Positions 1-48,860 of a stretch of 48,860 bases of DNA are shown here, in pieces. This stretch comes from Nitrospiria bacterium (GTDB lineage Bacteria > Nitrospirota > UBA9217). How positions within the stretch are numbered: position 1 is the first letter of the stretch; every line of letters begins with the position of its first letter. The position numbers and the translations under genes are program-made. The notes under the pieces are model-generated. The model saw only the letters and a program-made list of their open reading frames with translations. It made no database searches and had not been told where the DNA came from. The stretch is from NCBI GenBank assembly GCA_919902495.1, contig CAKKRC010000031.1:1-48860 (forward strand). Direction: 5' to 3'.

Positions 1-1133
1 AGGTTCGCGATGAAGACCCCGGCGATCACAATGCTCTCGGGATGGATGCGGCCGGAGAAGGCCGCGAGGAAGAGCGTGCCGAGCGTTCCCACGGTCGCGA
101 TGAACAGCAGGAGGCCGGAGCGCAGGCGCGTCACCACCTGGAAGAGGCCGACGTTCACTACGGCGAGGTAAACGAAGAGCCCGATGAGGCTGCCCCGCCC
201 GGTGCTGACCAGGATGGGCGTCAGGTACGCGCCGAGCGCGCCGAGCACCGAGATGGGGATGCCGCGGAAAAAGACGGCAAGCACGAAGGCCGTGGCCGAC
301 ACGACCGTCAGCAGGCCGAAGCCAACGGGATTGGACAGGTAATGGTAGTAGAGCGTGGCCGCGAACACGACGCTGTACAGTACGCCGATGCCGCCCGCGC
401 CCAAGGTGTGGCGCAGCACGGTGAACCGTTCCCGGTTGATGCGGGCCGACCAGACGATCAGGGCCAGGCCGATGCACGCGCTGATGGCCAGCCTGAGCGC
501 GGGCGGGATGAGGTTCCGGTCGATGGAATACTTGACGAAGAAGCCTGCGCCGATGAAGAGCGCCAGCCCTCCCAGCCAGGCGAAGAGCTTGACGCCCGTG
601 AAGAGCTCCCAGTCCACGTTCGCCTTGAACTGCTCCCAGCGGTCAATCAGGCTCGGACCGGAGGGAGCCGCGCGCTCCGGCGCAGGTGGAGCGGTTACGG
701 CATATGACGCAGCCTGCTGAGGTGCGCGGGAAGGAGGAAGCGTGACCGGCTTCGAAGCGGGGGTTTCTTCTTCCGGCGGAAGAGGAGGATAGGACCCCAT
801 GGGCAGACCGGAAGGCGAAAGCGTTATCGGAGGCGGCTCAACCTCTGATCCCTCGGGAACGGTTGACGGGGGCGGAACAGGAGATGCGGGCGGGACCACG
901 GGAGGGGGCGGCATATCGACAGCGCGCGGGACAGGCGCGACAGTTGGTCTCATCGCCTCGACCCGTTCCGATGCGCTTTCCCGCCGCGGCGCAACTGCGG
1001 CCGCTCTCAGCTCAGCGATCTCCCGCTTGAGCTTCTCGACATTCGATTCCAGGTCGCGCCGGATGTTGAAGGACCGGACGAACAGGACTATGACGCCGAT
1101 GACCAACAGGAACTGACAGCCTTCATGACCCAC
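1..1133 (-). CDS. DUF2339 family multipass membrane protein (3' end beyond window)
   Basis: The frame is open from a GTG at 1133 to the window edge with no stop, so the C-terminus is missing. The GTG is preceded by GAGGAG six bases upstream. The protein starts with one hydrophobic segment (FLLVIGVIVLFV), then a short charged helix, then about 100 residues rich in Pro with many PPP runs. After that it becomes densely hydrophobic (WELFTGVKLFAWLGGLALF, then repeated segments such as IGVLYSVVFAATLYY). This order of anchor, Pro-rich linker and many membrane helices is that of DUF2339 proteins, which are inner-membrane proteins of unknown function. No catalytic motif is visible. It lies downstream of a permease tail remnant on the same strand. 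Confidence 0.75.
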   Translation of the reverse strand, partial: MGHEGCQFLLVIGVIVLFVRSFNIRRDLESNVEKLKREIAELRAAAVAPRRESASERVEAMRPTVAPVPRAVDMPPPPVVPPASPVPPPSTVPEGSEVEPPPITLSPSGLPMGSYPPLPPEEETPASKPVTLPPSRAPQQAASYAVTAPPAPERAAPSGPSLIDRWEQFKANVDWELFTGVKLFAWLGGLALFIGAGFFVKYSIDRNLIPPALRLAISACIGLALIVWSARINRERFTVLRHTLGAGGIGVLYSVVFAATLYYHYLSNPVGFGLLTVVSATAFVLAVFFRGIPISVLGALGAYLTPILVSTGRGSLIGLFVYLAVVNVGLFQVVTRLRSGLLLFIATVGTLGTLFLAAFSGRIHPESIVIAGVFIAN

Positions 1134-1190
1134 GCTCGTCTCCTCTGCTGCTCCGTTTCACTATGCTCCCACGCGCTGCTTCTCCGCTCC

Positions 1191-1352
1191 CTACACACAC
1201 CTCTTCTTCTTCAACACATACCCCGTCAGAAAAAAGAACATCGCCGTCAGCACCACAGCATAGACGATGGCGAGCGCAAGATAGCTCCAGTCGGTTTCTT
1301 GGTTGTTTTCTGGGAAATCGTAAATAAGTTCCGAAGCCTGACCCGTATATGT
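1191..1352 (-). pseudogene. 3' remnant of an ABC-2 permease gene
   Basis: Read on the minus strand, 1294 to 1199 matches the last 96 bases of the intact permease gene (6338 to 6243) with only a handful of mismatches by eye. It keeps the reading frame (DWSYLALAI, then FLTGYVLKKKR) and a stop at 1191. The open frame continues upstream to about 1352 with residues such as TGQASELIYDF, which do not match the intact copy but look like the periplasmic loop of a paralogous permease. There is no start and no 5' part. It is best read as the surviving end of a paralogous permease gene whose front was replaced by the neighbouring module. Confidence 0.75.
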
Positions 1353-1359
1353 CCCTCTC

Positions 1360-2349
1360 CTAGTTCGCTTGTTCGGAGCGCTCTTGCACTGCCGACAGAA
1401 ACGAAGTCCGGTTCAGCGCCAACCGATTGGTTACGAGTTGTCTAAAGTATCGCCCGTCGGCAGTTGGACGTGACATGAAAAACAGCGGAAAGTCTATTGC
1501 GTACTTGCCCCCTGCCGAAGCGCATGGACGCACACCATCGACCGTAAGAACACGCAATACAGACCCTCTCGGCGCTTTCAGTCCAAGAACGATTGCGCCC
1601 GGATCCGCGCTTGCCAGGTCTTCCAGCTCACGATAGGATCTACCATACACAGGTCTCGCCGCGGTGAGCCGTTCTTCCGAAAGTCCCATATTCTTGAGGA
1701 GCACAAGAAACTTGCGTCTCTGCAGATACCCTCCGTTCAGGTAGATACGAATCGATTCGCCAAAGGACACGCCCAAATCGCGCCATTTTCGAACATCTCC
1801 TCGCAATACCTCTTTCACACTCTCTAACCGCATGTTTCGAAGTGGATTGCTGTAGAAAACGAAAACTGGGACATGTTCAGTGACAATCTGCCGTGAATGA
1901 AATCCATCGATAAGAGCAAATACGCCATGAGCAAGAATTGCGTGACAATCAGATCGTTCGGCAGCTGCATAGATTTCCTGCTCGGAAAATGCATGGATCA
2001 TCTTAGCACCAGGAGATCCCGATGAATAAGGGGTGGTCTCTACTGCGTCGGGACATCCTCCCGAAAATGGCGCTGCTTCCAGAGCCTCCGGACAACCGCC
2101 GGAGAACGGAGCGGTCCCTGACGGGAAAGGACATCCTCCCGAAAACGGCGCTGCTTCCAGCGCGTCCGGACAACCGCCGGAGAACGGGGCGGTCCCTGAC
2201 GGGAAAGGACATCCTCCCGAAAACGGCGCTGCTTCCAGCACGCGCGGACAACCACCGGAGAACGGAGCGGTCTCGAAACAACCACCACCTTTTCCCAAAA
2301 GATCGAATTCTTCTCTGTCCATCTCAACATTGTTGGTCCACGTCATCAT
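1360..2349 (-). CDS. PstS-like substrate-binding domain protein with N-terminal Cys-rich repeats
   Basis: About 329 residues. The start is taken at the ATG at 2349, which overlaps the upstream stop as ATGA behind GGAGG; the ATG at 2346 gives better spacing, and a GTG at 2358 is also in frame. Residues about 24-113 are seven copies of a 13-residue unit ending APFSGGCP. The rest (about 115-329) resembles phosphate-binding PstS-like domains: VPVFVFYSNPL, EVLRGDVRKWRDLG, IRIYLNGG, then a late GKYAIDFPLFF. No signal peptide or membrane helix is visible, which is odd for a periplasmic binding fold. It is translationally coupled to the membrane protein gene upstream. The role is unknown; the domain call rests on motif resemblance only. 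Confidence 0.6.
   Translation of the reverse strand: MMTWTNNVEMDREEFDLLGKGGGCFETAPFSGGCPRVLEAAPFSGGCPFPSGTAPFSGGCPDALEAAPFSGGCPFPSGTAPFSGGCPEALEAAPFSGGCPDAVETTPYSSGSPGAKMIHAFSEQEIYAAAERSDCHAILAHGVFALIDGFHSRQIVTEHVPVFVFYSNPLRNMRLESVKEVLRGDVRKWRDLGVSFGESIRIYLNGGYLQRRKFLVLLKNMGLSEERLTAARPVYGRSYRELEDLASADPGAIVLGLKAPRGSVLRVLTVDGVRPCASAGGKYAIDFPLFFMSRPTADGRYFRQLVTNRLALNRTSFLSAVQERSEQAN
2011..2280 (-). repeat. In-frame 39-bp tandem repeat (7 units, 78-bp super-period)
   Basis: Seven 39-bp units encode TAPFSGGCP or EAAPFSGGCP, alternating between two spacer types (FPSG and xALE), so the DNA repeats with a 78-bp period; the motif ACATCCTCCCGAAAA recurs 78 bases apart on the plus strand. The last unit has decayed to TTPYSSGSP. 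Each full unit contributes one Cys and one Pro. Confidence 0.9.
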
Positions 2350-4190
2350 AACCTCCACCCCCTCTGCATTTCGTCAATGACAAATTGTCGATACCCCTTT
2401 TCATCAAAAGCCGTGCCTGACATCCACCGGTCTGATTGCGATGCTTGCGATAGATCGTTGTTCCTAAATAGCTCATTCAGATCTTTCTTTACTCTGGGGC
2501 AACTTGCATAGATCCTATGATATTCCTCGAAATACTGGCCCCAAATCGGATCTAGTTGCTCCCTTCCCCCTGCCATAAAGTAACTCCACAATTGATAGAC
2601 ACGAAGTTTACCGGGAGATCGCCACGTACTTCTCGATTGGTAGGTTTCGCTTTTCAGCCTTAGCTGAAGAACCGTTGCGAAACGCGACACCACGTTTCTC
2701 ATTGTGTCTTCGTCACATGCATGCGCCCTGGAGACCAATGAAAAGTATCCGATGAGATCGATCGCCTGAACATACTCTTGGGTTGCTGGTGCGTTACCTT
2801 CCTTGAGATATCGGGCAGCGGCTTCATTGAGAGACTGTATTACTTCGCTGGGTGTCCGAGGCCAAACCGATCTCCCCTTCGAATCACGGTATGCTGCCAG
2901 GTCGTACTCGAGGTACAACATCAATAACGTTGCACGGCTGTTATCTGGACGTTTTTTTCGTAAGAGCTCAACAGCGCGCTTCTCAAATTCGATCTGGTCC
3001 CTTGGTTCTGCCTCCGCCATAATATGTGCAACCGCAATGACCGGATCCTGCAGCACCAATCCCTCTTCATCCGAAGGCAGCAATACCCATCTCAGGATCC
3101 GGGATGTAATTTCATCCCACTTGCCAGGGTCTATAATGCGCTCCACGCGGTAATCTGTTATAAATCTCTTGGTGAGCGATCTCCACTGCTCCTGGGTCGT
3201 TTGACTGGCCTTGAGGGACCTCGACCGCAATTCATACACCAAGAATGAGTCTCGTCTCCAAGGAATGCGCTCAAATGCCGCTACGATATTCGAGAAGTCT
3301 TTTTCGTTCGGTGCGAGTGATGACTCAATGAGCGCAATGTATGACAATTTTGTTAACAGCGCGGCCAGCACAACGGCCATGAATGTCAGAACGGACAGAG
3401 TAATCAAGGAGGTAAGGGCTGCGATCATTCGCCGGTATTCTACGCGAAGGTTTGCGTGCAACCTGCGAATCAACTCATTGAGTGACCACTGCTTCAAGGA
3501 GTCCCGCGGGACCAACGTCGTAACTAAATAATGAAGGAGTGCTGCTGAAAAAGGAACCGCGCCGGCAACCTTGCTATTAGATTGATGAAAACAGTACCAA
3601 AGAACAGTTCCTCCGATAACAAGTCCCCAAATCGCGAAACAAAACAGATTTGCAGTCCTGGTGTAGTTGCGATCCGTTATCGTCGATATGCGTGCTCCGT
3701 GTGATGCGCTGTCTTTTCCGACTAATAGATAAACGCGGTCGCCTACATTGTTTACCTCGAAAGTAACGACCACATCAATTACCGCATCTGTTTCCACGGC
3801 GGTAGTTATTTCATTCGGCTCTGCACCGGCTTGCGGAGCTCCTTTTGGGGTCACGGTAACAAGGGCGATAGCTTTGCCTGACGACGTGGGCAATTGTCCC
3901 GATGCAAAGTACCGTTCGTTAACTTGAGCGCGGATCGTTCCCCCTCCAAGGCAGCCCGCAACAAGGATCAGTTGCTGTCTACAACCATACCGGTTTTTGG
4001 CAGAGAGTCGAACTTGAAACGTTCTTGAAGGTGCATCTGCTACAAACAGCGAATCATTGTTCGTGATCTCTGACGAAGGGATATCCAGACCGTCAATGCT
4101 CAGTGAGGGAACATCTACTTGAGAGAACCTTGCCGGCTCAATATACGATAATTCTAGCGCGATCATGTTTTTTGGTGTCCGCATTGCCAT
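2346..4190 (-). CDS. Membrane-anchored protein of unknown function
   Basis: 614 residues, starting at an ATG behind AGGGG. Residues 1 to about 180 look like beta-rich extramembrane sequence (FQVRLSAKNRYG, ALVTVTPKG, VVVTFEVNNVGDRVYLLVG). A first membrane segment lies near 185-205 (NLFCFAIWGLVIGGTVLWYC) and a second near 262-287 (LTSLITLSVLTFMAVVLAAL). The remaining 320 residues are helical and soluble-looking. I do not recognise a family. Base composition is visibly poorer in G+C than the flanking genes, suggesting acquisition. It overlaps the PstS-like gene by a few bases, so the two probably form one functional module. Confidence 0.7.
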   Translation of the reverse strand: MAMRTPKNMIALELSYIEPARFSQVDVPSLSIDGLDIPSSEITNNDSLFVADAPSRTFQVRLSAKNRYGCRQQLILVAGCLGGGTIRAQVNERYFASGQLPTSSGKAIALVTVTPKGAPQAGAEPNEITTAVETDAVIDVVVTFEVNNVGDRVYLLVGKDSASHGARISTITDRNYTRTANLFCFAIWGLVIGGTVLWYCFHQSNSKVAGAVPFSAALLHYLVTTLVPRDSLKQWSLNELIRRLHANLRVEYRRMIAALTSLITLSVLTFMAVVLAALLTKLSYIALIESSLAPNEKDFSNIVAAFERIPWRRDSFLVYELRSRSLKASQTTQEQWRSLTKRFITDYRVERIIDPGKWDEITSRILRWVLLPSDEEGLVLQDPVIAVAHIMAEAEPRDQIEFEKRAVELLRKKRPDNSRATLLMLYLEYDLAAYRDSKGRSVWPRTPSEVIQSLNEAAARYLKEGNAPATQEYVQAIDLIGYFSLVSRAHACDEDTMRNVVSRFATVLQLRLKSETYQSRSTWRSPGKLRVYQLWSYFMAGGREQLDPIWGQYFEEYHRIYASCPRVKKDLNELFRNNDLSQASQSDRWMSGTAFDEKGYRQFVIDEMQRGWRL

Positions 4191-4270
4191 TTAATCCCCT
4201 TGGGCTGTACGGTCAGGCCTGGAAAGCTGGAAAGTTTTCCCTTTCCCTCTTCCCTGGCAATATCCTCAGC

Positions 4271-4315
4271 CTACGCATATCTCTTCTTCTTGAGCACATA
4301 CCCCGTCAGAAAGTA
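4271..4315 (-). pseudogene. Second 3' tail remnant of the ABC permease gene
   Basis: Minus-strand bases 4315 to 4271 encode YFLTGYVLKKKRYA and a stop, matching the last 14 codons of the intact permease (YFLTGYVLKKKRYV at 6235). The match ends abruptly at about 4315, where the beta-propeller gene begins to overlap in another frame. It is too short to be functional. Confidence 0.75.
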
Positions 4316-5490
4316 CCTGACCGCACTCGGACCCTGTTGACCAGATCGGTAGTCTCGATCACCTGTTCCTTGCCTTCCCGGTCCAGCCTGATCAGGTATT
4401 TTCCGTTCGAGTAAACGATCCCGCCGTTCTCCGTCAGATCGAAGTCGAGCACTCCTTTTTTGAGGCAGGTGAAGCTCCCGTCTTTCTCCCTCCGGGTCAG
4501 CTCCCAATCACGGGGCGCAATACCGGGGAATGCACCGCCTTTCGCGCGGTTCTCCTTGAGCGTCTGTTCCGCGTTGATCAGGTTGCCGTTGATGAAGATT
4601 TCCTTGGGGTCCTTGTTCTGCGCCTTCATGGGATTCGGCCCGGCCGTGGAAAGGGGCTCGCCGGTATAGCGCATGCTGAAGAACTGCAGGAACGAGTAGA
4701 TGGCGCGAATCAGGCGCCAGGGAATGAGCAAGAAATCCTTGAAACTCATCTTTTCCGAACCGGGTTTTTTGTGGGGCCGTTTGATGAAAGAGAGCGTGTC
4801 TTCGCAGTCCAGGCGCGGCAGGAAGCAATCATGCTTGGCCAGAGAGACCAGTTCGGTGATCGTTCCGGAATCGAGGTCGAGCCGGTTGATCGTCCGCTCG
4901 CCCACCCCGATGAACCGCCCGTCACCTGACTTGCCGACGCCGGCAGAATCATAGTAGATGGATCGGCCGGTCCTTTTTCCCCAGACCGGATTTTCGTCCA
5001 CACAGTCGCCCTCGGTCACTTTCCGGTATCGGGAGCTCTTCGGCTCGAATAGGGCAAGATGCCGCCCCCAGGCGGAATCCTGGACGGAGACGACAATCTC
5101 CTCGGTTTGCGGGTGGTAATCGAGGTTCAGGAACGCGATCTTGTGATCATGGATGATGTGGCCTTCGGTTGCAGCGTCATCTGCCGGATTCTTCAGGAAT
5201 ATCCCCGAATAGTCCTCCACGGACAAGGAATAAAGGATCTTATTGTCCTTCGCGAAAGCGAGTCCATTCACCGTAGCACGTGCGTCGATTGCCTCGGCAT
5301 CATGCCCGGGCTGCAGTTGATGCCCGCGAAAAGCTGCGCCCATACCTTCTGTCTTCCATGCGTTCTTCTTCTGTATCGTCTCCCGGTTCTGCTTGTATTT
5401 TTCCAGGTAATGGCAGGTCGCCAGGGAAGAGGAATTTCCGGTACAACAGCCTAGTTTGTTTCTTGCGGCAAATACGATCAAGTCATCCAT
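4306..5490 (-). CDS. WD40/TolB-like beta-propeller protein, probably 3'-altered
   Basis: 394 residues from an ATG behind AAAGGAACGGG. The sequence has the rhythm of beta-propeller blades: VNGLAFAKDNKILYSLS, AFLNLDYHPQTEEIVVSVQD, VDENPVWGKRTGRSIYYDSA, VLDFDLTENGGIVYSNGKYL. No signal peptide is evident; the N-terminus has a GCCTG motif. The last codons (RSGTF and stop) come from the permease tail remnant read in another frame, so the original C-terminus was probably lost in the junction. The function is unknown; propellers usually serve as binding scaffolds. Confidence 0.65.
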   Translation of the reverse strand: MDDLIVFAARNKLGCCTGNSSSLATCHYLEKYKQNRETIQKKNAWKTEGMGAAFRGHQLQPGHDAEAIDARATVNGLAFAKDNKILYSLSVEDYSGIFLKNPADDAATEGHIIHDHKIAFLNLDYHPQTEEIVVSVQDSAWGRHLALFEPKSSRYRKVTEGDCVDENPVWGKRTGRSIYYDSAGVGKSGDGRFIGVGERTINRLDLDSGTITELVSLAKHDCFLPRLDCEDTLSFIKRPHKKPGSEKMSFKDFLLIPWRLIRAIYSFLQFFSMRYTGEPLSTAGPNPMKAQNKDPKEIFINGNLINAEQTLKENRAKGGAFPGIAPRDWELTRREKDGSFTCLKKGVLDFDLTENGGIVYSNGKYLIRLDREGKEQVIETTDLVNRVRVRSGTF

Positions 5491-5583
5491 TGCTCATCCC
5501 GTTCCTTTCTGCCGATTCAGGGGTCGTCCCGGGTCGGGCTTTGAAATTGACATTCTTAGCCTAAGCACCTTGGGGTCACCCAT

Positions 5584-6132
5584 TCACCGCTTTCGGGTCG
5601 CCCGATATACTGCCTGGCGTTCCCGCGCTATGAAGCCAATCTTTCTCTTCGGCTTTTCCTCAACCTCAATGATCTGTCTTATCGCCTCAAAGACGATCTG
5701 GAATTGTCCATCGTATTTCTTTTCGAGATCGCTCAACTTTCGCGCCAGGTCTTTATGTGTTGTCATCAACTCCCGCAGTTTTACAAAAGTCCTCATTATC
5801 TGAATGTTTACTTCAATGGCTCGATCGCTGTTTAAAACACCGGACAGCATGGCTATGCCTTGTTCGGTAAAGACATAAGGCATATATTTACGGTGTTTCC
5901 CTCGACCAGCCTTTAAGGTCGCAAAATGCGACCTTAAAGATTCAAGCTCTTCTTCGGACAGCTGGTACATAAAATCCGTGGGGAAACGCTTCACATTGCG
6001 GCGAACCTGCTCGTTCAGCCGCTTGGTAGTCACGTTGTAAAGAGCCGCCAGGTCGCTGTCAAGCATGACCTTTTTGCCGCTGATCAACAATATCTTTTTC
6101 TCGATTACCTCAATCGGTACGAGCGATTTCAT
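5584..6132 (-). CDS. ORF6N domain protein
   Basis: 182 residues, ATG behind CAGGAGAA. The N-terminal half is a typical ORF6N domain (about residues 8-95): VMLDSDLAALYNVTTKRLNE, RRNVKRFPTDFMYQLSEEE and PYVFTEQGIAMLSGVL. The C-terminal half is helical and Lys/Arg-rich. ORF6N domains are DNA-binding modules from phage and mobile-element proteins, often found as lone genes in bacterial chromosomes. It interrupts the space between the ABC permease and the propeller gene and supports the view that this stretch has taken in foreign DNA. Confidence 0.88.
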   Translation of the reverse strand: MKSLVPIEVIEKKILLISGKKVMLDSDLAALYNVTTKRLNEQVRRNVKRFPTDFMYQLSEEELESLRSHFATLKAGRGKHRKYMPYVFTEQGIAMLSGVLNSDRAIEVNIQIMRTFVKLRELMTTHKDLARKLSDLEKKYDGQFQIVFEAIRQIIEVEEKPKRKIGFIARERQAVYRATRKR

Positions 6133-6234
6133 GGATTCTCCTGTTTTCTGTTAACGCGTCAGATGTTGCCCGGCGCCGGCAGCACCAACTTGAAGTCATA
6201 ATTTGTGATTTCAAGTCCAGAAACTCCCTATCCG

Positions 6235-7047
6235 TTACACATACCTCTTCTTCTTCAATACATACCCCGTCAGAAAATAGAACATCGCCGTCAGCACGAC
6301 AGCATATCCGATGGCGAGCGCAAGATAGCTCCAGTCGGCATCAGAACCGCGGAGGGTCGAGCTGACCTGGGACATCTTCGTTCCATAAGGGCTGAAGGTG
6401 GGCCAGAGCATGTACAGCGCGTCCACGACGAGCTTGAGGAGCTTCAGCAGCGGCAGGAATGCGCTCTCGCCCGCAGCCTTGATGCCCGCGACAAGCATCA
6501 CCTTGAGGCAGTAAAACAACCCTTCCTGCACCACGAGCAGGACGAAGAGCGCCATGACGGGATGGAAGATAACGGAGAGGAAGGTCGCGAAGGCCATGAG
6601 GCTCATGGCCTGGAAATAGCCGTTCAGGAGGATGTATACGATGCCGGACTGGAACGGGATGCTCCAGATCATACCGAGAATCGACGTGATGAGCAGCGCG
6701 ACAGCGAAGAGCACACCGGCAACGAGCCCGGCGGAGAGGAAGCTCGACAGGAGCCAGACCTCGGGCAGGCAGGGCTTGGTGAAGACCATCTTGACCGACC
6801 GATCGCGGATGTGCTGCGAGATGAGCATCAGGCCCAGGCCCACGGTCACGACCGTGGCGAAGCCGGTCACGAGGTGCATCGCGGTCTTGATGAGTTCCAG
6901 GTGCTGGGACTTGGAGGTGAAAAGGAGCGCGGGGATGGACGTGAGGCCCATGATGACGACGATGAAGATCGCAGCGGCGACCAGCAGGCGATTTCTTCTG
7001 TAGAAGATGAGGTTCGTTTCGATATTCGCCCGGATCTGCGCGTACAC
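6235..7047 (-). CDS. ABC-2 type transporter permease
   Basis: 270 residues from a GTG at 7047 behind GGAGG, one base beyond the upstream ATPase stop. At least six membrane segments are visible, e.g. LLVAAAIFIVVIMGLTSIP, VTGFATVVTVGLGLMLI, LLSSFLSAGLVAGVLFAVAL and the final YLALAIGYAVVLTAMFYFL followed by KKKRYV. The large loop after the first helix and the late paired helices are those of ABC-2 exporter permeases. With the ATPase it should form an exporter of unknown substrate in the inner membrane. Its 3' end is duplicated at 1199-1294 and 4271-4315. Confidence 0.85.
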   Translation of the reverse strand: MYAQIRANIETNLIFYRRNRLLVAAAIFIVVIMGLTSIPALLFTSKSQHLELIKTAMHLVTGFATVVTVGLGLMLISQHIRDRSVKMVFTKPCLPEVWLLSSFLSAGLVAGVLFAVALLITSILGMIWSIPFQSGIVYILLNGYFQAMSLMAFATFLSVIFHPVMALFVLLVVQEGLFYCLKVMLVAGIKAAGESAFLPLLKLLKLVVDALYMLWPTFSPYGTKMSQVSSTLRGSDADWSYLALAIGYAVVLTAMFYFLTGYVLKKKRYV

Positions 7048-7048
7048 G

Positions 7049-7948
7049 TCAGGCCCCTCCTTTCAGGATGGAAAAGAAGGAATCCTCCAGCGACGCGCGC
7101 TTGAGCGTGCATTCAATGAGCTTGCGGCCCGGGATGGTCATGAGCTTCATGAAGTCGTCCAGACGCTCCGCGGGGATCTCGCCCTTGACGCTCGTGGGCG
7201 TGCGAACGAGGACCTTCAGAAAATCGGGCAGCGGATCGAAGGGCTCGCACTCGACGTGGTAGGTCTCGAGACTCGTGCCGCGAAGGCGCGCCATCTCGTC
7301 CTGCACGATCACCTTTCCCCTGTTCATGATGGCGGCGCGGTTGCAGATCATCTCGATCTCCGACAGGACGTGGGAGTTCAGCACGATCGTGGCGCCGTTC
7401 TTATTCAGCTCCAGCAGCACGTCGCGGAACTCCTTGACCGCCAGGGGGTCGAGTCCCCGTGTGGGCTCGTCGAGGAACACGAGCTTCGGGTTGTTGATGA
7501 GGCACTGCGCGATGCCGACCTTCTGCTTCATGCCCTTGGAGCACTTCGAGACCCGGAGGTCCTTGAACTCACCCAGACCCACGCGGTCGATGGCGCGCGT
7601 GACGGTGAGGCCGCTGTCGATGCCCTGCAGCCGGGCGTAGTAGCGGATGGCCTCCTGCACGGTGAGGTACTGGTGATAGTGCGGCTCTTCGGGGAGGTAG
7701 GCGATGTCGCGGAAGAGGCTGTTCCCCGGCTCGGGCGTGCGGCCGCAGACGGAGACCGTCCCCGAGTCGGGCCGGACCAGGCCGAGGAAGCAGTACATGG
7801 CCGTGGACTTGCCCGCGCCGTTCGGACCCAGGAGGGCGAAGATGTCCCCTTCCTGCACGGTGAGCGTGAAGGAATCGAGCGCCCGGATGGTACCCCTAAA
7901 GAGGCCCTTCCGGAAACCAACGGAGACGTTCTCGGCAGAGACCATCAT
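7049..7948 (-). CDS. ABC transporter ATP-binding protein
   Basis: 299 residues. Walker A is GPNGAGKST (41-49), the Q-loop region follows (YLPEEPHYHQYLT), the signature is CSKGMKQK (136-143), Walker B is LVFLDEP (156-162) and the switch His lies in LNSHVLSEIE. A C-terminal extension of about 80 residues follows the ATPase core, as in CcmA/NatA-type exporter ATPases. The start overlaps the stop of the thioredoxin-like gene as ATGA, so the three genes 8808-6235 are one translationally coupled operon. Confidence 0.92.
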   Translation of the reverse strand: MMVSAENVSVGFRKGLFRGTIRALDSFTLTVQEGDIFALLGPNGAGKSTAMYCFLGLVRPDSGTVSVCGRTPEPGNSLFRDIAYLPEEPHYHQYLTVQEAIRYYARLQGIDSGLTVTRAIDRVGLGEFKDLRVSKCSKGMKQKVGIAQCLINNPKLVFLDEPTRGLDPLAVKEFRDVLLELNKNGATIVLNSHVLSEIEMICNRAAIMNRGKVIVQDEMARLRGTSLETYHVECEPFDPLPDFLKVLVRTPTSVKGEIPAERLDDFMKLMTIPGRKLIECTLKRASLEDSFFSILKGGA

Positions 7949-8808
7949 TTCATGCAGAACTCCTTGTTGAGCGCCGTGATGACCTCAGCGTCCGTCTTCC
8001 CCGCGAGGTCCATGGTCTTGAGCTTCGCCTTGATGTCCTTCGAGGTCTTGCAGGTGCATTCCATCAGCTTGTGGGTGCACCCGCAGGGGCAGTTCATCTT
8101 CTCCGCGATCTCCCGGGCGCGGCCGGGAGGCACATCGTCCTCGGGGTCGGTCTTCTTCTCCTCCGTCATTGTCGCGGCCGAGGCGACCTGCGGCCCGGTC
8201 GTCCGCTGCAGGCGGAGGAAGGCTTCTTTAGTGATGCCCGTTCCAGCGCTGATCGCCGCGAGCGCGGCCCGAAAGGGTGCCTCGAAGGCGACGTCGGCGT
8301 TCTGGATCGGCCCCACTTCGTAGAGCTGGACGGTCCCATCAGCGCCGATGAAGACCGTGGTGGGGAATGCGCGGACCGCCAAGGCCTTCTGCGCGGCGCC
8401 CTTGTCGATCGCCACGGGATAAGTGACGCCGTAGTACTTCAAGAAGTCCCGCACCGCGTCGGCGCTCTCGTTCGCGTCGATGCCGATCATCACGAAGGGC
8501 TCGTCCTTATGCTTCTCCGCGAACCGGACGAGCTCCGGCATCTCTTCCTTGCAGGGCCCGCACCAGGTGGCGAAGAAGTTCAGGACGATGGCCTTCTTGC
8601 CCACGTGCTCGGAGAGGACGAACTTCTCGCCGTTCAGCAGATCGAGCGTCAGTTCGGGTGCAGGTCTCCCCTGCCACGCGGCCGGCTGGCGGAGGAAGTC
8701 GAACTGCTGCTTCTCCTCCTCGGTGGGCTGTCTCTTTGCCGAGAAATGGAACAGGAAGGCGGTGCAGAAAAGGATCAAAGCGATGATGCCTGCGGTTCTG
8801 GTGCGCAA
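7945..8808 (-). CDS. TlpA/ResA-like thioredoxin with C-terminal CcmH-like Cys domain
   Basis: About 287 residues from a TTG at 8808 behind GAGGGAGGG; the longer frame to 9060 runs back into intergenic sequence and lacks a sensible N-terminus. A signal anchor (GIIALILFCTAFLF) is followed by a thioredoxin fold with NFFATWCGPCKEE (CxxC near residues 83-86) and the cis-Pro loop AFPTTVFI. After a linker comes NCPCGCTHKLMECTC with repeated Cys, then a helix ending in FCMK; this resembles the PCYCGC/CcmH-type redox domain. The protein is probably periplasmic and reduces or delivers thiols, for example in cytochrome c or metal-centre assembly; this role is inferred. Confidence 0.8.
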   Translation of the reverse strand: MRTRTAGIIALILFCTAFLFHFSAKRQPTEEEKQQFDFLRQPAAWQGRPAPELTLDLLNGEKFVLSEHVGKKAIVLNFFATWCGPCKEEMPELVRFAEKHKDEPFVMIGIDANESADAVRDFLKYYGVTYPVAIDKGAAQKALAVRAFPTTVFIGADGTVQLYEVGPIQNADVAFEAPFRAALAAISAGTGITKEAFLRLQRTTGPQVASAATMTEEKKTDPEDDVPPGRAREIAEKMNCPCGCTHKLMECTCKTSKDIKAKLKTMDLAGKTDAEVITALNKEFCMK

Positions 8809-9002
8809 GATCCCTCCCTCGCATGCTTGGTGCTGATCGTAAACGTACGACGGGTAATGATAAAGCGGTCTTGCGCCGGGAGACAGGAGAAGTGCGGGAA
8901 CAGCCGCTCGCAGAAGGGTGTCTCCGGTGGAATGAGAATAGTACAGACCATAAGAAAATGCAAGGATTACGGCGGGGTATTTTAGGGGTATTCGATGACG
9001 AA

Positions 9003-9033
9003 GAAGGCCGGAGAAAATAGATCTCCGGCCTTC
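9003..9033 (-). terminator. GGCCGGAGA-type terminator hairpin (copy 1)
   Basis: A perfect 12-bp stem (9003-9014 with 9022-9033) around a 7-nt loop. It lies downstream of the htpG tail remnant just as a related hairpin lies downstream of intact htpG, so it appears to have been duplicated with the tail. Confidence 0.7.
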
Positions 9034-9068
9034 AATGTTCATTCTTTCGATACTATTCACACCGCATC

Positions 9069-9194
9069 TTATCCCTTCGCACTCCCCGTCATCAACTTCG
9101 CCGCAGCCCGTGCAAAGACCACCCGGTCCTTGAACTTCGAGCCATCGAGCGGCAGCGATTTATTGTACAGCAGATCGATATGCTCCTGCTCCTG
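9069..9194 (-). pseudogene. 3' remnant of htpG
   Basis: The minus strand reads HIDLLYNKSLPLDGSKFK then VVFARAAAKLMTGSAKG and a stop at 9069. The C-terminus of intact HtpG reads YIDLLYNQSLLLEGSKIK, then AFARSVAKLMTGKAKGKDAA. DNA identity by eye is roughly three quarters, so the copy is old. The match begins within a few bases of the stop of the upstream lipoprotein gene. There is no N-terminal or middle part of HtpG here. Confidence 0.85.
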
Positions 9195-9198
9195 CCTG

Positions 9199-9612
9199 CT
9201 ATTTGCACGCATCATAGAGCTCCAGACGATCAAGATCATACTTCTTCGGGTCCAGCAGGATGGGACCGTCGACCGCGGGCGTACAGCTGTAATCAAACAG
9301 GATGAGCTCCGAACGGTCATAGACCTGAAGAAAGTAATACGACCTCATCGGCGTAACATGCAGCCGGGAGGTCTCCAGCGCATGGTAATAATCGGCAGGG
9401 ACCCTGTCCTTGATCACGCTCAGGAACTTATTCGCGTCGAAATCATCCGGGATCCTGTTCCCGTACTCGCCAATGACCTTGTCCGACGCAAAGGTCACCG
9501 CTGATTCCATCACACCGTAGTCGCTCTTCCGGGACTCGGAGAGCATGAGACAGGACGATACCAGCAGAAGCACGACCGCGCCGCAGACAGCACGAAGATA
9601 TTTCACGTTCAT
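9199..9612 (-). CDS. Small lipoprotein of unknown function
   Basis: 137 residues from an ATG at 9612 behind GGGGGTGAGG, 2 bases after the stop of the phospholipase gene, so the two are coupled. The N-terminus is a lipoprotein signal peptide (AVVLLLVSSC, lipobox Cys near residue 21). The mature part has no recognised domain: KVIGEYGNRIPDDFDANKFL, then YYHALETSRLHVTPMRSYYF. The stop falls at the junction with the htpG remnant, so the 3' end could have been reshaped. It is probably anchored in the outer or inner membrane and may assist the phospholipase-like protein. Confidence 0.75.
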   Translation of the reverse strand: MNVKYLRAVCGAVVLLLVSSCLMLSESRKSDYGVMESAVTFASDKVIGEYGNRIPDDFDANKFLSVIKDRVPADYYHALETSRLHVTPMRSYYFLQVYDRSELILFDYSCTPAVDGPILLDPKKYDLDRLELYDACK

Positions 9613-9614
9613 CC

Positions 9615-10544
9615 TCACCCCCAGTAGGTCACCGGCTGCCCGGCAGCGGCCATGTCGACGCCGGTATCGAGGTTCCAGTTCCGCACCAGGCGCGCCACGT
9701 CGACGTCGGACCTCAGGCCGCGATGCATGGCGTTCCACGCGTTGACGACATTCCCGACGGTGCGATCGAGGCCATCGCGGGAAAACAGGCCCTGTCCCCC
9801 GGTCGGCAGGTTCACCCGGGTGTAGTACTTCTCCACCATCTGCGGGCTGTCACGCCTGAGCTCCGACGACGTCCGGTAGATGAGCCCTGAACCGATCCCG
9901 ATATGGCGGAAGAGCGCCACCATCCCCGATCCGCCTTCAGCCGCGTCGATCGCTTTCGAGTAGGTCGAGAACCAGAGGTTCGGATCAGGCGTATCGTTCT
10001 TTTCAGCGTGCGCTCTGCCCGCAAGCTGTGACCAGAACTCCATCACGGCGCGGTGATACGGGGACCGTCCGCAGAACTTGACGGCAGAGGAGAATTCAGC
10101 ATACCTGATCTCCGCCCCTTTTCGCTCGCGATAGAGCAGCGAATCCTGCGTCATTTCGCACAGCCGATGCTCTTCTTTGTTCTGCTCATAGGGCCCCACG
10201 ATGGCCTGCACGATCGGATGAATGGTCGCATCCGCGATCAGGTGCGACGTCAGGCCCAGGAGCCATGCGTATTTCACTTCGTCGGCCTCGGTCCGTTTCG
10301 ACCATACGCGCTTCAATACCGCATGTCCGCCGAGGGCGATGGCATTGGTCTTCTCGTAGTGCATCACATCGGCCCAGTTGAATTGTCCCGTTTTGAAGCA
10401 GAGGTACGGAAGGTCCGGGCTCACGGCGCCCAGGAAGAGGAACTCGGCATGCCGGTTCAGAAGCTTGAACAGGTCCTGGTCCTCGATGGCCTTGGACCGC
10501 TTTGCGATATCGCAGACAAGGAAATGCGTGAATGCTCCCGCCAT
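9615..10544 (-). CDS. Zinc-dependent phospholipase C family protein
   Basis: 309 residues. The N-terminus MAGAFTHFLV, the AVSPDLPY motif, MHYEKTN and LTSHLIADATIHP are the His/Asp pattern of the zinc-dependent phospholipase C / S1-P1-like fold (PF00882). Enzymes with this fold cleave phosphodiester head groups of phospholipids using zinc. No signal peptide is visible; the first residues are the fold itself, as is common in this bacterial branch. It precedes the lipoprotein gene by two bases and follows the ankyrin gene. The substrate is unknown. Confidence 0.75.
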   Translation of the reverse strand: MAGAFTHFLVCDIAKRSKAIEDQDLFKLLNRHAEFLFLGAVSPDLPYLCFKTGQFNWADVMHYEKTNAIALGGHAVLKRVWSKRTEADEVKYAWLLGLTSHLIADATIHPIVQAIVGPYEQNKEEHRLCEMTQDSLLYRERKGAEIRYAEFSSAVKFCGRSPYHRAVMEFWSQLAGRAHAEKNDTPDPNLWFSTYSKAIDAAEGGSGMVALFRHIGIGSGLIYRTSSELRRDSPQMVEKYYTRVNLPTGGQGLFSRDGLDRTVGNVVNAWNAMHRGLRSDVDVARLVRNWNLDTGVDMAAAGQPVTYWG

Positions 10545-10597
10545 ATCAGCCTCGCGCCTTCGTTAAGTGAAATTGATCCGACCTTACCCCGCGTGGA

Positions 10598-11626
10598 TCA
10601 CGGCTTTTCCGCTCCGGCGGCTGTCAGCATCTGAACGATCTGAATGCCCTGCGTGTCCTTATTCCCCCGCGCCAGCGCATACTCGAGCGCCGACTTTTGC
10701 CTGCTGTCCTGTTCTTTCACCGCAGCGCCCCGTTCGATCAACACACGCGCGGCCTCGGGCTTGCCCTCTTGCGCGGCAACCATGAGCGCGGTCATGCCCT
10801 GCGCGTTCCTCATGTTCACATCAGCGCCCTTGGAGAGCAGGGCGGTCAATACATCCTGGGTTCCGCGCTTTGCCGCAATATGCACCGCCGCATCGCCCAT
10901 GGCGTTCTTGCTATTCACATCCGCCCCTCTATCCAGCAGTTGGTTGACGATCCTTTTTTTCTCTTGATTCACGGCAATGAGCAAGGCAGTCCAACCGCCG
11001 TTAATATAATTTGGACATTCGCATTGCGAATTGACCGCCGCTCCCCGGTCCAGAAGGGTCTGCACGATGGTTGTCCGCCCGCTCGTGCAGGCCAGCATCA
11101 TCAGCGTCAACCCGGTGTCGTCCTTCGTTTCAATATCGACCTTCTGGTCGAGCAGTATCTTGACGATCTCATTCAAGGCCTGCTCATCCGCGCTTGCCAC
11201 ATGCGAAGATGCTGCTGCCAATAGCGCCTGGGAGCCGGAACTGCTGTCTGCGACGCCGTGCTTGGCCAACACCTTGAAGGCTTCGACTTTCCCTGCCTTT
11301 GCTGCCGCCAGATAGGCCTCCTTTACGATAGCGTCGCCGGGCTCATGCTTCAGCAGCTGCTGCAGCGCCTCGATGCTACCCGAGCGCACCGCGTGGGTCA
11401 GCGCAGTCCAATTGTAATAGTCCTTTCTGCTGATGTTTGCCTTCGCTCCAAGCAGCGCCTCGATGTTCTCCATGTTGCCTGTGCTGACGGCGTGCATCAA
11501 CGGTGTCTTTCCGTCGTTATCTAAGACGTCCGGCTTCATGCCCGCAGCAAGGAACAGCTTCACGGCATACGTGTCCTGCTCCCTGACCCGGTCAATGAGC
11601 GCCTGTCCGGTATACGGCAGCGACAT
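10598..11626 (-). CDS. Ankyrin repeat protein
   Basis: 342 residues that are ankyrin repeats almost throughout: DGKTPLMHAVSTGNMENIEA, NWTALTHAVRSGSIEALQQL, GLTLMMLACTSGRTTIVQTL, GDAAVHIAAKRGTQDVLTAL and GMTALMVAAQEGKPEAARVL. There is no signal peptide or membrane segment, so it is probably a cytosolic protein-binding scaffold. It starts 32 bases after the stop of the upstream small secreted protein gene. The partner is unknown; the adjacent phospholipase and hydrolase are candidates. Confidence 0.9.
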   Translation of the reverse strand: MSLPYTGQALIDRVREQDTYAVKLFLAAGMKPDVLDNDGKTPLMHAVSTGNMENIEALLGAKANISRKDYYNWTALTHAVRSGSIEALQQLLKHEPGDAIVKEAYLAAAKAGKVEAFKVLAKHGVADSSSGSQALLAAASSHVASADEQALNEIVKILLDQKVDIETKDDTGLTLMMLACTSGRTTIVQTLLDRGAAVNSQCECPNYINGGWTALLIAVNQEKKRIVNQLLDRGADVNSKNAMGDAAVHIAAKRGTQDVLTALLSKGADVNMRNAQGMTALMVAAQEGKPEAARVLIERGAAVKEQDSRQKSALEYALARGNKDTQGIQIVQMLTAAGAEKP

Positions 11627-11658
11627 CCTGCTGATCTCAAGACGCGCCTCTTCCTTCT

Positions 11659-12033
11659 CTAGTTTTTTTTTACGGGAGCATTCAGTATCGAACGCTGCAG
11701 TTCGATGTTGTAGGTCCGGATCCGCTCGGCCTTTTCATCCTCGGACATCGTCTTGTTGTCACGGAGACCGGAGCAGTAGGAGGCGTACATCATCTGGGTA
11801 AGGTAGATCTTGTCGGCCTGCGGCAGTTTTCCCATGAGGTCCTGGACCACGGACTTGGTCTTTGTCTCCAGTTCCGCGCCCTTCACCGGTCCGATCTTTC
11901 CGACCGCCGTCTTGACCTGCACATCCCATTCCTTGTTCGACTGTTCGGGCTGCTTCGGACAGTCGAGTGCGGCAGCTGCGAACGGCATAAGCACAACAAC
12001 AGCGGTCGCAACGAACCTCATTGCGGTCATCAT
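11659..12033 (-). CDS. Small secreted protein of unknown function
   Basis: 124 residues from an ATG at 12033 behind GGAGGTG (a second ATG follows directly). A clear signal peptide (RFVATAVVVLMPFAAAALD) precedes a short helical mature domain with two Cys (CPKQPEQ and YASYCSGLR) that could pair in the periplasm. The middle has VKTAVGKIGPVKGAELETK and the end is charged. No family is recognised. It probably forms an operon with the ankyrin and phospholipase genes downstream. Confidence 0.7.
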   Translation of the reverse strand: MMTAMRFVATAVVVLMPFAAAALDCPKQPEQSNKEWDVQVKTAVGKIGPVKGAELETKTKSVVQDLMGKLPQADKIYLTQMMYASYCSGLRDNKTMSEDEKAERIRTYNIELQRSILNAPVKKN

Positions 12034-12377
12034 AAAGAACACCTCCCTCGCAGAATGCGATTCAGAATATGCTGTCGGTGACCGTATCGCCGCGCAGATC
12101 ACCGTATCAGGATCGACAAAAGGATGCTCGATACGTATATCGTAATGCACTGCTCAACTCATGGGAACTACGGGGAAGACACTCTGGCGAGGAGAAAAGA
12201 GAGCTCGTTGATGCACTGCTGTCACGGAGAATAGTATAAATGCAATGAACAGTCAAGAGGCTATCGGCTGCTGAGCGAACTTGCCGAGGTGCAGCCAAGT
12301 ATAAGCAGAAAGTCGTCATAACAGGCATACAGGAGATCGAAATACCGATCAGGGCCGGACCCGACCCTTGAGCTCCG
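12034..12377. other. Intergenic region, no gene seen
   Basis: 344 bases between the hydrolase stop and the small secreted protein. Open frames here are short and have no convincing protein character. It should hold the promoter of the 12033-9199 gene run, but I see no strong consensus promoter. Confidence 0.5.
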
Positions 12378-13577
12378 CTACCTCACCTTTGCGATCCGGA
12401 AAGACCTTGGGTTCTTCTGTTGTTTCAATGAACTGCTTGTCCATATCACCTTCAGCTTCTTCTGGCTATCCGCTGCGTCATAGATATCAGCGGGGGTAAT
12501 GGTATTGCGGCGGAAGAAGAACTTAAGAAATGCATGTATCTTCGGCTCCAGGCCGAAATAGCAGTGGACGCTCTTGAAGCAGTAATAGACGAACTCGGAG
12601 CAGCTGAATCGATTCGCCATCTTGATGGAGTTGAACTGGAAGTCATAGCACGAGCCTATTTTTCCCAATGCCGAGGTCCGGACGATCTTGATGACGTCGG
12701 TCCTGCTGACGCTTTCACCCCTCATCAGGCGGACATGAATCGCTTCAGCCTCGTCCTGAAGGTCCTTGATCAGGGACCTGTCGATACGAAGGTCTTCCGG
12801 TCCAAGCCTGACCTGGTCATGGAGGCGAAGGACGACCAGATAATCACAGCGCAGAAAGGTCAGGATGTCCTCCACGAAGACGCCCCGGGTCATGGCATGG
12901 ACGACCATCTGTCTGCCCTCTTCGTAGTAGCGCGGATCATTGCGGATCTTGTTCTTTTCAGCTTCCGAGGCAGGGACCCAGACGCCCGAATCATTCAAGG
13001 TCTGCAGTCTGCGCGCGGCGATCGCCTTGTCCTGCGGGCCCTCCATCTTTCCCAGATACAACGCCGCATGGGAGAAGTATGTTCCCATGCCCTGCCCGCC
13101 GCCGGACAACCGGATCATGATGCCGTCCAGGTAGCCGTCATACCCGCGCAGCAGAATGTCTCCGGCCTGGAGCTGGCCATCGATCAGTTCGCGGATCTCG
13201 GCGCCCGTGATCTTGTAGGAGCCCGGATCCTCCGTCAGGCTGACCGGCGAGGTGAAGTATTTCATCCTGCCGATCCAGGCGATGAATGAATCGATGCAGA
13301 ATTCGATCTTGCCTGCCCATCCGATGTATTTGCGAAAGGGGTTGTCCTTCTCCGGCCGGGGCCGGGAAAGGGTATACAGCACGCTGAACGCCACGGCGAA
13401 CACGACGGGACACATCCAGAACAGGCGCAGCGCCGGTCTTGTGGAGAGTACATAGGCCGCCCCGCCGAACAGGGGGGTGAGGACGACAAGGGTGATGATC
13501 ACACTGTAGGCAAAGAACAGGAGCTTGGAGATCAATGAAACAGCGGCAAAGACCAGATCTTCCGTCGTTATTTTCAA
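12378..13577 (-). CDS. YiiX/YebB-like NlpC/P60 superfamily cysteine hydrolase
   Basis: 399 residues from a TTG at 13577 behind GGGGGG. Two N-terminal membrane helices (about 10-40 and 50-70) anchor it. The catalytic part is circularly permuted relative to NlpC/P60: QLQAGDILLRGYDG, then YFSHAALYLG (His170), and later GKIGSCYDFQF and FSCSEFVYYCF (nucleophile Cys326). That order fits the YiiX-like family (PF05708), members of which hydrolyse or acyl-transfer on lipids or peptides. It faces either side of the inner membrane. It lies between the metallophosphoesterase and the ankyrin/phospholipase genes. Confidence 0.8.
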   Translation of the reverse strand: MKITTEDLVFAAVSLISKLLFFAYSVIITLVVLTPLFGGAAYVLSTRPALRLFWMCPVVFAVAFSVLYTLSRPRPEKDNPFRKYIGWAGKIEFCIDSFIAWIGRMKYFTSPVSLTEDPGSYKITGAEIRELIDGQLQAGDILLRGYDGYLDGIMIRLSGGGQGMGTYFSHAALYLGKMEGPQDKAIAARRLQTLNDSGVWVPASEAEKNKIRNDPRYYEEGRQMVVHAMTRGVFVEDILTFLRCDYLVVLRLHDQVRLGPEDLRIDRSLIKDLQDEAEAIHVRLMRGESVSRTDVIKIVRTSALGKIGSCYDFQFNSIKMANRFSCSEFVYYCFKSVHCYFGLEPKIHAFLKFFFRRNTITPADIYDAADSQKKLKVIWTSSSLKQQKNPRSFRIAKVR

Positions 13578-13597
13578 CGTTCCCCCCTTCGATGACC

Positions 13598-14446
13598 CTA
13601 CCTGGTCCTGATCATCCGTACCGTATGGGTCATCGCGGCAAGATCAATGACGCGATAGCGCAGCCGGTCATGGCCGTTGTCGGTGTCTGTCGTGGAGTTG
13701 CCGTCCAGCGCAAGCCGAATGCCGTATTTGCCGCTTTCGCCGCTGCAGTCAAGACCTTCATGCTTATGCCCGAACAATACGACCTGCACCCGATCGCGTA
13801 TGATCTGGCAGAGCGAATAGGCATCCTTCATGCGGCGAAAGGGGCGCGTCAAACGGGCGACCAGATGCTTGAGCGGATGGCCGTCGCCGACATCGGGCAT
13901 GACGCTGTAGCCGTAATAGAAAGGATGATGATGCAGATACAGGACGATCTTCTTTCCGGCCAGGGCATCCGCATCCAATAAGCGATTCAGCCTGTCCAAT
14001 TGCGGTGCGCCGAGATGGCCTTCGGCAAAGAATCCCTGGAGGAATCTCAGTTCGGCGGCATTGGAGTCGAGCCCGATCAGCGCCGTGTCGTCGTTCATGT
14101 GGTGCAGGACGGGGAATTCGTGCGGTTGGCCGTGAAAGAGGTACGGCGCGAACTCCTCTTTGAAGACCCTGGCTGCTTCGTTGTTCACCTCGTACGCGTC
14201 GCCATAATCGTGGTTGCCCGGACACACCAGGACCCGGTAGCCGGCCTTGTTCAGACGGTCCAGCATGCTCTTTGCGATCTGTCTGTTCTTAGGCGTTGCC
14301 GCGTCGATGAGATCGCCGGTATGGACGACCGCGCAGCGGGACAATTCGTCCGGCGGATGCCGGATCAGGTCGTCCACCACCAGCTCTGATCGCGCTGCAT
14401 TTGCACCTGTACCGATATGCGTGTCGCTTAAGTGAATGATCTTCAT
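13598..14446 (-). CDS. Calcineurin-like metallophosphoesterase
   Basis: 282 residues with every metal-binding motif of the family: SDTHIG (D8, H10), HTGDL (D45), PGNHDYG (N78, H79), YLHHHP (172-175) and GHKHE (226-229). It has no signal peptide, so it is probably cytosolic. Substrates in this family range from cyclic nucleotides to phospholipid head groups; the neighbouring lipid-type hydrolases favour the latter, but this is inference. The gap to the next gene downstream is only 20 bases. Confidence 0.88.
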   Translation of the reverse strand: MKIIHLSDTHIGTGANAARSELVVDDLIRHPPDELSRCAVVHTGDLIDAATPKNRQIAKSMLDRLNKAGYRVLVCPGNHDYGDAYEVNNEAARVFKEEFAPYLFHGQPHEFPVLHHMNDDTALIGLDSNAAELRFLQGFFAEGHLGAPQLDRLNRLLDADALAGKKIVLYLHHHPFYYGYSVMPDVGDGHPLKHLVARLTRPFRRMKDAYSLCQIIRDRVQVVLFGHKHEGLDCSGESGKYGIRLALDGNSTTDTDNGHDRLRYRVIDLAAMTHTVRMIRTR

Positions 14447-14605
14447 AAGAGAATCGGGGGTTACGTTAACTATTGAGATATTTACGTCTCTGAGGGAGGA
14501 TGGTTAACGACAAGATGGGAATACCAGGATGCAAAGGCCCCCCACTGGCGACGAGAGTACTATAAATATATTAAAATGGCAATCGAAGAAACACATCGAA
14601 GAAAC

Positions 14606-14625
14606 ACAAAGGCCCGGGCCTTTGT
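14606..14625. terminator. Palindromic hairpin, likely bidirectional terminator
   Basis: A perfect 20-bp palindrome centred on GGCCCGGGCC, flanked by A and T runs, lies between the flavodoxin-like gene and the metallophosphoesterase. A 13-bp direct duplication (ATCGAAGAAACAC) precedes it. Confidence 0.6.
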
Positions 14626-14721
14626 TATTTCATTGGTGGACGTACTACTAACATATGCACTGTCGGATGCCCCCCATGTTGTCCCGTTAGCTACATGATC
14701 AAGTCTCTGACCCGAACGGTC

Positions 14722-15318
14722 CTAGCTGCGCCACCCTGCAAGCGCCCTCTCCACTTTCCTTGCGAACCGCTGAACTTCACCGGCATCCAGCTTCTCCGCC
14801 TTGTACAGCGACAGCATCTCGAGCTCAGCGGCCGGAGCGCACGCGCCGAGGATCGCCCGCTTCAGCACTCGCTTCACCGGCTGGCGCATTACGATCCGGT
14901 CCACCCACCAGGGCGCGCCCAGCGATGTTACGGCGAGCACCTTCCGCAGCCCGACCAGCCGGGCCATGATCGGTCCGAGATCATCGGCATGGGCGTAGGC
15001 CACGCCCGGCGCCCAGACCCGGTCGAACCAGCCCTTCAGGACCGCGGGAAACCCGAACCACCACGTGGGAAAACAGAGCACCAGCCCTTCGGCTTCCTGC
15101 AACCGACCGATCTCGGCCTTGACAGCGGACGTGTCATGGACCGTTTCGTAATAGCTCGCCCGTTCCCGGGCCGTGAGCGCCGGCGCAAACGCATTGCCGC
15201 AGAGGTCCTCGACAACGACCTCATGCCCCGCAGCCCGCAGCGATCGGATGGCCTTCTCGGCCACGGTCCTGCAGAGACTCTCCGGCGACGGATGAGCGAT
15301 CACAACAAGGCAATTCAT
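14722..15318 (-). CDS. Flavodoxin-fold NAD(P)H quinone reductase-like protein
   Basis: 198 residues, starting at the ATG at 15318 (CLVVIAHPSPESLCRTVAEK). The pattern is that of NQO1/MdaB-type flavodoxin-fold oxidoreductases: the N-terminal strand plus the phosphate loop HPSPESL, then GLVLCFPTWWFGFPAVLKGW and FDRVWAPGVAY, then the VLAVTSLGAPWW segment. These enzymes use FMN or FAD to reduce quinones or related electrophiles. The start codon has no Shine-Dalgarno; a -10-like TATATT ends nine bases upstream, so the message may be leaderless. Confidence 0.85.
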   Translation of the reverse strand: MNCLVVIAHPSPESLCRTVAEKAIRSLRAAGHEVVVEDLCGNAFAPALTARERASYYETVHDTSAVKAEIGRLQEAEGLVLCFPTWWFGFPAVLKGWFDRVWAPGVAYAHADDLGPIMARLVGLRKVLAVTSLGAPWWVDRIVMRQPVKRVLKRAILGACAPAAELEMLSLYKAEKLDAGEVQRFARKVERALAGWRS

Positions 15319-15326
15319 AGCGCTAG

Positions 15327-15353
15327 AATATAGCAATCAACCCGATGCGTCAA
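15327..15353 (-). promoter_or_regulatory. Putative promoter of the flavodoxin-fold gene
   Basis: TTGACG (15353-15348) and TATATT (15332-15327) are separated by 15 bases, shorter than ideal. Transcription would start almost at the ATG. Confidence 0.4.
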
Positions 15354-15371
15354 GCAGCCGATGTTACGAAA

Positions 15372-15402
15372 AAAGGCTGGAGAGAATTTCTCTCCGGCCT
15401 TT
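15372..15402 (-). terminator. GGCCGGAGAG-type terminator (copy 2)
   Basis: A long stem with one mismatch and a tiny loop, followed on the minus strand by a run of T. It terminates the SH3 protein gene. Confidence 0.8.
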
Positions 15403-15558
15403 GACTTTGCTAATGGTCTCCACTTTCCAGCGGGCATGTACAATAACTACAGGATCCTGTCTGACCCGGGACGTCAAAAGAGAAGAATGTTAATTCTGAA
15501 TTCTGACCCCAATCGGTCCCAAAAACGACTACAGGATAAAGCCCCTGACCGCGAAAGG

Positions 15559-16077
15559 TCATTTCTTCTTCTTTTGCAGGATCCCCGCGACGAAAAGTCC
15601 AACCCCGGCCAGGAACGCGATCCCGAAACCCTTCATCTCGTACTCGATGACAACGGTCCTGTTCCCTTTCCGCTCCACCATATCGCCCGATACCCACCCC
15701 GTTCCGCCTGTTGCGCGCACGTTGTACCAACCTTCAGCGGATGATATATAGGACAGGGTCTCGCCCTGTTCGGCCTTTGCCACCACCTTGCCCTTTGCGG
15801 ACGCCCGGTCCCGGATGTTCACGACCTTCTTCGACACCGTGAGTACGCCTTTCTTTACTTCCGTGCGGAACGACAGGGCAAACACGGCAATAAGGACCAG
15901 GCTGACCACGACCGTCGCGATGCCGACCAGTGCCATGATCCTGCCGGTCTGGGTTGACTCGGATATCTTCCTGCCCAGAGGCCCCAGGAAACGGATCAGG
16001 TAGCGTTCCAGAACGCTCCCCGCGGCCTCCATCCCCTTCTTGATCTCCCGCACCTGAACCTTCGTTTCGTCGCCCAT
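15559..16077 (-). CDS. Membrane-anchored bacterial SH3 domain protein
   Basis: 172 residues, ATG behind AGGAGG. After an amphipathic N-terminus there is a membrane helix (about 47-70, IMALVGIATVVVSLVLIAVF), then an SH3b domain (about 78-138: KKVVNIRDRASAKGKVVAKA, EGWYNVRATGGTGWVSGDMV), then a second helix (FGIAFLAGVGLFVAGIL) and a KKKK tail. SH3b domains usually bind cell-wall or protein ligands; here the domain should sit in the periplasm. The gene begins 145 bases after the rhodanese stop, on the same strand. Confidence 0.8.
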   Translation of the reverse strand: MGDETKVQVREIKKGMEAAGSVLERYLIRFLGPLGRKISESTQTGRIMALVGIATVVVSLVLIAVFALSFRTEVKKGVLTVSKKVVNIRDRASAKGKVVAKAEQGETLSYISSAEGWYNVRATGGTGWVSGDMVERKGNRTVVIEYEMKGFGIAFLAGVGLFVAGILQKKKK

Positions 16078-16221
16078 GCATGTTCCTCCTTCTGTTTGGA
16101 ATGGTCGTACCTTTGGACAGAATGGTCAAGCTGTTCTTTTGTTACAGAGAGAAAAGGTCGGAAAGGTCGGCTTTCCAGCCATCGATTTGATCGTTCAAAT
16201 GCTTCGCAACGGGTGCAGCTG

Positions 16222-16548
16222 CTACCCGGTTTCTATGACGCGGAATCCCGCTTTTTTCCATCCTTCGACACCGCCGTCCAGAATGTTCGCGTGCGAAAAT
16301 CCCTGAGCCATATATTCCGCTGCCCGACCGGCAGCGCTTGCGTCTTTCTGTCAGACTCAGTAAAAGATGACCTCCTGTTCCCTGGACAGGGCGGGCAACC
16401 GGGTCTTGAAGTCTTGCAGCGAAATGGCGTCCTGCAGGTGCGATCTCCTGAACTTTTCCACGTCCTCGTACGCGCACACGAGAAGGGCCTCTCCGGATGT
16501 CACCTTGTTGCGCGCCTCTTCTGCAGAAATTCGTATTGGTTCGGTCAT
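16222..16548 (-). CDS. Rhodanese domain protein, candidate selenoprotein with two in-frame TGA (Sec64, Sec66)
   Basis: 108 residues from an ATG at 16548 behind GGAGG (TEPIRISAEEARNKV) to a TAG at 16222. The frame crosses TGA at 16359-16357 and at 16353-16351. Before them lies EQEVIFY; after them QKDASAAGRAAEYMAQGF, then ILDGGVEGWKKAGFRV, a normal rhodanese C-terminus. In relatives the loop reads YCxCP: the first TGA sits at the catalytic Cys and the second at the Cys two residues on. A 7-bp hairpin with a GGTCG loop begins 14 nt after the second TGA, in the window for a bacterial SECIS. Both stops being selenocysteine (UVU) is the simplest reading. The alternative is a gene killed by two nonsense changes. 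Rhodaneses move sulfur or selenium from a persulfide on this residue. Confidence 0.75.
16318..16336 (-). promoter_or_regulatory. Putative bacterial SECIS stem-loop
   Basis: On the minus strand CGCTGCC and GGCAGCG pair perfectly around the loop GGTCG. E. coli fdhF has a similar small hairpin with a GGU-containing loop at a comparable distance after UGA. It lies inside the coding frame, as bacterial SECIS elements do. Confidence 0.6.
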
Positions 16549-16904
16549 GGCAGACCTCCGACTGACGAATAGGGAGCGTATCGTTAAGTATAGCATAGAC
16601 GGAGAGTGTTCATGCTTTGATTAGATCACCCGTCGGAGGGTGCCACGCGGATTGGAGGGTAAGATGTGGCTGCGAGGAGGGAACCGATCGAATGGTCAGC
16701 TGCGAAATCAAAAAGACCGGATTGGGTATCCTCCAGCCCTTGCGCCAAACTATTTCTTTGCTTAGAACATCCCTCAGGTGTCCTGAGAGGTGTCCTGATG
16801 ATTATCAAGTCTTTCTCCGTGCATTTTAGTTTTCGGGGGTAGTCGCCAAGGTCATACCGATGCGGGTCAGACATGACTTCCTGACTTTATTGACTCCCCA
16901 AAGG
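16549..16904. other. Intergenic region without a supported gene
   Basis: 356 bases between the PIN toxin gene and the rhodanese. It contains a short direct repeat (AGGTGTCCTGA twice, near 16776-16799). An 82-codon open frame here has no family character or ribosome site and is not called. Confidence 0.5.
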
Positions 16905-17327
16905 CTACCGTTCATCGCCAATAAGCGCCAGGAACTCCTCGGGAGTCATGACGGGGATCCGGTCCGTACGGTAATCGGCCTTGTTCCTGGTGATCAGGCA
17001 GTCTGCTTTTACGTGGAGCGCTGAATAATACTGCACGGCGTCCTCGAAATCCTTGAAGGTCGAGACAAGCGAGAGATCGATCACCTTTTCATCGACTGCC
17101 GCGACCCGAAAGACGATCCTGAGCTTTTCCAGGACCCGCATCGCCTTGTCCCGTTTCAGTTCCTTCGACAGGAGATAGAACATCGTCGGGAAGCTCTGCG
17201 CTGAGAGATAACCCTGGAGCTTCTTTTCCTCGATCAGGGAGAACAGCCTGGCGGCAGCAGCATAATGGGGGTCCCTCTTCAGGAAGATGTCGAGAATGAC
17301 ATTGATATCGCAGAGGACACTCTTCAC
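16905..17327 (-). CDS. PIN domain toxin (VapC family)
   Basis: 140 residues from a GTG that overlaps the antitoxin stop as GTGA. The PIN fold acidic residues are visible: CDINVILDIFLKRD at the N-terminus, the central Glu region, FEDAVQYYSAL and CLITRNKADY near the C-terminus. VapC-type proteins are magnesium-dependent ribonucleases that cut tRNA or rRNA and stop growth when the antitoxin is lost. The 4-base overlap with the upstream gene is typical of a toxin-antitoxin pair. Confidence 0.9.
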   Translation of the reverse strand: MKSVLCDINVILDIFLKRDPHYAAAARLFSLIEEKKLQGYLSAQSFPTMFYLLSKELKRDKAMRVLEKLRIVFRVAAVDEKVIDLSLVSTFKDFEDAVQYYSALHVKADCLITRNKADYRTDRIPVMTPEEFLALIGDER

Positions 17328-17572
17328 CGGTACTTCTCCGCAAGATGCTTCCGGTATCCCGCGCGCAGCTGCTCAGCATCCTGCTTGCCCGAAAGCACAC
17401 CTGACACCTCGTACAGGACCGGCGATTCCCGCACCTCCTGCGCGCCCTGGTCCGCAACGGCCTTAAAATAGTCCTCGACCATGCGCGACAGGCTGACACC
17501 TTTCCTGCTCGCTGTCTTTTTTGCCTTCCGGATGACAGTGTCGTTCAGCCGCAGGGTCAGCTTCGTGGTCAT
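17324..17572 (-). CDS. Ribbon-helix-helix-like antitoxin of the PIN toxin
   Basis: 82 residues from an ATG at 17572. The N-terminus TTKLTLRLNDTVIRKAKK followed by GVSLSRMVEDYF is a ribbon-helix-helix DNA-binding fold (DUF6364-like). The C-terminal tail would wrap the toxin. It lies directly upstream of and overlaps the PIN gene. The inverted repeat in front of it is the likely site of autoregulation. Confidence 0.85.
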   Translation of the reverse strand: MTTKLTLRLNDTVIRKAKKTASRKGVSLSRMVEDYFKAVADQGAQEVRESPVLYEVSGVLSGKQDAEQLRAGYRKHLAEKYR

Positions 17573-17589
17573 GAGCGCGTCCTCCTTAT

Positions 17590-17627
17590 GAGACGTACAT
17601 ATATTATAGTATTGTACGTCACCTGTC
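17590..17627 (-). promoter_or_regulatory. Promoter with overlapping operator for the toxin-antitoxin pair
   Basis: GACGTACA (17590-17597) and TGTACGTC (17611-17618) form an inverted repeat. On the minus strand TTGACA (17627-17622) and TATAAT (17606-17601) lie on either side of one half-site with a 15-base gap. Binding of the antitoxin here would block the promoter. Confidence 0.65.
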
Positions 17628-17648
17628 AAGTGCCTGCACTGCCATAAA

Positions 17649-17688
17649 CACCAAGGGCCGGAGAGGTTGCTCTCTCCGGCCCTTGGTG
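17649..17688 (-). terminator. GGCCGGAGAG-type terminator after htpG (copy 3)
   Basis: A perfect 17-bp stem (17649-17665 with 17672-17688) around a 6-nt loop. It terminates htpG. Confidence 0.85.
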
Positions 17689-17804
17689 ACCCATATCTTA
17701 CCTCCGTCATTCCCGACAGGCGGGAATCAACGTCTATAGACCGTCGCTGGATCCACTTTTTCGCGGGGATGACGAGTCAGGCTGAAACAGAAACCTTATC
17801 CCCC

Positions 17805-19721
17805 TCATGCCGCATCCTTGCCCTTCGCTTTCCCCGTCATCAACTTCGCCACTGACCGCGCGAACGCCGCCGGGTCCTTTATCTTCGAGCCCTCAAGCAG
17901 CAGTGACTGGTTGTACAGGAGATCGATATACTCCTGCACCTGCTCATCCGCCCCGCTGCTAATCATCCCGTTCATGGTCTCGAACACCGGATGACCCGGG
18001 TTGATCTCCAGGATCCGCTTCTGTGCCGGGACATCCTGCCCCATGGACTTGAGCAGTTTCTCCATCTGCGGGTCCATCCCGCCTTCTTCCGACACGAGAC
18101 AACTTGCCGAATCCGTGAGCCGGCCTGACAAGCGCACGTCCTTCACCTCGTCCTTCAGCCGTTCTTTAAATTTCGCAAGCAGCTTCTCGAACTTGCCCTT
18201 CTGCGCTTCCTTCTCCGACTCCGTTGTCTTGTCCAGGCTCACATCACCCTTGACCACGTTCTTGATCTTTTTGCCCTTGTACTCTGACAAATCAAGCATG
18301 ATCAGATCGTCGATGTCGTCGGTCAGGCAGAGGACCTCGCACCCTTTCGTGCGGAAGGCCTCGAGGTAGGGCGATTGCAGGATGTTCTCGTCAGGCCTGC
18401 CGGTGATGTAGTAGATCGCATCCTGGGCGATCGGCATATCCCGGACATAGTCGGACAGGGTCGTGTACTTACCGGCTTCGGTCTTGGTGGAGGAGAACAG
18501 CAGGAGATCGGCGATCTCTTCCTTCTTGCTGTGGTCGAAGTGGATGCCTTCCTTCAGCACCCTGCCGAACTCCTTATGCAGTTTCTCGTAGGCCGGCGCA
18601 TCGTTCTTCTTCATATCGGCGAGAGCGTCGAGCACCTTCTTGGTGATGTTCTTCTTGATCACCCCGATCTGCCGGTTGTTCTGCAGTATCTCGCGCGACA
18701 CGTTCAGCGGCAGGTCGGACGAATCCACCACGCCGCGCACGAAGCGCAGGTACTCAGGGATAAGCTCGCTGCAGTGGTCCATGATCTGGACGCGCTTAAC
18801 ATAGAGCATCGGCCCGATCTTGAAATCACGATAGAGGATGCCGTAGGGCGCGTGCTGGGGGAAATAGAGCAGGGCCGTGAACTCAGACGTGCCTTCGGCC
18901 TTGTAGTGGATCACCTTCGCGGGGTCGGTATAGTCGTTGGACACATGCTTGTAGAAGTCGTTGTATTCTTCCGGCTTGATCTCCGACGGGTCCTTCAGCC
19001 AGATGGCCTTGCGGGCGTTCAGGGTCTCCTCTTCCGTGACCTTGATCTTCTTTTCCTTGTCGGCCGGATCTTCCTTGTCCCGCGTAACGTCCATCACAAC
19101 GGGATGTTCTATATAATCCGAATACTTCTTCACGACATCGCGGAGCTCCCATTCTTCAAGATACTTCTTGTCCTCATCCCTGAGATGGAGCACCACGTCC
19201 GTCCCCGGCTTCTCCCTCGTCGCGTCATCGATGGTATAAGTTCCGTCTGCGGTGGACTCCCACTTGACCGCCTTGTTCGTCTTCTCCGTAGCCTTGCGCG
19301 TGATGACCGTCACCCGGTCGGCAACCATGTAGGCTGAATAGAAGCCCACGCCGAACTGGCCGATGAGCCCCGGCTTGTCCTTCTGGGAAGCATCTTTAAG
19401 CGCCTGCATGAACTCCCTCGTGCCGGAGTGGGCGATGGTCCCGAGCTCAGCTACGACCTCTTCCCTCGTCATGCCGATGCCATTGTCGCTGATCGTCAAG
19501 GTGCCGGCCTTCTGGTCCTGGATGATCTTGATCTTCCACTCACCGCAGGCGTCAGATATCTCCCTGTTCGTCAAGGACTCGTGGCGCGCCTTGTCGATCG
19601 CGTCCGAGGCGTTCGAGATCAGCTCCCGCAGGAAGATCTCCTTGTGGGAATAAAGGGAGTGGATCATCAGGTTCAACAGCTCTTTTACTTCTGTCTTGAA
19701 CTCCATTTTCTCAACTGCCAT
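17805..19721 (-). CDS. htpG: Chaperone HtpG (Hsp90)
   Basis: 638 residues, full family length, ATG behind GAGGTGA. The GHKL ATPase motifs are present: LRELISNASDAIDKAR, ISDNGIGMTREEV, and GQFGVGFYSAYMVADRV. The middle domain has the conserved LPLNVSREILQNN and the C-terminal dimerisation domain ends MTGKAKGKDAA. HtpG is a cytosolic ATP-dependent chaperone dimer. The 3' end has a diverged copy at 9069-9194 that includes its own related terminator. Confidence 0.98.
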   Translation of the reverse strand: MAVEKMEFKTEVKELLNLMIHSLYSHKEIFLRELISNASDAIDKARHESLTNREISDACGEWKIKIIQDQKAGTLTISDNGIGMTREEVVAELGTIAHSGTREFMQALKDASQKDKPGLIGQFGVGFYSAYMVADRVTVITRKATEKTNKAVKWESTADGTYTIDDATREKPGTDVVLHLRDEDKKYLEEWELRDVVKKYSDYIEHPVVMDVTRDKEDPADKEKKIKVTEEETLNARKAIWLKDPSEIKPEEYNDFYKHVSNDYTDPAKVIHYKAEGTSEFTALLYFPQHAPYGILYRDFKIGPMLYVKRVQIMDHCSELIPEYLRFVRGVVDSSDLPLNVSREILQNNRQIGVIKKNITKKVLDALADMKKNDAPAYEKLHKEFGRVLKEGIHFDHSKKEEIADLLLFSSTKTEAGKYTTLSDYVRDMPIAQDAIYYITGRPDENILQSPYLEAFRTKGCEVLCLTDDIDDLIMLDLSEYKGKKIKNVVKGDVSLDKTTESEKEAQKGKFEKLLAKFKERLKDEVKDVRLSGRLTDSASCLVSEEGGMDPQMEKLLKSMGQDVPAQKRILEINPGHPVFETMNGMISSGADEQVQEYIDLLYNQSLLLEGSKIKDPAAFARSVAKLMTGKAKGKDAA

Positions 19722-20034
19722 GGGTCACCTCGCAAAAAATTCAAAAGATCAGAATATAACCTTTGACACGGAAGGATCGGATCAACACCCTGATAAAGGC
19801 GGATAGAGCCAACATCAAAAGAACTTAGATCTTATTCGCCTTGCTTCGTTTCCAGACTCTAGCGACCCTGCAGTCCCGTTGCGAAAATCTAGGCAGGCGA
19901 CCGAGGACGAGGGTATATAACCTCCCCTCACCCCCGCCCCTCTCCCTCGAGGGGAGAGGGAAAAAGGGAGAGGGTGCTTATCTATCGACGACCGAGCATG
20001 CCGTTAAGGATTTTCGCTGGGTGCCCTTCTTTGG

Positions 20035-20066
20035 GTCACCTTTCTTGGGCACGCAAGAAAGGTGAC
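20035..20066. repeat. REP-like palindrome
   Basis: A perfect 12-bp stem, GTCACCTTTCTT with its complement, around GGGCACGC. The loop GGGCAC can instead pair with GTGCCC at 20021-20026, so two folds compete. Such palindromes are usually dispersed repeats. Confidence 0.7.
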
Positions 20067-20105
20067 GAAAATAGATGCCTTGTTCTTTAGAGAAAAATGA
20101 TAAAA

Positions 20106-20133
20106 AGGCCGGAGAGATTGCTCTCTCCGGCCT
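20106..20133 (-). terminator. GGCCGGAGAG-type terminator after groEL (copy 4)
   Basis: An 11-bp perfect stem followed on the minus strand by TTTTTA. Confidence 0.85.
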
Positions 20134-20159
20134 GGTTCATTCAGTTCTGGATTTACTTC

Positions 20160-21955
<1,796 letters not shown>

Positions 21956-21970
21956 TCATGCCTCTTGTTT

Positions 21971-22237
21971 CTACGACAGGATTCCGAGGACATCCTCTTC
22001 CTTGATGATAAGGTAATCAACATTGTCGATGCTGATCTTGGAGCCGGAATACCGGTCGAAGAGGATCTTGTCGCCGATCTTCAGGGACTTCACGTCGTCG
22101 CCCACCGCCTCCACCTTGCCGCTCTGCGGCTTTTCCTTGGCGCTGTCCGGGATATACAGCCCGCCTGCGGTCTTCTCCAACTCCTCCGTGTAGCTTACGA
22201 ACACCCGGTCCTTCAACGGCTTAAATTTGACTCCCAT
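21971..22237 (-). CDS. groES: Co-chaperonin GroES
   Basis: 88 residues, ATG behind AAAGGAG. VKFKPLKDRVFVSYTEEL, the mobile loop EKTAGGLYIPDSAKEKPQ and the terminal IIKEEDVLGIL are diagnostic. It is slightly shorter than the common 95 residues. It caps the GroEL ring. It is first in the groES-groEL operon and directly under CIRCE control. Confidence 0.98.
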   Translation of the reverse strand: MGVKFKPLKDRVFVSYTEELEKTAGGLYIPDSAKEKPQSGKVEAVGDDVKSLKIGDKILFDRYSGSKISIDNVDYLIIKEEDVLGILS

Positions 22238-22277
22238 GTGTACAACTCCTTTCTGAAATAGTAATAAGTTTAAGTGA

Positions 22278-22331
22278 TTAGCACTCAGCTTTGAGGAGTG
22301 CTAATATATTACGTTGCGCTTAAAAAATCAA
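22278..22331 (-). promoter_or_regulatory. CIRCE operator and promoter of groES-groEL
   Basis: TTAGCACTC (22278-22286), nine bases, GAGTGCTAA (22296-22304) is a perfect CIRCE element, the binding site of the heat-shock repressor HrcA. On the minus strand TTGATT (22331-22326), 17 bases, and TATATT (22308-22303) form a promoter whose -10 and start region are covered by CIRCE. Confidence 0.95.
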
Positions 22332-22404
22332 GAAAAATTTTATCATTCTGGAGGCTTGATTGCTAAATAGCAGCATATTCAACAAGTTATTGATTTTTAA
22401 ACAA

Positions 22405-22433
22405 AAAAGGCAGGGCCATAAGCCCTGCCTTTT
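22405..22433 (-). terminator. Terminator after ctpA
   Basis: A 12-bp stem, AAAAGGCAGGGC with its complement, around a 5-nt loop and flanked by A/T runs, so it could act in both directions. Confidence 0.9.
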
Positions 22434-22464
22434 CATTGCAATGTATCAGTGTACGTCCTGGTAG

Positions 22465-23868
22465 CTACTTCGCCGTTTCGTTCTTTTCCTTCTTTTCCAC
22501 GACCTGCTCTTTGACCGGAAGGTTCTTGAAGATGTCCCCGGTCTTCAGGAGTTCGATGGCCTTCTGGAGCTGTATGTCGTCCTTGTCGTCCTTCGGCACC
22601 GCCTCCATGACGAAATCATCCTCGGCGGAGCCTTCTTCCTTCTTCTTTTTTATGTCCTTTGCCGGCTCTTTGACCGTCTCGTTCTTGAGATGCCGGTCCA
22701 GGTCCTTCTCGCGCACGATCAGGTGGGCCGCTTCGCCGTTCTTGGGTTCCTTGATCTTGGGAAGCTTTACCTCGATGTCCGGCGCGATCCCCACGTTCTG
22801 GATGGACCGCCCGCTGGGCGTGTAGTATTTCGCCGTGGTGAGCCGCATGCCGGTGTTTCCGTCCAGGGGGAAGACGGTCTGGACCGAGCCCTTGCCGAAG
22901 GTCTGGGTCCCGATAATGACCGCGCGCTTCGAGTCCTGCAGGGCGCCCGCCACGATCTCCGAAGCGCTGGCTGACCCGGTGTTCACGAGCACGACGACCG
23001 GGTAGTCGCGGACAGCGGTGACCCCGGCGGACAGGAAGTCCTTGCGATCGTCCTTCCTCCTGCCCTGGATGTAGACGACAAGCTTGTCCTTGGGCATGAA
23101 CAGGCTGCTCACATCGACCGACGAGTCGAGGAGCCCGCCCGGGTTGTTCCGCATATCGAGCACCAGCCGCTTCATGCCCTTGTCCTCGAGCTTCCGCAGG
23201 GCAGCGTCAACGTCCTTGGCCGTCTTGCCCTGGAACTGGATGATCTTCACGTAGCCGATGTCCCCGTCGAGCATCCGGGACTTCACGCTCTGGACCTTGA
23301 TCACGTCCCGGGTGATGGTGAACTCCTTCGGCTTGTCCCAGCCCTCGCGGTGGAGCATGAGCCGCACCTGGGTGTTCTTGGGACCGCGCATCCGGTCCAC
23401 GGCGTCCTCGATGCTCATGTCCTTCGTCCACTCGTCGTTGATCTTCAGGATCTTGTCGCCCGCCGCGATCCCCGCCCGGTCGGCCGGGGTGTCCTCGATG
23501 GGGGAGATGACCGTAAGCTGCTGGTTCTTGATGCCGATCTGGATGCCGACGCCCTGGAACTCGCCCCGGATGTCCATGTTGATCTCTTTGAACGCCCGCT
23601 CGGACATGTAGGACGAGTGGGGATCAAGGCTGGAGATCATCCCGCGGATGGCCCCCTGGATAAGCTCCTTGTTGGTGGGGTCCTCTACATAATTGCTCTT
23701 GATGAGCTCGAGGGCCCGCGTGAAGGCCCGGAGGTCGTCATAGGTGTCGGTCTTGGCGTGCGCCGCCTTGTGCCCGATCACGAACCCGGTCGTGAACAGC
23801 GTGATCGTGCCGATGACCAGCAGGATCAGCAGGGTGACCAGGAAACGTTTTTTGTTGATCTTGATCAT
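22465..23868 (-). CDS. ctpA: S41 family carboxy-terminal processing protease CtpA
   Basis: 467 residues from the ATG at 23868, chosen because GGAGGA lies 7 bases upstream; upstream ATGs at 23889 and 23895 lack this. A signal anchor (RFLVTLLILLVIGTITLF) leads into the periplasmic part. A PDZ domain (FQGVGIQIGIKNQQLTVISP, PADRAGIAAGDKIL) precedes the Ser-Lys catalytic core with VLVNTGSASASEIVAGAL (nucleophile Ser) and TFGKGSVQTVFPL (Lys). The C-terminus is Lys/Glu-rich. It trims or degrades periplasmic proteins, often cell-wall hydrolases; the envC-ftsX-ftsE genes upstream support a division or wall role. Confidence 0.95.
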   Translation of the reverse strand: MIKINKKRFLVTLLILLVIGTITLFTTGFVIGHKAAHAKTDTYDDLRAFTRALELIKSNYVEDPTNKELIQGAIRGMISSLDPHSSYMSERAFKEINMDIRGEFQGVGIQIGIKNQQLTVISPIEDTPADRAGIAAGDKILKINDEWTKDMSIEDAVDRMRGPKNTQVRLMLHREGWDKPKEFTITRDVIKVQSVKSRMLDGDIGYVKIIQFQGKTAKDVDAALRKLEDKGMKRLVLDMRNNPGGLLDSSVDVSSLFMPKDKLVVYIQGRRKDDRKDFLSAGVTAVRDYPVVVLVNTGSASASEIVAGALQDSKRAVIIGTQTFGKGSVQTVFPLDGNTGMRLTTAKYYTPSGRSIQNVGIAPDIEVKLPKIKEPKNGEAAHLIVREKDLDRHLKNETVKEPAKDIKKKKEEGSAEDDFVMEAVPKDDKDDIQLQKAIELLKTGDIFKNLPVKEQVVEKKEKNETAK

Positions 23869-23939
23869 TTCATTTTCCTCCGAATACATCTTCATACGAT
23901 ATCTCCTTCGCATCCAGGAGCGAGCTCAGAGACAGGTCG

Positions 23940-24016
23940 TTGACAGGATACCGGGATCGACAGGATCCATTGAAACCTTTCATCCTGTAAATCCGTTTGC
24001 ATCCTGTGATCCTGTC
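23940..24016. repeat. Dyad repeat of GACAGGAT type
   Basis: TGACAGGAT with a second ACAGGAT at the left end are answered by ATCCTGTGATCCTGTCA at the right end. It fills the envC-ctpA spacer. A further partial copy lies near 46417-46433. Confidence 0.75.
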
Positions 24017-24074
24017 AAAAGAACTCTTCCAGTCCGGTTGTTCCGGGTCAGGACGGACATAATACCACAGTCGC

Positions 24075-25247
24075 CTATCGTTTCGCCAGCCAAAGCAGAG
24101 GGTCCTCGGCCTCGCCGTTCCGCCTGACCTCGAAATAGAGCTTCGAGCCCTTGAGGCTCCCCGTGTCTCCGGCCAGGCCGACCACCTGGCGGCCGCTGAC
24201 CCGGTCTCCGCCGCCCACCATCAGCTGGGAGAGATGGCCATAGAGCGAGTAGAGCCCCTCGCCGTGGTCGACGATGACGAGCCTGCCGTATCCTTTGTAC
24301 CAGTCGGCGTACACCACCTGGCCGTCGTGCACAACCCGGACCTCGTCGCCGACGCCGGCAGCGATATCGATGCCCCGGCGATAGACGACGGTGCCGAACT
24401 GCGGATGGCGCTGTACGCCGAACCGCGTCAGCAGCTGGCCGCTGACCGGCCAGGGGAACCGGTTCCGGTCGGTACCCGCCGAAGAAGCTTCCCGCGGCGG
24501 CGTTATCTTCTTCGCGGCCTTCTTCTCCCGCTCGGACAGCCTGATCATGGCCCAGAGGTTCGTCGATGACTCTTCGAGGTCCTTCAGGGTCGCCTCGTAA
24601 ACGTTCTTTTCCTGTTTCACCGAGCCGAGGATCTCGGATTTCTTCCTGCGCCGCACCTCGAGGGAGGCGCGCTTGGACTCGACGGCCGTCCGGCGGGCAA
24701 GGATATCGCTCGTGCGCTCCCGCACGTCCCGCTCCCGGCTGGCAAGCTGTTCCAGGGTGGCGCTGTACTCACGCATCATCCGCTGGTCTCGCTCGGCGAT
24801 GATGCCCAGATACCGCATCCGCTTGTACGCCGTGGTGAAACTGTCCGACGAGAGGACGGCCAGGGCGTAGCCCCCGGTCCTGCTCATCTTGTACAGCGCC
24901 CGGAGACGGGCCCCGTAGAACTGCTTCAGGCGGGCAAGCTCCCGCGAGGCCGTCGTGTTGCTCTGTTCGATCTCGGTGATCGCCGCTTCGGCCTCCCGCA
25001 GCTTTCTCCGCTGGTCCGCGAGCTCCGCGCTCCCCGCCTGGATCTCACGGTCCATCTTCTCCAGCTCCGACAGGATCGAGCGCTCCCTGCGGTCGGCGCG
25101 CTTGAGCTTCAGCTTCTTCTCCTGCATCTCCTGCTTGATGCGCTGGAGCTCCTGCTTCTTCTCCTCGCTGTCCTCGGCGCGCACGGACGACGACGCGGCA
25201 AGCAGCGCGAGAAGCACGGGGACGGCTATGAGGAGGCGTCGTTTCAT
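24075..25247 (-). CDS. envC: Murein hydrolase activator EnvC-like protein (degenerate LytM domain)
   Basis: 390 residues with a signal peptide (LIAVPVLLALLAASSSVRA), a long coiled coil (about 25-235, many EKKLKLKRADRRERSILSEL-type heptads) and a C-terminal LytM/M23 domain (about 270-390). The zinc ligands of active M23 peptidases are missing: the HxxxD site reads YRRGIDIAA and the late His site reads LYFEVRR. E. coli EnvC is degenerate in the same way, so this is an activator of amidases and not a peptidase. It acts in the periplasm, recruited by FtsEX, to split septal wall. Confidence 0.88.
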   Translation of the reverse strand: MKRRLLIAVPVLLALLAASSSVRAEDSEEKKQELQRIKQEMQEKKLKLKRADRRERSILSELEKMDREIQAGSAELADQRRKLREAEAAITEIEQSNTTASRELARLKQFYGARLRALYKMSRTGGYALAVLSSDSFTTAYKRMRYLGIIAERDQRMMREYSATLEQLASRERDVRERTSDILARRTAVESKRASLEVRRRKKSEILGSVKQEKNVYEATLKDLEESSTNLWAMIRLSEREKKAAKKITPPREASSAGTDRNRFPWPVSGQLLTRFGVQRHPQFGTVVYRRGIDIAAGVGDEVRVVHDGQVVYADWYKGYGRLVIVDHGEGLYSLYGHLSQLMVGGGDRVSGRQVVGLAGDTGSLKGSKLYFEVRRNGEAEDPLLWLAKR

Positions 25248-25270
25248 GAGCGGAAGGCAACTGAACTACT

Positions 25271-25437
25271 TCACCACAGAGGACACAGAGGTCACTGAGA
25301 AAAACGTGGGGCTTTTATCATTACAACAAGAAAAGCTCTGCATTTATCTGTGTCGCCTGGAGGTGCCTACTTCTGGTCATCTGTGGTTAATTCCCGGTCT
25401 TGTCCTTCTCTGTGTTCTCTGTGCCTCTGTGGTTACA
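25271..25437. repeat. Inverted repeat of ACCACAGAG type
   Basis: CACCACAGAGGACACAGAGG (near 25273-25292) faces CTCTGTGCCTCTGTGGT (near 25417-25433). The arms are about 120 bases apart and fill the ftsX-envC spacer. Repeats of this kind are dispersed in many environmental genomes. Confidence 0.75.
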
Positions 25438-25452
25438 ATGGTCTCGCCGGTT

Positions 25453-26340
25453 CTACTCCAGGAACTTGTTCACCGACACGAGTCCGCCCACGAAGCCGAG
25501 GGCCCCTCCCCCGCCGATCATATAGGCGATCACCGGGGTCGGAAGGAAGTCCAGACCGGCCGGGCCCGAGAGAAACAGCACGACCTCCTGGGGCAGTGCA
25601 TGGAACAGGACCGCCAGGATGCCGACGGAGAGGGAGGTCCCCAGGACCACCACCAGCATCCCTTCCACGAGGAACGGCCCCATGATGAACCAGCGGGTGG
25701 CGCCGATCCATTGCATCAGCTCGATCTCCTGCCCCCGGGAATAGAGGGCGAGGCGGACCGAGTTCGATATGATGAAGACCACCGTAACGCCAAGGAGGAC
25801 CGCCAGGGCAATGCCGCCGTAGGTCACCAGCTTGAGCATCCGCTCCAGGACGGCCACTCCCTGCCTGCCGTAGGACACGTCCTCGACGCCGAAATACTTC
25901 GAGAACTTCTTCGTCAGCGCCTCCATCTTCGCGGCATCGGCATACTTCGCGTCGACGGTCACTTCGTAGGAATCGGGGAGCGGGTTCTCTCCCAGCCCCT
26001 CCATGAGCGCCTCCTGCCCCTTGAGCTCCTTCTTGAGCATGGCCAGCGCCTCGGCCTTCGGCAGAAAGACCGCCTTCTTCACGCCGGGCTCGGCCTTCAG
26101 CCGGGTGAAGATGAAATCCTTTTCCTGATCGGTCAGTCCGTCCTTCAGGTACACCGATACTTCGAGCCGCTCGCCCATGGCGCCGACCGCGGACTGGAGG
26201 TTCAGAAAGACGACCAGGAAGAACCCGACGATGAGCATGGCCATGCTGATGGTGCCCGTGGCCAGGAGGTTCACCAGGCTGTTGGCCCGGAGCCCGTGAT
26301 ACGCTTCGATGACGGTATAGATCGGTCCGTATCCTCTCAT
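25453..26340 (-). CDS. ftsX: Cell division ABC transporter permease FtsX
   Basis: 295 residues. A first helix (ISMAMLIVGFFLVVFLNL) is followed by a large periplasmic domain of about 100 residues (EVSVYLKDGLTDQEKDFIF, GVEDVSYGRQGVAVLERML) and then three helices (YGGIALAVLLGVTVVFIISN, FLVEGMLVVVLGTSLSVGIL, VIAYMIGGGGALGFVGGLV). This is the FtsX layout. With FtsE it transmits ATP hydrolysis across the inner membrane to EnvC. It overlaps ftsE by four bases (ATGA). Confidence 0.95.
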   Translation of the reverse strand: MRGYGPIYTVIEAYHGLRANSLVNLLATGTISMAMLIVGFFLVVFLNLQSAVGAMGERLEVSVYLKDGLTDQEKDFIFTRLKAEPGVKKAVFLPKAEALAMLKKELKGQEALMEGLGENPLPDSYEVTVDAKYADAAKMEALTKKFSKYFGVEDVSYGRQGVAVLERMLKLVTYGGIALAVLLGVTVVFIISNSVRLALYSRGQEIELMQWIGATRWFIMGPFLVEGMLVVVLGTSLSVGILAVLFHALPQEVVLFLSGPAGLDFLPTPVIAYMIGGGGALGFVGGLVSVNKFLE

Positions 26341-27050
26341 CGCGAAGATGGCTCCTGCTTGAATTTGGCGGCGGCCTTGTCCAGCACGGGGTCCTTTGTA
26401 TCGCTCATGATCTTCCCGCGCTCCATGGCGACGATCCGGCGCTGCATCTTCTGCACCGTCTCCCAGTCGTGGGTGGCCACGATCACCGTTGTGCCTTTCA
26501 TGTTGATGTCCTTGAACAGACGGAAGACATCCTGGCCGCTCTGGGGGTCCAGGTTGCCCGTGGGCTCGTCGGCCAGCAGGATCTGGGGCTCGTTGACCAG
26601 TGCGCGGGCGATGGCCACCCGCTGCTGTTCGCCGCCCGACAGCTTGAGCGGCGTGAGGTGCTCCTTCTTCTCCATGCCCACTTTCTTCAGGGACAGCAAG
26701 GCGCGGCGCTCGATGTCGCCGTGCGGCGCGCCGATGACCTTGAGGGCCAGCGCGATGTTCTCGAACACGGTCTTGTGCGGAAGCAGCTTGTAATCCTGGA
26801 AGACGAAGCCCATGTTGCGGCGAAGATAGGGGATGCTGGAGGAGTTGAGCCGGAAGGTGTTCATCCCCTGGATGATGATCTGTCCCTCGTCCGCGTGCTC
26901 GGCGCAGAAAAGGACCTTCAGGAGCGTGGTCTTTCCGGCGCCGCTGGGACCGGTGACGAAAACGAACTCGCCCTTGTCCACGCTGACGGTTATTTCACGC
27001 AGTGCCGGGATGCCTTCGAATATTTTGCTGACCCGATAGAGATGGATCAT
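26337..27050 (-). CDS. ftsE: Cell division ATP-binding protein FtsE
   Basis: 237 residues. Walker A GPSGAGKTT (34-42), Q-loop FVFQDYKLLPHKTVFEN, signature LSGGEQQRVAIARALV, Walker B ILLADEPTGNLDP and the switch VATHDWE are all present. FtsE drives FtsX and so controls septal wall hydrolysis through EnvC. It is the first gene of the ftsE-ftsX-envC-ctpA run, which reads right to left. Confidence 0.96.
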   Translation of the reverse strand: MIHLYRVSKIFEGIPALREITVSVDKGEFVFVTGPSGAGKTTLLKVLFCAEHADEGQIIIQGMNTFRLNSSSIPYLRRNMGFVFQDYKLLPHKTVFENIALALKVIGAPHGDIERRALLSLKKVGMEKKEHLTPLKLSGGEQQRVAIARALVNEPQILLADEPTGNLDPQSGQDVFRLFKDINMKGTTVIVATHDWETVQKMQRRIVAMERGKIMSDTKDPVLDKAAAKFKQEPSSR

Positions 27051-27052
27051 GA

Positions 27053-27187
27053 GGAAAATCTCAAATTACATGTTCCAAATCCCAAACAAATTCCAAATAC
27101 GAAGCTCCAAGCACCGAAACGTTTGGACATTGAAGTTTGGTCATTGGAGCTTATTTGTATTTTGGAGCTTGTTATTTGGAATTTCAA
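27053..27187. repeat. Dyad repeat of CAAATTCCAAAT type
   Basis: CCCAAACAAATTCCAAATAC and similar runs at the left are complementary to runs such as GGAGCTTGTTATTTGGAATT at the right. AT-rich and palindromic overall, it fills the spacer between ftsE and the transketolase gene. Confidence 0.75.
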
Positions 27188-27196
27188 TCCAGTGCC

Positions 27197-28150
27197 TTAT
27201 CGTTTCTTTTTCTTAATTGCCTCTTTCACGCCGTCGCAGATGTCCGCCGCCGACAGCTTGTAATGCTTCAGCAGGCTGTCCGATTCGCCGGAGGTGCCGA
27301 ACTGGTCCTTGACCCCGATGCGCACGAGCGGCGCCGGTGACGATTCGGCCAGGACCTCGGCCACGGCGCTGCCCAGGCCGCCGATGATGGAATGCTCTTC
27401 CGCGGTGACGATGGCGCCGCAGCGCTTTGCCGCGGCCTTTACCGCTTCGTCGTCCAGCGGCTTGATGGTGGACATGTTGATGACGCCCGCGTCGATGCCC
27501 TCGCCCAAGAGCGTCTCCCGCGCCTTCAAGGCCTCGGCGACCAGGATGCCTGTTGCGATGATGGCAACGTCCTTTCCTGCATGGAACACGTGGGCCTTGC
27601 CGATCCGGAACCGGTAGTCCGGGCCGAAGAGGACCGGCACCTTGTTCCGTCCGGTGCGCACGTAGCAGGGTCCCTTGTGTTCGGCAACTGCCTCGATGGC
27701 CAGCGTCGTCTCCACGCCGTCCGCGGGGACGATGACGGTCATGTTGGGAAGCACCCGCATCACCGCGATGTCTTCGAGCGACTGGTGCGACCCGCCGTCC
27801 TCGCCCACCGTCACGCCGGCGTGACTGGCCACGATCTTCACGCTCAGGTTCGGATAGCAGATGGACTGCCGGATCTGCTCCCAGGCCCGGCCCGTCGCGA
27901 ACACCGCGAACGTGCTCGCGAACGGCAGCTTCCCGCCGATGGCAAGGCCGGCGGCAGTGCCCATCATATCCTGCTCGGCGATGCCGATGTTGAAGAACCG
28001 CTCGGGGAAGGCCTTGGCGAACTTGGAGGTCTTCGTCGATCCCGACAGGTCGGCGTCCAGCACCACCACGTCGTCCCGTTTCTTTCCGAGGGCGACCAGC
28101 GCGTCCCCGTATGCATCTCTCGTCGCTATCTTCTGTTGTGCCTGGCTCAC
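27197..28150 (-). CDS. Transketolase, C-terminal subunit
   Basis: 317 residues from a GTG at 28150 behind GGGAGGAAAT. It contains the pyrimidine-binding domain of TPP enzymes (DALVALGKKRDDVVVLDADL, GIAEQDMMGTAAGLAIGG, SHAGVTVGEDGGSHQSLEDI) and the C-terminal domain (KDVAIIATGILVAEALKAR, AEEHSIIGGLGSAVAEVL). It supplies the half of the active site that pairs with the N-terminal subunit encoded just upstream. Together they transfer two-carbon units between sugar phosphates in the non-oxidative pentose phosphate pathway. Split transketolases are common in Nitrospirota, Firmicutes and archaea. Confidence 0.95.
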   Translation of the reverse strand: MSQAQQKIATRDAYGDALVALGKKRDDVVVLDADLSGSTKTSKFAKAFPERFFNIGIAEQDMMGTAAGLAIGGKLPFASTFAVFATGRAWEQIRQSICYPNLSVKIVASHAGVTVGEDGGSHQSLEDIAVMRVLPNMTVIVPADGVETTLAIEAVAEHKGPCYVRTGRNKVPVLFGPDYRFRIGKAHVFHAGKDVAIIATGILVAEALKARETLLGEGIDAGVINMSTIKPLDDEAVKAAAKRCGAIVTAEEHSIIGGLGSAVAEVLAESSPAPLVRIGVKDQFGTSGESDSLLKHYKLSAADICDGVKEAIKKKKR

Positions 28151-28193
28151 ATTTCCTCCCGCGCGATTCCGGATTTATGCCCTGCTGTTCAAA

Positions 28194-28222
28194 TCCGCAA
28201 TCCGCAATTCGCAATCCGCAAT
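28194..28222. repeat. Short CGCAAT tandem repeat
   Basis: The string ATCCGCAATCCGCAATTCGC and its continuation repeat a 7-mer about four times in the spacer between the transketolase halves. Confidence 0.7.
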
Positions 28223-28227
28223 AAAAG

Positions 28228-29067
28228 TTATTTACACACCGCCTCATCCAGTTCCTTCAGCGCCATCTCGAGCTCTTCCTTCGACGGCGTCGTTCCGTGG
28301 AACTCGACCTTCCCTTCGAAGCACTTCGAGCCCTTGCCCTTCACCGTGCGGCACACAATGGCCGAGGGTTTCCCCTTCACGGTCTCGGCCTTGTCCAGCG
28401 CCGCAACGATCTGCGCCATGTCATGGCCGTCGATGTCCTGGACGTCCCAGCCGAAGGCGCGCCATTTGTCCGCGATGGGCTCCACGCCCATGACCTTCGC
28501 CACCGGCCCGTCGATCTGGAGACCGTTGTTGTCCACGAGGATGCAGAGGTTGTCCAGCTTGTAGTGGGCGCCGGTCATGGCCGCCTCCCAGATCTGGCCC
28601 TCCTGCAGTTCGCCGTCGCCGAGCACCGCGTACACCCGGTTGGTCGCCTTGTTCAGCTTGTGCGCCAGCGCGACGCCGCAGGCAACGGACAGTCCCTGGC
28701 CCAGTGACCCCGTGGAGATCTCCACGCCCGGCAGGTACTTGCTGTCCGGATGGCCCTGGAGCCGCGAGCCCAGCTTGCGAAGCGTGCAGAGCTCGGAAGT
28801 CTCGATGAATCCCGCGTGCGCCAGGGTCGTGTACAGGACCGGCGCCGCGTGGCCCTTTGACAGGATGAAGAAGTCGCGCCCCTTCCAGTCCGGCTTCTTG
28901 GGATCGTACTTCATCTTGGCGAAATAGAGCGCGGTCATGATGTCCGTGGCGGACAGGCTGCCGCCGGTGTGGCCCGAGCCGCAGCCGTGCAGCGTCTTCA
29001 CGATGTCGATGCGTATCCGCCGCGCGCGGTCCTTCAGGGCCGCCATTTGTGCTTCGTTCACTGCCAT
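28228..29067 (-). CDS. Transketolase, N-terminal subunit
   Basis: 279 residues from the ATG at 29067 behind GGGGAGGAAC. It carries the TPP pyrophosphate-binding domain: GCGSGHTGGSLSATDIMTAL, FILSKGHAAPVLYTTLA, GSLGQGLSVACGVALA and the metal/TPP motif VLGDGELQEGQIWEAAM ending in ILVDNNGLQIDG. It is the partner of the C-terminal subunit encoded 77 bases downstream, and the two make one functional enzyme. Confidence 0.96.
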   Translation of the reverse strand: MAVNEAQMAALKDRARRIRIDIVKTLHGCGSGHTGGSLSATDIMTALYFAKMKYDPKKPDWKGRDFFILSKGHAAPVLYTTLAHAGFIETSELCTLRKLGSRLQGHPDSKYLPGVEISTGSLGQGLSVACGVALAHKLNKATNRVYAVLGDGELQEGQIWEAAMTGAHYKLDNLCILVDNNGLQIDGPVAKVMGVEPIADKWRAFGWDVQDIDGHDMAQIVAALDKAETVKGKPSAIVCRTVKGKGSKCFEGKVEFHGTTPSKEELEMALKELDEAVCK

Positions 29068-29196
29068 GGATCGTTCCTCCCCGGAAAATGGGTTCTGTGC
29101 CTGCAATAAAAGAACACGAGTGAGACCTCAGCCCGTGTTCGAATGTAGTGCTTGATGCCTCGCCAGGAAGGTGTTGTTCCTGACTCCTGACATTAT

Positions 29197-29625
29197 CTAC
29201 TTGTTCTTCGCCTTGTCATCCTGCACCAGGAACTCAAGGATGATATCGTCAAGGCTCTTTTCTTTGATCTCCTCAGGCTTGGGCGGAGGAGGAGGCGCCT
29301 TTTTCACTTCCGGCGCGGGCTGGGCCGGGGCAGCGGCTTTCGGGGCTGGTTCTTCATGGTGCGGGGCATTGACATTGACCTCGAGCTTGTTCTGCATGAG
29401 GTCGCGGATCATCTGCTTGTGCTGCTCCATCATCAGCTCGCGCACGACGTCATCGAGGCAGTCGGCCTTGAGTATGTCGGCGTAACTGGTCTTGCGCGAG
29501 GCGAGAATGGCCCCCTGGTGGTACATCAGCGAGGTGATGAACGGGCTGTGGACGCCGCCGTCCTCGGTCTGGCAATGGTAGATCTTGCCGTCGAACTTGA
29601 AGTCCGTATTGTATCCTGTCAGCAT
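29197..29625 (-). CDS. Conserved protein of unknown function with Pro/Ala linker
   Basis: 142 residues. The start is placed at the ATG at 29625 (LTGYNTDFKFDGKIYHCQTE); no Shine-Dalgarno precedes it, and a strong promoter ends nine bases upstream, so the message is probably leaderless. Residues 1-80 form a conserved-looking beta-then-helix domain (GVHSPFITSLMYHQGAILAS, DILKADCLDDVVRELMMEQH). A linker rich in Pro and Ala (PAPKAAAPAQPAPE) leads to a short C-terminal helix (LDDIILEFLVQDDKAKN). No function is known. The layout of a small domain plus tether plus terminal helix suggests an adaptor. Confidence 0.75.
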   Translation of the reverse strand: MLTGYNTDFKFDGKIYHCQTEDGGVHSPFITSLMYHQGAILASRKTSYADILKADCLDDVVRELMMEQHKQMIRDLMQNKLEVNVNAPHHEEPAPKAAAPAQPAPEVKKAPPPPPKPEEIKEKSLDDIILEFLVQDDKAKNK

Positions 29626-29634
29626 AGCCGTGGT

Positions 29635-29663
29635 ATTATACTGGTACCCCCTTGAAGTTGCAA
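29635..29663 (-). promoter_or_regulatory. Promoter of the 29625 gene
   Basis: TTGCAA (29663-29658), exactly 17 bases, TATAAT (29640-29635). The predicted start is within a few bases of the ATG. Confidence 0.7.
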
Positions 29664-29674
29664 GGGCTTTTCGC

Positions 29675-29703
29675 TTGACAGGACCGGTGCTTGGTGTTAA
29701 TTT
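29675..29703 (+). promoter_or_regulatory. Promoter of the tRNA-Leu gene
   Basis: TTGACA (29675-29680), 17 bases, TAATTT (29698-29703), placing the start just before the mature 5' end at 29712. It is divergent from the promoter at 29635-29663. Confidence 0.7.
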
Positions 29704-29711
29704 GTGCCCGT

Positions 29712-29798
29712 GCCGGCGTGGTGAAACTGGTAGACGCAGAGGACTCAAAATCCTCCGGGGGCAACTCCATGTCGGTTCGATTCCGACCGCCGGCACCA
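29712..29798 (+). tRNA. tRNA-Leu (anticodon CAA)
   Basis: 87 bases. The acceptor strands GCCGGCG and CGCCGGC pair fully and are followed by A and an encoded CCA. The anticodon stem GAGGA/TCCTC holds the loop CTCAAAA, giving anticodon CAA, which reads UUG. A long variable arm (CGGGGGCAACTCCATG) is typical of class II Leu tRNA, and the T arm has TTCGATT. Confidence 0.97.
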
Positions 29799-29881
29799 AA
29801 TAATGCATCTCAATGATCGGCTACTATGCCGATCATTTTTATTTCAGGCGGTCAGAATCAAACAAGTATCATGAAAGAAAG

Positions 29882-29912
29882 AAAAAGCCGCTGAGCTGGC
29901 CAGCGGCTTTTT
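29882..29912. terminator. Bidirectional terminator between tRNA-Leu and the HigA gene
   Basis: A 12-bp stem AAAAAGCCGCTG with its complement and a 7-nt loop serves the convergent tRNA and antitoxin transcripts. Confidence 0.9.
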
Positions 29913-29954
29913 TCTTCATACAGGATATTTCCTATGCACGACTAAATATTTCTC

Positions 29955-30251
29955 TCAACTTGCCTTCTTGAGCGCCGTAACGGGTTTGTGCTTCTTCTGG
30001 GCGTGCCACAGGTCCCAGTCCCGCTGCAGGTTCAGCCAGAACTCCGGGCCGGTTCCGAATGTTTCTCCCAGCGCAAGGGCGGAACTCGCTGAGATTCCCC
30101 GCCTGCCGTTCACGATCTCGTTCAACCGCGCCCAGGTCCAGCCGAGGTGCCTGGCAAGAGCAGCCTGTTTCAAGCCCATGGGCTCAAGGAACTCCTTGAG
30201 CAACATCTCACAGGGGATCGTGGGCGGTCTTTTCTTCGGCAGCATCTCCAT
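29955..30251 (-). CDS. HigA-type antitoxin / addiction module antidote
   Basis: About 98 residues from an ATG at 30251; a TTG at 30266 and an ATG at 30245 are alternatives. It has the HigA pattern RPPTIPCEMLLKEFLEPMGL, then the helix-turn-helix LARHLGWTWARLNEIVNGRR, then ALALGETFGTGPEFWLNLQ. It is the third gene of the operon, after a toxin and an XRE antitoxin, and no second toxin gene is visible. It may have lost its HigB partner or act as an extra repressor. Confidence 0.85.
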   Translation of the reverse strand: MEMLPKKRPPTIPCEMLLKEFLEPMGLKQAALARHLGWTWARLNEIVNGRRGISASSALALGETFGTGPEFWLNLQRDWDLWHAQKKHKPVTALKKAS

Positions 30252-30274
30252 CCACTCCGGCTTCAATACAAGAT

Positions 30275-30562
30275 TTAAGCTGTCTTCCTTGCCTTCAGCG
30301 TGATGATCAGCTCGGCGTCCAGGGCTTTTGCTATCTTCTTGAGCGTTGCTAGGTTCGGCAGACCATGCGTCAGCCCTTCAATGCGGGCGATCGTGGGCTG
30401 GGGCATGCCTGTCCTTTTAGCGACATCCTGCTGCGTCATTTTCTTTTTAAGCCGCTGGTTGATGATGCTCCGCGCAAGTTCATACTCGGGCAGCAGTTTT
30501 TCATGAGCGACCTTGACCGCCTTGTCCTTGAGAAGTTCTTTTTTGTGCGTTTTGTAATTCAT
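30275..30562 (-). CDS. XRE-family antitoxin
   Basis: 95 residues. The C-terminal two thirds are a helix-turn-helix domain (KKKMTQQDVAKRTGMPQPTI, EGLTHGLPNLATLKKIAKAL). The N-terminus is Lys-rich and may contact the toxin. It follows the toxin gene by 8 bases, as in HigBA-type systems where the toxin comes first. It should neutralise the upstream toxin and repress the shared promoter. Confidence 0.88.
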   Translation of the reverse strand: MNYKTHKKELLKDKAVKVAHEKLLPEYELARSIINQRLKKKMTQQDVAKRTGMPQPTIARIEGLTHGLPNLATLKKIAKALDAELIITLKARKTA

Positions 30563-30570
30563 GTTTTTGC

Positions 30571-30924
30571 CTATCCCCTTCCGGAAAGATATTCCTTCAT
30601 CCGTTTCTTCGCTATCTCGATCTCACGGTGAGGCGTCTTGTCGGTCTTTTTTGTGAATCCGTGCAGGAGAATCAGTTTCCTGCCGGTAAATGCAAAATAG
30701 AAGATGCGATGTATGTTCTGTTTGTCCTTGATCCGTATCTCGAAAAGCTTTCGCGTGCCGGTAATGGGCTTCACATAGGGCTCCCGCACGTTCAGCCCGT
30801 ACTCTGTGAGAAGGTCCGCAATGAAGATAAACTTCGCTTTGCTGTCCGGCGAAAGAGTGTCGATGAACTCCTTGATCAGAGACCTGCCACCATCGGAAAC
30901 GAAATACTCTATCGCCCATTCCAT
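30571..30924 (-). CDS. RelE/HigB-like toxin (phage Gp49-like)
   Basis: 117 residues. SLIKEFIDTLSPDSKAKFIF, PYVKPITGTRKLFEIRIKD, HRIFYFAFTGRKLILLHGFT and the terminal KKTDKTPHREIEIAKKRMKE match the Gp49/HigB-like branch of the RelE superfamily. Such toxins cleave mRNA on the ribosome. The gene starts seven bases after a TATAAA within the palindromic operator and has no ribosome site, so the first message may be leaderless. Confidence 0.9.
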   Translation of the reverse strand: MEWAIEYFVSDGGRSLIKEFIDTLSPDSKAKFIFIADLLTEYGLNVREPYVKPITGTRKLFEIRIKDKQNIHRIFYFAFTGRKLILLHGFTKKTDKTPHREIEIAKKRMKEYLSGRG

Positions 30925-30930
30925 GATTCA

Positions 30931-30954
30931 GTTTATAGCATTAATGCTATAAAC
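30931..30954. promoter_or_regulatory. 24-bp perfect palindrome, operator/promoter of the toxin-antitoxin operon
   Basis: The half-site GTTTATAGCATT is followed directly by its exact reverse complement. The TATAAA inside the second half on the minus strand can serve as the -10, so antitoxin binding would shut the promoter. Confidence 0.8.
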
Positions 30955-31010
30955 GCAAGCAAAAAGCAGGAAGAAGATACGGTAATTGGCAGGATCTCAA
31001 GACTTAAAGA

Positions 31011-31042
31011 AAAGGCCCCCGGAGAATACCCGAGGGCCTTGA
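31011..31042 (-). terminator. Terminator after the interrupted lipoprotein gene
   Basis: AAGGCCC pairs with GGGCCTT, with an inner CGG/CCG helix, followed on the minus strand by TTTTCTTT. Confidence 0.8.
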
Positions 31043-31088
31043 TGATTTCGCTGCCTGTCCTAGCATTATTCCCTATCAGGCTGTCATA

Positions 31089-32081
31089 TTATGTGGGACC
31101 GGCACATCCACCTTGATAGATATTTTCAACGAAGTCAGCAACTGTGAGATCGGCGCCGCTGACCGTGATCGCCTGAGTTAGAGGACTGAATGCGTACTCT
31201 GTGGGACGAGGACAGCTCCCTGTACTGAAGTGGTTCGGCCCAACGGTATAGGTTCCGTTTGGAATACCGCTAAAGGCATAATTGCCGCCTGCGTCGGTGG
31301 TTACGCTGATCCAAATTGTATAGCCTGGATTATTCAATCATACGGTAACGCCCTGGAGAATAAACGGGGCCGTAGTAACAAATGCACCGGCAGTTCCCTG
31401 TATGATTTTTCCTGAGACATTGTACGCATTCGTTGTCGTAACGGTCGTCACAAAATTGACTCCGGTGATATCCGCGCTGCTGATCGTGACCGGCCGGCTC
31501 GAAGGAGCAAAACTGTAGGTCGTGAGCGTATGGAGGACGGCGTCATAGATTGAATTCTTGCCGGGTGTCACCGTGTAATCCCCGGGCACAGCACTGTAGG
31601 TGTAGTTGCCGCTCCCATCGGTCGTTGCCGTAAGGGAAGAGGCAAGACCCGGCCCGGACAGCGTCATGGTCACCCCGGCGGTCCCAACGGCGGACCCGTC
31701 TGCAACGTTGCCTGAAAGACCGTAGGCATTCTCACTGACGACATTGGCTGCCACGGCATTGGCGTAATTGATCGCAATATTCTGGCTTGCCGGGGTGAAT
31801 CTATAATTCGCCCGCGATGCCGTGACCATATAGTACCCATTCGCCAGGCCGGAAAAACCGTACGCTCCGCCGGCACCCGTTGTCGTGGTCCTTGTTCCGC
31901 CGCCGGACAAGGTGATCAAGATCCCCTGCGGGTCGGTTCCGGTTACCGTGCCGGACAGCGTATAGGTAGGATTGGCAGAACTGCTTCCGCCGCCGGCCCC
32001 TCCCCCGCACGACATTACAACTCCTGCCAATATCAGCACGGCGAGACCATGGTGCAGACCGACAGACATCTTTCTCAACAT
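31089..32081 (-). pseudogene. Lipoprotein with carboxypeptidase-regulatory-like repeats, broken by an in-frame TGA
   Basis: The ATG at 32081 follows GGGGAGGA. A lipoprotein signal (HGLAVLILAGVVMSC) precedes Gly/Ser-rich sequence and repeated beta-sandwich modules (YTLSGTVTGTDPQGILITL, GSGNYTYSAVPGDYTVTPG). In the third module a TGA at 31340-31338 interrupts the frame, which continues for 82 more codons with NNPGYTIWISVTTDAGGNY and GIPNGTYTVGP to the stop at 31089. Aligned with the earlier module VTMTLSGPG the TGA replaces a Thr, not a Cys, and no hairpin follows, so this is a nonsense mutation or a base-calling error. The upstream 247 residues could still be made. Confidence 0.75.
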
Positions 32082-32333
32082 TTCATCCTCCCCGGGAACA
32101 CTGCTTCGCGTCAGGCCATGGCAGCGCCTGTATGCAGATTATTATTGTTCTTGATTATCCACCCGGGGACAGTTGCAGGTCAACAATAATAGAAGGTTGT
32201 TCGAAGATTAATGGCAGGAGCTGCACAAAAATACTGTTGTGCGTTACGGTCACACCGCGATCTTACCCGCTCTGGCAGGCGCGTTTCTCCGCGTGCGACC
32301 ACATCGCCCGACGGAACTGATATTCACGCTCCG

Positions 32334-35300
32334 CTACTGCCCGCTAAACCACTTGACCGCATCGCGCGCCGAGGCCTGGTCGAACTTGAAGCGGAACTTG
32401 ATGAACGGCCCTTCACTGGTGAAGTCCGCGCGGGAGAAGTCGCGGTCCCTGAAGCCGGTGATGTTGTAGCCCACGCTGATCCAGAAGTTCTTGCCCAGGT
32501 TGAAGCCCGTGGACACGCTGGTCAAGTAGTCGGTCATGCCGATGGCCCAGGAATGGAGCATGCTGCCCCGGACGCCGATGTCCCACCGCTTGGTGAGGTC
32601 GTACCGGAGTTCGAGGCCCGTGAGGTCCGTATATCCGCTGTAGTCCGTGCTGTCGATGGTCTCGAGGACGTACTTGGCGCCGTACTGCAGGGAGACCTGC
32701 ACGCGGTTGCCGCTGGTGTAGTTGGCGACGAAATTGTTCACGAACCGCTTGCTGTTGTAATTAGTGCCGCCGCCCTGCTGTTCGTTGAAGAGATAGTCGA
32801 GGCGGTCGAGGATGATCCAGCGCGTCTCGCGCGGCCGATAGGCCAGGCCGAACCGCAGGTCGCCGGACTGCCGCTCTGCGCCGGAAACATAGTCGCTCTT
32901 GAAGTACTGAAGCCCGGCGGCAAGGCCGATGCCGGGACGCGGCTCGCCGTTGGCGCCCATCAGGAGTCCGGTCTTCTCTTCGCTGTCGGAGAAGCGGCGC
33001 TCGACCCGTCCGTTCCAGGACCACTTCTCCTCCCGGTACCCGGCCCCGAGGGAGACGGCCGTGAAGTCCTCGGTGCCGCCCGAGGCGGGCGGTACGTTCA
33101 CGTTGAGCGGCGTGTTCCCGGGATGCCGGAAGGTCGTGCTGCGGTCCAGTCCCGCGTCGAAGGACCACTTCTTGTTCAGCTGCCAGCCCTGCTTCAGGCC
33201 CGTGGTGGAGAAGAGCCGGACGCCGTTCTCGGTCACCTGCTGCTCCATCGTCGTGCTGATCTGCCCGCCGGTCCAGGGCGAAGCGCGCAGGCCGACGCGC
33301 GAGGTGGTGGAATCCTGATCGCTGCCATGGGTCCATTCCTGGTCGGCGAAGAGCGTCGCCGTGCTGTTGAGCTTGTGGTCCACCCCGACGGTCGTCCGCG
33401 TCGGATAATCGCCGTTGGCATTGTAGCCTCCCACCGACTGCTCATGCTTGAACCGCAGCGACGTTCTGTCCGTCACCTTGTAGTTGGCGCCGAAATAGAC
33501 CTGTTCGGAACGCTGCGCTTCGCTGCCGGGGAAGGAATCCTCGGCGTGGCGCAGGCCCGCCGTAAGCGCATACTGGGCCGCGGTGTACCGGCCCCGCACC
33601 TCGGCCACGTCGCGGACGGCGCCCGTGCCCAGGTTCTCCGACCGGAAGGCCTCGCCGCCCGCTGCCACGGACGAAGTCAGCCGGTAGTCAAGGTCCACGC
33701 CCATCTTGCGGGTCCCGGTCTCGCTCCCGTTCTGCTGGCCCAGGCCGAAGCCCGCCGCCTGTTCCCGCACGTAGGCGCGGCTGTCCAGCTTCGGCGACCG
33801 GTGCGTCGCCTCGGCCAGATAGGCAGTGCCGTCCGTTTTGGCCGATGTGCCGGCCTGCTCGGTCTTGGTGGCAGCGACCTCGCCTCGCAGCTTCGTGCCT
33901 CCGCCCAGGTCCACCGTGGCGTCTACTCCGTCGAGGTCACCCGATCCGCCGACGCGGCCCTCATGGACATGCGTGGCGCCGATCTCCACCTTGTTCTCCA
34001 GAAGCTTCACGGCGCCGCGTCCGCCGTAGGTCAGGGAGTTGTCCACGGAATCGAAGGACTCGTACTCCACGACGATAAAGATGGGATTGAAGTTCCCGTC
34101 GCGGCTGAAGACCGGCTGTTTGAAGAAGATGGAGCCCGATTCGTAGTCAATGGTGTAGTCGAGGTGGCGGCTCAGCGGCTGCGATGAGACCACGACCTCG
34201 CTGTGAAACCGGTCGCGGGCCTCGATGGTCACCCGCTCGGAATTGAGCGCGATGTACTTGCGCGACAAATGGTAGAGGCCCGAGGTGCCGTCGCCCGGGA
34301 TCTCGTCCCGGATAAAGGCCTGGTTGGTCTCGGCGGCGAAGACATTGTACTGGAACCGCTCGCCCTTCATCTCCGACTTGAAGCCGGTAAAGGTCCGGCT
34401 GTACCGGGAAAGCTCGGAGACCGTGAGGCCGGTCGCGTAATCGCCGAAGAGGGCGTAGAACTGGCCGCGCTCCAGCTTGACGTAGAGGCTCTTGGCGCTC
34501 GACGCGTCGTACCGCTGCTCGGTCCCGTCCCCGTACAGGAGATAGTACTTGTTCGGATCGATGGCCTGGTGGAGGTTCTGGGGGTCCCGCCCCTGGTGCC
34601 GCGCGCTGTCGTAGGCGAGGGTGAGGAGCCACTCGCCCTTGATCCGGCCCTTGGCATAGAAGGCGACCCTGCCGTCCTCGGTGAAGTTCTCCTCGCCGCC
34701 GCCGCCCGCGCCGAAGCTCTCCATGTTGCCCTTGACCGTGTTGTATCCCACCGTACCCTCGCCCAGGCCGACGAGGATCCAGTCGCGGTCCTCCGGTGCA
34801 AGCCAGACCCGGATGTCCCTGGTCTCGTTCGTCATCGGTATCCGGACGACCGCTTCGCCGGACTGCGTGGTAGGCTCAAGCTCGATGAGCGCGATGCCGT
34901 CGTCGCCGACATGGTACTGCAGACGGTCGCTCGTCGACGCCGTGAGCGGCGCATTCTTCAGATCTTCGACGCGCTTCCGGGGCAGGTGGGGCGGGTCGAC
35001 GGAATATTCGCCGAGGACGCCCTCCCGGGCGGGAGGGCCGTCCTTGTCCAGTACCCGGACCGCCACGACCGGGGGGGTCTTGCCGTCCGCGAACAGGCTG
35101 GACCGCTCGGGAACGAAGATCGCCTGCACCGGGTTCCCCGAATAATGGACGATGCGGGTCATGCGCTCGACCACCAGCCCGGCCTCGTCGGTAACGACGG
35201 CCTCGAAGCGGTTGTCGCCCTCCACAAGATGAAGCCGGCTCCAGGTGCTCACCGCCACACTGCCGTCCTCGCGCTTCGCTGTGCCTTCGAACGAGATGGG

Positions 35301-38300
35301 GTCCACCGCTGCGCCGTTCAGGGAAAGGGCGAGCGAGTGGCCAGGGCCATGTTTGATCGCCGCCCCGGTGATCGGAGCGGAGGGGTTGAGGTTCTCGGGC
35401 GGCCAGAGCCATGCGAGGCCGGCCGTCGTGGTCTGGAGCCATACAGCGTTATAGTCGGGCATCTTCTTCCTGTCGGCGGCGTCCTTCGCCGGCTTTTCCG
35501 CGGGCCATTCTTCCCCGGGCCGGAGGCCCAGCGTGGCCACGGCCTTCATCCCGCTCGATGCCTTCTCGCTCTTCAGCACCGAGACGGCCACGACCTGCAG
35601 GGTCTGGACCCTCAGCTCCACGCGGCGGTTCCTGGCCCGTCCCGCCGCTGTCTTGTTGCTCGCCACGGGCTCGTCGGGCCCCTTTCCCTCATAGGTCACC
35701 TGTTCGGGCTTCAGCTTCAACGCTTCCGCGAGATACGCGCCGACCGCAGCCGCGCGCGCGAAGGACAGGGCATGGTTGTCCGGGTACTTCTTCTTCAGCC
35801 TGCCGCTGATCTTCTGGGGATCTGTATGGCCGGTGACAACGATATGCTTCACGCGCACCTTTTTGATCCTGGCGACCAGACGGTCCAATTCCCGCTTGTC
35901 CTGCTTTGAAAGGTCCGCGCTCCCGCTCTGAAACTTGGGATGAAGAACGATGTCGGGTGCGGTCCGGAGGTCCTGCCGGACGCTGCGGACGACCGCGGTC
36001 TTTACGACGGGGGTCCGCTCGTTCTTTCCCCCGGGTGTGTCGACCGTGAGCAGGGCGCTGGTGGAGAGCTCGCCCAGAGGACCGTCGAGCGGGACCGCGG
36101 CGTCGAACTGGAGCGTTCCCTCCCAGTCCGCCGGGATCTCCGCGAAGCGGAACGTGACCGCGCCCTCCGCCTCCTGCGGCTCGTCGATGAGGATGACGGC
36201 CGCGGCGCTCCCGGTCGGCCGGCTGACCGCTCCGTCAGCTCCGTCCGGCTGCGTCGTCTTCTTGCCGGTGAAGATGGTGCTGCCCGTCTGGTAGGTCGCG
36301 CCCGGGGGGAGCATGATGGACAGTTTGAGGTTCCGCGCGGGCACCGCGCCTACGCGCATGGGCACGTTGTATTCGATGAGGTCCGTTCCCTGGTCCATTC
36401 GTGGTCCGCCGTCCCCGGCCTTCTTCAGGGACGTGGTGATCTCGATGCCCACCTCGCCGATGATCTTCGGTTTGAGGCCCGCGTGGAAGTCCGCGCGCCA
36501 GAGCGTGCCGCCCTGGACGTCGACGAACTGGGAGAAGGCGCTGCCGGCGAACCGGGTGTTCTCCTCGCAGGCCATGATCTCGTATTTCCGGGGAACCGTG
36601 GCCAGGTCGATCTGGACCACGTGCGTCCCGGGCTCGACCGCCGCGAAGTGGTACATGCCGTCCTTGTCCGTTACCACGAAGGTGCCGTCCTCGCGGAAGA
36701 TCCGGATGCCGGCAAGGCCGGTCTCCTCGCTCCGCTCCTTGTCACCGCAGCCATCGACGATGACCCGTCCGACGATGGTCGCCTTGCTGCGGAACAGGTC
36801 CTCGGTGACCATCACCGTTGCCGAGGCGACATTGGAGGACGCGCCGAGCAGGCTCGTGGCGACCGCGCTGTTGACCGCCTTCCCGGGTTTGGCACCTGCT
36901 CCCACTTCCGCGACATACGTGATGACGCCGCGGCCGCTTGCAGCGAGGGAGCCCACGGCGAACGTGAGGCCGCGCCCGTCCGGGGACACGACCGGGTCGG
37001 CAAGCACAACGCCGTTCAGACGGCCGGAGCCCTTCCGATAGCGGAAGCCGTGCGGCAGCCGGTCATTGACGATCACGCCGGGCGCAAGCGCGATGGTCGA
37101 CGTATTCTCTACGGTCAGACCGTAGGGCACGAAGTCGCCGACGGACGCGGTCTCCTTCCCGGCTGTCTTGATGAGCCAGAGGCCCAAGCCCACCGGATCG
37201 ACGGGGATGTCGATGTGGAGCGCCGGACCGGGATTCACGATGAACTGCTCGCCGCGCGAGCCGGGCACGACGATGGCGAACGGTCCGCCGGGAAGGGCCT
37301 GGAGCACCGACGTCGGCACGACCGACGGCGCCCGGTAGCCGGCCGGGGGGACGATGAGGAACCGGTAGGTGCCGGGCGTGATGAAGGGGAACCGGAACCC
37401 GCCCGCCGGCATGACGTAGACCTTGCCGCCGCTATCGGTCACGGTCCCGCCGGTGACCACCGTCGCGGGGAAGATACTGGTGCCGTTGTCGCCGTAGACC
37501 GTTGCCGGGGCGCCGGCCCCGTCGACCAGGGAAACCGACACGCCGTTCACCGGAAGGCCCGTGGTGCTGTCGAAGACGATGCCGTAGGGATCGACCAGGA
37601 CCGATGCGGCGCGCGTGTCCGTGCCGTCGGCGACGTCGACATAGGACCCGTCGATCCGGGAGCTGACCGCGACGCTCAGGGTCCCGTTCCCGTTCACGGC
37701 AGGGCCGGGGCCGGTCTGGATGTAGCCGGTGAAGATCCCGGTGTTCGGGCCGGTCTCGTACAGCCGGACGACCTCCGCGTCGCCGGTGGCGCTGACACCG
37801 AGCGTCACCAGGACCGTCTCGATCGCGGTTGTATTGATGTTCTGGTCAATGTCCGTCAGGCGGATGAACAAAGGATCGCCTTCGTGGTAAAGGCCGCCGG
37901 GCACCAGCGGCACCGCTGCGAGCGGGATGGCCGTGCCGGACGGGAACTGGACCGGCTGCGGCATGGGGAGGAACGGCCCTCCGCTCGTCGCGGTCGTGCT
38001 GCGGTCCGTCGTGGAGACGAACGTCGGAACCGCCGACGGCGCGGTCGGCGCGTACTGCAGAAGCTCGAGCGTCGACGGCGTGCGCCAGGCCGTGGTGATC
38101 AGCGAAACGGTATTGGATGATACGATCACCGGGCCTCCGGAACCGGGAACGAACTGGACGGTCGCGGTATTGCTGATGACCGTGCCGGAAGGCGTTGCGG
38201 CCCATCCGGCGGAAGCGAACAACAGGATAAAGATGAATGAGAACGATAGAGCGTGCAATAAGGTCGTGCGTTGGATCGTCTGCCCGCGGTCGCAGGGCGG

Positions 38301-38408
38301 CGGCGTGTACATTCCCGCAAAAAAGCGCAGCACGGCGCAGAGCCGGGCAAGGATGCCCGGACCGCTGCGCCGCGTTGCGGCTGCTCTATGGGAATGACGT
38401 TCTATCAT
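32334..38408 (-). CDS. Giant outer-membrane protein: DUF11/Ig modules, OmpA domain and C-terminal beta-barrel
   Basis: 2,024 residues from an ATG behind GAAGGAAAG; a later ATG (residue 33) would give a more usual signal peptide (ALSFSFIFILLFASAGWAA). Domains in order: beta-rich N-terminal region (70-400); DUF11-like module (about 405-540, VGDFVPYGLTVENTSTIALA); Cna-B/SpaA-like module (545-610, GLAGIRIFREDGTFVVTDKD); OmpA-like peptidoglycan-binding domain (about 820-935, HIVVTGHTDPQKI, NHALSFARAAAVGAYL, GRARNRRVELRV); Ig-like region (1015-1160); and a long beta-barrel (about 1240-2024) of alternating aromatic strands. It probably spans the outer membrane and grips the wall. It is last in a four-gene exported-protein operon and may secrete or anchor the other three products. 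Confidence 0.8.
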   Translation of the reverse strand: MIERHSHRAAATRRSGPGILARLCAVLRFFAGMYTPPPCDRGQTIQRTTLLHALSFSFIFILLFASAGWAATPSGTVISNTATVQFVPGSGGPVIVSSNTVSLITTAWRTPSTLELLQYAPTAPSAVPTFVSTTDRSTTATSGGPFLPMPQPVQFPSGTAIPLAAVPLVPGGLYHEGDPLFIRLTDIDQNINTTAIETVLVTLGVSATGDAEVVRLYETGPNTGIFTGYIQTGPGPAVNGNGTLSVAVSSRIDGSYVDVADGTDTRAASVLVDPYGIVFDSTTGLPVNGVSVSLVDGAGAPATVYGDNGTSIFPATVVTGGTVTDSGGKVYVMPAGGFRFPFITPGTYRFLIVPPAGYRAPSVVPTSVLQALPGGPFAIVVPGSRGEQFIVNPGPALHIDIPVDPVGLGLWLIKTAGKETASVGDFVPYGLTVENTSTIALAPGVIVNDRLPHGFRYRKGSGRLNGVVLADPVVSPDGRGLTFAVGSLAASGRGVITYVAEVGAGAKPGKAVNSAVATSLLGASSNVASATVMVTEDLFRSKATIVGRVIVDGCGDKERSEETGLAGIRIFREDGTFVVTDKDGMYHFAAVEPGTHVVQIDLATVPRKYEIMACEENTRFAGSAFSQFVDVQGGTLWRADFHAGLKPKIIGEVGIEITTSLKKAGDGGPRMDQGTDLIEYNVPMRVGAVPARNLKLSIMLPPGATYQTGSTIFTGKKTTQPDGADGAVSRPTGSAAAVILIDEPQEAEGAVTFRFAEIPADWEGTLQFDAAVPLDGPLGELSTSALLTVDTPGGKNERTPVVKTAVVRSVRQDLRTAPDIVLHPKFQSGSADLSKQDKRELDRLVARIKKVRVKHIVVTGHTDPQKISGRLKKKYPDNHALSFARAAAVGAYLAEALKLKPEQVTYEGKGPDEPVASNKTAAGRARNRRVELRVQTLQVVAVSVLKSEKASSGMKAVATLGLRPGEEWPAEKPAKDAADRKKMPDYNAVWLQTTTAGLAWLWPPENLNPSAPITGAAIKHGPGHSLALSLNGAAVDPISFEGTAKREDGSVAVSTWSRLHLVEGDNRFEAVVTDEAGLVVERMTRIVHYSGNPVQAIFVPERSSLFADGKTPPVVAVRVLDKDGPPAREGVLGEYSVDPPHLPRKRVEDLKNAPLTASTSDRLQYHVGDDGIALIELEPTTQSGEAVVRIPMTNETRDIRVWLAPEDRDWILVGLGEGTVGYNTVKGNMESFGAGGGGEENFTEDGRVAFYAKGRIKGEWLLTLAYDSARHQGRDPQNLHQAIDPNKYYLLYGDGTEQRYDASSAKSLYVKLERGQFYALFGDYATGLTVSELSRYSRTFTGFKSEMKGERFQYNVFAAETNQAFIRDEIPGDGTSGLYHLSRKYIALNSERVTIEARDRFHSEVVVSSQPLSRHLDYTIDYESGSIFFKQPVFSRDGNFNPIFIVVEYESFDSVDNSLTYGGRGAVKLLENKVEIGATHVHEGRVGGSGDLDGVDATVDLGGGTKLRGEVAATKTEQAGTSAKTDGTAYLAEATHRSPKLDSRAYVREQAAGFGLGQQNGSETGTRKMGVDLDYRLTSSVAAGGEAFRSENLGTGAVRDVAEVRGRYTAAQYALTAGLRHAEDSFPGSEAQRSEQVYFGANYKVTDRTSLRFKHEQSVGGYNANGDYPTRTTVGVDHKLNSTATLFADQEWTHGSDQDSTTSRVGLRASPWTGGQISTTMEQQVTENGVRLFSTTGLKQGWQLNKKWSFDAGLDRSTTFRHPGNTPLNVNVPPASGGTEDFTAVSLGAGYREEKWSWNGRVERRFSDSEEKTGLLMGANGEPRPGIGLAAGLQYFKSDYVSGAERQSGDLRFGLAYRPRETRWIILDRLDYLFNEQQGGGTNYNSKRFVNNFVANYTSGNRVQVSLQYGAKYVLETIDSTDYSGYTDLTGLELRYDLTKRWDIGVRGSMLHSWAIGMTDYLTSVSTGFNLGKNFWISVGYNITGFRDRDFSRADFTSEGPFIKFRFKFDQASARDAVKWFSGQ

Positions 38409-38481
38409 GCTTTCCTTCTGTAGCTCGGGTACGTCTGATCAGGGTCCGCAGGGGCGGGCCAACCCGCCCCTGCGTTTCCGG

Positions 38482-39624
38482 TCACTGGATCGCGACCCGG
38501 AACTTTATCTCGCAGTAGTCGCCTGCTTCGTCGAGAACGAATGCTCCGCAGGCGGCCGTTATGGTCGATCCCGCCGCGGTGTTCCAGCTGGACAGGTCCG
38601 CGTCCACGCCGAACGCCAGGTCCGTGGTGGTCGTGACCGATCCTGTCGCGTTAAAGGTGACCCGCTGGACCTCTCCCGTACCGCCGTACTGATCGGCCAC
38701 CGGCGCCGTGGTTGCCGGGACCGTGTCCGTGATCACGATTCCCGTTGCACTCCCCGCTCCGCCGGTACGGGTCACCCGAACTGCATATTCGATGACCGCG
38801 CCGGGGACCTTGGCCGTGCCGAAGACGGGATCGGTTATGGTTGCCGACGACTTCAGGACGGTCAGCACGACCGCCTGGACCTGGTAGGCGTCCTTGGCCA
38901 GATACGCGCCGTCGTACTGGGCATCATTCGCCTGGCCGGCGTCGGAGTCGATGTCCGCCAGGACGATATCGATCCCCGCGCAGACCACGCCGCCGCCCGC
39001 GTTGAACACGGTGCCGGTCCCGGTGCTGACAGAAACGATGGAGTTGTCCGTATTGATCGTCTGCGCCTTGAGGGCGACAACAGCGATGTCGCCATTCGGC
39101 TGTGCCAGCGGTATGGTGTTGGCGCGGATCTGGACCGTCGCGGTTGCGCCGGTAGCGAGGCTGGGGATCGTGGTGGTATTCCCGCCGTATCCGCCGCCCG
39201 TGTCGACATGGATATCGTAGCCGACGGTGGCATCAAACGCATCCGGTGCGCCGCCTCCGAAGGGATTGGTCTCCGTGGGACCATAGTTGAGCGCCGAAAG
39301 GGTGTAACGCTGGGTCGCGTTGCCCGCGTTCGTGACCCAGAAGGTCAGCGGCGCGCCCGTGCCGGATGCGCCCGTCACGACCGTTACGATGGAGCCATCC
39401 TGCCGCGTCACGGTCAGGTCGACCTTGTTCCCCACGGTGAAGGTTGCCGATGCGCCGGTGGACAGCTGGGTCTGCGGCACCCCGCCCACCTGGTAATCGA
39501 TGGTGGCCATGTTGCCGATCGAGGTGCAGGCTGCCGTCGCCGCCACGGCCCCGTCCGGCGACACTGCCGCGAGTGCCCCGATGAGGAGCACTGCGAAAAT
39601 CATATGTCTGCTTCTTCTACTCAT
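38482..39624 (-). CDS. Exported DUF11-like beta protein
   Basis: 380 residues, ATG behind AAGGAGGA. A signal peptide (MIFAVLLIGALAAVSPDGAVA) precedes beta-sandwich sequence: CTSIGNMATIDYQVGGVPQT, FWVTNAGNATQRYTLSALN, IEYAVRVTRTGGAGSATGIV then ITDTVPATTAP. The last motif is the conserved-repeat (DUF11-like) signature. The C-terminus has Cys residues (CGAFVLDEAGDYCEIKFRV) that could form a disulfide. It is probably a secreted or surface-exposed component, lying just before the giant barrel gene. Confidence 0.75.
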   Translation of the reverse strand: MSRRSRHMIFAVLLIGALAAVSPDGAVAATAACTSIGNMATIDYQVGGVPQTQLSTGASATFTVGNKVDLTVTRQDGSIVTVVTGASGTGAPLTFWVTNAGNATQRYTLSALNYGPTETNPFGGGAPDAFDATVGYDIHVDTGGGYGGNTTTIPSLATGATATVQIRANTIPLAQPNGDIAVVALKAQTINTDNSIVSVSTGTGTVFNAGGGVVCAGIDIVLADIDSDAGQANDAQYDGAYLAKDAYQVQAVVLTVLKSSATITDPVFGTAKVPGAVIEYAVRVTRTGGAGSATGIVITDTVPATTAPVADQYGGTGEVQRVTFNATGSVTTTTDLAFGVDADLSSWNTAAGSTITAACGAFVLDEAGDYCEIKFRVAIQ

Positions 39625-39822
39625 AATATCCTCCTTGTTCAGATCGTTCTGATCGCTCTATTGTTTGTGTCATGGATTTGCATGGTTCTGTTCCTTCTCT
39701 CTCTGTGCCTCGGCATCCGCCTCCTTTCAGTATTCACATGATCTGGCCTCCTTTATCGTCTTGTCGTATGTTCGAACCGTAACCCGCGCCCGACCGGGGC
39801 GGGGGATCTGTTGCCACTATGC

Positions 39823-40320
39823 CTATTTCACCTTTGCCTTGAACGAAACGCTCCCCTTGCCGCCCGGCGCCAGGGGCTTCGTGACGATCCAGCGGATGTG
39901 GGTATAGTCCGAGGCAAGCGCCCTGCGCGTCTTCCCCTGGCCATCGGTGACCATCAGTGTATCGGGCGCGTTATAGGTCTTGCCGTTATCGATCGAGAAT
40001 TCGATCTTCGTTCCCTCGCCCTCGGCGCTCTTGTCCACGTAGGTCATGTTCGGGGGAACGGGATTCTTGATCGCCACGCGCTCCGCGAGTTTGCTTCCCT
40101 TGTTGCTGAAGGTCGTGGTGAAGATGACCACGCCGCCGGGCACCACACTGATCTTTCCGGCGTCAACACGCTTCACCTCCCTTTCTCCCTGCGCGTTCTT
40201 CCCGACGACGTCCACCTCCGAGACCGTCTTCAGTTCAATACCGCCCTTCTGCTGCGCCCCCGCCGCTGCCGGAAGCGTCAGGAACAGCAGAAGAAGTCCT
40301 ACAACCGTTCGTTTCCTCAT
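39823..40320 (-). CDS. Small exported DUF11-like protein
   Basis: 165 residues from the ATG at 40320 behind AAGGAGG. A signal peptide (TVVGLLLLFLTLPAAAGAQQ) is followed by one domain of the conserved-repeat type: VVPGGVVIFTTTFSNKGSKL, then AERVAIKNPVPPNMTYVDKS, then SDYTHIRWIVTKPLAPGGKG. A single such domain with this conserved pattern is often a subunit or chaperone for larger relatives. It lies between the 1,076-residue protein and the 380-residue protein. Confidence 0.8.
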   Translation of the reverse strand: MRKRTVVGLLLLFLTLPAAAGAQQKGGIELKTVSEVDVVGKNAQGEREVKRVDAGKISVVPGGVVIFTTTFSNKGSKLAERVAIKNPVPPNMTYVDKSAEGEGTKIEFSIDNGKTYNAPDTLMVTDGQGKTRRALASDYTHIRWIVTKPLAPGGKGSVSFKAKVK

Positions 40321-40379
40321 AGGTACCTCCTTGTCAGCTGGTCTTCGTTTGAGAATAGTAAGACCCTGTATGATCACGC

Positions 40380-43300
40380 TTAATTCACCCTCATCCGGAA
40401 GAACACGTTGAATGACGGGTTGCCGCCGCCCGCCCCGTTGAATATCCCCGACGGATTGATGCATACGCCTCTCACATTGGCATCATAGCTGCCGCTGGGA
40501 GCATAGCTAAAATTGCCGCAGACATTCGGCGGTGCGAGAAGCGCCGGCAGGGGGAACGTGTTCGTGTATCTGACGTTCGCCCCGTAATTGAAGGTGAGTC
40601 CGCAGGCTGCAGGGAACGCGCTGCACGAGAAGGTCACGGGATCGCCCGACCCGGTGTCGACATACATGGTCGTGTTCGCCGGTACGGCGTCGGTAAGCAC
40701 CGTCGAGTTGGCGTCGGCGGCCCCCGGTCCGCTGTTGACCGCCGTGATGGTGTACAGTATCTCCGAGCCGGGGATGATCTTCGGGCTGGTGGTGCCGTTG
40801 ATCGGGTCCGAATAGATCGAAAAGGATTTCACGATCGTGATGCTGGGGAACAGCACCACGTTGAACGTTCCGATGCCGCTGTCCGAGACCGCGCCTTCAG
40901 TTCCTTCCGGGGCAGTGACCGTCACGGTCCACCAGCCCGCGGGTCCCGTTGCGGGAACCGGCGTGTAGGCGTACTCGAACGTTTTGGTCGCAGCGCCTGA
41001 GTCAGCCACCTGGGTCATGGCGGCGTTGCTCACTACAGTAGTACTGTTCGAGTCCTGGATCGTGATCGTCGGCCGCGTTGCATGCGGGTTTGCGTTGATG
41101 TCAAAGCTCCCAAAGGGGTCGCTCACCACGGCCCGCAGGTAGACCGTGTTCCCGCTGGTAAAATAGGCGGGTATCGTCACACCGGGATAGGCCGTGCTGT
41201 AGGCGGTGACGCTGTTCACGTCGATAACGTTGCTGGAGGTTAAGTTTACAACCGAACGGTTCGCGCCGCTTACCGGCACCACGGTAATTGTGCGGCCGAC
41301 TATGCCGGTCCTGTTGAATACCTGAAGCACCCAGAAATTCGGCGTGTTGCAGGTCGCGGGAAACGCGAAGCCGCCCGCGACAAGCGTCAGGTTGAAATTG
41401 TACGCCGTCGGGAGCGCGGGCGGAACAGGAGGGTTCGTGGGAAGGTTCGCCGGTCCCCAATAGGCATAGGCCGCGGCGTTCGAGGAGCAGTACAGGCGCA
41501 CCTCGACGTTGCGCGCGTTGTTCGAACTTCCGTTGATATAGAGGATTGCGTTGGCTGCGGTTATCGTATCGTTAAGCTGCAGAGGCACCGGGTTGTTCCC
41601 ATTCCAGAGCGCGACCCCTCCTCCGCCGGCGATGGCAGCCGTGGTGGGAGCGCCCGGCGTCGGGGTGCGCGACATCGTATAGGGTGATGCGGCCCCTCCG
41701 TAGAGATAGAGCGGCTTGTTCCCGGTCTGAGGGATGGAGGACTGGGACACGATAACCGTGACGGCTACCGGCGCAGCACCCGGTCCCAGCGGATTCGCGA
41801 CCGAGGCGGTATTGTTGATCGGCGTGCCCGGCGCGACTGCGCCCACGGTCACGTCGAACGTGATGGCAACCGATCCGCCTGCCGGGACCGAGATGTTCGC
41901 GATGTTAAGATAGCCGGTTCCGTTCGCGCCGGTCCCGGCGCCGGTGGAACTGTTCGTCGAGCCCGCCGGAATGCCTGTGACGGTAAAGCCCGTCACGTTT
42001 GCCGGGATGTCGTCTGTCACCGTTACGCCGGTGGCGTTTACACCGCCGGTCTCAATGAGCGTGATCGTATACTGTATCACATCACCGGGATTCGCGTCGC
42101 CCGCATTGAGGTCCTGCCACGTCTTTGTGGACGTCGATAGGTCCGGCGCGAGCACCGTAGTGGGATCGCCGACGTTCGTGCTGTTCCCTGCAACGTTGTC
42201 GAAATCGCCGCTCGTAACGGATACGGTGTTGGTCACGCTCGGGTATGCGGCTGCGCCGACCGACACCGTGAGCGTGATGGAAGGCGCGCTTGCGAGCGGC
42301 GCAAGCGGTCCAGGACGGGTGCAGGTCACGATCTGCCCTGCGGCGCCGCAGGCCCAGCCCGTTCCCACAGCGCTCACGTAGGTGAGCCCCGCGGGCAGCG
42401 TGTCCGTCACGGTGATCGTGCCGGTGGCGTCGCTCGGTCCGTTGTTCGTGATGCCGCCCAGCGTATAAACGCCGTTTACGCCCACCGTAAAATTCCCCAC
42501 ATGGCTCTTGGTGATCGCGAGGTCGGCGACCGGCACGTTCACGATGGACATCGTCTGGTTCATCAGAATGACGCGATCGCCGCCGGAACTGTAGACGGAC
42601 TGAGCGCTCGCGGCTGCCGCGGGGATCATGGCGGTGATGTCGTACATGTCGAGGTCGTTGCCCCAGATCGTGTTGATGCCCGAGAAGGGACCGCTGGGCG
42701 GGATGTCGATTGTTGAATTGAACTGGTTGTTCACCGGGTTGTACGCGTCCGTGAGAGCGGACCCTCCGCAGGGGGTCGGCGAGCAGAAGGTGAGGTTCTC
42801 GTTAAATCCTCCCAGGGGCGCTGAATTCCCGCTGTCGCCTTCCCAGGTCAGGACCATGATTCTGCTGCTGAGCGGCGTGACCGGGGCAGGAGTGGGGGCG
42901 ATGAAATTTGTCGGCGTGAGCGTGATGGACGAACCGTAGTAGACCTGGAATCCTTCCCAGATGTTGACGACGTGGAGGATTTCGGCAGGGTCATCGTAAA
43001 CGACCACGAGCGAAAATGCGCTCAATACCACCGCAACGCTGCAATACGGCCCACCTCCCGGAACATCGGCCGTCTGAACAGTGAGGTCCGCAAAGGTATA
43101 GACGCCGTTCCCTGTCACTTGCGAGGTGACGTCCTTGACGCCCCCGAAGAAATATCTCGTGGAACCGCCGTTGGCCGTAAAGGTCCGGTCCGCGGTAACC
43201 GGGGTTCCATTAAAGGTGACGTTGTAGTCGGCGGGAACGCCGCCCACAGGGTCGCCGCCCGATCCGGCCCAGTAGAGGTACGCTTTTCTGACCGTTGCTC

Positions 43301-43610
43301 CGGCAGGAATGCCTGACAACGTCATGGTCCCGTTGTTCGTGACTGAACAGGAATTTACGCCGTCGGGATTTGTGCGCAGCGTGCCTCCCGTTCCGGTTAT
43401 GTTTATGTTCCCGGCAAGACTCTCGTACAGGGAGACCGGCGTGTCGGCGCTGGCGGGAACGGAAGCCAGGAGAAGGCCGAAAAGGGCGAACACGGACAGC
43501 AAGATCCGGCGGCGCCGGTTCGGCGAGGCGAGCAAACCGCCCAGCTGCCAGCGTGAACCGGCATGGATAAGACAGCCTGTAATGAAGAAGGTCATCTCTT
43601 GCATAGTCAT
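40380..43610 (-). CDS. Large exported DUF11 repeat protein
   Basis: 1,076 residues. After a long N-region a signal sequence (ILLSVFALFGLLLASVPASA) ends near residue 55. Residues 55-355 form a beta-rich domain (KAYLYWAGSGGDPVGGVPAD, FSLVVVYDDPAEILHVVNIW, DMYDITAMIPAAA) of the kind that precedes DUF11 repeats. DUF11-type modules follow near 360-470 (VYTLGGITNNGPSDATG), 487-620 (IQYTITLIETGGVNATGVTV) and 925-1076 (EILYTITAVNSGPGAADANS), with a distinct region between. It is probably a surface or extracellular fibrous protein. It heads the operon and has a consensus promoter. Confidence 0.8.
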   Translation of the reverse strand: MTMQEMTFFITGCLIHAGSRWQLGGLLASPNRRRRILLSVFALFGLLLASVPASADTPVSLYESLAGNINITGTGGTLRTNPDGVNSCSVTNNGTMTLSGIPAGATVRKAYLYWAGSGGDPVGGVPADYNVTFNGTPVTADRTFTANGGSTRYFFGGVKDVTSQVTGNGVYTFADLTVQTADVPGGGPYCSVAVVLSAFSLVVVYDDPAEILHVVNIWEGFQVYYGSSITLTPTNFIAPTPAPVTPLSSRIMVLTWEGDSGNSAPLGGFNENLTFCSPTPCGGSALTDAYNPVNNQFNSTIDIPPSGPFSGINTIWGNDLDMYDITAMIPAAAASAQSVYSSGGDRVILMNQTMSIVNVPVADLAITKSHVGNFTVGVNGVYTLGGITNNGPSDATGTITVTDTLPAGLTYVSAVGTGWACGAAGQIVTCTRPGPLAPLASAPSITLTVSVGAAAYPSVTNTVSVTSGDFDNVAGNSTNVGDPTTVLAPDLSTSTKTWQDLNAGDANPGDVIQYTITLIETGGVNATGVTVTDDIPANVTGFTVTGIPAGSTNSSTGAGTGANGTGYLNIANISVPAGGSVAITFDVTVGAVAPGTPINNTASVANPLGPGAAPVAVTVIVSQSSIPQTGNKPLYLYGGAASPYTMSRTPTPGAPTTAAIAGGGGVALWNGNNPVPLQLNDTITAANAILYINGSSNNARNVEVRLYCSSNAAAYAYWGPANLPTNPPVPPALPTAYNFNLTLVAGGFAFPATCNTPNFWVLQVFNRTGIVGRTITVVPVSGANRSVVNLTSSNVIDVNSVTAYSTAYPGVTIPAYFTSGNTVYLRAVVSDPFGSFDINANPHATRPTITIQDSNSTTVVSNAAMTQVADSGAATKTFEYAYTPVPATGPAGWWTVTVTAPEGTEGAVSDSGIGTFNVVLFPSITIVKSFSIYSDPINGTTSPKIIPGSEILYTITAVNSGPGAADANSTVLTDAVPANTTMYVDTGSGDPVTFSCSAFPAACGLTFNYGANVRYTNTFPLPALLAPPNVCGNFSYAPSGSYDANVRGVCINPSGIFNGAGGGNPSFNVFFRMRVN

Positions 43611-43697
43611 AGAATTATATCATAAAAACAATATGTTGCGGATATTATCGAGATTCCGGAACTCATTATTAAGATTTTATAGGTGGATTTGGTATAT

Positions 43698-43726
43698 ATT
43701 GTAAAGCATCACTTAAAAAGTGTCAA
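43698..43726 (-). promoter_or_regulatory. Sigma-70-type promoter of the surface-protein operon
   Basis: TTGACA (43726-43721), 17 bases, TACAAT (43703-43698), giving a leader of about 80 bases before the ATG at 43610. The surrounding sequence is very AT-rich. Confidence 0.85.
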
Positions 43727-43739
43727 TACAAAAAAAAAT

Positions 43740-44172
43740 AAGTATTTCGGTAAAATTACCGTATTTTAAAACACTTAGGTGCTGTCTTTTCCGTCTGTAA
43801 CGCCCTTCAACGAGGGTGCGTTCCTTCTTCGGGCAGGTGAATGCCGCGCTCCTGATTTTTCTTCGTCCGGAAAAAGAGCGTCATTACCCGTAAGGAAGAC
43901 GAGGCCGCGCCGTGACACTTGATGATTCGAGAGGGCTGTCGTTCACCGTGACCTCCGCGTGTCATTCCCGACCATAAGGCTGCGATGGCTGCGAACGACG
44001 CGTGTGCATGCGGGCCTCAAAAAAAATAGCCCGGTCATGTTTTTATCGCTGCGGATAAAAATAATATGATAATATTAAGTCGATTCGACCGGTCACCGCA
44101 GCGCATCATGCGGATGACGCCCGGAGAGGCCGCAAACGACCGGCAGGTTCATACCGACAAAGGAGGTTCGTA
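43740..44172. other. Intergenic region with a possibly structured pseudopilin leader
   Basis: No gene is seen between the surface-operon promoter and the pseudopilin. The last 80 bases (44090-44172) include GGTCACCGCAGCGCA and later GGCCGCAAACGACCGGC, which partly resemble the conserved blocks of GEMM-type c-di-GMP riboswitches. The inner part does not match, so this is a weak hint only. Confidence 0.3.
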
Positions 44173-44724
44173 ATGCTCAGGAAACAGAGAGGTTTCACGC
44201 TGGTGGAGGTGATCGTTGTTGCGGGCATCATAGCCATATTGGCGGGAATTCTTGTGCCGCTGATCCTGAAGGAGATCGACGAAGCCCGGATCACACGGTC
44301 CTATGCCGATGTCCGGTCCATGTCGACCAGCATCGTGGTATTCAGGAAGGACACAGGCAAATGGCCCAACCTGAACGGTGGCTGCACTGCGACAGTGTCC
44401 TTTGTCTTCGGTGAGGGCGCCCTTCCGTCCGGTCTCGCCGCGCAGGGGTATGATCAGACCACGTCGGTTTCTCTCGACGATTACTTGGCGATCGATGGCA
44501 CAGGGTGCTATGGCGCGCGATGGAAAGGCCCCTACCTGGCGCATACGTCCGCGGACCCCTGGGGGAACGCCTATTTCATCAATGCGGGAAACTTCGCAGG
44601 CGGGGCTGTATGGATTCTGTCTGCAGGGCCCAACGGGACCATCGAAACGCCCGCGGGCGCGCCTGTGCTCCAAGGGGATGATGTCGGCATCATGGTGTTC
44701 AGGAGCACCGTCATATTGGAGTAA
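44173..44724 (+). CDS. Type II secretion / type IV pilin-like pseudopilin (GspG-like)
   Basis: 183 residues on the plus strand, ATG behind AGGAGG. The prepilin site is classic: MLRKQRG, then FTLVEVIVVAGIIAILAGIL, with cleavage before Phe and Glu at +5. The globular part holds KWPNLNGG and GPYLAHTSADPWGNAYFIN, the major pseudopilin GspG hallmark, and ends in a beta strand. It has two Cys (GGCTATVSF, DGTGCYGARW) that may pair. No other secretion or pilus genes are in the window, so it is an orphan here and divergent from the surface operon. Confidence 0.88.
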   Translation: MLRKQRGFTLVEVIVVAGIIAILAGILVPLILKEIDEARITRSYADVRSMSTSIVVFRKDTGKWPNLNGGCTATVSFVFGEGALPSGLAAQGYDQTTSVSLDDYLAIDGTGCYGARWKGPYLAHTSADPWGNAYFINAGNFAGGAVWILSAGPNGTIETPAGAPVLQGDDVGIMVFRSTVILE

Positions 44725-44754
44725 AACCCGCCTTCGGAGAATGTCCGGATCTCC

Positions 44755-44780
44755 CCGGCCGCCTTCGGAACGGCGGCCGG
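44755..44780 (+). terminator. GC-rich hairpin after the pseudopilin gene
   Basis: CCGGCCGCC and GGCGGCCGG form a perfect 9-bp stem around an 8-nt loop. No T-run follows, so termination is uncertain. Confidence 0.5.
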
Positions 44781-45023
44781 GCACGACTGTTATGAATGCC
44801 CGGAAGCCTGTCATCCTGATCCCGCCTGTGGTCAGCCGCCCTTCCCGTCGTCATCAAATCGACCCTACATGAAAAATCAGGCAACCTGCCTGTGCAGGAC
44901 GCGGCGACCACGACCTTTTTCCCGATGAATGCGGGAACTCGCGTGGTATCTTGCATTCAATCGTGGTATCGTTTATAGTCCGTCCGTTTCCAAGACAAGA
45001 ACGACCAGCGAAGGGGGCAGGGT

Positions 45024-45134
45024 TTAGCAGCGACCTATACGGCAAAGGACATCACCGTTTTTGAAGGACTGGAGCCGGTCCGGAAACGTCCGGCCATGTA
45101 CATCGGCTCGGCCCACATCCAGGGTCTCGGATAG
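45024..45134 (+). pseudogene. 5' fragment of gyrB/parE
   Basis: The plus strand reads YTAKDITVFEGLEPVRKRPA followed by MYIGSAHIQGLG and a stop. This is the N-terminus of type II topoisomerase B subunits (VLEGLEAVRKRPGMYIGS in relatives). No start codon is in frame and the ATPase domain is absent. The homology stops at about 45130, where an mscL fragment begins on the other strand. Confidence 0.8.
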
Positions 45135-45242
45135 CACGCTGCCTTTCCTGTCAAACGCCCCGCCGATGATCACAGCCACCGCTTGGTCCAGCACGTCCCC
45201 CCGCAGGACGAGCGTTTTGACCTCTTTCAGCAGGATCCGCAT
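45135..45242 (-). pseudogene. 5' fragment of mscL
   Basis: From an ATG at 45242 the minus strand reads RILLKEVKTLVLRGDVLDQA then VAVIIGGAFDRKGS. MscL proteins begin with a similar helix (FKEFAMRGNVIDLAVGVIIG) ending in GGAFG. The match ends soon after GGAF and the second transmembrane helix is missing, so no channel can be made. It abuts the gyrB/parE fragment tail to tail. Confidence 0.75.
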
Positions 45243-45297
45243 CCGCCAGATAGACAAAACCAAGCAACCCGGCAGGCCGACCGGTGTCACAACCCGT

Positions 45298-46368
45298 TTA
45301 CAGCGTCCATGCGTCCTTCGCGTGCTGGTCCCTGAGCAGCAGGAAGATATGGTCGAGAAGCTCCCGCCTCTTTTCCAAAAGAAGCTCCTCGTGCTGGCCG
45401 GATCCGCCGGGCGGATCGGCAGGCTTCGCGTTGACGCGGAACTCAGAAATGAGCGAGACCAGCACTTCCTCGATCCGGGAGAACAGCAGGTCTTCATCGC
45501 TGCCGTCCTTCTTCCGCACCCGGTCGGCCCATCCAAGCAGGTCCTCAAGCCGTCCCGCGCAGTTCCTCGTATGCTCGTAAAAGCCTTCGTAGATCCTTGT
45601 CACGAAATAGATGTCCTCCAGCACGCTCTTGGCCAGCCGCTGGGACAGCTGCGCCACCTCGGCCTTCACCGATTCAAGGTACTCCGGCGTGATGGACCCC
45701 ATCTGACGGTGCTCGCGCACCTGGGCCTTGAACTGCTCCTTGAGGTCCTCGATCATCTGGCCCGTCTTCTTCCCCCCGACCTGCAGTTCAGCAAGACGGG
45801 CAACAGCGCCCTCGCACAGCCGCTGCACGAGCACGATGTTGTCCCGAACATAGACCGCGATATGGTACAACTCCCCGGCGATCCTGCGCCGGCGTTTTGA
45901 GAGAACCTCCAGGTCCTTCCTTCGCTGCTTGATCATGTCCTGCAGCCGGGCTATTTTCTGCTGGTCGTCCCGCTTTTTCGGATTGAGCTTCCCGATCTCC
46001 GCCTCGGCGGACCGGATGAACGCCTCGGGCTTATTGAAATCGAGCAGTACAAGCTGATGATTGTGGTACTTGTATTCCTCGATGGCGACCCGGAAGGCGG
46101 GTTTGAAGAAGCCGGTGTGGGACAGCACACCCAGCAGCCTCCGGTCGCCGAATTCCAGTTGGCCAAAGCCCTGCTTCTGCTCCCGTTCGTAGGTCTCGAC
46201 AAGCTCCAAATACTGGATGAAGGCCGCGAGATCGTCCTCGTGCCTCCCCGGGGAACCGGACGCGCGCGGGGACGCGAGAAAGGCCGCAAGGTCGGCAGGG
46301 CTCGGCTGGAGCTCCTCGTTCGATTTTATCCGTAGTCCGAATATGGATGTGTTCACAGGCAATGTCAT
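45298..46368 (-). CDS. Coiled-coil protein of unknown function
   Basis: 356 residues, ATG at 46368 with a weak ribosome site. It is soluble, highly charged and helical (KRDDQQKIARLQDMIKQRRK, EVAQLSQRLAKSVLEDIYFV, EELLLEKRRELLDHIFLLLR), with no signal peptide or membrane segment. It contains a short beta-like stretch (YKYHNHQLVLLDFNKPEAFI). I do not recognise the family. Downstream lie the mscL and gyrB/parE fragments and upstream, after a repeat-bearing spacer, the macro-domain gene. Confidence 0.7.
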   Translation of the reverse strand: MTLPVNTSIFGLRIKSNEELQPSPADLAAFLASPRASGSPGRHEDDLAAFIQYLELVETYEREQKQGFGQLEFGDRRLLGVLSHTGFFKPAFRVAIEEYKYHNHQLVLLDFNKPEAFIRSAEAEIGKLNPKKRDDQQKIARLQDMIKQRRKDLEVLSKRRRRIAGELYHIAVYVRDNIVLVQRLCEGAVARLAELQVGGKKTGQMIEDLKEQFKAQVREHRQMGSITPEYLESVKAEVAQLSQRLAKSVLEDIYFVTRIYEGFYEHTRNCAGRLEDLLGWADRVRKKDGSDEDLLFSRIEEVLVSLISEFRVNAKPADPPGGSGQHEELLLEKRRELLDHIFLLLRDQHAKDAWTL

Positions 46369-46416
46369 TTCTCAATACACCTGACCCGGAAAACCGGAAC
46401 CAAAGAGTCATACTGA

Positions 46417-46555
46417 CAGGATCACAGGATAAAATCGGGCAAGATCAATAAAACATTCAACGCTGAAAAGGATATGAAAAAAAACTATGATTGGCGCTGT
46501 AAAGACCAAAGAACTAACATTTTTTTCATAGGAATTTCAGCGAAAATCTGCGTTG
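46417..46555. repeat. Imperfect dyad repeats in the macro-coiled-coil spacer
   Basis: A GACAGGATCACAGGAT motif lies at the left. TTCAACGCTGAAAAGGATAT (near 46456) and GGAATTTCAGCGAAAATC (near 46531) are approximately complementary ends of a palindrome with A- and T-rich inner arms. The spacer is otherwise empty. Confidence 0.6.
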
Positions 46556-46610
46556 AATTCTTGGCTCTTCTTTGCCTGTCATTTTGTGAGTGTTCTTCTA
46601 GTGCTCACGG

Positions 46611-47150
46611 TCACGTCAGTTTTTCAAATTCCTTATCAAAATAGCCAAAAGCTTCCTTGTCGAAGATGCAGAACTCCACAAGATGGAGCGCGACGTTCGG
46701 CCGCTTCTTAAGAAACGCCGCTGTCTCGCCCACCAGGATCTTCGCGCACCGGTCCTTGGGGAAACCGAAGATGCCGGCGCTGATGGCGGGAACGGAGATG
46801 CTGGCAAGGCCCTTTTCCACCGCGAGTGCGAGCACGCTGTTGACGGCCTTTCTGAGCTTGGCGTCCTCGTCCCCTTCGCCCATCCGCGGCCCGACGGCAT
46901 GGATGACATGCCGGGCACGAAGCGTCCCGCCGGAGGTCATGGCAGCGCCGCCGACCGGCACAAAGCCGATGCGGTCGCTCTCCTCCTGGATGATCCGGCC
47001 GCCCTTCCGTACGATGGCGCCTGCCACGCCGCCGCCGTGCTGGAGACGGCTGTTCGCGGCATTTACGATGGCATCGACATCGCGCTCGGTCAGGTCCTCC
47101 GACACGAGGCGAAGGATGGCTCCGCCGATCTTTGTTTCCACCGTTCCCAT
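46611..47150 (-). CDS. Macro domain protein (ADP-ribose / O-acetyl-ADP-ribose processing)
   Basis: 179 residues, ATG behind GGAGG. The macro-domain motifs are clear: DAIVNAANSRLQHGGGVAGA with the Asn-Ala-Ala-Asn and Gly-rich loop, RHVIHAVGPRMGEGDEDAKL, and SISVPAISAGIFGFPKDRCA. Family members such as YmdB hydrolyse O-acetyl-ADP-ribose or remove ADP-ribose from proteins or nucleic acids. It starts 21 bases after the cytochrome stop, so the two are probably co-transcribed. Confidence 0.93.
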   Translation of the reverse strand: MGTVETKIGGAILRLVSEDLTERDVDAIVNAANSRLQHGGGVAGAIVRKGGRIIQEESDRIGFVPVGGAAMTSGGTLRARHVIHAVGPRMGEGDEDAKLRKAVNSVLALAVEKGLASISVPAISAGIFGFPKDRCAKILVGETAAFLKKRPNVALHLVEFCIFDKEAFGYFDKEFEKLT

Positions 47151-47171
47151 TGCCGGACCTCCGGGATCGTC

Positions 47172-48629
47172 CTAGTTCCCCTTGCTCTTGAAGCTGGTCT
47201 TCGTCCGCGTCATTTCAACGACAGGGACGGCCGTCATGGAACTGATGCCGTAGATGTTCTCAAGGCTGATGTCCTCGGGGACCTCACGCAGCAGCTTCCG
47301 GGCGACTTTCTGGTCGGCCTGGCGGTACAGAAGCCGCGCGTCCACGGTGACGTTTCCCGGCTTCTTGACCGGCGAAACGCCGAAATAGGCGTCCTTGTAC
47401 CCTCGCGGCGGAATGGTGTCATGCCGCGAGAACGCGGTCACCACCCACGGATCAATGGCAAAATGAAAGTCCTTGCCCATGCCCTCGGAGTTGAACATGC
47501 GCGTCCCGGGCTCCAGGGAGCCGGGGCCGTCGAACACGCCGCTCGTCAGGACAACGTTCCCGCCCGCGTCCTTCGCCGTGACCTCGAGCCACATCTCGCG
47601 CACGTTCGTGAGCGACGTGGGCAGATTGTGGCCGGCGCGGATGTTCTTCACGCGGACCTTCACTTCGGCAAGGGCGCCGTTCCGGTAGACCGGCTGGACC
47701 TCAAGCTGTGCCGCGGACTTCAGCTTCGCGACGGCCATCTGGTACTTCTTTTCGAGAGCGGATGCGAGCTTCGCGTCGCCTGCCTTCTTCGCGGCCTCGC
47801 CTGCCAGGAAATAGAGGAGATAGTTCGCGCCGCTGAAATAATGCCGGTACTCGGACCGCTCCGGTTTCCGGAAGGAATCGGCGGTTTGTATGAACGTGTC
47901 GGTCTCGACCATGTGGCAATCCTGGCAGTGGATGTTCTTCTGGGCATAGGGCCCGTGCTTCCATTCGAGATAGGTCGACTCGAGCGGGAAGTGGCTTTCG
48001 TGGTGATAGACCTGATGGCAGGAAGCGCAGAGGTCCGCCTGTGCGTGGAGCGGCGACTCGGCGCATTCGTGGAAGCCGCCGCCGCACTCCTTCGACGGTT
48101 TGAAGGGACCGCGCTTCACGAGCTTCGCTCCCTCCCTGGTGTCCACGCCGGGAGACAGGATGAAGGAGCCGTTCTCGGGCTCCCGGCTCGGCGTCCGCAG
48201 GTGGGTCACGCCGCTGATGGAGTGGCAGATATCGCAGGACACGCCGGCCTGCGCCATCCTTCCCAGGCCCTTGAGCCCGGGCCCCTTGATCTCGCCGGTC
48301 ACCATTCCCGCCGGCGAGTGGCATCCCTCGCACTGCCGCGTGACCTCATGACCCACTGCCTTGAATCCCTTGTTCAGCTCGCCCTGGTAGATGGGGTCCT
48401 GGAGCGCCAGGGCGTGCACGGAGCCGTTCCACTCATCATACTGCTGCGGGTGGCACCCGGCGCAGACCTCGGGCTCCGTGAATTCCGCCTTCGACCGGTC
48501 CCACTTGATGAGCGACGGGTAGTAGGGATAGAACTCGCGGTCAACAGGAAAATAATCCGCGGCGAACGCAGCGAATGCCGGAGCGGTGAGCAGCAGCAGC
48601 GACAGGGTTATTTTCGTACCTCGGTTCAT
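47172..48629 (-). CDS. Periplasmic pentaheme cytochrome c
   Basis: 485 residues, ATG behind GGAGCC. A signal peptide (ITLSLLLLTAPAFAAFA) is followed by five CxxCH heme sites: CAGCH (56-60), CEGCH (100-104), CDICH (132-136), CASCH (201-205) and CQDCH (235-239). His residues that could be distal ligands lie between them (YHHESH, EWKHGPY). The C-terminal half has no heme and is beta-rich (VQPVYRNGALAEVKVRVKNI then RAGHNLPTSLTN). It belongs to the multiheme cytochrome c family and should transfer electrons in the periplasm; donor and acceptor are unknown. Confidence 0.92.
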   Translation of the reverse strand: MNRGTKITLSLLLLTAPAFAAFAADYFPVDREFYPYYPSLIKWDRSKAEFTEPEVCAGCHPQQYDEWNGSVHALALQDPIYQGELNKGFKAVGHEVTRQCEGCHSPAGMVTGEIKGPGLKGLGRMAQAGVSCDICHSISGVTHLRTPSREPENGSFILSPGVDTREGAKLVKRGPFKPSKECGGGFHECAESPLHAQADLCASCHQVYHHESHFPLESTYLEWKHGPYAQKNIHCQDCHMVETDTFIQTADSFRKPERSEYRHYFSGANYLLYFLAGEAAKKAGDAKLASALEKKYQMAVAKLKSAAQLEVQPVYRNGALAEVKVRVKNIRAGHNLPTSLTNVREMWLEVTAKDAGGNVVLTSGVFDGPGSLEPGTRMFNSEGMGKDFHFAIDPWVVTAFSRHDTIPPRGYKDAYFGVSPVKKPGNVTVDARLLYRQADQKVARKLLREVPEDISLENIYGISSMTAVPVVEMTRTKTSFKSKGN

Positions 48630-48847
48630 GGACGGCTCCTTTTCCGGGACAGGCGTGCGGAGGGACGCTGCTTTCTATTATATAGGCAGAAGGGGCAGAT
48701 ATTCAAGGCGGGAAATTTTTTTCTGCTTACGGCAAGCTCACCTGCGGTCGGACCTCGGGGAGTTGCGCAGCGACCGTTCCTATGCTACTATTCCCATTAT
48801 ATTTGATCCGGTCGTTCCCGGCACCGCAGTGCAGCGACCGACCTTTC

Positions 48848-48860
48848 GGGGGGGGGGGGG
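48848..48860. other. Terminal run of 13 G
   Basis: The window ends in an uninterrupted G run. This is typical of a two-colour sequencing read end or a contig edge and is probably not genomic. Confidence 0.7.

Follow-up and report, generated by a model that had tools for sequence, protein, structure and literature searches.

A low-GC gene pair between permease remnants in a Nitrospiria bacterium: a putative coupled cassette of a membrane protein and a PstS-derived repeat protein

The window, a stretch of 48,860 nt from a Nitrospiria bacterium, contains two overlapping genes, here called gene A and gene B, close to its first position. These genes and the features that surround them are all on the minus strand and are as follows.

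1192-1304, minus strand: tail 2, a permease 3′ remnant with about 36 in-frame codons, located upstream of the DUF2339 gene
1360-2358, minus strand: gene B, 332 aa counted from GTG 2358
1459-1902, minus strand: PstS-like second-lobe region of gene B, about 150 residues, with profile and PDB fold matches
1996-2268, minus strand: repeat array of gene B, seven tandem 13-aa (39-nt) units
2346-4190, minus strand: gene A, a long open frame of 614 aa
4263-4320, minus strand: tail 1, a permease 3′ remnant of 15 codons (YFLTGYVLKKKRYA, then a stop) between the WD40-like frame and gene A
4306-5490, minus strand: WD40/beta-propeller-like frame with weak matches to DPPIV_N (E 0.013) and WD40 (E 0.034), ending in tail 1
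5584-6132, minus strand: ORF6N-domain gene (Pfam ORF6N, E 1.3e-33; PADLOC PDC-S05, E 7.3e-57)
6235-7047, minus strand: intact ABC-type permease gene, the source or sister of both tails

Genes A and B overlap by ATGA, as the initial annotation had reported, and the overlap consists of the gene A stop and the first ATG of gene B. The likelier start of gene B is ATG 2349 or 2346, directly 3′ of a GGAGG sequence. Together the two open frames span 946 codons, and the 614-codon frame of gene A has a chance probability of 1.4e-14 at the given composition under an independent-base model. The overlap is the one feature that suggests joint action of the two proteins; no conservation evidence bears on joint action because no relative of gene A or of the gene B repeat array was found. 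Promoters and terminators are no more numerous than in shuffled sequence. In the parts of the literature available to the search, no account of the pair was found and the gene B motif FSGGCP is absent.

The pair differs from its neighbours in base composition. The overall GC content is 49% in gene A and 54% in gene B. At third codon positions, the GC content (GC3) is 0.51 in gene A and 0.50 in gene B, compared to a mean of 0.81 in 17 neighbouring genes (sd 0.07, lowest 0.64), which gives z values of about -4.2 and -4.3, respectively. The AT-richness noted initially is therefore upheld, and it extends to the ORF6N gene, which has a GC3 of 0.57 and is within the same low-GC3 stretch. Since the low-GC insert also spans this gene, A and B are not the only foreign-looking genes there. 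The WD40-like frame has a GC3 of 0.71, nearer the host value, and its relatives are limited to weak partial matches in two of 60 other genomes.

Permease tails are present on both sides of the pair, in agreement with the initial annotation. Tail 2 is 94% identical to the permease 3′ end over 103 nt (1192-1294), with a protein-level match of 81% (E 1.2e-12). In tail 1, approximately 43 nt (4270-4312) match the query 1186-1330 with 88% identity (E 6e-9). The C-terminal reading frame of the permease is kept in both tails and both are oriented as the intact permease is. The pair sits between them and is thereby flanked by direct repeats derived from the target gene, in the form of permease 3′ copies.

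The intact permease gene adjoins an ABC ATPase gene (7049-7948). Its label as a permease is based on this neighbour and on its hydrophobic sequence, as the gene matches no Pfam family. A relative with 64% identity is present in genome G006, which is outside the genus, and none is present in the genus mates G001 and G002. G001 also has no long match to the ATPase region. Next to the ATPase, at 7945-9060 on the minus strand, is a thioredoxin/redoxin-type protein with a C-terminal CcmH match (Pfam E 1.6e-7) that looks like an unusual fusion.

In G001, the DUF2339 protein is 84% identical to that of the window and a 44-nt remnant of the same permease tail lies upstream of it. Beyond this remnant are unrelated genes, including two membrane-protein frames.

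L037 6806-11396: cargo at the DUF2339 flank of G001, consisting of an alpha/beta-hydrolase-like protein, a 370-aa protein, and membrane proteins of 379 aa and 392 aa

The four frames nearest the tail have GC3 values of 0.53-0.70, compared to 0.83 for the DUF2339 gene of the same genome. The 379-aa membrane protein weakly resembles HYDIN-like Ig domains (E 3.6e-4, under the Pfam cut-off), and the 392-aa membrane protein matches no Pfam family. Because the same DUF2339 flank and remnant border unrelated genes in G001, the site looks prone to rearrangement. In G004 and G006, both outside the genus, DUF2339 is present without a permease tail upstream, with only about 220 bases of upstream contig in G006. 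No clean empty site was found among the flanks of G001, G004 and G006.

The composition, the tails and the different cargo in G001 support the initial view of the pair as an inserted cassette. Integration machinery was not seen: no integrase or transposase family is present among the eight proteins scanned with Pfam at 1-9060, and no terminal or inverted repeats were seen at the borders of the pair. The flank motif was also considered as a spread-out mobile repeat and was rejected, as the genome contains only one more imperfect copy. About 5.2 kb contains three permease 3′ ends, all pointing the same way. Together with the lack of an integrase and of terminal repeats, these ends would also fit a history in which the permease region was duplicated in tandem and later underwent deletions; the pair would then be older in the lineage and unusual in composition. 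This history is unlikely, given that GC3 differs by more than four standard deviations and that gene A is absent from G001 and G002, the two genus mates tested. The preferred reading is that A and B form a genuine, translationally coupled two-gene cassette that recently entered the lineage, with a probability of roughly 0.7 for anatomy and acquisition jointly. As to the route, we infer that it entered upstream of the DUF2339 gene, at a point at which repeated insertion or rearrangement would have left the permease 3′ fragments behind.

The gene A protein has hydrophobic segments near residues 178-202, 208-228 and 253-293 in hydropathy analysis, and gene B has none. The N-terminal part of gene A, approximately 175 residues, is probably beta-rich, and the C-terminal part, from about 290 to 614, is predicted to be helical. 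Structure prediction, which the initial annotation had proposed as a check, is only partly informative. The single-sequence model of gene A is poor (mean pLDDT 40.5), with few N-terminal strands and with helices past residue 174, and the model of gene B is poor except at about residues 160-285.

No family can be named for gene A, which is congruent with the initial annotation. It has no match in Pfam, in PADLOC or among PDB sequences, its NCBIfam matches are not above the cut-off, and its PHROGs matches are insignificant. No relative is present in 98 related genomes besides its own, including the genus mates G001 and G002. The same is true of 394 other genomes of the phylum, both for the full protein and for its C-terminal 174 aa, with a single chance match in G124 set aside. 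The G124 match (E 0.0036, or 5e-4 with a shorter query) crosses a stop; the region overlaps small unrelated frames, one of which is toxin-antitoxin-like by eye. No relative is present in plasmids, phages, viral contigs or the collection of genome contigs, where the genome-contig and viral-contig searches used short exact peptides and detect close relatives only. The search for the same pair elsewhere, suggested at the outset, was negative in every collection (relatives, phylum, plasmids, phages, viral contigs and genome contigs), an outcome that the initial annotation had named as counting against its reading, and conservation is therefore unusable as evidence of function.

These searches also bear on a defence role, which the initial annotation had raised together with a stress role and which gained no support. 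In a defence cassette, gene A would be a membrane effector and gene B a sensor of a phage product. The low-GC insert, the variable site and the adjoining ORF6N gene, which matches the PADLOC candidate PDC-S05, fit such a cassette. However, neither A nor B has a PADLOC match in a library of described systems only, gene A has no phage, viral or plasmid relative, and no other defence gene is named among the Pfam-scanned neighbours, four of the proteins having been run through PADLOC. A defence cassette is improbable.

Gene B is related to PstS. Matches are present in nine of 98 other genomes and in a paralogue in its own genome, with a best non-self E value of 7.6e-8. A profile of PstS-like proteins built without gene B scores 39.3 bits on gene B, compared to -4.9 for the highest-scoring part of the reversed gene B sequence. 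This profile contains seven of the ten non-self matches, as L004, L005 and L010 were excluded as near copies of kept rows. The match begins at profile position 115 of 294, and the hhalign match likewise covers the second lobe only. In PDB searches with the model of gene B, the top matches are PstS proteins with Z scores up to 12.2, although the alignment behind the model contained PstS relatives, which favours the PstS fold in the model. Before residue 160 the pLDDT is below 50. The profile score and Z scores support a second-lobe PstS fold.

The PstS-type proteins (TIGR02136 subfamily; PDB 4q8r, 4gd5 and 1twy) share the fold of the second lobe with gene B at about residues 151-298, where gene B also has the PstS motif order SNP, W..LG, DGV.P and Y. 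Unlike these proteins, gene B has repeats at its N-terminus and lacks the first lobe with its N-terminal ligand-binding segments. The ligand loop in the PstS second lobe is of the SGT type. This loop is altered in gene B, where 'nggylqrrkf' faces 'edgsgtrdaf' of 4q8r/4gd5 in a weak alignment. Gene B has no signal peptide or lipoprotein signal, and no 19-residue window has a mean hydropathy above 1.3. No pstCAB neighbours are present among the 28 window proteins scanned with Pfam. The TIGR02136 score is 11.5 bits, below the membership cut-off of 206.6. Gene B is PstS-derived, yet it is not a PstS. The initial description of a PstS-like fold without a signal peptide holds for the second lobe and for the missing signal, and the first lobe is unsupported. 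Lacking the segments of the first lobe and the usual ligand loop, gene B is unlikely to be a standard phosphate sensor; the same missing or changed segments argue against simple anion sensing as proposed in the initial annotation.

The repeat array comes after a short start and precedes the PstS-like region in the protein. The octapeptide APFSGGCP is identical in six of the seven units, and the last unit is degenerate (TPYSSGSP). The six identical octapeptides differ at synonymous sites only and each of these units contains one Cys. Two unit types with different synonymous codons alternate, and the array has a higher-order period of 78 nt. Over the seven units, core differences number 12, 18 and 98 at codon positions 1, 2 and 3, respectively, where the pairwise counts are non-independent. 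In the gene B frame, synonymous and non-synonymous differences number 92 and 103, and this synonymous share (92/195) is the highest of the six frames. The opposite-strand repeat frame (GQPPENG) is not far behind, with 69 synonymous and 106 non-synonymous differences (69/175). As this opposite-strand frame also keeps much of its sequence, selection on the gene B peptide is favoured, not proven. The repeat DNA was also considered as a folded RNA and is not special in this respect (z -1.19).

The repeat pattern, defined as a pair of stretches that encode FSGGCP with a spacing of 39 nt, is present only in the genome of origin among 295 genomes and in none of the viral contigs. One genome contig with the pattern, L045, was rejected as a relative, as the strand that matches faces a lipoprotein-like frame in which GQPPE is repeated. 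Gene B has no match in phages or viral contigs and no Pfam match, including to the pentapeptide model. In plasmids, there are two weak matches, both to the repeat part only.

L059 2197-3609 and L060 2812-3699: Dermacoccaceae plasmid A.F..GC repeat proteins, annotated as pentapeptide-repeat or hypothetical

Like gene B, these proteins have a 13-residue period and an A-x-F-x-x-G-C skeleton. Their E values to gene B are only 9e-3 and 4e-2, the alignment contains no PstS part, and the likeness may be convergence. The 13-residue period is no multiple of five, yet one of the two is annotated as a pentapeptide repeat.

The array itself could be the working part of gene B, as a multi-site Cys peptide that serves as a metal or thiol ligand or as cores of modified peptides, with the lobe as carrier and gene A as exporter or anchor. 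The single Cys in each of the six 13-aa units with an identical octapeptide fits such a peptide. This role is improbable, as no maturation enzyme is named among the scanned neighbours, gene A matches no transporter family, and no cleavage site is known.

The partial domain may have a further explanation. Gene B could be a PstS relative that is in decay or scrambled, a one-time binding-protein gene whose signal peptide and first lobe were lost and which gained a repeat expansion, leaving a pair without maintained function. The start of the profile match at position 115 of 294, the replaced SGT-type loop and the absence of the pair from all collections searched are congruent with decay. The frames of A and B are nonetheless open over all 946 codons, six of the seven units have kept the octapeptide without change although their synonymous sites have diverged, and the start signals and the coupling look intact. 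Gene B may be non-functional, and a decaying orphan, although doubtful, is about as likely as the adaptor or sensor pair described below.

In the proposed working mode, A and B would form a membrane-associated adaptor or sensor pair. Gene A would encode the integral membrane protein that anchors the complex, built of an N-terminal domain, roughly three hydrophobic segments and a helical domain at the C-terminus. Gene B would be non-secreted, with the tandem Cys-peptide array joined to the PstS-type second lobe. Each repeat would offer the same docking (or thiol) site, and the lobe derived from PstS would no longer carry phosphate but bind a protein or a ligand instead. This is the likeliest working mode, a best guess that itself has a low probability. 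The whole best explanation, which joins the recent coupled cassette to this working mode, is tentative and falls well short of even odds. The most novel form, which is very unlikely, is a new type of membrane signalling pair: half of a binding lobe pair, released from transport, would be fused to a multivalent array of identical Cys octapeptides, and this array would dock on the unrelated membrane protein encoded by gene A or gate it.

If the pair works, it would illustrate how a transport-type binding lobe can be put to new use with its first half lost and no export, fused to repeats under apparent constraint; the corresponding site of a sister species contains other cargo of membrane proteins. 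If the pair is idle, it is a clear orphan insert whose most striking similarity, to PstS, is half a domain. Elsewhere in the window, at 32334-38408, a 2024-aa minus-strand frame lies opposite three plus-strand frames (32211-34187, 34203-35909 and 35940-38120).

Follow-up and report, generated by a model that had tools for sequence, protein, structure and literature searches.

The 2026 census of prokaryotic selenoproteins lists 119 families and subfamilies, and a UxU rhodanese motif is absent from it (PMC13188914). The same census includes NF041203 (rhodanese_LYCAU, rhodanese-like selenoprotein form 3), for which it gives a CxU motif with one selenocysteine (Sec) (PMC13188914). Selenoproteins with two Sec are represented by TsoB (NF045694, rhodanese/DsbD fusion-like selenoprotein), a long fusion protein with the Sec residues spaced as UxxxxU (PMC13188914), and by the Prx-like selenoproteins, in which a UxxU motif is held in a thioredoxin fold (PMC2398784). 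A full-text literature search for UxU together with selenocysteine returned no prokaryotic selenoprotein survey among its matches. Among rhodaneses with a single Cys nucleophile and no Sec, GlpE and the rhodanese domain of YgaP both carry the DVR motif.

The gene described here lies in a window of 48,860 nucleotides (the whole stretch of DNA that was analysed) from a Nitrospiria bacterium. Judging from sequence comparison, it very probably encodes a rhodanese with two Sec residues, at UGA64 and UGA66, both inserted by SelB and tRNA-Sec through one SECIS hairpin (Table 1).

The reading frame and the Sec machinery

Table 1. Positions of the rhodanese gene and its sequence features in the window
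Feature	Position	Strand	Remarks
UxU rhodanese coding sequence	16222..16548	(-)	108 aa, UGA64 and UGA66 predicted to be read as Sec; ATG 16548, stop TAG
Shine-Dalgarno GGAGG	16555..16559	(-)	6 nt 5' of ATG 16548
Cys25	16474..16476	(-)	invariant among aligned subfamily members; VCAY versus DVR of canonical rhodaneses
UGA codon 64, canonical rhodanese nucleophile position	16357..16359	(-)	40 members: Cys 29, Sec 11
UGA codon 66, predicted second Sec	16351..16353	(-)	found in 40/40 members
Asp69, active-site loop	16342..16344	(-)	Asp/Glu in every aligned member
bSECIS hairpin CGCTGCC-GGTCG-GGCAGCG	16318..16336	(-)	7-bp stem, GGUCG loop 16329-16325

The original prediction described a frame with a good ribosome site, running from ATG to TAG and interrupted by TGA at codons 64 and 66 alone, and the sequence bears this out, with the two codons standing in the context FY-UGA-V-UGA when TGA is translated as U. 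Truncation by ordinary annotation had also been foreseen; this part stands, although the length of 79 codons given for the remnant does not, since the stop comes after codon 63. Because ordinary annotation ends every such protein within its active site or right at it, they have probably been overlooked in most genomes. A general reassignment of UGA is ruled out, as TGA serves as an ordinary stop in 6 of the 15 frames listed around the rhodanese gene.

Directly upstream of the rhodanese gene, at 16905-17590 (-) in the window, a DUF6364 gene overlaps a PIN_3 domain gene, and the two likely form an antitoxin-toxin pair. Elsewhere in the window, at 7945-9060 (-), a thioredoxin-like protein (WCGPC) is encoded with a C-terminal Cys-rich stretch (MNCPCGCTHKLMECTC) that recalls CcmH-type domains.

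The search for Sec machinery on which the original prediction depended was successful: the assembly bearing the window (3.67 Mb, 97% complete) contains tRNA-Sec (64 bits, anticodon TCA), SelA (610 bits), SelB (384 bits), and SelD (365 bits). The SelD match (L053) has one in-frame TGA and is probably a Sec-containing SelD. Across genomes, SelB is present in 36 of 39 that carry the rhodanese subfamily versus 21 of 40 compared genomes that lack it (Fisher p 1e-4). The three member genomes in which SelB was not found are G006 (74% complete), G354 (91% complete), and G043 (1.6 Mb assembly), although tRNA-Sec is present in both G006 and G043.

Relatives and the SECIS hairpin

A first scan identified relatives with ~50% identity in Desulfobulbaceae and other deltaproteobacteria, carrying the motifs FYCAU, FYUNU, and FYUNU. 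Profile searches of 396 genomes from the window's phylum and 395 from the phylum of the Desulfobulbaceae gave a subfamily of 40 complete members (39 plus L121) in two phyla, comprising 11 UxU proteins, each from a separate assembly, and 29 CxU proteins; a damaged gene, L126, is the 41st. In these searches of the two phyla, CxC was found in none of the 40 complete members, and since the profile query had Cys at both sites, CxC members would have been found. The expectation that related rhodaneses read YCxCP holds for more distant homologues but not for the nearest relatives, which are CxU, and in the alignment of the 40 members the first site holds either Cys or Sec and the second always Sec. 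The distant YCxCP homologues are plentiful in group f9, and SelB is absent from the three f9 genomes sampled.

That the gene is a pseudogene, its UGAs being genuine stops or else sequencing errors for TGC or TGT, is extremely improbable. Such a reading can point to L126 (1501-1761), a CxU relative in which a stretch immediately following the UGA, hairpin region included, is missing and the frame is lost, through either gene damage or assembly error. A degraded downstream frame in relatives had been named beforehand as an outcome that would count against a selenoprotein, but it is seen in only this one of 41 genes; elsewhere the frame is intact and under purifying selection, with dN/dS downstream of the UGAs of 0.03-0.33 in close pairs. 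Moreover, the paired UGAs of the window gene recur at the same two codons in ten further assemblies (11 members in all), ruling out the chance origin that had already been considered unlikely, and the synonymous sites of the hairpin covary. Taken together, comparison of the members shows that both UGAs have been retained, to all appearances as sense codons, with a conserved SECIS and a downstream domain under selection.

The GGTCG-loop hairpin was likewise correctly placed by the original prediction, its loop lying 21 nt past UGA66 and 27 nt past UGA64 in what has proved to be a covarying SECIS. The published model of the bacterial SECIS has a loop of 3-9 nt, a stem of 4-16 bp, a G in the first two loop positions, and a spacing of 16-37 nt; the window hairpin agrees with this geometry for both UGAs, given that 27 nt still falls within the spacing range (PMC13188914). 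In nearly every member, a hairpin begins its loop 21 nt past UGA66, with the same spacing in CxU and UxU genes. Codon choice within the hairpin is strongly skewed: 27 of 27 members use GGT for the loop Gly, against 14% of Gly codons elsewhere in the same genes (p 1e-23), and 37 of 38 use GCC for the preceding Ala, against 49% (p 6e-11), while a wobble-wobble pair across the stem arms is T-A in 19 members, C-G in 14, and G-C in 1 (Fisher p 4e-7), related sequences being counted as independent in all three tests. Double-changed pair cells number 30, a value reached in 0 of 500 shuffles. These compensatory changes at synonymous positions, shown by comparison of the aligned genes, support a conserved SECIS.

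Total hairpin energy relative to synonymous recoding gave no separation between the family (mean z -1.3) and CxC controls (-1.5), so the case for the SECIS rests on codon choice and covariation. When the window was searched for further frames that are broken by TGA and have a hairpin, the search gave dozens of hits that are noise from GC-rich shadow frames, and a hairpin by itself therefore proves nothing. The conserved hairpin is apparently common to both UGAs.

A different division of labor between the two codons would have UGA66 alone decoded as Sec, with UGA64 mostly terminating translation or taking another amino acid and the double-Sec form a minor product. CxU is the commoner state, UGA66 is universal, and the constant 21-nt spacing looks tuned to UGA66. 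Termination at UGA64 would, however, leave no protein, and yet purifying selection acts on UxU genes beyond the UGAs (dN/dS 0.08 for the UxU pair L068/L070); UGA64 is itself within the published SECIS range (PMC13188914), and UxU is found repeatedly, in several lineages and also in another family. Decoding of UGA66 alone is consequently regarded as improbable, and decoding of both codons as Sec is the reading carried forward here.

On the subfamily tree, which is poorly resolved, UxU and CxU interchange at least seven times with the two Sec columns masked, and the window UxU protein is placed among CxU relatives; it follows that Sec66 is fixed whereas the canonical nucleophile swaps between Cys and Sec. 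A single origin of UxU is weakly rejected on this poorly resolved tree (AU p 0.032). The motif also occurs inside the known CxU family NF041203, where L094 scores 154.9 bits and L095 also reaches the cut-off of 115. The Nitrospiria genome itself encodes, on another contig, a second double-Sec rhodanese, VYUTU, of the NF041203 type (L151, G000:C95:4263-4622; 123.8 bits versus 115); the protein has an apparent signal peptide, and a SECIS-like hairpin is spaced as in the window gene. In the same genome, L149 and L150 (G000:C25:34567-35401) are tandem CxU rhodaneses, FYCDU and VYCAU, each of which apparently has a signal peptide.

Fold and proposed chemistry

The Pfam Rhodanese profile PF00581 matches residues 9-100 of the 108-aa product (E 9e-9, 36.1 bits versus a gathering cut-off of 22.2), and the AlphaFold2 model, built from relatives, shows a rhodanese fold (pLDDT 92) that matches GlpE at TM 0.77 and the YgaP rhodanese domain at TM 0.67. 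In alignments with solved rhodaneses, codon 64 falls at their YC, the nucleophile, and an acidic residue three positions past Sec66 is invariant among aligned members. The prediction of a small, cytosolic, single-domain rhodanese with both UGAs read as Sec through one hairpin is well supported by comparison. In two UxU relatives, L068 (1501-2184) and L070, the rhodanese runs in frame into a YHS (seleno)domain of the NF041384 type (152 bits for L068, cut-off 70).

The original prediction had suggested that two Sec in this arrangement could give diselenide-like or Se-transfer chemistry. In the mechanism proposed here, Sec64 would occupy the nucleophile position of classic rhodaneses, with Sec66 providing an extra selenol two residues on. 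Sec64, or Cys64 in the CxU relatives, would accept sulfane sulfur or attack an oxidised chalcogen bond; Sec66 would then resolve the intermediate, releasing H2S or the reduced product and leaving an Se-Se (or Se-S) bond to be reopened by a cellular thiol reductant or by the invariant Cys25. Resolution by Sec66 through such a bond would turn a transferase site into a two-electron reductase. We infer that both residues are Sec, that one SECIS serves the two, and that the pair acts as a redox couple; its role in reducing sulfane sulfur or another oxidised chalcogen is a tentative prediction.

In the active-site loop, where the present subfamily has its invariant acidic residue, Arg is common among rhodaneses with anionic donors and is present in GlpE and YgaP. 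The acidic residue, together with a second chalcogenol two residues off that would tend to reduce a persulfide, argues against a persulfide/perselenide transferase that would carry sulfur or selenium, as opposed to a reductase. A carrier of this kind, as proposed for Se-substituted rhodanese, would suit the fold and the nucleophile position, and one review discusses whether rhodanese carries selenium in biologically available form (PMC9369223), but such a role is considered unlikely here. Only somewhat unlikely is a role as a thiol peroxidase, thiol-disulfide oxidoreductase, or metal(loid)-binding detoxification protein, for which the rhodanese fold would be a scaffold only. A redox function is attributed to most selenoproteins (PMC13188914), and the YHS domain joined to L068 and L070 is putatively metal-binding; against this, no gene for a reductase, a peroxidase, or metal resistance is a conserved neighbour across the 24 loci compared. 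These loci share no partner at all that would point to a substrate.

The UxU rhodanese lends itself to two questions that nature has already set up: whether UGAs two codons apart can share a single bacterial SECIS, and what is gained when Sec is the nucleophile of a sulfur-transfer fold. For the latter, the repeated Cys/Sec swaps at the first site, against a constant Sec at the second, provide a ready comparison series.

Comparison with described proteins

On balance, the evidence favours a rhodanese family with an obligate second-site Sec in which the nucleophile has repeatedly turned to Sec, giving a U-x-U diselenide site and a single SECIS used twice by the same ribosome at UGAs six nucleotides apart. 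GlpE and YgaP resemble it in fold and nucleophile position, and differ from it in lacking Sec. The Prx-like selenoproteins also have two Sec near each other in the active site, but their UGAs are three codons apart versus two in the window gene. TsoB shares both a rhodanese domain and two Sec, although the window protein has no match to NF045694 and its relatives score 16-24 bits (cut-off 805).

NF041203 shares with the window subfamily the rhodanese fold, a Sec two residues past the nucleophile position, the active-site loop C/U-x-U-x-x-E, and the position of the hairpin. As the census gives that family one Sec, the double-Sec (UxU) form of this kind of rhodanese appears to be new. The window protein scores 44.8 bits against NF041203 and the tested relatives 53-66, below the cut-off of 115, and the group is therefore treated as a sister subfamily and not as a member, distinguished by VCAY with Cys25 in place of DVR, by the lack of an export signal, and by the two Sec that it may carry.
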